Source: Chromatiales bacterium
GTDB taxonomy: Bacteria; Pseudomonadota; Gammaproteobacteria; Granulosicoccales; Granulosicoccaceae
DNA length: 56,632 nucleotides
Direction: 5' to 3'
Assembly: GCA_020631335.1 (NCBI GenBank)
Contig: JAHDHK010000003.1
Coordinates: 1 to 56,632 of the forward strand
This document shows positions 1 through 56,632 of the stretch, in pieces; the first letter of the stretch is position 1, and each line of letters begins with the position of its first letter. The position numbers and the translations under genes were made by a program. The notes beneath the pieces were generated by a model. It searched no databases, was not told the DNA's origin, and worked only from the letters and a program-made list of their open reading frames with translations.

Positions 1-74
1 AGGTCCGTTGCACAGCTTTCTTGCTGCACGCGCAATTCGCGATTATCTTGTCAACCACTTCTGAACTCCTGCCA

Positions 75-557
75 ATGTCGTCAATAGAAACCCCTTTCAG
101 CCGGCACAAGGCGCACGTAAAAAAAGAATGGATCGACTACAACGGACATATGAATGTCGGTTACTACCTGGTTGCCTTTGACGATGCAGTGAAGCCATTT
201 TTCGAGTGGCTTGGATTAAACGATGCATTCAAGGCCGCTAACAATACTTCAACCTTTGCACTGGAAACACACCTGAACTTTGTGCGTGAGTTATCTCAGG
301 GTGAGCCCATCAGGTTTGAAACCAGGCTGCTTGACCACGACCACAAGCGCTTCCATTTTTATCAGGAAATGTACCATGATGAAGCAGGCTATCTGGCCGC
401 CACCCATGAATCAATAGGCGCTTATATAGATATGTCTGTACGCAAGACTGCATCCATGCCGGAGTCGATTACCACCAGAATGTCACAGGTAGTGCGCGCG
501 CATCAGACCCTTGAGAAACCCTGGCAGATAAGTCATACCATCGGTATCAAACGTTAG
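75..557 (+). CDS. Thioesterase family protein (hot-dog fold, acyl-CoA/betainyl-CoA thioesterase-like)
   Basis: ORF 21..557; ATG at 75 gives MSSIETPFSRHKAHVKKEWIDYNGHMNVGYY; 'DYNGHMNVGYY' is the hot-dog thioesterase motif. Confidence 0.75.
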   Translation: MSSIETPFSRHKAHVKKEWIDYNGHMNVGYYLVAFDDAVKPFFEWLGLNDAFKAANNTSTFALETHLNFVRELSQGEPIRFETRLLDHDHKRFHFYQEMYHDEAGYLAATHESIGAYIDMSVRKTASMPESITTRMSQVVRAHQTLEKPWQISHTIGIKR

Positions 558-566
558 GCGTATTTA

Positions 567-1763
567 CTACTGATCACGCGAACGAAGCAAACCTGTCATC
601 GAAATAATCCCGGTAACAGGCCCGATCGCGAGTAAAGCCATCAACACCGGCCAGCCGGTAATACCCGCGACTACCGGCGCCATTTGAACAGTAAACACAG
701 TTAGCGCAAAACCCAGCGCCGTCTGGAAAGTCATGAGCGACCCGACCTCCCCGGGGGGAGAAAAATCTGCCACCAGCGCAGAAAACTGTGCGGAGTCCGG
801 AATGACGGACAAACCCCACACGACTGCGATGACCGTGGTAACCCAGATATTCAATCCGAAAGTAGCTGCAAACGCCAGCGCAGACGCACCACTAACAGCC
901 ATGGCAATAATAGTCAGTTCAGCACGGCCGATTCGATCGGCAATCCAGCCTGCAAAAACACTGCTTATCGCACCACTGCCTATCACGATGAACGTGACGA
1001 GCTTGGCCAGTTGCTCGGCCTCTTCACTCATTAACCGGGAGGAAAAACTCACTGCTAATGCGAGACCAATCCAGGCCCACATGGCGTAGAGCTCCCACAT
1101 ATGCCCCAGATACCCGAGATAGGCTCGCCTGATACGCACATCACTCCATGCAATCAGTATTGCACCGGGCCGGAACTTTGCCGACTTTGCGTAAAAGGGC
1201 CCGTTGCGAATGCACAGCGCCAGCATGCCTGCCGCTGCACAGATCAACGACGTGACCACCACGGTGATACGCCAGTTTGTTCCTCCCAGAAAAGACACCA
1301 AATGCGGAGCAGCAGACCCGAGAGTCAAACCACCGACCAGCAGACCGACCAGAAACCCACGATCACGTTCCCCCCATCCCACCGCGATCTTCATCCCCAC
1401 AGGGTACACACCGGCCAGAAAAGCACCGGTTAAAAAACGCAGAGTGACTGCTTCGCTGCCACCCACAGGTACTGCCAGCAGGGCGGCATTGCAACTCGCT
1501 GCCAGCAGCGCACAGACTGCAAAAACCCGAGTTGATTCGAAGCGATCAGACAAGCCGGTAATGGCAGAGACCAAAGCGCCAACGACAAACCCTGCCGCCA
1601 CTGCGGACGACAATGCAGCCTGTGCCAGAGATCCGATATCCGCTTCGTTTTTCATGTCTCCAAGAATTGCCGCCGAGACGAACCACAGTGTCATGGCGGC
1701 TATTTCGGCAACGATTAACAATCCGATGTTCCGCCACTTTTCCGGTTGACTCGGGTCATTCAC
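567..1763 (-). CDS. MFS transporter
   Basis: 398-aa ORF with about 12 hydrophobic segments and an MFS loop motif (FAGWIADRIGRAE). Confidence 0.85.
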   Translation of the reverse strand: MNDPSQPEKWRNIGLLIVAEIAAMTLWFVSAAILGDMKNEADIGSLAQAALSSAVAAGFVVGALVSAITGLSDRFESTRVFAVCALLAASCNAALLAVPVGGSEAVTLRFLTGAFLAGVYPVGMKIAVGWGERDRGFLVGLLVGGLTLGSAAPHLVSFLGGTNWRITVVVTSLICAAAGMLALCIRNGPFYAKSAKFRPGAILIAWSDVRIRRAYLGYLGHMWELYAMWAWIGLALAVSFSSRLMSEEAEQLAKLVTFIVIGSGAISSVFAGWIADRIGRAELTIIAMAVSGASALAFAATFGLNIWVTTVIAVVWGLSVIPDSAQFSALVADFSPPGEVGSLMTFQTALGFALTVFTVQMAPVVAGITGWPVLMALLAIGPVTGIISMTGLLRSRDQ

Positions 1764-2270
1764 GACGCAATCACAGAAGGTAAAAAGCCAGGTTTCCGAT
1801 TGCCGAATTTTTTATACTGCCTGGTCATTACTGATATTCCCGTTGCATTCGCTGTTTATGTTACCGGCGCTACCTGCGGTTAACCGGAATTACGGTTAGC
1901 CTGATCACCCTTTGCATACTTTACGGTAAAATGCTCAATACAGCGCATCAGCGTTCACGCTGTCTACATCGGTGACGACGATTCTAATAACACCCACCAT
2001 CAACAGTAGAGCTCGATACAAAATGATGTCTGCGCTTGTATGATGAAAATCCCGATGCGTAAGCAATGAATATTAAGATATCACTACCTCACTTATCATT
2101 TATGCGTCGGGTTTCATTAGTACTGGCACGCAACATTATCAAACCACAGCCGTCACACAGGTTAGCTCAGACCACAACAGCACAAAAAAATTCCCGCCAC
2201 TCGTGTTTGCGGTAAACGGGTGGTTATGTTCAATAACTCCCCTGCTTCTATAAATAAGTGGCAACACACC

Positions 2271-2317
2271 GCCACTCACCGGCACTCACCGGCACTCACC
2301 GGCACTCACCGGCACTT
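2271..2317. repeat. Short tandem repeat, about 4.7 copies of the 10-mer GGCACTCACC
   Basis: gccactcacc/ggcactcacc/ggcactcacc/ggcactcacc/ggcactt read directly; abuts the stop codon of the 2317..2727 ORF. Confidence 0.9.
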
Positions 2318-2727
2318 CAGTGCTTTTGCTTCAGGTTATTCCAGTTCAGTGCGAAGTACACCAACATAATGATAAAGCAGGCGATAACAAATACCTTGTT
2401 TATAAACCAGTTGGTGCGCCATAAATCCCACTGCGGTGCCGAAAGAAAAAACCAGAACTTTACTACGATGATGATAATTTCCACCACGCTGACCGCCACT
2501 GCCAATGAAGGGGTATAGCGCGGCCACTTCAATAATGCCCAGGCAAGCCACAGGTGTATCACCCACCAGAAATCCCACATGATGTGTTCACCAGCGCGGT
2601 GGCCATAGGCAAAGTCAAATATCAGCGGGAATATAAACTTGATCACCAGCGTCCAACACGCCAGCAGAATGAGCATGTGCGCCAGAAACAGCACCAGCGG
2701 TGCAGGTGTTGCGTTTTTGTTTGTCAT
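2317..2727 (-). CDS. Hypothetical small integral membrane protein
   Basis: 136-aa ORF with several hydrophobic, Trp-rich TM segments. Confidence 0.6.
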   Translation of the reverse strand: MTNKNATPAPLVLFLAHMLILLACWTLVIKFIFPLIFDFAYGHRAGEHIMWDFWWVIHLWLAWALLKWPRYTPSLAVAVSVVEIIIIVVKFWFFLSAPQWDLWRTNWFINKVFVIACFIIMLVYFALNWNNLKQKH

Positions 2728-2751
2728 ATAAAAAGAGCGCGCAGTTGCCTG

Positions 2752-3927
2752 TCAACCAAGGCGGCGATGTGCATCAAAAGTAAACTCAGGTATTGGCACG
2801 CCATACGGGCAGGCACCATTGCAGGGTTCACCGCTACACTGCACACAGGCGGAGGCCGCACTGCCAAGTTTTTGATAGTCGTCCCGCGCAAGTGTTCTAT
2901 TGCCGTAGTCAACCTCATACATACGTGTACGCAGCACCTCTGGAATTTCTACCTGATGCGGACACGCACCTTCGCAATGGTCGCAGCCGTGATGGCAATA
3001 CTGCCCTGACTGCAACGCTGCATACCGCCCGAGCAGATCAACATCACCGGCGACGTCGTCATCCTGTGCAGAGGCAGCCAGGTATTCATCGATGCGATCG
3101 TTACTGGTCATCGATATCAAAGCAGCATCCACTCGCTCACTTGCCAGTACCCAGCGCAGCGCAGCCTGTGCATAAGTACGCTCTTTCGACTCGAACTGTC
3201 TCATATCATTAAGACGCGCGCCCATCAGTGTTTTCATTGCAATCACACCAATGTTCTTTTCCCGCGCCTTATCGAGTACTGGCGGGAGATCAGACTGAAT
3301 CGCCACAAAATGAAACGTATGACGCAGCTTATCGTAGATATCAGGGTCTTCACCAAAGTTATAGGCGCAAAGGATCACATCGACCAGATCGTTTTCAATA
3401 GAATATTCCAGACAACGGGCAAGCTTGCTGCCATGCCCTGACATCCCTCTAAAGCGAATTTTTCCCTGCTGCTTCGCCCGTTCAGTAAAGTTGGCCCAGG
3501 CATCATTCTGCATCCGGTCAACACTGTTAACGGCGTGATTAAAGTAGATATCAAGATAGTCTGTCTGCAAACGCCGCAGACTGCCCTCAAGTGCATCCAT
3601 CATGTCTTTTTCAGTGGTGCCTGCATAGGCCTTGGTTTTTGAGGTCAGCACGACTTTGTCGCGTGCTCCTTTCAGGCCTTTACCTATCGCCACCTCTGAG
3701 CGGCCGGAGCGGTAGCTTTCGGCAGCATCAAACAGGGTCACCCCTTTATCAAGTGCCCGCCTGACCAGTGATTCGCTTTCGGAACTGGAGGATCCGAAAC
3801 CGATCTCGGACACCTTTAAGCCGGTTTTACCCAGTGTCACATAACGCTGAACGGATGATTCCTGCGCTGCAGTAGCGGCCAGCGGCGACAGCAGCCCGGC
3901 GCCGAGCAGATTTCTGCGAGTAACCAT
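2752..3927 (-). CDS. Aldo/keto reductase with C-terminal ferredoxin-like Cys motifs, exported-type N-terminus
   Basis: 391 aa; AKR motif (LGKTGLKVSEIGFGSS...), C-terminal CHHGCDHCEGACPHQVEIPEV and CVQCSGEPCNGACPYGVPIPE; N-terminal MVTRRNLLGAGLLSPLAATAA signal-like. Confidence 0.85.
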   Translation of the reverse strand: MVTRRNLLGAGLLSPLAATAAQESSVQRYVTLGKTGLKVSEIGFGSSSSESESLVRRALDKGVTLFDAAESYRSGRSEVAIGKGLKGARDKVVLTSKTKAYAGTTEKDMMDALEGSLRRLQTDYLDIYFNHAVNSVDRMQNDAWANFTERAKQQGKIRFRGMSGHGSKLARCLEYSIENDLVDVILCAYNFGEDPDIYDKLRHTFHFVAIQSDLPPVLDKAREKNIGVIAMKTLMGARLNDMRQFESKERTYAQAALRWVLASERVDAALISMTSNDRIDEYLAASAQDDDVAGDVDLLGRYAALQSGQYCHHGCDHCEGACPHQVEIPEVLRTRMYEVDYGNRTLARDDYQKLGSAASACVQCSGEPCNGACPYGVPIPEFTFDAHRRLG

Positions 3928-4136
3928 AATATTCTCCTGTTATCGGCTAATCATCGGTAAGTGACTGAATATAAGCGACTGCCCGTTCGTACCTTGCTCC
4001 GCATGATGCCATACCGAACCATCGGCAACTGCATTGTGATCAAATTGCGATAAATTAGTGATATCTCGTGGTAACAAAACAATCGCTGACCTGTCAGAGT
4101 AGTATCATCAGCACGAGCTCAGTCAGGAACCACGTT

Positions 4137-4745
4137 ATGATTAGAAAACTGCTTTTATCTCTTTCATTGTGCATCGCCACTTTCAATGTCGCACAAGGGC
4201 AGAACACCGAAACCGCCATTTTCGCCGGGGGATGTTTCTGGTGCGTAGAGTCTGACTTCGATACGGTCGAGGGGGTACTGTCCACCACCTCCGGATATAC
4301 CGGCGGTAACACTGACTCACCAACTTATAAAAACCATCATCAGGGCAGACACCGCGAAGCAGTAGAAATAGTCTATGACCCCGAGGTGGTGAGTTATGCA
4401 CAACTGGTTGAAGCGTTCTGGCGCAGTGTCGATCCGACCGATGGCGGAGGTCAGTTCTGCGATCGCGGGCACAGTTACACGACTGCGATTTACACTACCT
4501 CTCCAGAGCAGGTGCAGATTGCCACAGCCTCAAAAAGCAAGCTCGAAGCGGAAAAAACACTCGCCAAGCCGATTGTTACGCCCATCGAACCTGCTGTTGA
4601 TTTCTGGCCGGCAGAAACTTACCACCAGGACTACTACCAGAAAAATCCGTTGCGTTATAAGTTTTATCGTAATTCCTGTGGGCGCAACAAGCAGGTGAAG
4701 AAAGTCTGGGGAGACCAGGCCCACGCCGGACTCGGGAAGCACTAG
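4137..4745 (+). CDS. msrA: Peptide-methionine (S)-S-oxide reductase, exported
   Basis: AIFAGGCFWCVESDFDTVEGV...GYTGG (GCFWC catalytic motif), QDYYQKNP; signal peptide MIRKLLLSLSLCIATFNVAQG. Confidence 0.93.
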   Translation: MIRKLLLSLSLCIATFNVAQGQNTETAIFAGGCFWCVESDFDTVEGVLSTTSGYTGGNTDSPTYKNHHQGRHREAVEIVYDPEVVSYAQLVEAFWRSVDPTDGGGQFCDRGHSYTTAIYTTSPEQVQIATASKSKLEAEKTLAKPIVTPIEPAVDFWPAETYHQDYYQKNPLRYKFYRNSCGRNKQVKKVWGDQAHAGLGKH

Positions 4746-5113
4746 CTTTTTTCTGTTGCCTGCGGCGGGCCGTTAGATGTCGCCTGCAACGGGCCCTACT
4801 TTGAAAACACCAACGCAGGCAAAGTGTTTATCGCGAATGATTGGCCCTGCAGGTGGCGCTCTTTAATGATGGATGAGACTGCTTTCTTTGATGTTGAAAG
4901 AAAGCTGTTTATTGACTTCGATAGTAGTGCGCCATCTGATCAACACGCCGGGAAAACGCTTTCGCGTTTTGTTGCCAGGCACCCACTTTAAGAGTCAAAA
5001 CGTCCGATCATCTGAATACGTTCCTGCCTTCACTCCTGGGGTGACCACAGAACACTTAACATCAGGTGGGTGTTGGCTGTATTGTGTCGATTCGTCCTTT
5101 AGTGTTCTGATTA

Positions 5114-6034
5114 ATGGCTCAGTTGAATCCCGAAATACTTGCAGTGCTCAGCGCAATCGATGAAGCACAAATTCCTCCGCTACATACACTCTCGGCAGCG
5201 GAGGCTAGACAGGCTTTTCTGAAACTCAGAGCCGCAGTTGCCGAACCAACCCAGATAAGCGAGGTGACCGATTCCACCGTTCCTGTCGCGGGTAGAGAAG
5301 TGCCTGTCCGGATCTATCGCCCGAATACTCAACCGGACTTACCTGTGCTTGTGTGGCTTCATGGAGGCGGCTGGGTGCTCGGGGATCTGGAAAGCGCCGA
5401 CCTTGTTTGTCGGGATCTTTGTCACTACTCCGGTTTTGTGGTGGTATCTGTCGACTACCGTCTCGCTCCCGAGTCTGTGTTTCCTGCCGCTTTCGATGAC
5501 AGCTACGGGGTAACCCGTTGGGTTTACGACAATGCATCGAGCCTTGGTATTGATCCACAGAAAATTGCTATCGGCGGAGACAGTGCCGGTGGGAATCTGG
5601 CCGCCGCTATCGCAATCGCCGCACGCGATCAACAACTACCGCTTTGCGCGCAACTGCTTGTCTACCCGGTAATACAAGCTGATCTGGATAACGCCAGCTT
5701 TCGTGAAAATGCCGACGGATACTTTCTTACCAAACCGATGATGGCGTGGTTCTGGGATCAGTATGTGCCCGACAAAACACAGCGCAATGACATACGCGTA
5801 GCACCGATCAACGCCAACTTAAGAGGCCTGCCACCCGCCATTGTCCTTACCGTAGAATATGACCCGCTCAGGGATGAAGGCATCGCTTACGCTAATGCCA
5901 TGCTGGCACAAGGGGTCAACGTTCATCCGATTCATGTTTCCGATACCATTCACGGCTACTTCGGCATGGACATCGAATGCGGCAAGAGTGAAAGGATAGA
6001 CACGGCTCATCTGCTGCGTGAACTTCTGCAATAA
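5114..6034 (+). CDS. Alpha/beta hydrolase (HSL-type esterase/lipase)
   Basis: HGGGW oxyanion motif and GDSAGGNLAAA nucleophile elbow. Confidence 0.92.
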   Translation: MAQLNPEILAVLSAIDEAQIPPLHTLSAAEARQAFLKLRAAVAEPTQISEVTDSTVPVAGREVPVRIYRPNTQPDLPVLVWLHGGGWVLGDLESADLVCRDLCHYSGFVVVSVDYRLAPESVFPAAFDDSYGVTRWVYDNASSLGIDPQKIAIGGDSAGGNLAAAIAIAARDQQLPLCAQLLVYPVIQADLDNASFRENADGYFLTKPMMAWFWDQYVPDKTQRNDIRVAPINANLRGLPPAIVLTVEYDPLRDEGIAYANAMLAQGVNVHPIHVSDTIHGYFGMDIECGKSERIDTAHLLRELLQ

Positions 6035-6098
6035 ACGCTAAGCCGCCGGTTGTGTAAATGGAGCACACAAAGCAGCCGACTGACCGCCGCGCGCAGCG

Positions 6099-6569
6099 CT
6101 AGTCACCGGCCACCAATGCCAGTTTTTGCGTGCGTTTAATATTCCCGATGACAACGTTGGATTCAATACTGCCGATGGCATCATTGTCAGCCAGAAACTG
6201 CCTTAGATACTGATGATAATCCTTCATCGAGGATAAATGGATCAACAGGAAATAGTCGAATTGACCTGTCACCAGATCGCAGGACTGGATTTCCGGAGTG
6301 TCGCGTACTATCCGCTCGAATTGCGCAATCTCTGATCGCTCTCGCTTCTGCAACTTAACCAGTACATGAATGCGAATTTCAAGGCCGGCCTGCTCCGGAT
6401 CTAACTCGGCCCGATAGCCGGTAATCACCTTTTGTGCCTCCAGCCGCCTTATTCGACGCCTGGTTGCGGTCGGGCTGAGCTGAATTCGCTCTGCGACAGT
6501 CTCAACGCTCGCCCGGCCATCCTCTACCAGCGAATGGAGAATACGGATATCAAACGTGTCCAGTCTCAT
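6099..6569 (-). CDS. Lrp/AsnC family transcriptional regulator
   Basis: 156-aa ORF: MRLDTFDIRILHSLVEDGRASVETVAERIQLSPTATRRRIRRLEAQKVI HTH plus C-terminal RAM domain. Confidence 0.93.
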   Translation of the reverse strand: MRLDTFDIRILHSLVEDGRASVETVAERIQLSPTATRRRIRRLEAQKVITGYRAELDPEQAGLEIRIHVLVKLQKRERSEIAQFERIVRDTPEIQSCDLVTGQFDYFLLIHLSSMKDYHQYLRQFLADNDAIGSIESNVVIGNIKRTQKLALVAGD

Positions 6570-6601
6570 AGATGAATCCCTCTAATTTCCGCTTAATTTT
6601 T

Positions 6602-6619
6602 AGCAGAATATAACCTGCT
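6602..6619. promoter_or_regulatory. Candidate Lrp-type palindromic operator (AGCAG-AATATAAC-CTGCT)
   Basis: Perfect 5-bp arms around an 8-bp AT-rich centre, in the divergent lrp/SBP56 intergenic region. Confidence 0.35.
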
Positions 6620-6721
6620 TCAGCACACATCGGCCAATATAATCGCTAAACCTACAGCGAATAGCCGGCAGTTACTCCTGCAGACGATTCACTGTAGTAC
6701 CGATGACAACGAGGAGGAATA

Positions 6722-8122
6722 ATGGCTATAAGACCCGATCAGTCTTTTCACGCTACCGCACAACTGGCTATGCAGGCACCGGTAGAAAAATACGGCTTTA
6801 CTGTCATGCTCAGTCCTGACGGCTCACAATCAGACGGCATAGCGGTGGTCGATCTTGATGAAACCTCGGGCACCTACGGACAGATCGTACATCAGGTGAT
6901 CGTGCCCAATAAGGGCGATGAATTTCATCACTTCGGCTGGAATGCCTGCTCATCCGCACTTTCTCCGTTAAGCGGACACGCATTTCTCGAAAGGCGTTAT
7001 CTGATAGTGCCGGGTATACGTTCTTCAAGAATTTACGTGATCGATGTGAAAGAACCACTTCAGGCCAAAATACATAAAATCATCGAGCCGGAAGAGGTGT
7101 TCGCAAAAACCGGTTACTCACGTCCGCATACCATTCACTGCGGCCCGGAAGGTATTTATGTATCCACACTCGGTGGCGGTGGCGAAGACGGCACCGACGG
7201 CCCGCCGGGTATTTTTATAATGGATTGCGAAACTTTTGAAATTATCGGTCAATACGAAATGGATCGCGGGCCGCAGAACAAACACTATGACTTCTGGTGG
7301 AATCTTCCACAGGACTATATGGTCAGCTCAGAATGGGGCCTGCCGCCGCAATTTGAAAACGGCATTGTTGCCGAAGACCTGCTCAGCAACCAGTACGGTC
7401 ATTCAATACACTTCTGGGACTTGCGCAAGCGCAAAAATATACAAACCATTGATCTTGGCGACAACCATCAGATGGCCTTGGAAATCCGCCCGGCACACGA
7501 CCCTAAAAAGTCATACGGTTTCTGTGGTGTTGTAGTAGACACCACTAATCTGCAGGGTGCCATCTTTACCTGGTGGCGCGATGACGATGGAAAATGGCAG
7601 GCAAAAAAAACCATCACTATTGATCCACAGCCGGCAGATCCGGATGACCTGCCCGAGTTGCTTAAAGGGTTTTCGGCTGTCCCGCCCCTGGTCACCGACA
7701 TAGATCTGAGCCTTGACGATAAATACCTGTACGTTGCCTGCTGGGGTACCGGTGAAATGCATCAGTATGACGTCAGCGACCCGATGAACCCGGTGCTGGC
7801 AGGCAAAGTTGAAGTCGGCGGGATTGTCAAAAACACCAAACATCCTAACGGGAAAGATTTTGCTTTCGGCCCGCAGATGGTGGAAGTCAGTCGCGACGGT
7901 TCCCGTGTGTACTGGACCAACTCCCTTTACTCAACCTGGGACGATCAGTTCTACCCCGATGATGAAGGCGGGCAAATGGTGATGGCACGCGTGGGTGAAT
8001 CAGGTGGCCTTGAGCTCGATGAGAATTTTTATATCGACTTTCCCGAAGGCTACCGAAGCCATCAAATACGTCTTGAAGGTGGTGACTGCTCAACTGACAG
8101 CTTCTGCTATCCAAACGTATAG
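6722..8122 (+). CDS. mtoX: SBP56-family selenium-binding protein / methanethiol oxidase
   Basis: 466 aa; HHFGWNACSS, SRPHTIHCGPEG, NLPQDYMVSSEWG, YGHSIHFWDLRKRK motifs of SBP56/MTO; AGGAGG upstream. Confidence 0.88.
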   Translation: MAIRPDQSFHATAQLAMQAPVEKYGFTVMLSPDGSQSDGIAVVDLDETSGTYGQIVHQVIVPNKGDEFHHFGWNACSSALSPLSGHAFLERRYLIVPGIRSSRIYVIDVKEPLQAKIHKIIEPEEVFAKTGYSRPHTIHCGPEGIYVSTLGGGGEDGTDGPPGIFIMDCETFEIIGQYEMDRGPQNKHYDFWWNLPQDYMVSSEWGLPPQFENGIVAEDLLSNQYGHSIHFWDLRKRKNIQTIDLGDNHQMALEIRPAHDPKKSYGFCGVVVDTTNLQGAIFTWWRDDDGKWQAKKTITIDPQPADPDDLPELLKGFSAVPPLVTDIDLSLDDKYLYVACWGTGEMHQYDVSDPMNPVLAGKVEVGGIVKNTKHPNGKDFAFGPQMVEVSRDGSRVYWTNSLYSTWDDQFYPDDEGGQMVMARVGESGGLELDENFYIDFPEGYRSHQIRLEGGDCSTDSFCYPNV

Positions 8123-8183
8123 AACGAATTGCCGGGCCGGCCATAGTTTCAGTGATTGTCGTCTAGCCGGAGTCGCATAGCTG

Positions 8184-8828
8184 ATGGACTCTGGTTCCGC
8201 GTTGTGGTGGGCAGTCGCCGGCTCAGGCATCTACCACGGTATCAATCCGGGAATGGGCTGGCCGCTGGCGGTCTCTGCAGCGCTGATGAATGGACGGCGC
8301 CGCAGTTTGTTTGTGGCACTGGGTATGCTGGCAACCGGGCACCTTATTGCCATGCTCGCAATCCTGCTTCCGTTTTCGTTTATGACGGTGCTGGTGCAGT
8401 ACGAACGAGAGTTGCGTATTGGTGCGGGGTTACTGGTCGTGGCAATGGGTGTATATCTGCTGATCACGCGGCGTCATCCAAAAATACTTGCCCGCATTCA
8501 TCCCGCACGGTTGGTACTTTGGTCTTTTCTTGCCGCTATGGCTCATGGTGCCGGACTCATGCTGGTGCCTGTGTACCTGGGCATGTGCGCAATCGACGAT
8601 GCCGGCCACCTGGCTGCACAGTCGTTGATGCGCGGTAACATAATCAATGCATTCTCAGTGGCCATTGCACATACACTGGCCATGATTGTTGCCGGTGGTA
8701 TCCTTGCGATCGTGGTTTATCTGTGGCTCGGTGTGCGGTTTGTATCAAAGAGCTGGTTTAATCTTGATATTCTCTGGGCACTTAGTTTGATTGCTGTCGG
8801 GTTAACGGGCGTCTACACCAGCATATAG
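8184..8828 (+). CDS. His-containing integral membrane protein, possibly metal-transport related
   Basis: 214 aa, about 6 TM; YHGINPGMGW, TGHLIAM, AMAHGAGLM, IAHTLAMI membrane histidines; downstream of SBP56. Confidence 0.65.
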   Translation: MDSGSALWWAVAGSGIYHGINPGMGWPLAVSAALMNGRRRSLFVALGMLATGHLIAMLAILLPFSFMTVLVQYERELRIGAGLLVVAMGVYLLITRRHPKILARIHPARLVLWSFLAAMAHGAGLMLVPVYLGMCAIDDAGHLAAQSLMRGNIINAFSVAIAHTLAMIVAGGILAIVVYLWLGVRFVSKSWFNLDILWALSLIAVGLTGVYTSI

Positions 8829-9082
8829 TCGAGGTTATATTACCGGAAGCTGTAACACGGTAGCGCAGCGATGATTACGCATATCCTGACGAGCAGCAAG
8901 TGAAGGCAGGCATCCACTGGTACCGGCCTGCAGCGCTTTACCGTTTATCTACAGTGCCCGTTGTGCGGCTATTGTAATTGACCCATGCAGTGCCGGATAA
9001 GCGCTTTCATCAGTCGCCACTGACCCGGCTATATACATCGATTATGAGTATTCACAACAATCACATAAGGCGGGGTAACTGA

Positions 9083-9703
9083 TTAGTATATTGTCTGCTT
9101 CAGTCGTTCGGGGTATTGCCGGTCGTAGGCCTCACCGTCGAAATCGGCTTTGATCGCCTTGATCATTGTGCCGGTGCTGGGCAATTCACTTCGGTCGATT
9201 CTTGCGTCCGGGTCCCACAACCGGGAACGCACCAGCGCCTTCTGACACTGAAAATAAATGCGATCAACACTAAATTCAATTATTGTCGCCGGCAGCTTGC
9301 CGTCAACAGCAAAAGACTCCTGCAGCGCTTCATCACGAATGATACTGGCATCACCATTTACTCTGAGCGTTTCCCCTACACCCGGTATCATAAACAGTAA
9401 AGATGCCCGCGAATCATCGATAAGGTTTTTCAGGGAATCGAGCCGATTGTTACCGCGCCTGTCAGGCAGTAACAAGGTTTTATTGTCCTGCACCCGCACA
9501 AACCCCGGGGCATCACCACGCGGTGAACAATCCAGCCCGCCGCTGCCTATAGTGGCAAGCACCACGAAAGGAGATTTTTCGATCATCTGCCTGTAATGAT
9601 CTGAAATGTAGTCCAGCTCTTTAGCCAGCGAGGTGATCGGAGACTCTCCATAATGCGCGGTGAGCTCCTCAAGAGAACTGATTACCTGCCTTGTTTTCGC
9701 CAT
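9083..9703 (-). CDS. Pyridoxamine 5'-phosphate oxidase family FMN-binding protein
   Basis: 206 aa; FVVLATIGSGGLDCSPRGDAPGFVRVQDNKTLLLPDRRGNNRLDSLKNL PPOX pattern. Confidence 0.87.
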   Translation of the reverse strand: MAKTRQVISSLEELTAHYGESPITSLAKELDYISDHYRQMIEKSPFVVLATIGSGGLDCSPRGDAPGFVRVQDNKTLLLPDRRGNNRLDSLKNLIDDSRASLLFMIPGVGETLRVNGDASIIRDEALQESFAVDGKLPATIIEFSVDRIYFQCQKALVRSRLWDPDARIDRSELPSTGTMIKAIKADFDGEAYDRQYPERLKQTIY

Positions 9704-9803
9704 GGTACTTTCCGCAACTGTGGGTCAATGCAGCTTAGCGCAATCTGCGGAACAAATCCCCTCACGCCGCAGTCGAATTAATGATTACTCTGCGGTCTGA
9801 ACT

Positions 9804-10622
9804 ATGGCAAACGGCGCGACACAATTTATCGGCAATTCTCTGGCGAAGTATCTAACCAAAACCGTCAGCAGCTACCAGCCGTTTTCAGTGCATCACCACA
9901 CGACGCTTGCCGCAGTGATGCAACCGGGTGATGTGCTACTGGTAGAGGGTGATCATCGCATTAGCACCGCCATTAAGTATCTGACGCAATCCACCTGGTC
10001 GCATGCTGCTCTTTATATCGGGACACAACGACATAGTGAAAGCAAAAAGCCGGTACAAGGTAAAAAGGATGAAGCGCTGTTGATTGAGGCCGATCTTGAA
10101 AACGGTGTAATCGCAGTGCCACTATCTAAATATACGAATTACAACATCCGTATTTGCAGGCCTTGCCAGCTGACAGCAGAAGACGCCGCCAGCGTGTGCG
10201 ACTACATGATCGACGGCATGGGTATGCAATATGACCTGAAAAACATTATCGACCTCGCCCGCTACCTGCTGCCACAGCCCCCGGTACCCGCACGCTGGCG
10301 ACGACGCATGCTGGCACTGGGAAGTGGAGATCCGACCCGTGCCGTGTGCTCGACGCTGATTGCAAAAGCCTTTCAATCGATCAGGTACCCGATACTCCCC
10401 AGCAAGATCTGCTGTAACCCGAAAAGCACGCTCGAACGTGAGATCATGCACATCCGCCACCATAGCCTGTTTACACCGCGGGACTTTGATGTATCACCCT
10501 ACTTCGACATCATAAAACCTGAGCTGAGTAATGGCTTTGACTACAAGTCACTCAACTGGCATGAGCACACAGCGTCGTTTTTAGAAACCGGACAGCTCGA
10601 CCCTCAGGGCAGCTGTGAATAA
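9804..10622 (+). CDS. YiiX/permuted NlpC-P60-like protein
   Basis: MQPGDVLLVEGDHRISTAIKYLTQSTWSHAALYIG and VCSTLIAKAFQSI motifs. Confidence 0.75.
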   Translation: MANGATQFIGNSLAKYLTKTVSSYQPFSVHHHTTLAAVMQPGDVLLVEGDHRISTAIKYLTQSTWSHAALYIGTQRHSESKKPVQGKKDEALLIEADLENGVIAVPLSKYTNYNIRICRPCQLTAEDAASVCDYMIDGMGMQYDLKNIIDLARYLLPQPPVPARWRRRMLALGSGDPTRAVCSTLIAKAFQSIRYPILPSKICCNPKSTLEREIMHIRHHSLFTPRDFDVSPYFDIIKPELSNGFDYKSLNWHEHTASFLETGQLDPQGSCE

Positions 10623-10633
10623 GCCGGGTAGCG

Positions 10634-11662
10634 TTATTCAACAGGCGGCTGGTACCCGAACGCATCCTGGTAGGCAAACAGTGCGGGCTGCCCGCCGGTG
10701 TGCCACATCAGCACATGCTTACCCTGCAGCTGATCAGCTTCCTGAAAAACTGCGCTCATGGTTTTACCGGAATACACAGGATCGATAAACAGGCCTTCGC
10801 GTCGGGCGGTCTTTTCTATCACTTCCCGGGCAGACTCGCTCATTATCCCGTAACCGGGTGCGAGCGCGATATCGGTGAGTTCAATACAGGAAGATGGCAC
10901 AGGCCCGATCAGCATTTCACCCAGCTCGTTCAAACGCGTTACCACTCTTTTGTGCTGTAAAGATTTTGATCGACGCACGCAAACACCACGCACCGGTATG
11001 TCTATACCGAGCATGCGCAGCCCGTACAACACACCTATGTGTGTCAGCGCGCTGCCGGATGGAATGTAAATGACATCGACCCGATCCATCGTTTGCAGCT
11101 GATCGGCAATTTCCATTGCAGCAGACACATACCCCAGCGCACCGAGTGGCGGGTGCTGCATACCAAGGTGAACCACATACGGACAGGCACCGCTTTGCAG
11201 TAACCTGCCAGCCAGATCATCAAGCGCCGCATCTGCACCGCTTTCGTCTTCTCCAACGCCATAATGATGCACGCTTGCACCCAACAGCCTGTTCAACAAT
11301 ACGTTGCCACTGCTGCGGTAATGCTCACTGTCCGTCGCCACGCGATCTTCCAGCTGAACATGGCAGGCCATCCCGAGTTTTGCCGCCATCGCTGCAGTTG
11401 TACGGACAAAATTCGACTGTACGGCACCGGTGATCAACACAGTATCGGCGTGTTGCTCACAAGCCTGTCCCAGATAAAACTCCAGCTGTCGGACTTTGTT
11501 ACCCCCAAAACCGATGCCGGTACAGTCATCACGCTTGATCGACAGCCTGAGACCCAGGTCGGATGACAGATTATTCAAAGACTCTACCGGCGTGGGTGCA
11601 TGAGTCATACGCACGCGTGGAAAACGATCCAGCGCTTTTGAGAGTGAAGCTTTTCCGGTCAT
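10634..11662 (-). CDS. PLP-dependent D-cysteine desulfhydrase / ACC deaminase family protein
   Basis: 342 aa; LSIKRDDCTGIGFGGNKVRQLEFYL, GAVQSNFVRTTAAMAAKLG, HTGGQPALFAY. Confidence 0.88.
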   Translation of the reverse strand: MTGKASLSKALDRFPRVRMTHAPTPVESLNNLSSDLGLRLSIKRDDCTGIGFGGNKVRQLEFYLGQACEQHADTVLITGAVQSNFVRTTAAMAAKLGMACHVQLEDRVATDSEHYRSSGNVLLNRLLGASVHHYGVGEDESGADAALDDLAGRLLQSGACPYVVHLGMQHPPLGALGYVSAAMEIADQLQTMDRVDVIYIPSGSALTHIGVLYGLRMLGIDIPVRGVCVRRSKSLQHKRVVTRLNELGEMLIGPVPSSCIELTDIALAPGYGIMSESAREVIEKTARREGLFIDPVYSGKTMSAVFQEADQLQGKHVLMWHTGGQPALFAYQDAFGYQPPVE

Positions 11663-11894
11663 TGGCAGTGATCTGATTGACGTTGATTCTATGGTAACGC
11701 GGGTATGAACAGCACGCCTGACTGATCGGGACAGATTGTCTCAAAACACGATCGCACTTTGGTAAACGACGGCTCACCTGACCGTTCAAACCCATTGTTT
11801 TATCTAATAAGTCTCATTTCCGTGATGCCAGAATCAGCGTACATGCCCGTGAGCACACTACTTGCTGCCGCCCATTTGATTAAGTCACATACAT

Positions 11895-13253
11895 ATGCCA
11901 CAACCCATCCATGAGGGTTCCAGAACGACTATGTCTGATCTCATAAAGCGCTACGGCGTCATGCCCGCGGCGGCGCTACTATGTGTCACCAGCGGATGCG
12001 CTACTGTCGATACAGCGTTCGACAAGGACTACATCGACTATACAACCGGCAAGGTCGAATACAACGACATCGAGCCGGCACTCGGCGCAGCCATACCCGC
12101 CCCCAACAGAATCAAACCCGGTCTCTATGCATCAGCAGGCCTGGGGGTAAGCTACCTGACACCGGAAACCGGCAATGCACCGGGTGTGGACGTGAATGAG
12201 CCCACGGTACCCGGCGGGCAGGTCACGCTTGGACTCGATCTCAACAAACATCTTTCACTCGAAATGCACTCAGCCGACCTTGGCAGTGCAGGCCTCAGCC
12301 CGGCAGGTCGAGTGAACTATCATGCCAACGGTGCCAGTGCGCTGTATTACGCTGGCAAAAGTCGCCACCAGAAGGGACGACGCGGACTCAGTGCCTTTGG
12401 CAGACTCGGCGTTGCCTCGATGGAAAACAGCCCCGTCGGCCCGGTGAACTATTCCGGACCGGAAGAGCTCGGGCCGCTGTATGGCGGCGGCCTCGAATAC
12501 AACACGCGATCAGGGCTGGGTATGCGTGCAGAACTGATCAGTTTCGACACCGATGCGCAGTATGCACAGCTTGGTCTGATGTATCGCCTCGGGCAACGCA
12601 AGCCGGCTGATTTCGAAATCCTTGAAGTGGTTGAAGCACCGGTGGTCGTGCCCCCCGTCGAACCTGCCATTGTCGAGCAAACCGTCGCTGAGCCCATAAC
12701 CGAGCAACCGGTTCTGAGCGATAGTCGTTTAATGCCACCGGAGGAATCTGAAGCAACACAAGATGCCGCTGAAAGTATCCTTCCGGTGCCCATGATGGCC
12801 GCCGCGTCTCTGCCGAAAGATACCGACCGCGATGGCGTGCTCGATCGTTCGGACGAGTGCCCGGGCACCTTTCGCAACAGTACAGTTGACCGCAACGGCT
12901 GCGCAATTTTCGCAGGCTCAATTGAAGGAATTACATTCAAAACCGCTTCTGCAGAGCTGACTGATTCCGCTGTCGATATACTGGATGATGCCAGCAGAAC
13001 CCTGCGCAGCTACCCTCGAACCCACCTGACTATCAAAGCACACACCGATAATCAGGGTGACTCGAACAAGAACCAGATGCTGTCGGAACGTCGGGCAAAA
13101 ACAGTGGTCGATTTTCTCGCACGCCGCGGATTCCCATATGCCCGCATGACCGCAAAAGCTTATGGAGAGCGCAGTCCACTGGAAAGCAACGACACCGCAC
13201 AGGGTCGAGCGAAAAACCGGCGAGTGGAGATTTTTGCATCCAACCCGCGGTAA
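11895..13253 (+). CDS. OmpA-family outer membrane protein with thrombospondin-3-like repeat
   Basis: 452 aa; signal or lipobox-like GCATVDTAF, DTDRDGVLDRSDECPGT, C-terminal OmpA domain IKAHTDNQGDSNKNQMLSERRAKTVVDFL...AKNRRVEI. Confidence 0.88.
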   Translation: MPQPIHEGSRTTMSDLIKRYGVMPAAALLCVTSGCATVDTAFDKDYIDYTTGKVEYNDIEPALGAAIPAPNRIKPGLYASAGLGVSYLTPETGNAPGVDVNEPTVPGGQVTLGLDLNKHLSLEMHSADLGSAGLSPAGRVNYHANGASALYYAGKSRHQKGRRGLSAFGRLGVASMENSPVGPVNYSGPEELGPLYGGGLEYNTRSGLGMRAELISFDTDAQYAQLGLMYRLGQRKPADFEILEVVEAPVVVPPVEPAIVEQTVAEPITEQPVLSDSRLMPPEESEATQDAAESILPVPMMAAASLPKDTDRDGVLDRSDECPGTFRNSTVDRNGCAIFAGSIEGITFKTASAELTDSAVDILDDASRTLRSYPRTHLTIKAHTDNQGDSNKNQMLSERRAKTVVDFLARRGFPYARMTAKAYGERSPLESNDTAQGRAKNRRVEIFASNPR

Positions 13254-13575
13254 GCGAAAAATCCAGACTGCAGGATATCCCGGTGGGTGGCTGCGCTCAG
13301 CCGCCCGCTGTTAAACCCCCTCACCTCTAAACCCGGCGCTGTTGTCATCCCTCGACAGCCCGCTCATGTCCACCTCTGGTGCCTATACAACGACGGACAA
13401 TGATCGAATTGCGTCCGTTATCTGCCAGCGGGCTTTGCACTTGTAACTTTTTGCGTTTCAGACTGTCAGTACCCCTGTTGATTTCTATCCACGCCATGAA
13501 AGCGGCATCTGCTAGAATTTCGCCGCCGGCATGTACCGGGAATCAAAAAACCACCTCGACGACTGCTGAAACATA

Positions 13576-14787
13576 ATGAAACGAACATCCAGATACCTCT
13601 GCCGCCTGCTTGCACCATTGACCGCAGCGATCACTATCAGCAGTGCTACTGTAGCCGCAGAGATCGACCAGGCCTGGGACGAAACGTTAAAAGAAGCCAG
13701 TGGCCAGACGGTGTATTTTAACGCCTGGGGTGGCAGCGACAGAATCAATGGCTATCTGTCGTGGGCAGCGGAACATCTGAAAAACGATTATGACGTTACC
13801 CTTGAACACGTGAAAATCGGCGATATTGCAGAGGTAGTCAGTCAACTCGAAGCAGCCAAAGCGGTTGGCAGAAATGACGAAGGCAATGTCGATTTAATGT
13901 GGGTAAATGGCGAGAACTTCGCCAATATGAAAAATAACGGACTCACCTGGGGGGCATTTGCGACCACACTGCCCAATGCCGCCAAGCTGCAGGACTCAGC
14001 ATCATTAACAATGGATTTCTCGGTACCGGTTGACGGGCTTGAGTCACCCTGGGGCGGCGCTCAGCTAGTGTTTATCTACGACACCCAGGCAACCGGAAAC
14101 CCACCGGCATCAGCCGCAGAATTGCTGCAGTTTGTAAAAGACGGGGGTCGCTTTGCCTACCCTGCTCCTCCGGTCTTCCATGGAACCACCATGGTCAAGC
14201 AACTGCTCCATGAACTAACCGACAGCAAAGAGGCGTTGTCAGCCCCGGTTGATCAGGCGGATTTCGACGCTGTGACTGCACCGCTATGGGCTTATCTGGA
14301 CGAGTTGCATCCATTGCTGTGGGGCAAAGGAAAATCGTGGCCGGCCAGTGCAGAAAACACCCGGCAAATGGTGGACGACGGCGAACTCGATATTTCTATC
14401 TCATTCAACCCGAATGAAGCCAGTGCCGCGGTCAGAGCCGGCCAGTTGCCGGAGTCCGTTCGCACTTACACGTTCACGCAGGGCACGATTGGCAACACGC
14501 ACTTTGTGACGATACCGTTCAATGCCAAAGCCAAAGCCGGTGCAATGGTCGTAGCGAATTTTTTCCTGTCGGCCGAGGCTCAGGCACGCAAAGCTGACCC
14601 GCAGTACTGGGGCGACCCGACCGTTCTGGACATCTCCACACTCGACGCCGAATCAAAAGCATTGTTCGCGGCTATCGATCTGGGCCCATGGGCACTGCCT
14701 ATCGGGTCAGGTAAAACCCTTCCGGAACCACATGCTTCATGGGCAGAGGCATTAGAAAAGGCGTGGCTGACCCGCTACGGGAATTAA
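13576..14787 (+). CDS. ynjB: ABC transporter substrate-binding protein, YnjB family
   Basis: 403 aa; secretion signal, VYFNAWGGSDRINGYLSWAAEHLK; first gene of an SBP-permease-ATPase set. Confidence 0.82.
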   Translation: MKRTSRYLCRLLAPLTAAITISSATVAAEIDQAWDETLKEASGQTVYFNAWGGSDRINGYLSWAAEHLKNDYDVTLEHVKIGDIAEVVSQLEAAKAVGRNDEGNVDLMWVNGENFANMKNNGLTWGAFATTLPNAAKLQDSASLTMDFSVPVDGLESPWGGAQLVFIYDTQATGNPPASAAELLQFVKDGGRFAYPAPPVFHGTTMVKQLLHELTDSKEALSAPVDQADFDAVTAPLWAYLDELHPLLWGKGKSWPASAENTRQMVDDGELDISISFNPNEASAAVRAGQLPESVRTYTFTQGTIGNTHFVTIPFNAKAKAGAMVVANFFLSAEAQARKADPQYWGDPTVLDISTLDAESKALFAAIDLGPWALPIGSGKTLPEPHASWAEALEKAWLTRYGN

Positions 14788-14937
14788 CAACAGCGCCACT
14801 GCCCCACTGATGCTCTTGAGAATCCACCGATCACAGGGCGCAACGCATGTTGCCCGCCCTGGTCCGGCTTCGCGTACGCCAACCAACATCAACCGAATCA
14901 GCATCTCTGCATCGCACTATTCCAAGCGACAGTTGTA

Positions 14938-16575
14938 ATGTTCCGCCTGACCGCCACTGCGATTGCGCTCGCCTTCTTTCTGCCGCTGGTCGTCGGTATT
15001 GCCGGCAGTGTTGTACCTGCGTTCGGGCTCATGCCCTCAATCGCACAGGGCAACGGGTTTGAACAACTGTTTAACGACCCGCGTTTTCTGCCATCGATCT
15101 GGTTGTCGTTAAAAACCGGGATCACCGCAACAGTAATCGCATTACTGGTCACTATCGCCACACTCGTGTGTGCACACGGCACACGGCTGTGGCGATTTCT
15201 GATTGCGTGCCTTCCTCCGTTGCTGGCAGTACCGCATGCCGCACTGGCGGTCGGACTGATTTTTCTGATTGCCCCCAGTGGCTGGCTGGTGCGGCTGATT
15301 TCACCCGAACTCACCGGCTGGAGCCGCCCGCCAACCGCATGGGTGGTACCGGACAGCGGAGGCTGGTCACTGATTCTCGGGCTCGTCATTAAAGAGACAC
15401 CGTTTCTGTTACTCACCGCAGCAGCGCAACTTTCGACGTTAAAAGTAGACGCTGCACTGCGTATAGGACGTACGCTCGGCTATGCGCCTGCACGCTGCTG
15501 GAGTCGACTTATCCTGCCACGCCTCTATCCGCGCATCAGACTGACGCTGCTTATTGTGCTGGCTTTCAACCTGAGTGTTGTTGATGTTGCCATTTTACTG
15601 GGGCCGGGTAATCCGCCGACATTTTCTGTGTTTTTATTGTCAATCGTGAACGACCCCGGTTCCCGCGCGGTTGCCTCTGCCGGTGCCCTGCTGCTGGCCG
15701 CCGGTGTTGCCGCTGTTTATTGTGTGGTTTTTCTGTTGGAAAAAACGATATCTGCCATAGCGCACGCCCGACGCGAAAGCGGGCAACGTGGCAAGGCAAT
15801 GCAAAGCCTGCGTACATTCGGACAGTCACTGATTGCCGGCATTCAGATCATCAGCATTGCATCACTTATCCTTTTGCTGCTGTGGAGTTTTACCCGCCGC
15901 TGGCGATTTCCAAACACTCTGCCCACCGAGTGGACGTTAAACCACTGGACCAGTCGTTCGGTAGAATTTGCATCACCGTTGTTTACCACGCTGAGTATTG
16001 CGTTGATGACACTGGTGCTTGCTCTGGTTGCCGCCATCGCGTGGCTGGAATGTGAACGTCGCGGCACCGTCCCGCAAATCGACTGGTTGTGGTACGTGCC
16101 GCTGCTGATTCCACAGGTCACTCTGTTATTCGGCTGGCAGGCGGTTGCTCTGTTAACCGGTGCTGACGGCAAGTGGCTGACAGTGGTTTATTCACACTGG
16201 GTTTATGCATTACCGTATGTCGTGTTGCTGTTGGCCGTGGCATGGCGGGAACTTGATCCCAACTGGAACAACGCCGCCGCAGTACTTGGCGCAGGTTACT
16301 GGCGCACCTTGTTCAGAGTGCGAATACCATTGCTGATCAAGCCTGTCAGTCAGGCAGCAGCGGTGGCGCTGGCAGTCAGCGTGGCGCAATACCTGCCGAC
16401 CTTATTGCTCGGAGCCGGCCGTCATCAGACACTTGCCATCGAACTGGTGACCAGCTTCTCCGGTGTCGACAGGCGTATTATTGCTACACTTGCCACCATG
16501 CAGAGCCTGTTGCCGCTACTCGCATTTTGCGCTGCTCTCTGGCTTCCCAGACTTGTCCATAAACAACGCACATGA
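14938..16575 (+). CDS. ynjC: ABC transporter permease (double permease), YnjC family
   Basis: 545 aa with two permease halves, each with an EAA-like region (AALRIGRTLGYAPARCWSRLILPRL; NNAAAVLGAGYWRTLFRVRIPLL). Confidence 0.85.
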   Translation: MFRLTATAIALAFFLPLVVGIAGSVVPAFGLMPSIAQGNGFEQLFNDPRFLPSIWLSLKTGITATVIALLVTIATLVCAHGTRLWRFLIACLPPLLAVPHAALAVGLIFLIAPSGWLVRLISPELTGWSRPPTAWVVPDSGGWSLILGLVIKETPFLLLTAAAQLSTLKVDAALRIGRTLGYAPARCWSRLILPRLYPRIRLTLLIVLAFNLSVVDVAILLGPGNPPTFSVFLLSIVNDPGSRAVASAGALLLAAGVAAVYCVVFLLEKTISAIAHARRESGQRGKAMQSLRTFGQSLIAGIQIISIASLILLLLWSFTRRWRFPNTLPTEWTLNHWTSRSVEFASPLFTTLSIALMTLVLALVAAIAWLECERRGTVPQIDWLWYVPLLIPQVTLLFGWQAVALLTGADGKWLTVVYSHWVYALPYVVLLLAVAWRELDPNWNNAAAVLGAGYWRTLFRVRIPLLIKPVSQAAAVALAVSVAQYLPTLLLGAGRHQTLAIELVTSFSGVDRRIIATLATMQSLLPLLAFCAALWLPRLVHKQRT

Positions 16576-17258
16576 ATAACCTTACCGTCGAGTCTCTACA
16601 GTTAACGCTTCCGGACGGCAGCAGGTTGTGTCAGGACTTGTCGTTCAGCATTGAGCCCGGTCGCGTACTCGCGCTGATGGGGCCAAGCGGAAGTGGCAAG
16701 TCGACTATTTTGAGCTGGATCACCGGCACAATAGACCCGCATATCAAAGCCAGTGGCGAAGTCTGGCTGGGTAAAACCCGGCTGACCGATTTACCGGCTG
16801 AGAAGCGCAACCTGGGTCTGATGCTGCAACAGGATTATCTTTTTCCACACATGTCCGTCGGTGAAAATTTAAAGTTCGGTCTGCGTGGCGGCTCTAAAAA
16901 ACAACGCGAGCAAACTGTCGAACAAAGCCTTGAACAAGCCGGCCTTGGAGGTATGGCCGGACGTGATCCGGGCACACTGAGCGGTGGTCAACGGGCGCGT
17001 GTCAGCCTGCTGCGTACGCTGTTGTCAGAACCGAATGCACTGTTGCTCGATGAGCCATTCTCCCGATTAGACGTCAACCTGCGTGAACAGATCCGAAAAT
17101 TCACCTGGGAGCGTGCAAAGCATCTGCCGACGCTGCTGGTTACACACGATATTGCCGATATTCCTGCGCATGCTACACGTGTAGACCTCGCGCACAGTAC
17201 CCCGGCGCAACAGCAGGTACAGCCTGAGACTATGCACATTGAGCAAGCCGGACACTAA
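16572..17258 (+). CDS. ynjD: ABC transporter ATP-binding protein, YnjD family
   Basis: Walker A GPSGSGKST, signature LSGGQRARVSLLRTLL, Walker B ALLLDEPF; overlaps ynjC stop. Confidence 0.9.
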   Translation: MNNLTVESLQLTLPDGSRLCQDLSFSIEPGRVLALMGPSGSGKSTILSWITGTIDPHIKASGEVWLGKTRLTDLPAEKRNLGLMLQQDYLFPHMSVGENLKFGLRGGSKKQREQTVEQSLEQAGLGGMAGRDPGTLSGGQRARVSLLRTLLSEPNALLLDEPFSRLDVNLREQIRKFTWERAKHLPTLLVTHDIADIPAHATRVDLAHSTPAQQQVQPETMHIEQAGH

Positions 17259-17431
17259 CCACGCGTTCAATGCCCAATGAGCAACCACGACGCAAGCCAC
17301 TGCATTCCAATGCTACCAACATTTACTGATTGGCGATAAGCACACAGCAATGCAACTTACGAATGTCAGCACGAATGCCGTAGTTCACAGGGACGTTGTT
17401 AACACCCCCTGCTGCAACGGTGACTATCTCC

Positions 17432-18049
17432 ATGCTGGATAAACATGTCGTCCCGGTGATCAAACCACCTTTGCGCGCGGCAGCTGTGTGGCTGCACAAA
17501 AAAGGTATAAGAGCTGACCACGTCACCACCGCAGGATTTGTTGTCGGCTTAATCGGAGTACTGATGGTTGCTGTCAGTCAGCCATTGGCTGGTTTGTTCG
17601 CATTGCTGCTCAACCGACTCGCAGACGGCATTGACGGAGAACTGGCCCGACTGCACACACCCACCGATGCCGGTGCCTTTCTCGACATTTCACTCGACTT
17701 TATTTTCTACGCCATTTTTCCAGTGGGGTTTGCCATTGCCAGCCCCGATACCAATGCATTACCGGCGGCGGTGCTGGTGGCCAGTTTTGTCGGCACAGGG
17801 GCAAGCTTTCTTGCATTTTCGTCGATGGCCGGAAAACGCGATATCAAGCACCCGGAGTTCGGCTACAAGGGCTTGTATTATCTGGACGGACTCGCGGAAG
17901 GCACAGAAACGATCATCTGCTTTGTAGTCATGTGCCTGTTACCGGGCTACTTCCCGGTAATCGCATGGATATTTGCAGCGATATGTATTGTCACTGCATT
18001 CAACCGGGTAGCGTTTGGCTACCTGACGCTTAAAAAACAACCTGAATAG
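17432..18049 (+). CDS. ynjF: CDP-alcohol phosphatidyltransferase family protein, YnjF-like
   Basis: DGIDGELARLHTPTDAGAFLD matches the CDP-OH-P transferase motif DGx2ARx8Gx3Dx3D-like; ORF 17396..18049, likely start at 17432. Confidence 0.82.
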   Translation: MLDKHVVPVIKPPLRAAAVWLHKKGIRADHVTTAGFVVGLIGVLMVAVSQPLAGLFALLLNRLADGIDGELARLHTPTDAGAFLDISLDFIFYAIFPVGFAIASPDTNALPAAVLVASFVGTGASFLAFSSMAGKRDIKHPEFGYKGLYYLDGLAEGTETIICFVVMCLLPGYFPVIAWIFAAICIVTAFNRVAFGYLTLKKQPE

Positions 18050-18090
18050 AACGACGCATTCTTATTGACTCAGCCGTCCTTAACCCTAGG

Positions 18091-19920
18091 CTAGGCAGCC
18101 GCTCTTGAAGCACGCTTACGATCAGTTTCCTTGAGCATTTTCTTACGCAGTCTGATGCTCTCAGGTGTGACTTCAACCAGCTCATCGTCTTCAATAAATT
18201 CCAGCGCCTGCTCAAGGGTATGAATGATAGGCGGTGTCAGCGTCAGCGCTTCATCTGTGCCGGATGCACGGATGTTGGTCAGTTGCTTGCCCTTGGTGGC
18301 ATTGACAGTCAAATCATTCGAGCGAGTGTGAATACCGATGATCTGACCTTCATAGATGTCCACTGCGTGACCCAGAAACAATCGCCCGCGATCCTGCAGG
18401 TTAAACAGTGAAAATGCAGCTGTTTTTCCAGTGACCATGGATACCAGCACACCATTCTGGCGAGCTGCGACCTTGCCGGCTTTCACCTGCCCGTAGTGAT
18501 CAAAAACACTGGTCAGAATACCGGAACCAGACGTCATCGTTAAAAACTGTCCTCGAAAACCGATCAGACCGCGAGACGGAATAACAAATTCCATTTTGAC
18601 GCGACCTTTACCATCAGGTTCCATGTTTTTCATTTCGGCTTTGCGCAAACCGAGCTCTTCCATTACCCCGCCCTGATGGGCGTCTTCAACATCGACGACC
18701 AGCATTTCAAACGGCTCCTGAATAACGCCGTCAATTTCTTTTTGAATAACCTCAGGTCGTGACACGCCCACTTCAAAGCCTTCGCGTCGCATGGTTTCAA
18801 TCAACACTGACAGGTGTAACTCACCTCTGCCGGACACTTTGAATTTATCGGCGGTGTCACCTTCTTCAACTCGCAGTGCGACGTTATGGATCAGTTCCTG
18901 TTCGAGCCGCTCACGAATATTGCGCGAGGTGACATATTTGCCTTCCTTTCCGGCAAATGGAGAATCGTTGACACTGAAAGTCATGCTAACCGTTGGCTCA
19001 TCTACCGACAACGCCGGCAGTGCCTCAACGTTGTTAGGATCGCAAAGCGTGTCAGAGATGCCCAGCCCGTCTATACCGGTGATACAGACAATGTCTCCAG
19101 CGGTCGCCTGATCGGTATCAACGCGCTCAAGCCCCATGTACCCTTTGACGTTGAGGACCCTGCCTTTGCGCTCATTACCGCTGGCAGCTTTGATCACGAC
19201 TTGCTGATTCGGCGTGAGCACTCCACGCGTAATTCGACCAACGCCGATCACCCCGACGTAACTGTCGTAGTCGAGCGCTGATATCTGCATTTGGAAGTCA
19301 CCGGCAATATCAACATCAGGCGTGGGGACTTTCTCCGTAATCATTTCAAACAGAGGCGTCATATCTTCAGCCATATCGTCGTAATCAAGCCCGGCAATAC
19401 CGTTGATGGCCGACGTATAGATCACCGGAAAATCCAGCTGCTCATCAGTTGCCCCCAGCCGATCAAACAAATCAAACACCTGATCCATCACCCAGTCAGG
19501 CCGTGCACCGGGACGATCAATTTTGTTGATCACAACAATCGGATTGAGACCCTGCTCAAACGCTTTTGAGGTCACAAACCGCGTTTGCGGCATGGGGCCA
19601 TCTACCGCATCGACCAGCAGCAGCACGCTGTCGACCATTGAGAGCACCCGCTCTACTTCGCCGCCAAAGTCGGCGTGCCCCGGTGTGTCAACGATGTTTA
19701 TACGGAAGTCACGCCACTCGATGGCGGTGTTTTTGGCGAGAATCGTTATTCCCCGCTCTTTCTCCTGGTCATTCGAATCCATGATGCGTTCTGCATCCTG
19801 GGACTTGCGATCGAGCGTACCTGACTGGTTCAGGAGTTTGTCGACCAAAGTGGTTTTACCATGGTCGACGTGCGCAATGATGGCAATATTGCGGAGATTA
19901 TCGGTAGTTTTCTGGGACAT
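18091..19920 (-). CDS. typA: Translational GTPase TypA/BipA
   Basis: 609 aa; [61 protein letters not shown]. Confidence 0.97.
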
Positions 19921-20167
19921 ATCGGCTGGGCTGGACCGGCCTATGCCGGTAGAAATACATTAATTAAGAGGCGCGATTATACAGATCGCTGGCCAAAAGC
20001 GTACCAGCAGGGAATATTAAGTTACTTATCTGCGGATCGAGTGTAGGTTTCAACCCTGATTTTTACCAGCATTCGTGTAAATGCCGTCAATATTTCGCAA
20101 TAGCTTCGCGCTCTGTCGCCCGGTGACGGATGGCGTGGCACAGATGAATTGTGCGGCAATGTATGGC

Positions 20168-20953
20168 CTACGAATTAACCAGCACCTCAGGCGGCTCTTT
20201 CGCCCCGGTCATGAATGCGACGGCATCGGACATGGAATATTCATTCGGATCGATGACGCACAACCGTTTGCCCAGCCGGTGTACGTGAATGCGATCTGCA
20301 ACCTCGAATACGTGCGGCATATTGTGCGAAATTAGAATAATAGGAATACCGCGTGCCCGCACATCCTGGATCAACTCGAGTACTCGTCGCGACTCTTTGA
20401 CCCCAAGTGCGGCTGTCGGCTCATCCATTATGATAACTTTCGAGCCGAACGCGGCTGCTCTGGCGACGGCCACCCCCTGACGCTGACCACCCGACAACGT
20501 TTCTACAGACTGCGATATATTCTGAATGGTCAGCAAACCTAGTTCCGAGAGTTTGTCACGCGCCTGTTTTTCCATTTCTTTGCGATCGAGCTTGCGAAAC
20601 CACTTACCCATCACCCCGGGCTTGCGAAGCTCACGCCCGAGAAACATGTTGTCGGTTATCGACAGCGCCGGAGACAACGCCAGGTTCTGGTAGACGGTTT
20701 CAATGCCGGCATCACGCGCCTGCATCGGTGAGCTGAAGTTGACAGACTGACCATTCAGCCAGATTTGCCCGCCATCAGGCGTCACTGCCCCGGATATAGC
20801 TTTAATCAGTGTCGACTTGCCTGCCCCGTTATCACCGATTACCGCGAGCACTTCACCCGGGTAGAGTTCAAGATCAGCGTTGTCCAGCGCCACGACGCGA
20901 CCATAGCGTTTGGTCAGTCGAGAGGCTTTAAGCACGGGTTCGCGCTGGCTCAT
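20168..20953 (-). CDS. frcA: Sugar (fructose/ribose-type) ABC transporter ATP-binding protein
   Basis: Walker A GDNGAGKSTLIKA, signature LSGGQRQGVAVARAAAF; ATG at 20953 overlaps permease stop (ATGA). Confidence 0.9.
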   Translation of the reverse strand: MSQREPVLKASRLTKRYGRVVALDNADLELYPGEVLAVIGDNGAGKSTLIKAISGAVTPDGGQIWLNGQSVNFSSPMQARDAGIETVYQNLALSPALSITDNMFLGRELRKPGVMGKWFRKLDRKEMEKQARDKLSELGLLTIQNISQSVETLSGGQRQGVAVARAAAFGSKVIIMDEPTAALGVKESRRVLELIQDVRARGIPIILISHNMPHVFEVADRIHVHRLGKRLCVIDPNEYSMSDAVAFMTGAKEPPEVLVNS

Positions 20954-22069
20954 GTCGCCACCTTCCTGATCCACTGATCAACTGCCACCGCAAGAATAAT
21001 AAGCACCCCGATCAGCAGATACGTCCACTGCGGGTTGGTCCCGATGATACCAAGCCCCAACGTAAAAACGCCGACAATCAGCGCTCCGAATATCATCCCC
21101 ATAATCGAGCCTCGTCCGCCGAAAAGCGAAATCCCCCCGATGACAACCGCGGTAATTGATTCGATATTTGCAAATTGCCCTGCGGTCGGTGAAACGGAAC
21201 CGATGCGTCCGATCAATGCCCAGCCCGCTAACGCGCATATAAGCCCTGCAACGACATAGACCGAAATAAGTACACGCTTGGTACGAACACCACTGAGCTC
21301 GGCAGCATCTATATCGTCACCAACCGCGTACACATGGCGCCCCCAGGCGGTATGATTTAATACATAAGCCAGTACGACAATAAGCAGCACCATTCAAAAA
21401 AGAAAACATCTCTCCTTCGTATTTAAGCTTCGTACCGAAAAACTGAAGAATCGGCGCTTCTTTGGAGATATCTCTGCTTCTGATCGTTTCATTCGCCGAG
21501 TACAAAAAGTTAGTCGCCAGAACGATCTGCCAGGTACCTAAAGTAACAATAAACGGCGGAAGCCTAACCACGGCAACCAGAAAGCCGTTCAGCAACCCGC
21601 ACAATCCCCCGACAGCAAAACCACAGAGGATTGCAAACTCTGCCGGCAATCCGTAGCGAAAGGTAAATTGCCCCATGACTACCGATGACAACACCATGAT
21701 GGCACCTACCGACAGATCGATGCCGCCGGTGAGGATAACTAGTGACTGCGCCGCCCCGACTATGCCGACAATAGCCACCTGCTGCAGTATTAAACTCAGG
21801 GAGAAAGGAGTAAAAAATCGCTCACCGATATCAAAACCAAAGGTGTTGAACCCGAAAACGAAGATGGACACCACAAGGACAATCAGTGGTACCAGTGACG
21901 GGTTCTTGTGCAGTAGATTCTGCACCCATACCGCTGCACCCGGTCGGGTATCATCGAATGACGCGACCTCTTGTGCACTCGCCTCCAACGGCTTTTCAAA
22001 ATCCTGTGCGCTCAACCCTGCCCCCACCTTGATGCGAAATGATCGCCAGGCTCTCACATTACATTGCAC
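20950..22069 (-). pseudogene. frcC: Sugar ABC transporter permease (FrcC-like), frameshifted near 21393
   Basis: N-terminal part in ORF 21317..22069 and C-terminal part in ORF 20950..21393 are adjacent pieces of one permease in different frames; removing one A from ...TTTTTGAATGGTG... (minus strand) restores ...GEMFSFL-MVLLIVVLAYVLNHTAWGRHVYAVGDD... Confidence 0.85.
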
Positions 22070-22121
22070 TACCGCCGCGGTGTAACAGAGAGCATCTCAT
22101 GTATTTCAGAATTTCAGGTAG

Positions 22122-22153
22122 AAAAAAGCGGTGCTCCATAGCACCGCTTTTTT
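22122..22153. terminator. Rho-independent (bidirectional-looking) terminator between frcB and frcC
   Basis: AAAAAAGCGGTGCT-CCAT-AGCACCGCTTTTTT, perfect 14-bp arms. Confidence 0.9.
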
Positions 22154-22192
22154 CCTTACTACCATTACTTATACAGCTTTATAACTGAGCAA

Positions 22193-23224
22193 TCAGCCCC
22201 AGCACTTATCAGTGCCTTCTTTAGTGTCAATAGAGTCAACACCATCAACAGGCTTATCAGTCACCAGGTTTACACCGGTGTCGAAGAATTCCAGGCCCGG
22301 TGTGTTTTCAGGCTTGGAACCATCTTTGGCCCATGCGGCAATTGCCTCGATACCCAGTGATGCCATCAGCAGCGGATATTGCTGCGAAGTTGCACCGATA
22401 ACACCGTCGGCCACGTCAGCTACACCCGGGCAGCCACCATCAACAGACACGATGAGTACATCACCTTCGCGACCAACAGCCTTCAGCGCTTCATAAGCAC
22501 CGGATGCAGCCGGCTCGTTGATGGTGTAGACCACGTTAATGCCCGGGTCTTTACTCAACAAAGTTTCCATGGCTTTGCGACCACCTTCTTCGTTACCGGC
22601 GGTGACTTCATTTCCGACAATTCGAGGATCTTCTTCATCACCCCATTTATTGGGATCACCGAGGTCAATACCGAACCCCTGCAGGAAACCCTGATCGCGG
22701 AGCACACCGACAGATGGCTGACTGACAGCAAGATCCAGCATGGCTATTTTTGCATTTGCCGCATCATCACCCATGGCAGCAGCAGCCCACGCACCGATAA
22801 GCTCACCTGCTTTGAAGTTATCCGTCGCAAACGTGGCATCGGCAGCATCGATAGGCTCAAGTGGTGTATCAAGCGCTATAACCAGCAAACCAGCTTCGCG
22901 CGCCTGCTCAACCGCCGGCACAATACCTTTGGTATCAGAGGCTGTAAGCAGAATACCCTTTGCGCCATCGGCAATACAGGTTTCGATAGCAGCCACCTGT
23001 GTTTCCGAGTCACCATCGACTTTACCGGCATAGGCTTTCAGTGAAACGCCGAGCTCTTCAGCTTTGGCCGTTGCACCTTCTTTCATTTTAACGAAGAACG
23101 GGTTGGTATCCGTTTTGGTGATCAGGCATGCGCTGACACCGTGCCCACCGGCATAAGCCGATGACGTGGCCAACAGGCCGAGACCGACCAGTCCGGTCAG
23201 GGACGTAATAGTAGGCTTTTTCAT
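22193..23224 (-). CDS. frcB: Sugar ABC transporter substrate-binding protein
   Basis: [27 protein letters not shown] signal; [28 protein letters not shown], periplasmic-binding-protein I fold; start at 23224. Confidence 0.9.
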
Positions 23225-23342
23225 ATGTTTCTCTCCTGGCATAGAATGGAAGGACCAGCGTTGCACTGGCAGTGTAACCACTGAATGCGCGTTGAATCCT
23301 CACTTTCAAGATTCACATACAAAGTCGACGCCTGTCAATAAA

Positions 23343-23370
23343 TAATTCAAATTGATTTATTATTGAATTA
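23343..23370. promoter_or_regulatory. Candidate operator for the ROK regulator (TAATTCAA-N12-TTGAATTA)
   Basis: Perfect 8-bp inverted repeat in the divergent frcB/frcR intergenic region. Confidence 0.5.
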
Positions 23371-23387
23371 TGTGTCAGTCTTAGCTC

Positions 23388-24614
23388 ATGAGCGCCGGTA
23401 AAGAATCAACCCAGACATCCACCGTACTTGACCCCGGCGGTGGCGCCAACCTGTCGCGCGTGCGAGACCACAATCAGCGTCTGGTGCTTTCTATGGTGCA
23501 AAGACACGGCAGCCTGCCGAAGTCAGAGATTGCACTGCGCACCGGGTTATCAGCGCAAACAGTGACGGTCATCATGCGAGCACTGGAAGAGGACGATCTC
23601 TTAGTCAAAGGCGAACCGTTGCGCGGTAAGGTTGGTCAGCCATCCATACCCATGTCGCTTAATCCGGATGGTGCTTTTTCAATCGGGTTAAAGATAGGCC
23701 GCCGCAGTGCGGACTTAATGATGATTGATTTAACCGGTCAGCAACGCGCTGTGCTCAGAAAGCACTTCACCTACCCTGCCCCGAAGGTGATCAAACGTTT
23801 TGCCGTCGAGGGAATAAAACAGTTACGCGAACAGCTGCCAGGCAAACACCGTCAGCGACTGGCCGGAATCGGCGTATCGATGCCGCACGAGCTATGGCAC
23901 TGGGCAGACAAAATCGGCGCACCGCAAAAAACCATGGATCAGTGGCGGGACTTCAGCTTCAGTGAAGAGCTTGCCGGTAAACACGGACTGGAGGTATACA
24001 CAAGAAACGATGCGACCGCCGCCTGCGGCGCAGAAATGGTTTACGGTAAAGGGGCCGGGCTCCCCGACTTTCTGTACATTTTTATGGGCACATTCATTGG
24101 CGGAGGCGTGGTGCTCAACCATTCACTTTTTCCCGGCAGAACAGGCAACGCCGGCGCACTTGGACCAATGCCGGTGCGCAATCACAAAGGAGAGTTCTCT
24201 CAACTCATTGACCACGCATCAGTCATCAAACTGGAATGGATGCTTGCCGAACAGGGTGTTGATCCATCACCGGTATGGAAGAAACCCGATGACTGGTCAT
24301 GCTTTTCCAGCGTGGTTGAACAATGGATCGACGGCATCGCAGAGCACATCGCTGCCACTACCGTATCGGCCTGCTCAGTGATCGACTTTTCTGCCATTGT
24401 GCTTGACGGTGCGATTCCACCATGGGTCAAAGAACAAATGGTCACCGCCTGCAATCGTGAACTGTCCAAAATGAATCTGCAGGGCCTGCTGATACCCCCG
24501 CAGATCATTGCCGGCAGCGTCGGCAGTGATGCACGCGTCATTGGTGCCGCCTGCCTGCCGCTGTTCAGCCGCTATTTTCTGGATTTGAGCGTACTGTTTT
24601 CGGAGCGGGCATAG
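23388..24614 (+). CDS. frcR: ROK family transcriptional regulator
   Basis: 408 aa; N-terminal HTH (GSLPKSEIALRTGLSAQTVTVIMRALEED), ROK domain (TRNDATAACGAEMVYG, FIGGGVVLNHSLFPGRTGNAGALG). Confidence 0.88.
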   Translation: MSAGKESTQTSTVLDPGGGANLSRVRDHNQRLVLSMVQRHGSLPKSEIALRTGLSAQTVTVIMRALEEDDLLVKGEPLRGKVGQPSIPMSLNPDGAFSIGLKIGRRSADLMMIDLTGQQRAVLRKHFTYPAPKVIKRFAVEGIKQLREQLPGKHRQRLAGIGVSMPHELWHWADKIGAPQKTMDQWRDFSFSEELAGKHGLEVYTRNDATAACGAEMVYGKGAGLPDFLYIFMGTFIGGGVVLNHSLFPGRTGNAGALGPMPVRNHKGEFSQLIDHASVIKLEWMLAEQGVDPSPVWKKPDDWSCFSSVVEQWIDGIAEHIAATTVSACSVIDFSAIVLDGAIPPWVKEQMVTACNRELSKMNLQGLLIPPQIIAGSVGSDARVIGAACLPLFSRYFLDLSVLFSERA

Positions 24615-25265
24615 GTGAGCAGTGAACTGCACGACATTGCCCGACAACTCCTTGAGCAACAATCATCTCGCACCATGGTGGCTATTGCAGGCGCACCTGC
24701 GTCGGGCAAGTCAACGCTGGCCGATCAACTGCAGGAGGTAATCGATCAGATCGCCAACGAGGAATGTGCAGTGGTACTGCCGATGGACGGGTTCCATCTG
24801 GACAATATGCTTCTCGATGAAGACCACGCCCGGGATCGCAAGGGTGCTTCACATACCTTTGACTTTGATGGACTTCATCACATGCTGCAAAGAGTAGCTG
24901 CTGCAGAAACCGAGGTGATTATCCCGACCTTTGATCGAGCACTGGATCTTGCACGTGCAGGTGCCCGGCGCATCAGGCCGAAGCATCGAATTGTTATTGT
25001 CGAAGGCAATTACCTGCTGCTTGCACTACCGCCATGGCAGCAGCTACACAGTCTGTTCCACTACCGTATCTTCCTCGACGTACCCGAAACAGTATTGCTG
25101 GACCGGTTACAGCAGCGGTGGCTGGATCACGATCATTCTGCGGACGAGGCAATGTCGAGAGCCCAATCGAACGATATACCCAATGCCAGACAAGTGATCG
25201 ATAATCGCCTGCCGGAAGATCGGGTGTTAACGCTGGAGCACGTGATGAACAACCCTTCGCAATAA
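24615..25265 (+). CDS. frcK: Nucleoside/nucleotide kinase family protein (FrcK-like)
   Basis: GTG start directly after frcR stop; Walker A GAPASGKSTLADQL, PMDGFHLDN, VEGNYLLL (uridine/pantothenate kinase-like). Confidence 0.85.
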   Translation: MSSELHDIARQLLEQQSSRTMVAIAGAPASGKSTLADQLQEVIDQIANEECAVVLPMDGFHLDNMLLDEDHARDRKGASHTFDFDGLHHMLQRVAAAETEVIIPTFDRALDLARAGARRIRPKHRIVIVEGNYLLLALPPWQQLHSLFHYRIFLDVPETVLLDRLQQRWLDHDHSADEAMSRAQSNDIPNARQVIDNRLPEDRVLTLEHVMNNPSQ

Positions 25266-25405
25266 CCTATTTGTAGTACCGACAGCAAAGACGACTTCAA
25301 CGATACTCATTGTTGTTATTGATTTTCCGGTCGAATCAACTTACTGACAGAAGTCCGAGTGCTAACTCCCAACGACCAATGACAGCGGACAGTCACGAGT
25401 ATTGA

Positions 25406-28400
25406 ATGGAAACCAGCGAAACATCTCCAAACGGCGCGAAGGTAATCAATAACCGGGCGACTACTTTCCTTTCTCGCGACCTCGCTATACTCGCCAGCAA
25501 AATCCACCGATCAGACTGCAATACCGCGTCATCCAGCGCACAAAACATCCCACCAGCACATTTTGATGTCATCATTGTCGGCAGTGGTTACGGCGGTGCA
25601 GTTGCAGCAGATTCCTTCAGCAAATGCACGATTACCGATGAAACCACCGGCAAACGTCGACCGATACGCGTCTGCGTGCTCGAGCGCGGCAAAGAGTTTC
25701 TGCCGGGCGCATTTCCAAGCGGTTTTGCAGATTTGCCCGGGCAGTTGAGAATCGCTCAGCCCGGCAGCGCCGGTGCCGGTGGCAATGCACTCGGGCTTTT
25801 TGAAATACGACTCGGTGCAAAAGCATCCGCAGTGGTAGCCAACGGCCTCGGCGGTGGATCATTGATCAATGCGGGTGTGCTGCTGGAACCCTCACCTCAA
25901 ATAATCGAAAAGTGGCCATCCACACTGCAGGGGAATGAACTGCAGACCTGCTACCAGGATGCGAAACAAGTCCTGGGGGTTGAGCACAACAGTAAACCGA
26001 ACACGGTTGCTAAATTCAATGCCGAGCCACTGAAATATAAATTACTAAATAAACTAGGCGGCAATAAGGCGCAGCCGGTACCAGTCAGCATTGCACTGGA
26101 AAATGAAACAGGGAATCCGGTATCCCTGAATGCATGCATTGGTTGCGGCGACTGCGCACAGGGTTGCAACCACAACGCTAAAAAATCACTCGACACCAAC
26201 CTGCTTGCTAAAGCAGTTAACCAGGGTGCAGAAATCTACTGTGGCGCAACTGTTGAACGGTTCGATAAACATGAAACCGGCTGGCAGGTTTATGTCAATT
26301 ACTCCGATCCGACAAGAAGAAAAAGAACTTCACAACCGCTGGTGTTGCGCTGCACCAAACTGGTGATGGCGGCAGGTACCTATGCAACCAGTGAAATCAT
26401 GTTCAGGTCTCAACATCAGTCATCACATTTTCTAAATTTCTCAGATATGCTTGGAAACAATTTCTCCGGCAATGGCGACAATATCGCAGCAATCACCAAC
26501 TGCAATATGCCGGTTAATATGGCTGCTGACGAAACTATAGCGCCGGGTATGCGGGAAGTCGGACCAACAATTACAGGAATGATCGACGCCCGCGACACCA
26601 ATGACATTCCATTGGCTATTCAGGAGCTGAGTATTCCGGCTGCGCTGAAGGGCATCCTCACCGAAGTTCTCGGACTGGTGCGTATCGTCCACGCGCTCAC
26701 CGATCAACAGGCAGCCGACGCGGCTAATTCTGACGACTACTGTTACGTGAGTACAGAAACGCTTGATAACAGTGCGATTATGATCATGATGGGAGACGAC
26801 GGAGCCAGCGGCCGGCTGGTATACGACCGTGCGACTTCAAGCATAAGCGTGCAATGGCCCGATCATCATTCACATACACGCAATCACTTATACAAGGCTC
26901 AAATAGATTATCTAAAGGCGCTGGCTAAAAAACACCTGGGGGTGACAGCGGTTGTCCATGACAATCCCTCCCGCAATCCGTTGGGTGAACAAATGCAGCA
27001 GATGATGAAAATCCCGGAAGGCCCGGTACTCACAGTTCACCCACTGGGTGGCTGCATCATTGGCGACAACGTGGAAACCGGGGTGGTAAACGATTGCGGC
27101 CAGGTGTTTAATGCCAGCTGCCCACAAGCAGACGGCACAGCCTTACAACATAATTTGTACGACGATCTTGTCGTGCTTGATGGCTCTATCCTGCCCGGCG
27201 CACCCGGCATTAATCCAGCCCTTTCCATCACCGCTATCGCATTGCGTGCCACGAAAAAGCTGAAGGAAAGATGGCTTTGGGAGGATCAAAGCAAAGAGCA
27301 TAACCACCCCCTGGTGCGACCCCGCTACACAACACAAACGGATCCGGAAAAAACACCACCCGCCAGACGGCCGACAGAAATCGCCATCACTGAACGACTT
27401 GTCGGCAATGCCACCTTAATTTGCGATGACAAACCGGTTGATGTGGTTATCGAAATGTCACTGGAAACCAAGCCGGTGCCGATTGCCCTCTGCACAAACG
27501 ATATTCTGCGAGAGATCGAGTTAGCAGATCCGGAAGATTCGCCGACATCCAATACCATTAGAATCTTTGATCGTCAGGACTGGAATACATTATTTGATCC
27601 AGAACACTCCCGCGAATTCAGAACCAGAACAAAAAAAACTGGCAGCAATGAGTGGCTTGAAATGCGAGCACAGTTTGACAAAAACCCGGATAAATATCTC
27701 GACAGTATCTGCCTGCTGTCTACCCGGGTAAGTGGCTCTATACACTTGTTTAAGGAGGTAGAAAGGGCATCGAGAAGCAGATTGATACACGGGTTTTCAA
27801 CCTGGGTTCGCAACAGAGGAGCACGTGAATATCTTTGGTCAGCGAAGGGTCAGAGTACAGGTGTGGGGAAACATTTGTCGTTAATGTGTGCACTATGGAA
27901 GCACGCAGGGCGTGAACGATACCTTGAATATGAACTGCAGGCTTCACCACCAACAAAACCTGTGAATTCGAAACTGGCAAATCTGATCACAGTGAACTCA
28001 ATCATTAGCGGTAAAAAAAGGTTTCGATACCAATCTCGATCGAATCCGTGGCGTCAGATGTCTGAAATCGATTTGATAACATTTCCCGGGTTAGCCGATG
28101 AAACCAAACCACGCCTGGTACTGGATCTATTTTATCTCGCCCGGAAAAAATCCCCACTGATGACAATTGTTTCAGAGGAGACCCTGCCTGACGGCTACAC
28201 CGATCTGACCATGTTTGGCATGCGCTTTTTTCGTGAGTTATTACTGCATCATTTTTTCAGCTTTATGGCGCCGCACGACTGGCGCGACATAAACAATGAT
28301 CAATCCGCACTGGACACATTTATAGAGAGAAAGCAGCCACAAACTGTGCATAGCAGTGAGAAAAACGAGTATATCTACAACATGGCAGCGCTACCGCAAG

Positions 28401-29602
28401 AGCTGCCCGATTTAAAGCACCACAGTGAGTGGATTTGTGTCGATTCAGTGTGTGATAAAAACCGATACGATAATCCAAGAAACCTTCATTATCTGCATGC
28501 CAGAATAACCCGCTATTCGCCGCTTTCGAAAAGTCACGATACACCGGTGCTGCTGATTCACGGATACAGCGCCAGTGGTACCACATTCGCACACAATCTT
28601 TTATCCCCCGGACTGGTGCAACACTTGTGTAACGAAGGGCGTGAAGTCTGGGTGCTCGATATGCGAACCAGTTGTGCACTTCATTCGGCCAGCCACGACT
28701 GGGATTTCGAAGACATGGCCTACCACGATATTCCGGCAGCAATAGATTATATCACCAGCACTACCGGCTGCGGGCAGGTCGATGTAGTTGCACATTGTAT
28801 GGGAGCCGTCATGCTCAGCATGAGCATACTGGGTACCCCTGCCGGAAAACAAAACGCGTCTCTGAAGGAAAAAATCCGAAAAATAGTGTTGTCGCAGGCT
28901 GGTCCCGTGCTGCGTTTCAGTGCAGCCAATACGTTTCGAGCCTTTATGATGCACTACCTGAAAAACCTGTTACCACAGGTAAGTTATACCTTCTTTCCGG
29001 CACAACAACACGAAGGTAAGAAAATATACAATGAAGGGAACTACCAGTTTAACCCGCCTGAAGTACTAACTAACGGAGTTACCGGTGGAGACCAAATGAT
29101 GGACAGACTTCTGGCGACTCTTCCCTACCCGGACGACAGCGAATTCGATCTCGAGTATCCACTTGGCAACATATCGCCCTACGTTAGAGAGCGACATCGA
29201 ATGGATGTACTGTACGGGCGTACTTTCTCATTGAGAAACATGTCCGCACCGGTGCTCGGTAATCTTCACGATTTTTTCGGCCCGCTGAGTATCGAAACGG
29301 TCAAACAAACAATACACTTTGCCAATACTACCGAGATTACCGACCGACACGGAAAGAAAATTCTGCGATCACCGGAATCGATTAGACAACACTGGACGAT
29401 GCCGACCCTGTGGGTTCATGGGGCCGAAAACGGCCTTATTGATCCTTGCTCTCCATTAATGACAGCAAGGCTTTTTGATACGGTTTTTCCGAATCGCGAC
29501 ATTTTCGATTTCAAAATCCACCGGGGACTTGGACATCAGGATTCCCTGATGGGAATAAACTGCCAGCAAGTCTACATTGATATAGCTCTTCACCTGAGCT
29601 GA
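25406..29602 (+). CDS. GMC-family oxidoreductase fused to alpha/beta hydrolase (1398 aa)
   Basis: N-terminal FDVIIVGSGYGGAVAADSF and C-terminal GMC motifs (TVHPLGGCIIGDN, VLDGSILPGAPGINPALSITAIALR); Cys motif ACIGCGDCAQGC; C-terminal VLLIHGYSASGTTF, VVAHCMGAVMLS, LGHQDSLMG. Confidence 0.88.
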   Translation: METSETSPNGAKVINNRATTFLSRDLAILASKIHRSDCNTASSSAQNIPPAHFDVIIVGSGYGGAVAADSFSKCTITDETTGKRRPIRVCVLERGKEFLPGAFPSGFADLPGQLRIAQPGSAGAGGNALGLFEIRLGAKASAVVANGLGGGSLINAGVLLEPSPQIIEKWPSTLQGNELQTCYQDAKQVLGVEHNSKPNTVAKFNAEPLKYKLLNKLGGNKAQPVPVSIALENETGNPVSLNACIGCGDCAQGCNHNAKKSLDTNLLAKAVNQGAEIYCGATVERFDKHETGWQVYVNYSDPTRRKRTSQPLVLRCTKLVMAAGTYATSEIMFRSQHQSSHFLNFSDMLGNNFSGNGDNIAAITNCNMPVNMAADETIAPGMREVGPTITGMIDARDTNDIPLAIQELSIPAALKGILTEVLGLVRIVHALTDQQAADAANSDDYCYVSTETLDNSAIMIMMGDDGASGRLVYDRATSSISVQWPDHHSHTRNHLYKAQIDYLKALAKKHLGVTAVVHDNPSRNPLGEQMQQMMKIPEGPVLTVHPLGGCIIGDNVETGVVNDCGQVFNASCPQADGTALQHNLYDDLVVLDGSILPGAPGINPALSITAIALRATKKLKERWLWEDQSKEHNHPLVRPRYTTQTDPEKTPPARRPTEIAITERLVGNATLICDDKPVDVVIEMSLETKPVPIALCTNDILREIELADPEDSPTSNTIRIFDRQDWNTLFDPEHSREFRTRTKKTGSNEWLEMRAQFDKNPDKYLDSICLLSTRVSGSIHLFKEVERASRSRLIHGFSTWVRNRGAREYLWSAKGQSTGVGKHLSLMCALWKHAGRERYLEYELQASPPTKPVNSKLANLITVNSIISGKKRFRYQSRSNPWRQMSEIDLITFPGLADETKPRLVLDLFYLARKKSPLMTIVSEETLPDGYTDLTMFGMRFFRELLLHHFFSFMAPHDWRDINNDQSALDTFIERKQPQTVHSSEKNEYIYNMAALPQELPDLKHHSEWICVDSVCDKNRYDNPRNLHYLHARITRYSPLSKSHDTPVLLIHGYSASGTTFAHNLLSPGLVQHLCNEGREVWVLDMRTSCALHSASHDWDFEDMAYHDIPAAIDYITSTTGCGQVDVVAHCMGAVMLSMSILGTPAGKQNASLKEKIRKIVLSQAGPVLRFSAANTFRAFMMHYLKNLLPQVSYTFFPAQQHEGKKIYNEGNYQFNPPEVLTNGVTGGDQMMDRLLATLPYPDDSEFDLEYPLGNISPYVRERHRMDVLYGRTFSLRNMSAPVLGNLHDFFGPLSIETVKQTIHFANTTEITDRHGKKILRSPESIRQHWTMPTLWVHGAENGLIDPCSPLMTARLFDTVFPNRDIFDFKIHRGLGHQDSLMGINCQQVYIDIALHLS

Positions 29603-29618
29603 GCGAAAGCAAAACAAG

Positions 29619-31208
29619 ATGATCGAACTGGAATTTCCATTCAACATCAGACCGCTTGATCAGTCAGGAACAATACGCCACCTGCTGATCGACAACATAA
29701 CCCGTGACGACAATCCGGTAGACGCCTTTGTGATTGTGCCGGTAAATTTCAGACAAGAGTCACAAGACCCGGGATCATCGATAAGTACTGATGCAATAGT
29801 TACTGAAGAAAAAGCAATACAGATAATACCTGCCGACAACCCGACACAACGCATAGAAGGATGTGCGACCACAGTATCGATCAATTTGGCAATGGCCCCC
29901 GATGCTGACGCTTTACTGTTACTGGTTATTATCAACAGCAACTTAAACACTGAGGCACTGACTGAACTGCCGGAGTCAACCCTGCTTGACGCCGGCCTTG
30001 GGGACTGTCTGAAGCATCCGGACTGGCAGCGGTTTGCTGTCCCCGTAGACAATCAATCCCGCGATTCACACGAAAGTTACGCCATTGTCTTTTCCAGTTG
30101 CCAGTATCCCGGGGATCTGTTTCGTAAAGCACCTCCGGAGAAATCTCTGGTTAGAGCAAAACATATCCTGAAGTCATCTGACTATCACCACTGCGCGCCC
30201 TACCTGTTGATCGCCGGTGACGGTGTTTATGTCGACCCGACAGCGGGGCTGTTCGAACCCGTATCCGAGCTCGAAAAATTCAAGGCGGCTTACGACTACC
30301 AGGCGGCATTCAATGAGTGGCAGGATTTACTTATCGATATGAGAAGTACCCGCTTTGCAATAGATGATCATGAGCTGATCGATAACTGGGAACCCTCTGA
30401 AGATCCTGATGAGCAGCGCATTCTTCAGCAGAAACTTGAAGATGGTAAACGCTGGTTTTTACAACAACGCCTGGGTGAACAGACATCAGGAAAACTATGG
30501 GACAATAGACCGATCGGAGAGATTCCGCTTTTTGTCATGGACACCCGTACAGAAAGAACACTGCGCAGGATCGACAATCACCAGCGAGCCACAATGATCG
30601 ACGATGAGCAGTGTAATGCATTGGAAAACTGGTTATTGCAGGCCGAAGAAGAGATACCAAAGCTGATTCTCTCTCCCGCCATGATTCTACCGCGCAGATT
30701 ATCCACGGCGGAGTTTCACGATCTGGAACCAATCAATAACTCATTACTGCCAGACGATGCCACGGCGATATCTCTGAGTTCTGACTCCTGGGATGGCTAT
30801 CCACAAACTACCGGTCGACTACTTGCCTTTATCGCAGAGAATCAGATCAGCAACGTCATATTTTTGTCCGGTGATGAGCATCTCTCATGTATCGCTACCG
30901 CAGAATTAACTGCTGGCGACAAAGATCCGGTGACGATCCATTCTATCCATGCATCTCCACTCTATGGCCCCTACCCGTTTGCTAACGCACACGTGGCTGA
31001 CTTTGCAGAGCGTGAAACCTTCAAACAGCATTACTACATCGATGATAAACGTTATCATGTGGAAGTCGACGTAGCGACAGAATTTGCTCATGCCGGTGAT
31101 GCATTCGGTGTGCTGAAAATCAGTAAAATCGACAAGCAATGGGAAGCGTCCATACAAATTTCCGGAGACAGAAACAGCATCCTCAGAAAACTCACATGGC
31201 GGCGGTGA
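29619..31208 (+). CDS. PhoD-like metallophosphatase-type protein
   Basis: 529 aa; AIDDHELIDNWEP, MDTRTERT, IFLSGDEHLSCIATAEL; 16 nt after the GMC fusion gene. Confidence 0.7.
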   Translation: MIELEFPFNIRPLDQSGTIRHLLIDNITRDDNPVDAFVIVPVNFRQESQDPGSSISTDAIVTEEKAIQIIPADNPTQRIEGCATTVSINLAMAPDADALLLLVIINSNLNTEALTELPESTLLDAGLGDCLKHPDWQRFAVPVDNQSRDSHESYAIVFSSCQYPGDLFRKAPPEKSLVRAKHILKSSDYHHCAPYLLIAGDGVYVDPTAGLFEPVSELEKFKAAYDYQAAFNEWQDLLIDMRSTRFAIDDHELIDNWEPSEDPDEQRILQQKLEDGKRWFLQQRLGEQTSGKLWDNRPIGEIPLFVMDTRTERTLRRIDNHQRATMIDDEQCNALENWLLQAEEEIPKLILSPAMILPRRLSTAEFHDLEPINNSLLPDDATAISLSSDSWDGYPQTTGRLLAFIAENQISNVIFLSGDEHLSCIATAELTAGDKDPVTIHSIHASPLYGPYPFANAHVADFAERETFKQHYYIDDKRYHVEVDVATEFAHAGDAFGVLKISKIDKQWEASIQISGDRNSILRKLTWRR

Positions 31209-31212
31209 ATTC

Positions 31213-32868
31213 TTAGCCCGACAGGTTACTCTCGTGCATTTTCCTGAGCTCCACCCGACGCACCTTCCCGGTTGTCGTCATCGGTAACTCATCAATAAAC
31301 TCGATAAGCCTGGGGTATTCATGTTTAGCAAGATGGGACTTTACAGAGTTCTGGATATCGTTGACCAGTTCCGTTGATGATTGAAAGCGATCTGCCAGCA
31401 CGATATAAGCCTTGATTACCTGGCCACGTAATTCGTCAGCAACACCGATTACCGCGCACTGAGCTACCGCCGGATGTTTCAGCAGGCAGTCTTCTACCTC
31501 CCCCGGACCGACGCGATAGCCGGCGGTAGATATTACATCGTCATCGCGACCGACAAACCAGAGATAGCCATCTTCATCGCGATAGCACAGATCGCCCAGG
31601 CCCCAGTAGTCACCCCGAAATTTTGATACGGTTGCCTCGGGCTTGTTCCAATAGCCAAGAAACATGACCGGATCATCCCTGTGTGCCGCCAGCTCTCCGA
31701 CTTCACCCGCGGGCAAAACGTTGCCGTCTTTATCCACAGGATCCACTCGATGACCGGCATATGGTTTACCCATAGAGCCGGGTTTAACTGCAAATAACGC
31801 TGAACAGTTTCCAACGATATAGTTGAATTCTGTTTGCCCGCACATTTCGTTAATTTGAATGCCGAAGGTTTCTTCAGCCCAGTGATAGACCTCTGAACCG
31901 ACGGTTTCACCTGCTGACATAATCGCGCGAAACCGGATGTTATGCTTTTTCAGCCCGTCGTATTGTCGCAGCATTTTGAGCGCAGTCGGCGGAACAAAAC
32001 CATTAGTCACGCGATATTTATCGAGCAGATGGCATACACGTTCAGGGTCAAACTTACTGGTTTCATAACCCAGGATCGGCACACCGTAAACCCACGAGGG
32101 AATCAGCGCATCCAGCAGCCCACCGGTCCACGCCCAGTCTGCGGGTGTCCAGAAAACATCATCTTTTAAAGGGAAATAGTTTTGCGATAGTTCAAACCCG
32201 GTTAGATTTCCCAATAGACACCGGTGCGCACCCAACGCGCCTTTGGGCGGCCCGGTGGTACCTGAGGTGTAAATCAGAAAAGCCGGATCATCCGCAAGCG
32301 TGGCAACCGGCTGGAAAGTCTCCTTTGCTTTAGCCAGTAGCGAAGGTAATTCATCATCGCAATTAAGCACATGCATTAGCGACGGTAATGCCGGTTTCAA
32401 ATCGTTGATAAGTTCGCAACGCGGCGTATCAGCGATCACCACAGTAGCGCTGCTATCTGCAAGTCGATAAGAGACAGCATCATCACCGAACATCACCGAC
32501 AGCGGCAGCGCGATCGCACCAAGCTTGTAGATCGCCATGTGTGCAACTCCTGCCTCGAAGCGCTGCGGCAACACAATACCCACTCGATCACCGGGCTTAA
32601 CGCCAAGTGCACACAGGGTATTCGCCAACTGGTTAGACATGGCTTCCAGTTGGCCGAAAGTGAATTGTGTTGGCTTGCCTGTATCATTTTCGCAGTACAT
32701 CGCGACACGATCAGGATGTGATTTTGCAAATCGACAAGCTGCTACCGCAATGTTGTATCTGTCCGGTACTGCCCACTGAAACTCTCTGGTCAGGGTTTCG
32801 TATTCACCGAACGGGTACTGACCGGGTTTAAAAAACGTATTCAATGCTCCACCGTGACTAAGCAGCAT
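31213..32868 (-). CDS. AMP-dependent acyl-CoA synthetase (acetyl/medium-chain)
   Basis: YTSGTTGPPKGALGAH, GQTEFNYIVGN, YWGLGDLCYRDEDGYLWFVGRDDDVISTAGYRVGPGEVE, TTTGKVRRVELR. Confidence 0.92.
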   Translation of the reverse strand: MLLSHGGALNTFFKPGQYPFGEYETLTREFQWAVPDRYNIAVAACRFAKSHPDRVAMYCENDTGKPTQFTFGQLEAMSNQLANTLCALGVKPGDRVGIVLPQRFEAGVAHMAIYKLGAIALPLSVMFGDDAVSYRLADSSATVVIADTPRCELINDLKPALPSLMHVLNCDDELPSLLAKAKETFQPVATLADDPAFLIYTSGTTGPPKGALGAHRCLLGNLTGFELSQNYFPLKDDVFWTPADWAWTGGLLDALIPSWVYGVPILGYETSKFDPERVCHLLDKYRVTNGFVPPTALKMLRQYDGLKKHNIRFRAIMSAGETVGSEVYHWAEETFGIQINEMCGQTEFNYIVGNCSALFAVKPGSMGKPYAGHRVDPVDKDGNVLPAGEVGELAAHRDDPVMFLGYWNKPEATVSKFRGDYWGLGDLCYRDEDGYLWFVGRDDDVISTAGYRVGPGEVEDCLLKHPAVAQCAVIGVADELRGQVIKAYIVLADRFQSSTELVNDIQNSVKSHLAKHEYPRLIEFIDELPMTTTGKVRRVELRKMHESNLSG

Positions 32869-32956
32869 GACACCTGCCCGATATGCTTCCGGTACCGGCC
32901 TTTAAAACGCATATGGACAGGATCAAAGGATTTGTCTGCGACCAGGCTGCCCGTGC

Positions 32957-33526
32957 CTAGGCTGCCTGTACGCCGGGTTCAGCCACAGACTTTTCCCAAT
33001 CAGGCAGAAACCTGAGAATCCTGACCTGAGCCGGCATCGTGGCATTGAACATTTTGTTATGCCAATACGTTACCTGAAACTTGTCATCGTCCTCTGGTAG
33101 CTCCTGTACTACACAGTGCAGATCGAATGTCTGATTGTATTGTCGAATAGCCAGTCTGCATTGCTGCTGCTTTACCAGCAGATCTGCCAGTTCCGACCCA
33201 ACCGCAAACGTTGCGTAAATTGCACCATCAAATTTTGCCGGGTACTGATAGTAAGCCGATTGCAAAATTTTCAACGCAGAGTCGCGACGCAACTTAGGGT
33301 CGTGCGTTTTCTTGACTACATGCTTGAACTCACTGGTGATCTCAACACAGTCAGACAATGCAATGTTAATGATCAGCGGCCCCAGATTGCGCTCGCTGAT
33401 GCTCACATAAACCCCTGCACGCATACCTTCACTGGGGCGCCCTTCATCGTTGCGCACAGCCTGTTGCCTGATCCGGCACTGCCAGCCGAGAAAGTATCTC
33501 TCTAAAGGGCTATTTATATCCGTCAT
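32957..33526 (-). CDS. Conserved hypothetical protein adjacent to glutamine-synthetase-like gene
   Basis: 189-aa ORF, short gap to the upstream 33558..34865 gene on the same strand. Confidence 0.65.
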   Translation of the reverse strand: MTDINSPLERYFLGWQCRIRQQAVRNDEGRPSEGMRAGVYVSISERNLGPLIINIALSDCVEITSEFKHVVKKTHDPKLRRDSALKILQSAYYQYPAKFDGAIYATFAVGSELADLLVKQQQCRLAIRQYNQTFDLHCVVQELPEDDDKFQVTYWHNKMFNATMPAQVRILRFLPDWEKSVAEPGVQAA

Positions 33527-33557
33527 TACCGTGTCTTTTTATTTGTTGAAGGGGTCG

Positions 33558-34865
33558 TTAACAGTCCATGGTGTTTTGACGCTCCCATTCACTCAGGTGC
33601 GCCGTATATTGACTCCATTCCTGCATTTTCAATTTGAGGTAGGCGTCGACCAGTTCGTCACCCAGCCCCTCGCGCAGTACTTTACTTTTTTCCATCAGTC
33701 GCAGCGCATCATGCAAAGTGGAAGGAAGTTGTTTTGCACCTTTCACTTTGTGTCCTTCTTCATACATATTCAGGTGTACGGGCTTACCCGGATCTTTTTT
33801 GTTGGCAATACCGTCGAGTCCTGCTGCAAGCACACCCGCCTGCATCAGATACGGATTTGCCGCACCGTCCATCAGGCGCAGCTCAAATCGACCGTCGTCA
33901 GGCACCCGAATCATGTGAGTGCGGTTATTACCGGAATAAGTCACAGCGTTAGGTGACCAGGTAGCTCCTGAAGAGGTTACCGGTGCACCAATGCGCTTGT
34001 AGCTGTTCACGGTCGGGTTGAATACTGCACACAGGGCAGTCGCACTGTCCATGACTCCACCTAAAAAGTGATACGCGGTTTGGGATAACCCCAGATCATC
34101 TTTTTTATTCAGGAACAGGTTCTTGCGACCCGCCTTGTCCCATAGTGATACATGCGCGTGACAACCATTCCCGGTTAAATTGGCAAAAGGCTTGGGCATA
34201 AAAGTCGCGCGCATTTCGTGATTTTCTGCAATGGTTTTTACCATGTACTTAAAAAACACATGCCGATCGGCAGTTTTCAACGCATCGTCATAATCCCAGT
34301 TCATCTCAAACTGACCGTTCGCATCTTCATGGTCGTTCTGATACGGACCCCAGCCCAGTTCAATCATGGCATCGCAGATTTCACTCACTACGGGATAGCG
34401 GCGCATAAGTGCCTGCTGGTCGTAACACGGTTTGGCCTGAGTATCATCAGCGTCGTAGATTGCCGAGCCCGACTTATTGATCAAAAAGTACTCACACTCA
34501 ACGCCGGTTTTCATCCGGTAGCCAAGCTTTTGGGCCTTCTCGAGTTGTCGCTTCAAAGCAACCCTGGGTGACGCCTCGACCTCGGCACCATCCATCCACA
34601 AGTCAGCTGCCACCCAGGCGACTTCAGGTTTCCAGGGCAGCTGAATGGCGCTGTCAGCATCAGGAATAGCAAACATATCCGGATGGGCAGGCGTCATATC
34701 CAGATACGATGCGAACCCGGCAAAACCCGCCCCCTCTGTCTGCATATCTTTGATCGCACGTGTCGGCACCAGCTTTGCGCGTAACACACCAAACAGATCG
34801 ACAAAGCTGATTAAAAAGTACTTTACCTTTTTCGTTTTAGCCCATTTTTCAAGATCTTTTGACAC
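33558..34865 (-). CDS. glnT: Type III glutamate-ammonia ligase-like (GlnT / gamma-glutamylmethylamide synthetase candidate)
   Basis: 435 aa; GVECEYFLI, GPYQNDHEDANGQFEMNW, GNGCHAHVSLWD, NPTVNSYKRIGAPVTSSGATWSPN, RFELRLMDGAANPYLMQAG. Confidence 0.85.
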   Translation of the reverse strand: MSKDLEKWAKTKKVKYFLISFVDLFGVLRAKLVPTRAIKDMQTEGAGFAGFASYLDMTPAHPDMFAIPDADSAIQLPWKPEVAWVAADLWMDGAEVEASPRVALKRQLEKAQKLGYRMKTGVECEYFLINKSGSAIYDADDTQAKPCYDQQALMRRYPVVSEICDAMIELGWGPYQNDHEDANGQFEMNWDYDDALKTADRHVFFKYMVKTIAENHEMRATFMPKPFANLTGNGCHAHVSLWDKAGRKNLFLNKKDDLGLSQTAYHFLGGVMDSATALCAVFNPTVNSYKRIGAPVTSSGATWSPNAVTYSGNNRTHMIRVPDDGRFELRLMDGAANPYLMQAGVLAAGLDGIANKKDPGKPVHLNMYEEGHKVKGAKQLPSTLHDALRLMEKSKVLREGLGDELVDAYLKLKMQEWSQYTAHLSEWERQNTMDC

Positions 34866-34934
34866 AGCTCTCTCCCAGATAAAGTCAGCTGGAATGCTCA
34901 GCTAACCGGTATACGATTTTTGAGATGACAGATA

Positions 34935-34962
34935 CAAAAAAGGCCCCGACAACCGGGGCCTT
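34935..34962 (-). terminator. Rho-independent terminator (minus strand) downstream of the amt/62-aa gene pair
   Basis: Minus strand AAGGCCCCG-GTTGT-CGGGGCCTT followed by a T-tract. Confidence 0.88.
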
Positions 34963-35014
34963 AGTGCAATTAACGCGTCGTTAGCAGCCGATTCATAACC
35001 AAACCGGCTGTGGT

Positions 35015-35203
35015 TTAGTCGCGGAAACCCCGGCGTCGTGCCACCTTCGAGCCCACACGAATTTCGTGGAAAATACTCGAGACGACAACAATAACCAGTA
35101 CCGCACACATGGCCCAGAAGATACCTTTCAATGTCCCCTGGTTGGCAGCGAAGGTAAAAATGGCCGCTGCGCCATCAAACGTTTCAACAGGACTTGCGTT
35201 CAT
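35015..35203 (-). CDS. 62-aa single-TM protein, apparently translationally coupled to amt
   Basis: Amt stop TAG, 3 nt, then ATG; AGGAG inside the end of amt; MNASPVETFDGAAAIFTFAANQGTLKGIFWAMCAVLVIVVVSSIFHEIRVGSKVARRRGFRD; followed by terminator. Confidence 0.75.
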   Translation of the reverse strand: MNASPVETFDGAAAIFTFAANQGTLKGIFWAMCAVLVIVVVSSIFHEIRVGSKVARRRGFRD

Positions 35204-35206
35204 TTT

Positions 35207-36706
35207 CTACGGTCTCCTGGTAGGTGGACGATTGCGCGGACGATCCAGACCTTCCGGACGCTCGTCCAGAATCTGTTCACGTCTCGGCGGAGGTGGCTCG
35301 CGACGAGGTGGTGGATCGCGATCGAAGTCAGGGCGTCCGCGACCACGTGGCTCGTAGTTCGCCGGTGCCTCTTCCCAGATAGCAAATTCCGGGTAGGCCT
35401 GCGAAGGAATTTCTGCAGGGTCCATTCCGAGGATCTCAACTTCATTGCGCACACGCAGCAAGCCGAATATTCGCAGAATATACCCGAGGATGATTGCCGG
35501 AATGAAACCCAGCCCTGCCATTACCAGTGCACCCTTCGCCTGGCCAGCCAGACTGATTGCCGGGATATCTCCTACGCCGGGGTAGCCCGCACAGAAAATA
35601 CCTACTGCCAGCAGACCCCAGACACCACACACCCCGTGCACAGCAAACGCACTGACTGCGTCATCGATGCCCATTTTCTCAACAAGTTTTGCTGAAACCG
35701 GAATCAGACAGCCGCCGGCAAAACCAATCAGGAATGCAAGTGGCGGGTAGAACAAGTCGATACCGGCGGCGACCGAAAAGATACCGCCAAGTGCGCCGGA
35801 CATCATCCAGAACGGGTCTCTGGTGAGGAAGTAGGCGCCGATGATTCCACCAGCCATGCCCATCAGTGTGTTAAAGACAAACGCAGACAGGTTTGACGGC
35901 ACACCATAGATGTTTACCCAGTTACCGGCGGGATCGTAAATCAAACAACCGCCAAGGAAGCCGAAGAAGCCGATGATTATCAACATAAGGCCGGTCACTG
36001 TCAGTGGCATGTTGTGGCCACGCAGATCATTGGCCGAGCCGTCAGCATTGTACTTGCCAATTCTGGGCCCTAACGGAATCAGAATACCCAGGGCAAAGAA
36101 GCCGGCGATGGTGTGTACCACACCTGCGGCAGCAACATCACGATAACCCCACTCCAGTACCATCCAGCCGGCAGGGCTCCAGCCCCAGGCAGCACCGAGA
36201 ATCCAAAGCACTGAACCCAGCACCACAGCGGTGATAATGAAGGCGCTGAGTTTTATTCTTTCGATAACCGCGCCGGAGTAGATAGAAGCAGTGGTGCAGG
36301 CAAAAAGCGTAAACGCCGCCCAGAACACGCCGGAAGCCTGATCCTGAAGATTTGGCCCCATGTTTTCAGACCATGGCAATGCCGCCAGCGGGTAGTCGCC
36401 GGTGGTATCCCATGCTCCCATCAGATCAATCGAACCGTCAGCGGCGAAAGGCCAGCTGTAGCCCGCCATGTAGATCCACCAGCCAAAGGCAAAGAATGTC
36501 GGGATCATAAAGGCGAAGGCGAGGATATTCTTGGTGCCTGACGCCAGCGCATTTTTGGCGCGGGACGCGCCCATTTCATAGGCAAGAAAGCCCGCGTGAA
36601 TGGCAATCATCAGGCCGGTGCACCACCAGTAATAAATCTCCAGATTTATGGTGGTATGCCCGGCAAGCGCTGCGTCAATCGCCGCTTGCACTGCTTCTTC
36701 GTTCAT
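35207..36706 (-). CDS. amt: Ammonium/methylammonium transporter (Amt family) with Pro/Arg-rich C-terminal tail
   Basis: 499 aa; twin-His motifs VVHTIAG and AVHGVCGVWG; C-terminal RGRGRPDFDRDPPPRREPPPPRREQILDERPEG... Confidence 0.92.
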   Translation of the reverse strand: MNEEAVQAAIDAALAGHTTINLEIYYWWCTGLMIAIHAGFLAYEMGASRAKNALASGTKNILAFAFMIPTFFAFGWWIYMAGYSWPFAADGSIDLMGAWDTTGDYPLAALPWSENMGPNLQDQASGVFWAAFTLFACTTASIYSGAVIERIKLSAFIITAVVLGSVLWILGAAWGWSPAGWMVLEWGYRDVAAAGVVHTIAGFFALGILIPLGPRIGKYNADGSANDLRGHNMPLTVTGLMLIIIGFFGFLGGCLIYDPAGNWVNIYGVPSNLSAFVFNTLMGMAGGIIGAYFLTRDPFWMMSGALGGIFSVAAGIDLFYPPLAFLIGFAGGCLIPVSAKLVEKMGIDDAVSAFAVHGVCGVWGLLAVGIFCAGYPGVGDIPAISLAGQAKGALVMAGLGFIPAIILGYILRIFGLLRVRNEVEILGMDPAEIPSQAYPEFAIWEEAPANYEPRGRGRPDFDRDPPPRREPPPPRREQILDERPEGLDRPRNRPPTRRP

Positions 36707-36870
36707 TCAACTCCCCCTGGTTGTGCGTGCCGTAAAGCATGCGGTGATGGCGCGTTTCAGACCAACTGTGTACCAGTTTCGGTCCCGCACACGTTCTGAT
36801 TTTCCGGCGCAAAACCGCGCCACACGAAGGTCGGTAGTATTTATTAGTGGGCCAAAATTATCAAGCGATA

Positions 36871-36890
36871 GTGCCGGCTAATACCGGCAC
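36871..36890. other. Intergenic hairpin GTGCCGG-CTAATA-CCGGCAC
   Basis: Perfect 7-bp inverted repeat between the 128-aa ORF and amt; no clear T-tract. Confidence 0.4.
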
Positions 36891-36909
36891 TTCGCAGATA
36901 GAACGCAGG

Positions 36910-37296
36910 CTAGAACTTGGAGTACGCCTTGTTCAGCTCCACCATGGGATGGTTAGGTGACATCTGGAATTTAATCAGCAGTTCACGCGCGATCATATCG
37001 CGATCCTGCTGATTGTCCGGTAACGCCATCTCCTCAGGGACGGTAACCCAGCCGTTGATATTGCGATCAAACACGGCAGCCCGGCTGTCTTCATACCCCA
37101 TATGCACGTCTTCAAGCCAGTTGAGATCTTTCCAGCCCATGGTTTCCATGTATTTGGAAAGGAACGGCGTGATGCGGGAATAATCGGGCACCAGATTAAC
37201 GTCGTAGCGATACCCGATGTGCTGACCGATGGTTTTCTCGCGCTCGGAATCCAGACCATCAGTATTGATGAAATGATCGATATCGTTTTCAGCCAT
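36910..37296 (-). CDS. Small conserved hypothetical protein between mgsC-like gene and amt
   Basis: 128-aa ORF starting 11 nt after the mgsC-like stop; soluble, acidic; IGYRYDVNLVPDYSRITPFLSKYMETMGW. Confidence 0.7.
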   Translation of the reverse strand: MAENDIDHFINTDGLDSEREKTIGQHIGYRYDVNLVPDYSRITPFLSKYMETMGWKDLNWLEDVHMGYEDSRAAVFDRNINGWVTVPEEMALPDNQQDRDMIARELLIKFQMSPNHPMVELNKAYSKF

Positions 37297-37306
37297 GATG
37301 GTCTCC

Positions 37307-38641
37307 TTAGTAACGAGTCATGTCGGGACGACCGACAGTGTGTTGTGAACCGGCCAGTGGCACCTGCGCAAGCGCTGATGCTTCCATGGTCAGGGCAGCC
37401 AGATCTTCAGGCTCAAGGGAATGCATGTAAGTCTTACCACATGCCCGTGCAAGCAGCTGTGCTTCGATAGTTAATGTGTGCAGGAAGTTGTACACGCGCT
37501 CTGCTGCTGCATCGGGATCGAGTCGCGCACGGAGTTTGGGATCCTGTGTGGCAACCCCCACCGGACAGCGACCGGTATGGCAGTGGTAACAGTAACCGGC
37601 TTCGACGCCCATCTCGGTTGGAAAGTCTGCTTCGGGGATATCCTTGTTACAGTTGAGTGCCATCAGCGAAGAGTGACCGATAGCAACAGCATCTGCGCCT
37701 AGAGCAATCGCTTTGGCGAGATCACCACCGTTGCGGATACCACCGGCGTAAACCAGCGATACATCACCGGATTTGCCGACGTCATCGAGTGCTTTACGTG
37801 CCTGACGAATCGCGGCAATACCCGGCACACCGGTTTCCTCTGTGGCAATGTGTGGCCCGGCACCGGTACCACCTTCCATCCCGTCGATGTAAATGACATC
37901 GGGGTCGGTCTTCGCGGCCATTCGAACATCGTCATACACGCGTGCCGCACCCAGCTTAAGCTGAATCGGAATTTCCCAGTTAGTGGCCTCCCGGATTTCC
38001 TGAATTTTCAGCGCCAGGTCATCCGGCCCAAGCCAATCAGGATGGCGTGCCGGTGAACGCTGATCGATACCGGCAGGCAGCGAGCGCATTTCAGCGACCT
38101 GATCGGTGACCTTCTGCCCCATTAGGTGACCACCGAGGCCCACTTTACAGCCCTGTCCGATGAAGAACTCACAGGCATCGGCCAGACGAAGGTGGTGAGG
38201 ATTAAACCCGTAACGCGATTGAATGCACTGATAAAACCATTTTTCCGAATAACGCCGCTCATCGGGAATCATTCCACCTTCACCGGAACAGGTCGCCGTG
38301 CCGGCCATCGTGGCACCACGCGCCAGTGCAGTCTTCGCTTCATAGCTCAGCGCACCAAAACTCATTCCGGTGATGTATACAGGGATATCCAGTTCGAGCG
38401 GACGTTTTGCCCGCGGGCCCAGCACTGTTTTGGTGATACATTTTTCACGATACCCTTCGATCACGAATCGAGTCAGGGTACCGGGCAGAAAGGTAAGGTC
38501 ATCCCAGGACGGTATCTTTTTGAACAGCGAAAAACCGCGCATACGATAGCGGCCGAGTTCCGCTTTGATATGAATGTCATCTATGACATTCGGCGGAAAC
38601 ATAAAACTCTTACCGATTACATCTTTATTTCGTTCAGTCAT
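37307..38641 (-). CDS. mgsC: FMN-binding glutamate-synthase-family protein (N-methylglutamate synthase subunit C / GlxD-like)
   Basis: 444 aa; VYITGMSFGALSYEAKTALARGA, EGGTGAGPHIATEETGVPG, CYHCHTGRCPVGVATQDP. Confidence 0.88.
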   Translation of the reverse strand: MTERNKDVIGKSFMFPPNVIDDIHIKAELGRYRMRGFSLFKKIPSWDDLTFLPGTLTRFVIEGYREKCITKTVLGPRAKRPLELDIPVYITGMSFGALSYEAKTALARGATMAGTATCSGEGGMIPDERRYSEKWFYQCIQSRYGFNPHHLRLADACEFFIGQGCKVGLGGHLMGQKVTDQVAEMRSLPAGIDQRSPARHPDWLGPDDLALKIQEIREATNWEIPIQLKLGAARVYDDVRMAAKTDPDVIYIDGMEGGTGAGPHIATEETGVPGIAAIRQARKALDDVGKSGDVSLVYAGGIRNGGDLAKAIALGADAVAIGHSSLMALNCNKDIPEADFPTEMGVEAGYCYHCHTGRCPVGVATQDPKLRARLDPDAAAERVYNFLHTLTIEAQLLARACGKTYMHSLEPEDLAALTMEASALAQVPLAGSQHTVGRPDMTRY

Positions 38642-38664
38642 TATCTGTCCTCAACGTGTGCCGC

Positions 38665-39510
38665 TTACAGCACAAGTTTCTTTTCGGAAGGCTCGAGATT
38701 GTCGTAGTTCCACAATTGCTTGCCGGCTACGATCTTGGTCAGGTTCTTAACGCCATTGGGTGCTTTCATTCCATAAAGCGCCAGCTTGGTTTCAAGCCAT
38801 TGAGCCTCTACATCGTTGATTTCACCCTCGACTGCATCAACGCCGAGATCTTCAATCTTGCCGCCGACATAGATAGTGCCGTCATACATGGAGTCACCCA
38901 GGTTTTTACCGGCATCTCCTAGAATAATCATTCGGCCGCGCTGCATCATAAAGCCGGAAAACGCCCCTGCCCTGCCACCAACGATAATGGTGCCGCCTTT
39001 CTGATCGATACCGGTGCGAGACCCGACATCACCTTTACAGACCAGGTCACCGCCACGCATCGCAGCGCCGAAAGTAGAACCCGCATTTTTCTCGATCACA
39101 ATCGTGCCGGACATCATGTTTTCTGCGCATGACCAGCCGACGCGACCGGTGATATGGATATTAGGACCGTCGACAAGCCCACAGCCGAAGTAACCGAGAC
39201 TGCCTTCAAACTTCAGGTTCAGACGATTGAGAATACCGACACCTAAAGAATGTTTTGCACTGGGATTTTTGATGGTGATGGTGCCGTGACCCTCTTTCAT
39301 CAATTCGCGAATCTTAAGATTGATATCGCTGATTTCCATTGCAGCCGCATCGAACTCGGCCTCTTTGGCAAAGTCGACATCAATGGCATACGGATAGGTA
39401 AAGTTTTCATCTGCACTTGGAGAAAAGAAAACCTGCTGCGTACGTCCGGATAACTGCTCGGTGTGCATTCCGAGCTTATGTGACTCGTGGTCGGTATTTA
39501 GCTCTGCCAT
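38665..39510 (-). CDS. mgsB: GXGXG-domain protein (N-methylglutamate synthase subunit B / GlxC-like)
   Basis: 281 aa with repeated G-rich beta-helix of GltB C-terminus (GYFGCGLVDGPNIHITGRVGWSCAENMMSGTIVIEKNAG..); overlaps mgsA end. Confidence 0.85.
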   Translation of the reverse strand: MAELNTDHESHKLGMHTEQLSGRTQQVFFSPSADENFTYPYAIDVDFAKEAEFDAAAMEISDINLKIRELMKEGHGTITIKNPSAKHSLGVGILNRLNLKFEGSLGYFGCGLVDGPNIHITGRVGWSCAENMMSGTIVIEKNAGSTFGAAMRGGDLVCKGDVGSRTGIDQKGGTIIVGGRAGAFSGFMMQRGRMIILGDAGKNLGDSMYDGTIYVGGKIEDLGVDAVEGEINDVEAQWLETKLALYGMKAPNGVKNLTKIVAGKQLWNYDNLEPSEKKLVL

Positions 39511-40433
39511 ACCCGTACCTCCCCTTCGTAAGGATCAAATGTGTCTATTTCATGTGGGAATATGCTGCGTATCGCGACTTCTTCAGAAGCCAGTGCAATT
39601 AAATCGTCACTTTCATAAAGCACCATTGGCTTGGCCGCCATGACGTCTTTTGCCATACCCAGTGAATCTGCAGTGGCAACCAGGTAGGTGAATACACCAT
39701 CCAGCTCATCCACTGACCGGCTCATGGCCGTATGAAGATCATCGCCTCTTTCTATACGATTAGCGATGTACACTGCGATCAGTTCAGAGTCGCAGTCAGA
39801 CATGAATCGATGTCCCCGCCGTTCAAGATCGCGGCGGTTGGTCCAGTAATTGGTGAGCTGACCATTGTGGACAACCGAGACGTCATTAAACGGATAAGCC
39901 CAGTACGGATGCGCAGAGCGTATATCAACGTCTGATTCAGTCGCCATACGCGTATGACCGATCGCATGGGTGCCGTCAAATCCACTGAGGCTGTACTGAT
40001 TGGAAACTACGGTCGCGTCTCCCAGGTCCTTGATCAGCTCCAATGCATGGCCGATGGACAGCACCTCTACACCATCGACGTCTTCAACATAGTCGATAAC
40101 ACGCTTGAGATCGCCATCAAAGGCAATCCTGTAGCGCAGGGCATATTCGGTGGCCTGCTCCTTTGACGTAATGCTGACCCCCATCTCTTCGAGACGCGAG
40201 TCCACAGTTGCCTGACGATCTTTGATCGCATGCTGTATGTCAAAGCCAGTCGCGAGGTCTTCCTGCTCAGCCACCTTAAAGCGCATGACATAGTCCTGGT
40301 TTTTGCCAGAACCATACAGAGCAAAACCGGTCGAGTCCGGGCCTCTGTGTTTTAGTGCCTGCAACATCGATGTCATTTGTGAACCGATATCAGCACTGTT
40401 ACCACGATGTATTAGTCCGGCGATGCCGCACAT
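39498..40433 (-). CDS. mgsA: Class II glutamine amidotransferase (N-methylglutamate synthase subunit A / GlxB-like)
   Basis: True start at 40433 exposes catalytic MCGIAGLIHRG; GHTRMATESDVDIRSAHPYW; VVHNGQLTNY. Confidence 0.87.
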   Translation of the reverse strand: MCGIAGLIHRGNSADIGSQMTSMLQALKHRGPDSTGFALYGSGKNQDYVMRFKVAEQEDLATGFDIQHAIKDRQATVDSRLEEMGVSITSKEQATEYALRYRIAFDGDLKRVIDYVEDVDGVEVLSIGHALELIKDLGDATVVSNQYSLSGFDGTHAIGHTRMATESDVDIRSAHPYWAYPFNDVSVVHNGQLTNYWTNRRDLERRGHRFMSDCDSELIAVYIANRIERGDDLHTAMSRSVDELDGVFTYLVATADSLGMAKDVMAAKPMVLYESDDLIALASEEVAIRSIFPHEIDTFDPYEGEVRVWQS

Positions 40434-40451
40434 GGCATACCCCCTTTCATG

Positions 40452-40492
40452 TAAAAAAAACCAGAAAACGCCGGTGTATTTCGACACCGGCG
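40452..40492 (-). terminator. Rho-independent terminator/attenuator between GS-like gene and mgsA
   Basis: Minus strand CGCCGGTGT-CGAAAT-ACACCGGCG then TTTTCTGGTTTTTTTT. Confidence 0.85.
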
Positions 40493-40532
40493 GTTCGTTC
40501 AAAGCATCTACTGCTTTATGGCATCAACCAGG

Positions 40533-42008
40533 TTATGGCAGACAATCCATATAAGTGTCGGTGTCCCAGTCGGTCACGGTAGCCATAAAGTTTTCCCACT
40601 CATCGCGCTTGTAGTGACTGAATACCTTCCACATTTCATCGGGCATTGCATCTCTGATCACATCGTCAGCCTCGAGTGCATCCAGCGCTTCTCCGAGAGA
40701 CATAGGTAGTTTCTTGACCTCTTTACCTGCATCCATTGCTGCGTAGATGTTGCGCTCTTCAGGGTCACCCGGATCGATTTTGTTGTTAATGCCATCTTCA
40801 AACGCGGCCAGTATGGTTGAACCCATCAGATACGGATTAACCATGGAATCTACCGAACGGAATTCAAAGCGTCCCGGTGCTGATACGCGCATTCCTGTGG
40901 TTCGGTTCTGAAAGCCCCAGTCAGCGAATACCGGCGCCCAGAAACCGGTGTCCCAAAGTCTTCTGTATGAATTGACAGTAGAGCATCCAATAGCCGTGAG
41001 TGCATTGATATGCTTCATAGTACCGCCAATGGAATACAGCCCTATTTTGCCCGGCATGTGAGATGTTTTCTTGTCGGGCATAAAAGTATTAGTGCCACCG
41101 TCGCGGTAGCTGAACACACCCGGCATACCGGGCAGATCAGTCTGTTTTTCAAACATGATTTTATTGACCACATCTTTACCGCCTTTCCACAACGACGTGT
41201 TGTGGTGACACCCGGACGCCGACACGCCCATAAACGGCTTGGTCATAAAACACGCAATCAGATTAAATTCACGCGCAACCTGCGCACAGATTTGCCGGTA
41301 TGTCGACAAACGGTCGGCGTTTCGAAGCACCGTGTCGTAAGTCCAGTTGAGCTCCAGCTGGCCGGGTGCATCTTCGTGGTCTCCCTGAATCATGTCGAGT
41401 CCCATCGCCTGGGAATACTCAAGCACCTTCATAAACACAGGGCGCAATGATTCGAACTGATCAATGTGGTAGCAATAGGGGTTCGAGTAGCCGCCATCCG
41501 GCTTGCCATCTTCACCTTTCTTCAGCCACATCATTTCGGGTTCGGTGCCGACCCGCAGTTCCATTTTGTGTTTCTTCTGGAACGCCTCATGTTGAAACAA
41601 CAGATTGCCGCGGCAGTCCGAAGTCAGATGCCCGCCCGGATTTACTTTCTCTTCACGGTTGCGGAAACATACGCAGTAAACCCTGGCGATGCGTTTGTCC
41701 CAGGGGAGCTGACAGAAAGTTTCGGGATCGGGAATACCGACAAGCTCAGATGCTTCGGGACCGTAGCCGATGTAATCGCCGGCGCGGTCGGTAAACAGGT
41801 TCGCCGTAGCACCGTAGACCAGCTGAAAGCCTTTTTCTGCGGTGCGCTCCCAGTGGTTGGCAGGAATACCCTTCCCGACAATACGTCCGGTAACGGAAAT
41901 GAACTGGTAGTAGATGTAGGTGATGCCAAGCTGTTTTATTTTCTTGCGCACTTCCGCAATCTGTTTGTCACGACCCGGTGCATTGACGTATTTCTCGAGA
42001 TCTGTCAT
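40533..42008 (-). CDS. Glutamine synthetase family protein (second paralogue in cluster)
   Basis: MTDLEKYVNAPGRDKQI start at 42008 with GGGGGA upstream; GTEPEMMWL, IQGDHEDAPGQLELNWTYD, SASGCHHNTSLWKGG, RFEFRSVDSMVNPYLMGS. Confidence 0.85.
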   Translation of the reverse strand: MTDLEKYVNAPGRDKQIAEVRKKIKQLGITYIYYQFISVTGRIVGKGIPANHWERTAEKGFQLVYGATANLFTDRAGDYIGYGPEASELVGIPDPETFCQLPWDKRIARVYCVCFRNREEKVNPGGHLTSDCRGNLLFQHEAFQKKHKMELRVGTEPEMMWLKKGEDGKPDGGYSNPYCYHIDQFESLRPVFMKVLEYSQAMGLDMIQGDHEDAPGQLELNWTYDTVLRNADRLSTYRQICAQVAREFNLIACFMTKPFMGVSASGCHHNTSLWKGGKDVVNKIMFEKQTDLPGMPGVFSYRDGGTNTFMPDKKTSHMPGKIGLYSIGGTMKHINALTAIGCSTVNSYRRLWDTGFWAPVFADWGFQNRTTGMRVSAPGRFEFRSVDSMVNPYLMGSTILAAFEDGINNKIDPGDPEERNIYAAMDAGKEVKKLPMSLGEALDALEADDVIRDAMPDEMWKVFSHYKRDEWENFMATVTDWDTDTYMDCLP

Positions 42009-42279
42009 CGATTCCCCCTTACAGGATTTAACGGTGTCCGCGCTTGCGAACCATTCATGCGTTGTCGGTAAAAACACACTGGCCGTAACAGGTATCAGAT
42101 AGACAACTCTCGACCAATTGTGTACCTTTTGCGCCCAATACTATAACCTTGTTTGCCTGCGTTTCGCCATCACGAAATATTACAAATTTCCGTTTTTCCT
42201 GTTCAAAACACGCCTTTACGGCAAGAATTGTTGTTTCCAACACCAAAACGGTTTAGCGTATGGATCAAGCTCGATGTGT

Positions 42280-42326
42280 AAATTGGTCAACAAATAAACC
42301 AATTTGCACAATTGGTCCATTGACCA
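42280..42326. promoter_or_regulatory. Candidate GntR/FadR-type operator array with four TTGGT/ACCAA half sites
   Basis: AAATTGGT-N10-ACCAATTT (42280-42305) and TGGTCCATTGACCA (42313-42326) just upstream of the GntR gene. Confidence 0.6.
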
Positions 42327-42344
42327 CCAAAGCTGAGGGCAGTC

Positions 42345-43040
42345 ATGAGTGACACTTCATCTTCCCCCCCTATCGGGGATGCAAGCAGCCTGTCAGCAGT
42401 GCTGCGTCGGAAAATTTTAAGCGGGGAATACCGGCACGACGAACGCCTGCCGGCGGAGCGCTCTCTCGCTACTCAATTCGGCTGTTCACGCGGCACTGTA
42501 CGCTCTGCAATGGAAAAGCTCGAAGAGCTGAATCTGATCCAGCGTCGCATTGGCAGCGGCACATTTGTGAACCACAGACTGTCTGCTGACGAATCCGAAA
42601 TTGCCAACCTCACCAGCCCGCTGGAACTCATTGACGTCAGACGCGGCATGGAACCACAGATAGCCAGGCTTGCCGTCATGCACGCCACCGCATTGCATAT
42701 TGATAAACTGGCTCAGGCGCTGGAAAAAGTAGAGCAAACCGAAACCGAAGGGCCGGAAACCTTCACCAGCGCCGATCAGGCGTTTCACCTGACACTGGCC
42801 GAGTGCACTGACAATTCACTGATGTTCTGGTTATGTCAGCACATACACGATGTTCGATCCCATCGGCAGTGGAGTGCAATGAAAGATAAAATTCTCGGCC
42901 CCGCACAGATTCGAAAATATAACCAACAGCATCGCGAGATTTTCGAAGCGATTGTCAGCCGCGATGTAGAAGCCGCTGCTCAGGCAAGCATCGCACACCT
43001 GGAAACTGCACGGACCGATCTGATGGGTGTTGCACCATGA
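42345..43040 (+). CDS. GntR family regulator, FadR subfamily
   Basis: N-terminal wHTH (LSGEYRHDERLPAERSLATQFGCSRGTVRSAMEKLEELNLIQRRIGSGTFV) plus FCD-like C-terminal domain. Confidence 0.93.
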   Translation: MSDTSSSPPIGDASSLSAVLRRKILSGEYRHDERLPAERSLATQFGCSRGTVRSAMEKLEELNLIQRRIGSGTFVNHRLSADESEIANLTSPLELIDVRRGMEPQIARLAVMHATALHIDKLAQALEKVEQTETEGPETFTSADQAFHLTLAECTDNSLMFWLCQHIHDVRSHRQWSAMKDKILGPAQIRKYNQQHREIFEAIVSRDVEAAAQASIAHLETARTDLMGVAP

Positions 43041-45412
43041 CTGTACTGCATGGGCTGCCATCAAATATTAACCCGATACCTTTAAGGTCCGGTGTTTTGA
43101 CACCCGGGATACCCACGCTACCCCACGGGCTCGAAAGACATACAATAAAAGGTGGTGGTCTTATTGTGCTGTCTCTCGATACGGGCGACCGGATAGAGAT
43201 TATAGATCCACAGGGCCTGCAGCCATGCTCGATTGCCGTGCTCGACGACAGTGGTCATCACAAACCTGAACTACTTAGCGACTTAACGCACAACGCTACA
43301 ACAGATAACCAGACCATAGCCTCTATGCTGGCGGGCGCGGGCAATGAAAAAATCACAGGCAAACTGCAGCAACGCGGCATTGGTGCAAAACAAATAAAGT
43401 CCAGCCGGGTCATGGAAGGTGAAACGCCTGCCGGTCATCGTATAAGCGCCAGTGCACAGGCCGGTGCCACCTGCATAATTGCAGCACCTGCTGAGCCGAT
43501 GCTGGCGCACGAGCAACTTCCCCCCACTGAACTGCTGTGCTACGTCACTCGCGCCAACCCCGCAGCGCATAGCAATAACGAATTGCCGGAACCGCTGGGT
43601 GAAATGTTACTTGACCTGCGGGTGGACAAATGCACTTCGCGCACTTACACCGTCAAGGCTGGAGAGTACATCCAGATCATTGATGTGGAAGGACGCGAGT
43701 GCAGCGACTTTCAGTGTTTCGATCTGGCTAAACTCGAAGCCGGTATAGAGCGATGCCTCGATGCCACCACAACACGCACACTCATGGCCAGTGCCTACCC
43801 GCAACCCGGGTTACACGCTAAATTCTATGATCAGGATATGCAGGCCATGGTGCAGGTGATACAGGACACCTGTGGTCGTCACGACTCTTTTGGACTGGCC
43901 TGCACCGCAAAATACTATGACGATGCCGGTTATCCGGGCCATATCAACTGCTCGGATAATTTTAATTACGCACTGGCACCGTTTGAAATACAACCACGTG
44001 CCGGCTGGATGGCAATGAATTTTTTCTTTAACACCGCCGTCGATGACACCAACCAGATGCTGGGTGACGAACCATGGTCACGACCGGGTGACTATGTGTT
44101 GCTCAAAGCGCTGAAAGACCTGGTTTGCATATCATCTGCCTGTCCGGATGATATCGACCCTGCCAACGGATGGAACCCGACCGACATACATGTTCGCGTC
44201 TACCCCGCCGACTATGATTTCACAACTGCCGTGGCCTACAGAATGACTGCCGATGCCGACCCGCACCTGACAAAAGAAACTGCATTTCATACCCGCACTT
44301 CAGCACTGACCAGCAACTACACCGAATACAACGGATACTGGCTGGCTAATCGCTATAACAACCATGGCCCCATAGACGAGTACTGGGCGTGCAGACAAGG
44401 CGTAATTGTCACCGACCTGTCGCCGTTGAGAAAATACGAAGTACTCGGGCCGGACGCTGAAAAACTCTTGCAATACTGCGTTACCCGGGACGTTAAAAAG
44501 CTCTCACCGGGGCAAGTCGTCTACACCGCCATGTGTTACGACAATGGCGGCATGATCGACGACGGCACAGTGTTTCGAATGTGTGAAACCAATTTCCGCT
44601 GGATCGGTGGCTCAGACTACAGCGGACTATGGCTGCGCGAGAAAGCACAGGAACTGGGACTCAACTGCTGGGTAAAATCTTCAACCGATCAATTGCACAA
44701 TCTTCAGGTACAGGGCCCGAAAAGCCGCGAGGTATTAAGCAAAATCATCTGGACTCGTCCCGATCAGACCCCGCTTGATGAACTGGCCTGGTTTCGCTTT
44801 TCAGTAGCTCGACTTGAACAGGAGCATGGCGTTCCACTGCTGGTATCGAGAACCGGCTACACCGGCGAACTGGGCTATGAAGTGTTTTGCCACCCTAAAG
44901 ACGGTGAAGCGGTCTGGGATGCCATTATGGAAGCCGGAAAAGAACACAAAATCACCCCGCTTGGTCTGGAAGCACTCGATATGCTGCGCATTGAGGCCGG
45001 GCTGATATTTGCCAATTACGAGTTTACCGATGAAACCGACCCGTTCGAGGCGGGCATCTCTTTTACGGTGCCTTTAAAAAGTAAATCAGATGACTTTATC
45101 GGCCGCGAGGCGCTGTTAAGACGCAAGGAACACCCGATGAATAAACTGGTCGGCCTCGAACTCGCCGGTGACGAACTGGCCGCTCATGGTGACTGCGTGC
45201 ATATCGGTCGACAGCAAATCGGCGTGATTACCAGCGGCACCAAATCACCGACATTATCAAAGAACATAGCACTGTGCCGAATAGCGGTTGATCACAGCGC
45301 TCCCGGCACTGCGGTTGAAATCGGCCAGCTTGACGGACACCAAAAACGACTTCAGGCAACCGTGATCAGCTATCCGTTCTACGATCCGGACAAATCACGC
45401 GTTCGCATGTAA
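43037..45412 (+). CDS. tdm: DUF1989-GcvT fusion, trimethylamine N-oxide demethylase (Tdm)-like
   Basis: 791 aa; DUF1989 region (AGEYIQIIDVEGRECSDFQCFDL... GLACTAKYYDDAGYPGHINCSDNFNYAL) then aminomethyltransferase domain (PLRKYEVLGPDAEKLLQYCVTRDVKKL..., SRTGYTGELGYEVF); next to tmm. Confidence 0.85.
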   Translation: MTVLHGLPSNINPIPLRSGVLTPGIPTLPHGLERHTIKGGGLIVLSLDTGDRIEIIDPQGLQPCSIAVLDDSGHHKPELLSDLTHNATTDNQTIASMLAGAGNEKITGKLQQRGIGAKQIKSSRVMEGETPAGHRISASAQAGATCIIAAPAEPMLAHEQLPPTELLCYVTRANPAAHSNNELPEPLGEMLLDLRVDKCTSRTYTVKAGEYIQIIDVEGRECSDFQCFDLAKLEAGIERCLDATTTRTLMASAYPQPGLHAKFYDQDMQAMVQVIQDTCGRHDSFGLACTAKYYDDAGYPGHINCSDNFNYALAPFEIQPRAGWMAMNFFFNTAVDDTNQMLGDEPWSRPGDYVLLKALKDLVCISSACPDDIDPANGWNPTDIHVRVYPADYDFTTAVAYRMTADADPHLTKETAFHTRTSALTSNYTEYNGYWLANRYNNHGPIDEYWACRQGVIVTDLSPLRKYEVLGPDAEKLLQYCVTRDVKKLSPGQVVYTAMCYDNGGMIDDGTVFRMCETNFRWIGGSDYSGLWLREKAQELGLNCWVKSSTDQLHNLQVQGPKSREVLSKIIWTRPDQTPLDELAWFRFSVARLEQEHGVPLLVSRTGYTGELGYEVFCHPKDGEAVWDAIMEAGKEHKITPLGLEALDMLRIEAGLIFANYEFTDETDPFEAGISFTVPLKSKSDDFIGREALLRRKEHPMNKLVGLELAGDELAAHGDCVHIGRQQIGVITSGTKSPTLSKNIALCRIAVDHSAPGTAVEIGQLDGHQKRLQATVISYPFYDPDKSRVRM

Positions 45413-45630
45413 AAGATCAAATGAATTGCAGGGAAGGCACTCGGAAAATCGCTGGCGCAGTCACCCTGCTCCCTGCGCACCCGAAGTGTGAGCGATACCG
45501 GCCATCCGCCCCGGCATCACCTCTCCTTTTGCAACAGCGAAGCAACAGGACGACCTATTGAATAAACCGGTCATATGCCGGACACTGCATCCCGAAAACA
45601 CCTGCAGTAAACTTTTAAAGAGAACAATCA

Positions 45631-46773
45631 GTGGGAAATTCCGACCTCATACAACTGCAACAGGGTGACTCACCGTTCAGCACTCACGCTGAAAAATCAT
45701 TTACGCTGCCCGCAAGGTTTTATCTCGACGAGGACATTTACCGTCGCGAAATGAAAGCCATTTTCGAGCGCAGCTGGTGGTATGCCGGGCACGCGAGTCA
45801 GGTTGCTCGAACAGGTGAGTATCTCACCACGACCATCGATCAACAGAGCATTTTCGTAGTGCGCGGACGCGACAACAACCTGCGCGCCTTTTATAACGTG
45901 TGCCAGCATCGTGGCCACGAACTCGTCGCAGGCTCAGGCAAGGCCAATCTGATTGTCTGCCCTTACCATGCCTGGTCTTATGATCTTGACGGCAGCCTGG
46001 TCGGCGCGCGCAACACCGAAAACATGGCAGGTTTTAACAAGTGCGAATTCGCTTTGAAACCCGTGCAGGCAGAAGTGTTTTGCGGCATGGTGTTTATCAA
46101 CCTCGATATGACAGCAAGCTCCCTGTCACAACAGACCGGCAATCTTGAAAATGAAATCCGGCAGTACTGCCCCGATGTGGATAATCTGGCATTCGCTCAG
46201 CGCGACACATACCACGTGGCAAGTAACTGGAAAGTGATGATGGACAACTTCCTCGAGTGCTACCACTGCCATACCGCACACAAAGACTTTGTCGATCTGG
46301 TCGACATGAAGAGCTACCGCTCAACTGTCCATGGCATCTATTCCAGCCATATTTCCAACGCGGCCAATTCGACAGACAACTCCGCCTACAGCTTTGAAAA
46401 AGGCGATGTCGATTTCGGTTATGCCGGCTGGTTTCTCTGGCCCAACCTGACCTTATGGGCTTATCCGGGTGAAGCCAATCTGTCAGTGCTGCAGATGATC
46501 CCTGACGGTGTGGAAAAAACCATCGAGTATCAGGACTGGTTTGTACCCGACGGCAGAGTCAGCGCACAATTAGCTGAGGCAATGGACTATCAGAAGATCA
46601 CGCTGCAACCTGAAGACATCGGCCTGTGCGAGAGCGTTCAGCGCGGACTCAAATCCAACGGCTACAACCAGGGCCGTTTTGTGGTTGATAGCGAACGAAG
46701 CGAACTATCAGAACACGCAGTGCATCATTTTCAGAGAATGGTCGCAGATGCGCTTGGTGCTGAACTCAGCTAG
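45631..46773 (+). CDS. Rieske non-heme iron oxygenase alpha subunit, quaternary-amine (GbcA/Stc2/CntA) type
   Basis: CQHRGHELVAGSGKANLIVCPYHAWSYDL Rieske motif; NWKVMMDNFLECYHCHTAH mononuclear iron site. Confidence 0.88.
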   Translation: MGNSDLIQLQQGDSPFSTHAEKSFTLPARFYLDEDIYRREMKAIFERSWWYAGHASQVARTGEYLTTTIDQQSIFVVRGRDNNLRAFYNVCQHRGHELVAGSGKANLIVCPYHAWSYDLDGSLVGARNTENMAGFNKCEFALKPVQAEVFCGMVFINLDMTASSLSQQTGNLENEIRQYCPDVDNLAFAQRDTYHVASNWKVMMDNFLECYHCHTAHKDFVDLVDMKSYRSTVHGIYSSHISNAANSTDNSAYSFEKGDVDFGYAGWFLWPNLTLWAYPGEANLSVLQMIPDGVEKTIEYQDWFVPDGRVSAQLAEAMDYQKITLQPEDIGLCESVQRGLKSNGYNQGRFVVDSERSELSEHAVHHFQRMVADALGAELS

Positions 46774-46910
46774 CCGTCTGTAGCTAACGTCCATGTTTCG
46801 ATTGCACACGTCAGCGTTTACTATATTGCCGGCTCATTTCGCCACTGCCACATGTTCAGCCTGATCTGTGGCAGAGTTAATCTATTATTGAACCCGTCCG
46901 GAGGATAACA

Positions 46911-48251
46911 ATGTCCAAACGCGTCGCCATCATCGGTGCCGGCCCCTGCGGTACCGCCGCACTGAGAGCTTTTCAATCCGCCAGAAAAAACGGGGAAGAC
47001 ATCCCCGAAATTGTATGCTTTGAAAAGCAGGCTGACTGGGGCGGCTTGTGGAATTATGACTGGCGCACCGGCCTGGACGAATACGGAGAGCCCGTTCACG
47101 GATCAATGTATCGCTACCTCTGGTCCAACGGTCCGAAAGAATGCCTCGAATTCGCAGACTACTCATTCGATGAACACTTCGGCAAACCTATTGCGAGTTT
47201 TCCACCACGGGAAGTGCTGGCCGACTACATCAAAGGGCGCGTCGAAAAAGCCGGCGTGCGGGAATGGTGCCGGTTCCGACACCCGGTACGCAATGTCGAA
47301 TACAACGAAGCTGCAGGCAACTTCACTGTCACTGCACACGACCTTATCAACGACAAAAGAGTCGTGGAAACCTTTGACAACGTGATCGTTGCCACCGGAC
47401 ATTTCTCCACCCCGAACGTGCCCTACTTTGAAGGCATGGACAAATTCGAAGGGCGCGTACTGCACGCTCACGACTTCCGCGATGCACTCGAATTCAAAGG
47501 TAAAGATGTCATGGTGGTCGGTGCCAGTTACTCCGCTGAAGATATCGGTTCGCAGTGCTGGAAATACGGCGCAAAGTCACTCACCGCCTGCTACCGCACC
47601 TCGCCCATGGGATTTCACTGGCCCGACAACTGGGAAACCAAGCCGCTGCTGACCAAAGTCGAAGGCAAAACCTGCCATTTTAAAGACGGCACCAGTAAAG
47701 AGATAGACGCCATTATTCTGTGCACCGGATACCTGCATCATTTTCCGTTTATGGACGACGACCTGCGGCTGATCACGACCAACCGCATGTGGACGCCTGA
47801 CCTTTACCAGGGCGTTGCATTCGAACCGAACCCGAAGGTGATGTACCTCGGTATGCAGGATCAGTTCTACACATTTAACATGTTTGATGCACAAGCCTGG
47901 TGGGCGCGTGATGTGATCATGGGCAAAATCGACACACCGTCTAATGCCGATATGAAAACCCATTCGGACAAATGGCTTGCGCGCGAAGCCACACTGGAAA
48001 CCGACGAAGACATGATCTGGTTCCAGGGTGACTACACGCAGGAGCTCATCGATCAAACCGACTACCCGACGTTTGATATAGAAGGGGTCAACCAGGCTTT
48101 TATGGACTGGGAACACCACAAACACGACGATATCATGGGCTTCCGCGACAAGGCGCATGCATCGCTGATTACCAAAACCCAGTCGCCGGCGCACCACACT
48201 CCATGGGTCGAAGCCATGGACGATTCAATGGAGGCCTATCTGAAAAGCTAG
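46911..48251 (+). CDS. tmm: Flavin-containing trimethylamine monooxygenase
   Basis: 446 aa; [74 protein letters not shown] closely resembles marine Tmm; FATGY-like [12 protein letters not shown]. Confidence 0.93.
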
Positions 48252-48275
48252 CTTGCCACTGAAATGGCAACGCAC

Positions 48276-48294
48276 GGCCCGCCTTTGGCGGGCC
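48276..48294 (+). terminator. Possible terminator hairpin after tmm (GGCCCGCC-TTT-GGCGGGCC)
   Basis: Perfect 8-bp arms about 25 nt after the tmm stop; lacks a T-tract. Confidence 0.45.
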
Positions 48295-48531
48295 TGCCGC
48301 AGCGTGCCCGTCAATCCGCCAGATACGAATCTTTTCATTTGGTGTTCAGCCGGGAGCCGCGATAGCCGGCTTATCTTTGCGATTCGTGCCGGCTGCCTCT
48401 GAATCGCCTGATAGAATTCACTATTCTTCAACACTGCCAGCGAGATAATAGATTACACTAGTGATCGATCGCGGACCGGTGCGTCTGCTCAACCTAAAAA
48501 ACAACTAAGCTATTGAAATTTAAAGATCGGA

Positions 48532-51387
48532 GTGCGTGTGACCAGCTATTCTGACACTCTCCAGCGCGGCGATACCATCAGCTGTTACCAGATCGAAGAG
48601 GTCCTGGGGCGCGGCGGTTTTGCTGTCACCTACCTTGCTGTAGACCTCAATCTTGATGTGCACGTAGCCATCAAGGAATACCTGCCGGGTGAAATAATTC
48701 AGCGCGATGCCCAGCTGAACGTGGCTGCACGGCGGCCCGAATTTGTTGAAGACTACAACATAGGGCTGAATAATTTTGCCCGTGAAGCCAAAACCCTTGC
48801 CAGATTCAAACACCTGAATATCGTCAGGGTTCACCAGGTTATCCACAAGTTTAATACCGCCTACATGGTGATGGACTACGAGCACGGCAGAGAACTTGCC
48901 GATGTGCTGGCGGAACACAAAACCCTGTCCGAAGACGAACTGCAGGAAGTGCTGTTTCCGATTTTCGACGGTGTTGAAGAAATACACCGCCACGGACTTG
49001 CCCATCGCGATATCAAACCATCAAACATCTACCTGCGAGACAACGGCTCTCCGGTGTTGCTCGATTTCGGCGCAGCGCGATATACATTAAGTGAGTCAAC
49101 GCAACAGCTTACGGCTGTCGTCACCGTCGGCTATACCCCGATCGAACAATACAACGTATCCGAAAACGAACAGGGCCCGTGGACCGATATCTACGCGCTT
49201 GCTGCGGTGTTGTACGAAGCCGTTACCGGCGAAATGCCGGTAGACTCGGTCACCCGGGCGTCCAGTCGGGTCACTAACTCCACCGACCCTCTGTCACCGG
49301 TTGCCAACAAGGCACGCAACGCCTACTCCGATGATTTTTTAAAAGCCATCGACTGGGGTCTGAGTATGGAAGCCGAAGACAGACCACAAAGCATTGCACA
49401 ATGGCGTGACGCCTTTAAAGGCGTGTACAAGCCGGTGGAATATTATCAGGATCAGCAGCAAAAGAGACCGGTGCGTAAATCGCGACTCAAAACCCGCGCA
49501 AAAGAACCGGTCGCTGCACTGGCGACGGAAACCACGCAGGCATACGCCCCTCAACCGGAATACGAAACCGCCACAGAGTCATCGTTTTCCGTCGACATGC
49601 GCGAGACCGGCTTTGCTGATGACTTCGACGACGTTGAAATCGTGCCGCTCAACCCGGATGCAGAGCCTGCGCTGCCGCGTGAACGGCTCGAACCTGCTGT
49701 TGCCGCCACATACAGTGATGCCACTGCCACGCTTGCCCCGCCACCCGCACCGGCCAGCCCGTTTGCGAGCAATCCTTCGCCAAAGTTGCCACCGGCACCT
49801 CAACCGGAAAACCAGGAACTCAACGATACGCTCAACAATCTGATCGATGCAGAGGGCAGACCAAAACATACACAGCAACTGCGCAAGGTGCTGAGACGCG
49901 ATATCGTCAAGCGTGAGCACGCACCCGCCGAACCGGTAAAAGTTGCGCCGCAGCCCGAACCCTACCGCGCCCCCACCGTGGCCAAAAGTCCGCTCGAAGC
50001 CGAGCCGGCCATCAGCGCCGAACGCTATGACGAGCGGAGATACCAGCGCGATCACGACACGCCGTCACCGGCACGGCAGCGATTTGAAGACGACTTTGAC
50101 TTTGACGATACCGACTGGGACTACGAGCCACCGCCGGGGCCTTCCCGATGGAAGTGGATTTTTCCGGTGCTCGGACTCGCGCTGATTGCCGGCGCCTCTA
50201 TTTTGTTTGTCAACAAGCCCGAGCTGTTCAAACTGCCTTCGCAGACAGTCCCGGAACTCACAGTCGCTACTGCACTGGAAAATGCCAATGAGAAAATTCA
50301 GAATCGCGAACTGATATTTCCCGAAGGTCAATCCGCGCTCGATTACTTCCAGCTTATTCTGCAAAGCGAACCCGACAATGCTGAAGCGCTGGGTGGCGTT
50401 GCAGCAATTCGCGATGAAATCAAAAAACAAATCGTCGAACATGTCGACGACAACAACCTCGCCGAAGCGAACCGGCTGTTGTCCAGAGCAAAAGCTGCCA
50501 ACCTGCAAATTGACGATACGACAGATTCAGGCGTCGCCGGCGGCGACAACCAGATAGTTGCCATTGACACTACCGCATCTCCATGGGTAAACCAGAGAGT
50601 TGAAGACATCGAAGGTCTACTCGCCGTCGGAGACTATGCCGGTGCCCGGCAGTTGTATGCTGAAGTCGATAAATACATTGCCAACGCAGAAGTTTCCGAC
50701 TCTATCCGACAACGCATCGAGCGCGGTTTGCAGCAAGCACAACCTGCCACGCAGGACTCACCGACAACCGACGCGATCGCCACACCGATAGATACCTCAC
50801 CGATAGTTGCAGAAGTCGACAACCCGGCAATTGAATCGCTCTCTGATACGCCTGTGCAATCCGATGTACCCGCGAACAATGGCACTGAAACAGATACCGC
50901 CAATGCTGTGGTTGTTGATACAGACCCGGTCGTGACGTTAACACCGGTGGCGACCCCGGCATCGCTGGCCGAACCGCAAGCACCGGTCGTATCTGAAACC
51001 GAACAGAAAATTGCGGTGGAAGACGATGAAGCGACCCTGCCCTCTGCGCCTCGCAGAAGTTTTATAGAGGGCAACGATGCCACTGCCCAGCATCTCAACC
51101 AGTTGCGCCTGGCACTGGAAGACAAGAATCTGCAGCGAGTCCTGCAGGTGAGCGGCACGCTGCCCGAAGAACGCACAGAATTTCTGCGCCGACTATTTCA
51201 ACGCTACGACCGTCTTGATGTGACGATTGACAATATCAATCGTACCGGCAGCAACGCCCGGGCAAAGTTGAGCGTTGCAATGTTCAATCAGCGCTCAGAC
51301 GGCAGCTTTTACTCGGCAGGCAAATGGAGCGATGTCGAACTTGCGACGACCCGACAAAACGGTCAATGGCAGCCGATACGCTGGTAG
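48532..51387 (+). CDS. Membrane-anchored serine/threonine protein kinase with extracytoplasmic C-terminus
   Basis: 951 aa; YQIEEVLGRGGFAVTYLAVD, VAIKEYLP, HRDIKPSNIYL, LLDFGAARY; single TM WKWIFPVLGLALIAGASILFV; GTG start. Confidence 0.9.
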   Translation: MRVTSYSDTLQRGDTISCYQIEEVLGRGGFAVTYLAVDLNLDVHVAIKEYLPGEIIQRDAQLNVAARRPEFVEDYNIGLNNFAREAKTLARFKHLNIVRVHQVIHKFNTAYMVMDYEHGRELADVLAEHKTLSEDELQEVLFPIFDGVEEIHRHGLAHRDIKPSNIYLRDNGSPVLLDFGAARYTLSESTQQLTAVVTVGYTPIEQYNVSENEQGPWTDIYALAAVLYEAVTGEMPVDSVTRASSRVTNSTDPLSPVANKARNAYSDDFLKAIDWGLSMEAEDRPQSIAQWRDAFKGVYKPVEYYQDQQQKRPVRKSRLKTRAKEPVAALATETTQAYAPQPEYETATESSFSVDMRETGFADDFDDVEIVPLNPDAEPALPRERLEPAVAATYSDATATLAPPPAPASPFASNPSPKLPPAPQPENQELNDTLNNLIDAEGRPKHTQQLRKVLRRDIVKREHAPAEPVKVAPQPEPYRAPTVAKSPLEAEPAISAERYDERRYQRDHDTPSPARQRFEDDFDFDDTDWDYEPPPGPSRWKWIFPVLGLALIAGASILFVNKPELFKLPSQTVPELTVATALENANEKIQNRELIFPEGQSALDYFQLILQSEPDNAEALGGVAAIRDEIKKQIVEHVDDNNLAEANRLLSRAKAANLQIDDTTDSGVAGGDNQIVAIDTTASPWVNQRVEDIEGLLAVGDYAGARQLYAEVDKYIANAEVSDSIRQRIERGLQQAQPATQDSPTTDAIATPIDTSPIVAEVDNPAIESLSDTPVQSDVPANNGTETDTANAVVVDTDPVVTLTPVATPASLAEPQAPVVSETEQKIAVEDDEATLPSAPRRSFIEGNDATAQHLNQLRLALEDKNLQRVLQVSGTLPEERTEFLRRLFQRYDRLDVTIDNINRTGSNARAKLSVAMFNQRSDGSFYSAGKWSDVELATTRQNGQWQPIRW

Positions 51388-51806
51388 CACGGGTACCCAT
51401 TGTTAACATCTGAATTACGCTGTTTGCCGCGACGGTGGGTTGCCTTGTGTGCACCCGGCCGGGCCGGCAGATAGCAGAAACAGCAACAATGAAAGCCAAC
51501 AGTAAACTCGCTGACCACGCTGTTGCTGTATGCAACAGTTGCTAATTTGGCAAGAGCAACATATCAGCTAATGCATGCGAAGCGTCGACAGCACGCAACT
51601 ACAATGACACGCACACGAACTCAATGGAATTCGATCGGACAAACAGGCTGTAGTTAATCTTTCTGTTGCGCCGCTGACTACATCAAACCATTCAATATCC
51701 GTAGCAGGCCCGTTACTTAACGGTGATCCCGACATTAAAATGATTTGCAACACAGCGCTTCAAAAAGCAGCCATCCAAGCGACATTGGCCTAACACGGTA
51801 CCCCTC

Positions 51807-53111
51807 ATGAATAGAAGATCCATTCTGCGCATGGCTTTATCCGGTGCGATTCTCACCGGTGCTGCATCGGCTTTTGCTCAATCGACCACTGGCCTTGCTA
51901 TCAGAAATCGCGCAAAGATATTCATGCGCGCTGAACCTAAGCCCAGTGAAACCGCACCACACGGTTCGTACGCATCGCGTGAGGTGCACGGCCTGTTGTT
52001 CCTGACAAATGCGTTCGGGTATTCCTATCAGATCCCTGAAGACAGCTACATCGAATGGCATATCGATGCAGAAAACACTTTTATGAAGTTCAAGTGCATT
52101 AATAATGACCAGTATCGGGTCAAGGCATTTCCCTGTGCAGTGCTTGGCACCATGGGCGGGCGCTATGAGACGAGTGGCAAGCCACAACCGCTCAAGGGCA
52201 TGGAAAACGAATTTCGTATGAAGGGTGAAGGCATGCAAAGCCCGCTGTTTGATCTCTATCCGGCGCAAAAGCAAACCGGGTTTCCGTGCAAACTGAAAGA
52301 TCTTCCTCGCACCGACATTTCGGTTGAAACGATCTATTCCGGCAACCCGACTGTCAATACGTTTCTCGATATGTATCTGCACGATATAGACAACCCTCAA
52401 ACCGCGTCGCACCCGTCACTGACCGGTGATATCAATGCGATGAACAGCAATCGCACGAAAGCCTACAATATAAACGTTTGGTTCCGGATGCCCGATCAAA
52501 CCAACGGCAACACCAACCGGCCCGACGGTGCATGGGCCGGCGGTAAAGTGATGGGTATTACCCGTATCGGCAACCGCGACTTCCACGTCATACTGAAAAT
52601 AGAAACCGGCGGCGGAAATTATTTCAGGTATGTTGCGCTTATCCCTGTAGAGGGAACGATCACAAGCCTGTCGGTAAACGAGGTAATGGACTGGGCTGTC
52701 TCGTCCATGCGCAGCATTCTCGAAGGCAACACTGAAGCTCAGGGAATGATGGCAAAAGCCGACCCGAGAGGTCTTCCTGCACCGCGCTGGCCCGATTCCA
52801 ATATGGTGCTGTCGGGACTGCACATAGGTAATGAAATATGGTGGTCTGACCCTGCCGGTACCGAAGGTAAGGTCGAGTGGCCGACCCTGCGCATCGATGT
52901 AAACGGTATCGGTACGTTCGGCTGGGGCGAACAGGACACAGCGGCCACTACGCTTATGCAGCCCAAAAAGCAAACTGTCTCACTAGACCCGGCTGATGCA
53001 GCACCACCACCGCAGCACACGTTTCCGGAGGCGGATCCGACGCCTTCCACACCTGCTGAAGCAGAAAAAGAAGGGCTGTTAAAATCAATACTGGGTAATT
53101 TGTTTAAATAG
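51807..53111 (+). CDS. Secreted protein of unknown function, possibly concanavalin/GH12-like fold
   Basis: 434 aa with signal MNRRSILRMALSGAILTGAASAFAQ; beta-rich, MYLHDIDNPQ...AYNINVWFRMPD...GNRDFHVILKIETGGGNYFRYVALIP resembles a GH12-like jelly roll by eye. Confidence 0.55.
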   Translation: MNRRSILRMALSGAILTGAASAFAQSTTGLAIRNRAKIFMRAEPKPSETAPHGSYASREVHGLLFLTNAFGYSYQIPEDSYIEWHIDAENTFMKFKCINNDQYRVKAFPCAVLGTMGGRYETSGKPQPLKGMENEFRMKGEGMQSPLFDLYPAQKQTGFPCKLKDLPRTDISVETIYSGNPTVNTFLDMYLHDIDNPQTASHPSLTGDINAMNSNRTKAYNINVWFRMPDQTNGNTNRPDGAWAGGKVMGITRIGNRDFHVILKIETGGGNYFRYVALIPVEGTITSLSVNEVMDWAVSSMRSILEGNTEAQGMMAKADPRGLPAPRWPDSNMVLSGLHIGNEIWWSDPAGTEGKVEWPTLRIDVNGIGTFGWGEQDTAATTLMQPKKQTVSLDPADAAPPPQHTFPEADPTPSTPAEAEKEGLLKSILGNLFK

Positions 53112-53168
53112 CCGACGTCGGCTTTTCAGGTATCATCGCTGGTACTGCGAGTATTATCAGGCACACCG

Positions 53169-53741
53169 GTGAACCGAACAATCAACAGTTGCTCAACGCG
53201 ATCATACCTAACAAATGGCATAGCTAAGCGCTATGAATTCCTCCGCGCACTAAAGACCGCCGGTATCATCCGGTGTGTTATTGCAGCGGGCCTGTGTACG
53301 CTGGTCACTGCCTGCGGAACCAAGTATGCCGATCGATCGCCTGACGCACCGCCGGCAACGACGAACGCACCACTGGCTAACGCACCGGAACCGACGGTGG
53401 CCACCCCCGCACCGATCACCGTCTCACCTGAAATACGCCCTACTTCAGTACCCGATGCCAGCCAGCCACGCAGCCTGCCAGCAGCTATCGCATTGCGCAA
53501 ACAGGCCGCCACTGCTGCAGACAACGGAAACCATAGCCGGGCAATCGGTTTACTCGAACGTGCTATTCGCATATCACCTGCAGATCCGGCTACATTTTCA
53601 GCACTTGCTGAAAACCACCTCGCACAAAACCGGCCGCAACAGGCACTCGAGCTCACCCGCAGAGCATTGACACTCAACCCGACAACAGACCAGAGAACCA
53701 TCCTTGAAGCACCGCAGCAACGATGCCTTGCACTGTTGTAG
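53169..53741 (+). CDS. TPR-containing lipoprotein
   Basis: VIAAGLCTLVTACGTKYADRS lipobox-like; GNHSRAIGLLERAIRISPADPATFSALAENHLAQNRPQQALELTRRALTLNP TPR units. Confidence 0.65.
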   Translation: MNRTINSCSTRSYLTNGIAKRYEFLRALKTAGIIRCVIAAGLCTLVTACGTKYADRSPDAPPATTNAPLANAPEPTVATPAPITVSPEIRPTSVPDASQPRSLPAAIALRKQAATAADNGNHSRAIGLLERAIRISPADPATFSALAENHLAQNRPQQALELTRRALTLNPTTDQRTILEAPQQRCLALL

Positions 53742-53777
53742 CAAACTACTGAACCATTCGCTTCCAGCGGAAATGCT

Positions 53778-54914
53778 ATGGACTTAAGCAGCAACGTCAG
53801 CGAATCAGAATTTGTCGTCGTTGGCGGCGGCGTGGTCGGCAATTGTATTGCGATGGGCCTCGCGGCTAAGGGCAAGTCCGTCGCATTGTTTGACGAGGCG
53901 GACAACGCATTCAGGGCATCACGCGGGAACTTCGGGCTGGTCTGGGTTCAGGGCAAAGGTGCGGCAATGCCAACCTACGCCAGATGGACCCGTGCATCCG
54001 CACACCTGTGGAAAGACTTTGCTGATGAACTGACACAATCCACCGGAATTAGTGTTTCTTTAACCCAACGCGGTGGATACAGCATTTTTCTCGACGAAGC
54101 ATCATTGCATCAGCGTGCTGGTGTGTATGAGCAATTGAAAAATGCGCTCGGTGGTGATTACCCGTTTGAAGTGCTGGGCCACAACGCGATTAAAAAAGAA
54201 GAGCCACAAATTGGATCGCAAGTGGCAGGCGCCATACTTCATCATGAAGACGGACATATCAACCCGCTGAACTTTTACCGTGCGATTACCAATGCAACCG
54301 GCAGACTGGGTGTTACTAAAATCACGCGGCGAGTCAGCAAAGTTGCACCGGCTGCAAATGGTTTTATCATTCACAGCGATAATGCCGGCAGTCACCATTG
54401 CTCCAAAGTGATACTGGCGTGCGGTCTGGGTACAGCAGAGCTGGGGCGACCACTTGGTTTTAAAGTTCCGGTTCGACCACAGCGTGGCCAGGTCCTTATT
54501 ACCGAGAAACTACCACCACTTATCAACCGACCTTCAGATGAAATCCGACAGGTTAATGAAGGGGGCATTCAGATTGGTGCCTCAGCTGAAGAAGTTGGCT
54601 TTGACGATAGCGAAACTATCGAAACGACAGCGCAACTCGCCGCCAACGCGATCAGACAGTATCCTTTCCTCGAGAAAGCTCAGCTTGTCAGAAGCTGGGG
54701 CGCATTGCGTATTATGTCGCAGGATGGATTTCCGATTTATCAACAATCGACTTTATATCCAGGCGCCTACTACGCCACCTGCCATAGTGGCATCACACTG
54801 GCGGCAGCACATGCCAGACTACTACCGGACTGGCTGTGTGGTGACAACAGCACCATAGCGAAGCAAGGTATCGCATTTAGTGAATTCAGTGAAGGGCGAT
54901 TCAATGACAGCTGA
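53778..54914 (+). CDS. FAD-dependent oxidoreductase, DAO/HcnC family
   Basis: 378 aa; FVVVGGGVVGNCIAMGLAAKGKSVALFDE, RASRGNFGLVWVQGKG, VPVRPQRGQVLITE. Confidence 0.88.
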   Translation: MDLSSNVSESEFVVVGGGVVGNCIAMGLAAKGKSVALFDEADNAFRASRGNFGLVWVQGKGAAMPTYARWTRASAHLWKDFADELTQSTGISVSLTQRGGYSIFLDEASLHQRAGVYEQLKNALGGDYPFEVLGHNAIKKEEPQIGSQVAGAILHHEDGHINPLNFYRAITNATGRLGVTKITRRVSKVAPAANGFIIHSDNAGSHHCSKVILACGLGTAELGRPLGFKVPVRPQRGQVLITEKLPPLINRPSDEIRQVNEGGIQIGASAEEVGFDDSETIETTAQLAANAIRQYPFLEKAQLVRSWGALRIMSQDGFPIYQQSTLYPGAYYATCHSGITLAAAHARLLPDWLCGDNSTIAKQGIAFSEFSEGRFNDS

Positions 54915-55188
54915 CACGACCATTGGTGACGGTATGTTTGTGTTTAGCTTCAACGGCGCGCCGGTTACCGCCAACACAGGAGATACGGTCGCCGCAGCAC
55001 TGATATCAAACGGTATTCATATAACACGTACCACTGCAAAAGGATCACCGCGAGGACCGTTTTGTATGATGGGTGCCTGCTACGATTGCCTGATAGAACT
55101 CGATGGAGTAACACTGCAGGCATGTATGCTCACAGCAACACCCGATATGCAAATACGCAGCGCTGTATCAACCGAAACTGACGAGTAG
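54904..55188 (+). CDS. (2Fe-2S)-binding protein, HcnA/sarcosine-oxidase-like small subunit
   Basis: ATGA overlap with upstream stop; FSFNGAPVTANTGDTVAAALISNG, GPFCMMGACYDCLIELDG. Confidence 0.88.
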   Translation: MTADTTIGDGMFVFSFNGAPVTANTGDTVAAALISNGIHITRTTAKGSPRGPFCMMGACYDCLIELDGVTLQACMLTATPDMQIRSAVSTETDE

Positions 55189-55301
55189 ACACCACTGCAT
55201 CACTATCCATCCTCCGACACAGCGACTGAGTTCAAGGCTGATGACCGAACGCATACACCATCAATACGCTGAACAGACAGACATACCAGGTAACCCGACC
55301 A

Positions 55302-56632
55302 GTGGCTGATCCGGATATCATTGTCATTGGCAGCGGCCCTGCGGGTATGTCAGCAGCCATTACCGCAGCCCGGCATGGCGCAACCGTCTGTATGATTGAC
55401 GAACAACCCGATGCCGGCGGGCAGATTTACAGAGGCCTTACCCGTTGCACCGACGCACAAGCCAGCCGGCTGGGAAAAGAATACGTTTACGGTAAAACGC
55501 TTCTATCTCAGATCAATCACCGCAACATCAGTCGTGTATACAGTGCCACTGTCTGGTCAATAGAAGCACCGGGCACCGTAACGTACAGCCGGCACGGCCA
55601 TGCCAGTCAAATCTCTGCTGGCTGTGTGATCATTGCCACCGGAGCCCTGGAAAGATCATACCCTGTTCCCGGCTGGACAAAACCCGGCGTAATGACGGTT
55701 GGTGCAGCGCAAATTCTGTTAAAGACCAGCAGCTTTATTTGCAATGACGCTATACTGGCCGGCACAGGTCCGTTGCTATATGCAGTGGCCAGTCAAATAC
55801 TCACCGCCGGCGGGAACATCACTGCCCTTGTCGACACCGTTAGCCCGACGCACTATCGCAATGCAGCCCGGTACTTTCCGTATACCAGTATTGCAACGCT
55901 TACTACCGGACTGAAGTACCTGCGCACTATAAAACAAGCAGGTATCCCTCATTATAAAAACGCCGGGCACCTGAGCATCACCGGCAATGAATACGCCGAT
56001 GGCCTTAACTTTACGGTAAACGGAGTTGAACACCATATACCGGCAGAGAAAATTCTTTTACACCAGGGGGTCGTGCCCAATGTACAGCTGAGTCGAGCTA
56101 TCGGGATAGATCATCAATGGCACCCGCTGCAAAGATGTTTTCATCCGGTGATTGATCAGTGGGGAGCGAGCTCAATTGCAACTATTCGATTAGCAGGTGA
56201 TGGATGCGGTATCGGAGGAGCATTGATCGCCGAGCACCAGGGTACACTCACTGCACTGGGTGCGTTGTCAGAAATCGGCTTCATAGATAACAAAAAGCGT
56301 AACACCATTGCTGCTAAGCCACTGCGATCAATCAACGGCATGTCTAAGCTCCGGCGTTTTCTGGATACGCTCTATAGCCCGCCTTCGCATTGCTTTCTCC
56401 CGGTCGACGATACCATTGTCTGTCGATGCGAAGAGGTCACTGCCGGCGAGATTCGTGCAGTCGCAGCACTTGGCTGCGCCGGTCCGAATCAGGCAAAAGC
56501 ATTTTGTCGCAGTGGCATGGGGCCGTGCCAGGGCAGATACTGCGGTAATCTGGTCACTGAGATTATGGCTGACCGGCACCAGCTCACTCATGATGAAATC
56601 GGCTACTACCGGCTTCGCTCCCCGATTAAGCC
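55302..56632 (+). CDS. FAD/NAD(P)-dependent oxidoreductase, HcnB-like; truncated at window end
   Basis: GTG start; VADPDIIVIGSGPAGMSAAITAARHGATVCMIDEQPDAGGQIYR; in-frame to C-terminal CRCEEVTAGEIRAVAALGCAGPNQAKAFCRSGMGPCQGRYC; no stop before the edge (absent from the ORF track). Confidence 0.88.
   Translation, partial: MADPDIIVIGSGPAGMSAAITAARHGATVCMIDEQPDAGGQIYRGLTRCTDAQASRLGKEYVYGKTLLSQINHRNISRVYSATVWSIEAPGTVTYSRHGHASQISAGCVIIATGALERSYPVPGWTKPGVMTVGAAQILLKTSSFICNDAILAGTGPLLYAVASQILTAGGNITALVDTVSPTHYRNAARYFPYTSIATLTTGLKYLRTIKQAGIPHYKNAGHLSITGNEYADGLNFTVNGVEHHIPAEKILLHQGVVPNVQLSRAIGIDHQWHPLQRCFHPVIDQWGASSIATIRLAGDGCGIGGALIAEHQGTLTALGALSEIGFIDNKKRNTIAAKPLRSINGMSKLRRFLDTLYSPPSHCFLPVDDTIVCRCEEVTAGEIRAVAALGCAGPNQAKAFCRSGMGPCQGRYCGNLVTEIMADRHQLTHDEIGYYRLRSPIK

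Follow-up and report, generated by a model that had tools for sequence, protein, structure and literature searches.

The window analysed here is a stretch of 56,632 nucleotides from a metagenome-assembled genome of the Granulosicoccaceae. On its forward strand, a GntR/FCD-family regulator gene (42345–43040; Pfam GntR and FCD matches) stands directly 5' of tdm, which encodes the TMAO demethylase (43037–45412; DUF1989 and GCV_T domains; NCBIfam 1214.6 bits, cut-off 1100). The gene for a CntA-like (group Va) Rieske non-haem iron oxygenase, the proposed oxygenase component of a DMA monooxygenase, follows at 45631–46773, and tmm, encoding trimethylamine monooxygenase, lies beyond it at 46911–48251 (NCBIfam 817 bits, cut-off 675). 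The first-pass annotation, which placed the Rieske gene between tdm and tmm on the same strand, was thus correct, with all three genes on the forward strand and both neighbours above their NCBIfam cut-offs. A long serine/threonine-kinase-like gene (48532–51387, forward strand) comes after tmm and is also found near tmm in five other genomes (G008, G009, G010, G011 and G017). A second full-length Tdm-like protein, 46% identical to that of the window, is encoded elsewhere in the host genome (G000:C74, 51511–53748), and many family members have a similar one.

Genes for later steps of the pathway are grouped with an ammonium transporter gene upstream, on the strand opposite to the Rieske gene. 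They comprise gmaS (33558–34865), encoding the γ-glutamylmethylamide synthetase of the next pathway step, for which Rhodovulum GmaS is the top match in the PDB (7cql, 614 bits; PMC7948447), and mgsABC-type N-methylglutamate synthase genes (37307–40502, consisting of 37307–38641, 38665–39510 and 39498–40502), which match glutamate-synthase, FwdC-like and class II amidotransferase families and are assigned to Mgs by context. The mgsABC-type genes are adjoined by a second, divergent glutamine-synthetase-like gene on the same reverse strand (40533–42077), additional to gmaS, the 513-residue product of which reaches 302 bits with the type III model, for which the cut-off is 470; genes of the same type occur in the G015, G017 and G174 clusters. 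No Rieske-type reductase is present among the window proteins, as had been noted at first pass: the Fer2_4 and Pyr_redox/BFD proteins encoded at 54880–56630 come after, and belong with, a DAO-family oxidoreductase, and the whole set (53778–56630, forward strand), which reaches the contig end, looks like a three-component FAD dehydrogenase. Neither a LysR gene nor a GcvT-like gene adjoins the Rieske gene in the window itself.

The Rieske ORF is intact, with a GTG start preceded by AAAGAGAAC and no internal stops, and encodes 380 residues with matches to the Pfam families Rieske (70 bits, cut-off 20.3) and Ring_hydroxyl_A (101 bits, cut-off 24.9). Orthologues at 61–81% identity are present in 16 other aligned genomes and were matched in further ones, and the gene is therefore not a chance ORF. 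The Rieske motif C-x-H...C-x2-H, recognized correctly at first pass, provides the [2Fe-2S] ligands Cys91 and His93 (45901–45909) and Cys110 and His113 (45958–45969). The iron-site string quoted there is also accurate (N199-WKVMMDNFLECYHC); the site comprises the bridging Glu209, the Cys210/Cys213 pair and the iron ligands His212 and His217 (all within 46249–46281, together with Phe207), with Asp329 (46615–46617) as the third ligand. The Rieske and iron-site ligands are unchanged across 17 aligned orthologues, and a C-x-H...C-x2-H motif is combined with a 2-His-1-carboxylate site in one α subunit, as in Rieske non-haem oxygenases.

The best PDB sequence match of the protein is carnitine monooxygenase CntA (286 bits over the full length, ∼35% identity). 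Residue mapping to CntA places Glu205 at Glu209, Cys206/Cys209 at Cys210/Cys213, and His208, His213 and Asp323 at His212, His217 and Asp329. An AlphaFold2 model built from 47 relatives has a pLDDT of 94.6 and a pTM of 0.91 (against a pLDDT of 70 with 17 close orthologues alone), and the top 13 Foldseek matches to it are all CntA, with TM scores of 0.85–0.89, followed by stachydrine demethylase. Group V Rieske enzymes are divided at residue 203 (CntA numbering) into group Va, with an aromatic residue (CntA, choline monooxygenase and OxyBAC), and group Vb, with asparagine (GbcA and Stc2), and the CntA Y203F mutant is active (PMC7948474). Phe207 occupies this position and assigns the protein to group Va; the bridging glutamate, the cysteine pair and the phenylalanine are present in 38 of 38 orthologues. 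Membership of group Vb is excluded by the same residue, and identity with GbcA additionally by a score of 179.8 bits against a cut-off of 670 for the NCBIfam equivalog NF058607. The original label of a quaternary-amine-type oxygenase therefore holds as regards a CntA-like group V enzyme and fails as regards GbcA; the glutamate of the ECYHC segment, which had been read as a mark of the GbcA/Stc2/CntA branch, is indeed present, but it is common to all of group V, and Phe207 points to Va. In a maximum-likelihood tree that includes the CntA/YeaW relatives, the orthologues form their own supported clade of 38 rows (SH-aLRT 96). The separate clade and a different set of pocket residues argue against CntA proper, and we regard the protein as a CntA-type oxygenase whose substrate and part in the pathway are probably new.

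Most of the carnitine contacts of CntA are replaced, even though the predicted structure has the CntA fold and the π-cation aromatic is retained as Phe207. Asn270 is replaced by Trp276 (46456–46458), Tyr295 by Gln301, Tyr315 by Gln321 and Phe319 by Leu325, with frequencies in the orthologue clade of 38/38, 35/38, 35/38 and 38/38, respectively. The CntA clade retains Asn270, Tyr295 and Phe319 in 7/7 and Tyr315 in 6/7, while Tyr225 of CntA is kept in all. Tryptophan in place of the carnitine-contacting asparagine suggests a shorter substrate, as far as a residue comparison can indicate. Two roles had been proposed for the protein at first pass: demethylation of DMA, or the supply of TMA or DMA to the pathway from a quaternary amine. 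The latter role, in which a CntA-like enzyme cleaves choline, betaine, carnitine or a similar compound to give TMA for Tmm and Tdm, would agree with the retained π-cation aromatic and with the release of TMA from carnitine by the nearest solved relative, CntA, but the changes at Asn270, Tyr295 and Tyr315 speak against it, and we consider it rather unlikely.

The absence of a dmm step, noted at first pass, holds genome-wide within the 93.5% complete host MAG. A search for dmmDABC elsewhere in this genome found no match to PF11927, the HODM α-subunit domain of DmmA, which argues against a hidden DmmA. With the Dmm reductase subunit as a query, the host gave no more than a 25% fragment match, and G009 and G126 gave none at E ≤ 1e-10. 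Neither the window nor the annotated surroundings of linked orthologues showed a recognizable dedicated CntB-type reductase; linkage to a reductase is usual in group Va, but not essential.

The occurrence of the gene was surveyed in 57 genomes, the host and its relatives. An orthologue (at least 61% identity; one is a fragment) is found in 18 Granulosicoccaceae genomes, PF11927/DmmA in ten others of the family and both in none. Each PF11927 locus that was inspected proved to be a true dmm operon, in the order GcvT-like DmmD, PF22290/22289 subunit, Fer2 reductase and HODM α, and several of these form one cluster with tmm, tdm, mgs and gmaS. Tmm or Tdm is present in 28 genomes, which divide into 16 with the Rieske gene, ten with DmmA, two with neither (G015 and G017) and none with both (Fisher p = 5e-6, a value inflated by kinship). 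Within one genus, the Rieske gene occurs in two species and DmmA in nine, and the four that lack Tmm/Tdm have neither (p = 0.018). No Tmm was detectable in two of the family carriers (G012 and G022).

A similar pattern is seen in a second class, from which 298 Rhodobacteraceae-group genomes (the family of Roseovarius aestuarii; many are MAGs) were sampled evenly. The Rieske orthologue is present in seven of them, Tmm in 67 (22%) and DmmA in 43. Tmm accompanies the orthologue in all seven carriers (p = 2e-5) and DmmA in a single one (G353), although DmmA is present in 41 of the 67 Tmm-positive genomes; the latter comprise one genome with both systems, six with the Rieske gene only, 40 with DmmA only and 20 with neither (p = 0.012). 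R. aestuarii, in which DmmA was likewise not found, is an isolate, and the G174 contig, of 4.37 Mb and nearly a whole genome, has no DmmA. The two within-clade exclusion tests combined give p = 0.002, a modest value limited by kinship. The 20 of 67 genomes with neither DmmA nor a Rieske orthologue leave room for other solutions or true dead ends.

A scan of 84,980 species, from which the 80 best loci were retained, so that close relatives of the host may be missing, gave at least 19 matches at 50% identity or more among these loci; by this measure the orthologue is rare among sequenced species. Tmm is present in 13 of 16 further scan genomes and a genuine DmmDABC in one (G067), which together with G353 has both systems. 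The apparent DmmA of the carriers G059, G062 and G063 proved to be remote paralogues, at 23–31% identity to true DmmA, and the PF11927 match of G061 does not align to DmmA at all. Carriers without detectable Tmm beyond the family are G057 and, more remotely, G070 and G071. A plasmid scan gave 33 records, which are relatives and not orthologues since all are below 60% identity.

One explanation of this distribution is fortuitous: an unrelated Rieske oxygenase would share marine hosts with Tmm, and the DmmA pattern would arise from kinship and incomplete genomes. The two genomes with both systems and the carriers without Tmm are in its favour, as is the position of most host-genus copies outside the tmm/tdm cluster. 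Incompleteness alone, however, would not account for the missing DmmA in 16 of 16 carriers, for which the probability would be 1.5e-18 on the assumption of independence; the pattern repeats in the second class, including the 4.37 Mb contig of G174, and linkage to tmm, tdm or tmo is seen in several lineages. We consider a fortuitous association quite improbable. Taken together, the co-occurrence survey (0/18 family carriers with PF11927; 6/7 Rhodobacteraceae-group carriers without DmmA) favours the DMA option.

The gene neighbourhoods of the orthologues vary. The most extensive cluster is that of G174, where ∼20 kb contain the glutamine-synthetase-like gene, mgsABC, an amino-acid permease, Tmm, a TmoXVW-type ABC transporter, Tdm, a divergent LysR and the Rieske gene. 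The order in G011 is GntR–Tdm–TmoXVW–LysR–Rieske–TmoX-like–Tmm–GcvT-like. In G031 and G033 a Rieske–GcvT-like pair adjoins TmoXVW (with LysR also in G031), Roseovarius and relatives have LysR–Rieske–GcvT-like, and Rieske–GcvT-like pairs are also found in G182 and G353. The Rieske gene adjoins Tmm in G002, G008, G009 and a Bacteroidota-labelled contig (L141). On the last, a 4.2-kb contig labelled Lewinella, the Tmm is at 67% and the Rieske orthologue, next to it, at 63% identity; the gene pair has been transferred widely or the contig misbinned. Universal synteny was rejected, as most host-genus genomes have the orthologue away from tmm/tdm; the anticipated tdm–Rieske linkage in other genomes is seen in several lineages, in the form of tmm/tdm/tmo linkage, but is not general. 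The GcvT-like protein linked to the Rieske gene is 29% identical to DmmD and is a functional parallel of it, not an orthologue; its pairing with the Rieske gene resembles that of DmmD with DmmABC.

The binding protein linked in G011 scores 298 bits to 4xz6, the PDB title of which is glycine betaine/proline-binding protein and which we take to be R. pomeroyi TmoX; the copies in G002, G031 and G033 are 89–91% identical to that of G011. A TmoX-type transporter beside the gene in some genomes and the near-universal company of Tmm could be expected of an enzyme that feeds TMA into the pathway, but the linked protein resembles the TMAO-binding TmoX, and such a feeder leaves the avoidance of DmmA unexplained. 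The linkage to tmm, tdm and tmo would be compatible with any methylamine substrate, and another small amine might thus be involved, either in a bypass of TMA/TMAO demethylation or as tetramethylammonium, with DMA handled by an unrecognized enzyme such as a DMA dehydrogenase. We give this little credence: the same clusters encode intact Tmm and Tdm, which already deal with TMA and TMAO, DMA to MMA is the sole gap in the pathway, and the exclusion is specifically with DmmA.

A different kind of locus is seen in a large clade at 44–50% identity that includes a host paralogue (46%; G000:C161, L050, 3464–4597) beside choline sulfatase, SDR and BKACE genes. This locus is a carnitine/choline-type operon common to Roseobacter plasmids; plasmid relatives in Ruegeria sp. 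THAF33 and Rhodobacteraceae M382 have the same choline-sulfatase and SDR setting, and a BKACE gene is present in two of the three loci read. That the relatives in choline-sulfatase/BKACE operons form a separate clade counts against a quaternary-amine feeder at the tmm/tdm locus. A further host paralogue (L052; G000:C199, 27201–28308), beside an ABC ATPase gene, extends over two reading frames and is a frameshifted pseudogene or an assembly error.

Demethylation of DMA is the better supported of the two original proposals, because it explains both the company of Tmm and the avoidance of DmmA, which a TMA feeder has no reason to avoid. DMA to MMA is the only pathway gap in carriers with intact Tmm and Tdm, and the Tmm company, the absence of DmmA, the G174 cluster, the GcvT-like pairs, the changed pocket, the complete iron site and the CntA fold all support this reading. 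Against it stand the two genomes with both systems (G067 and G353), the carriers without Tmm (G012, G022 and G057), the general frequency of DmmA lack (20/67 with neither), the position of the gene away from tmm/tdm in most of the host genus, the lack of a reductase match in the search with the Dmm subunit and the action of characterized group Va enzymes on quaternary amines, CntA itself being inactive towards 4-(dimethylamino)butyric acid (PMC7948474). On this sequence-based evidence, the protein is probably the oxygenase of a CntA-type monooxygenase that converts DMA to MMA and formaldehyde, a non-orthologous replacement of the haem-dependent DmmABC. More broadly, a horizontally spread group Va Rieske enzyme seems, on balance, to serve as an alternative DMA monooxygenase in marine alpha- and gammaproteobacteria, replacing DmmABC and paired in many lineages with LysR and a GcvT-like folate-type protein.

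The proposed reaction would correspond to the C-hydroxylation and C—N cleavage of CntA on a minimal substrate. The Rieske cluster would receive electrons from a ferredoxin or an NAD(P)H reductase encoded at another locus, and an electron would pass the subunit interface via Glu209 to the iron held by His212, His217 and Asp329, where O2 would be activated. Dimethylammonium would be held against Phe207 in a pocket narrowed by Trp276, and one methyl group would be hydroxylated to a carbinolamine that collapses to MMA and formaldehyde. The formaldehyde would be caught on tetrahydrofolate, in many genomes probably via the adjacent GcvT-like protein, and MMA would proceed through GmaS and MgsABC.

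Lidbury et al. (2017; PMC5520151) described a DMA bottleneck: many marine bacteria have tmm, tdm and gmaS without dmmDABC, from which they concluded that DMA may build up and be lost to the atmosphere. If the DMA reading is true, some genomes without dmmDABC have a complete pathway, dmmA alone is an inadequate marker of DMA use, a second DMA enzyme that can be cloned is at hand, and CntA-type chemistry, so far one of quaternary amines, takes in a small secondary amine as well. Because the gene is rare and nothing places it in SAR11, it closes at best a part of the DMA gap. Among the open-access journal papers searched, none describes a Rieske enzyme that demethylates DMA. To our knowledge, the protein would be without precedent as a CntA-type enzyme with a secondary amine as its substrate, and likewise as a non-haem enzyme of the DMA step in the aerobic TMA/TMAO oxidation pathway.

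The known system closest in proposed function is DmmABC(D) of Ruegeria pomeroyi (SPO1579–1582; PMC5520151), with which the Rieske protein would share the reaction and the pathway position, as well as the company of Tmm, Tdm, Tmo, Mgs and GmaS and, in many genomes, a GcvT-domain partner; DmmD of R. pomeroyi, which has a folate-binding domain, is thought to capture the formaldehyde from DMA oxidation (PMC5520151). The two differ in composition: a PF11927 haem protein with PF22290/22289 and Fer2 reductase subunits in Dmm, and a Rieske centre with non-haem iron here. CntA (PDB 6y8j and 6y9d; the YeaW-type enterobacterial enzymes) has the same iron ligands, bridging glutamate, cysteine pair and aromatic at position 203, which is tyrosine in CntA and phenylalanine in the Rieske protein, as in OxyBAC; unlike CntA, to which it is only ∼35% identical, the protein belongs to a separate clade, and its gene sits with tmm/tdm and has no linked reductase. 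The glycine betaine monooxygenase GbcA and the stachydrine demethylase Stc2 share the group V Rieske architecture and oxidative N-demethylation as the proposed chemistry, but have asparagine in place of Phe207, and the fold match to them is weaker than that to CntA. The choline-sulfatase-linked clade is alike in its 44–50% identity, its phenylalanine at position 203 and its cysteine pair, and differs in its GlxA regulator, betC-like sulfatase and SDR genes and in having methionine or leucine, not tryptophan, at position 270.
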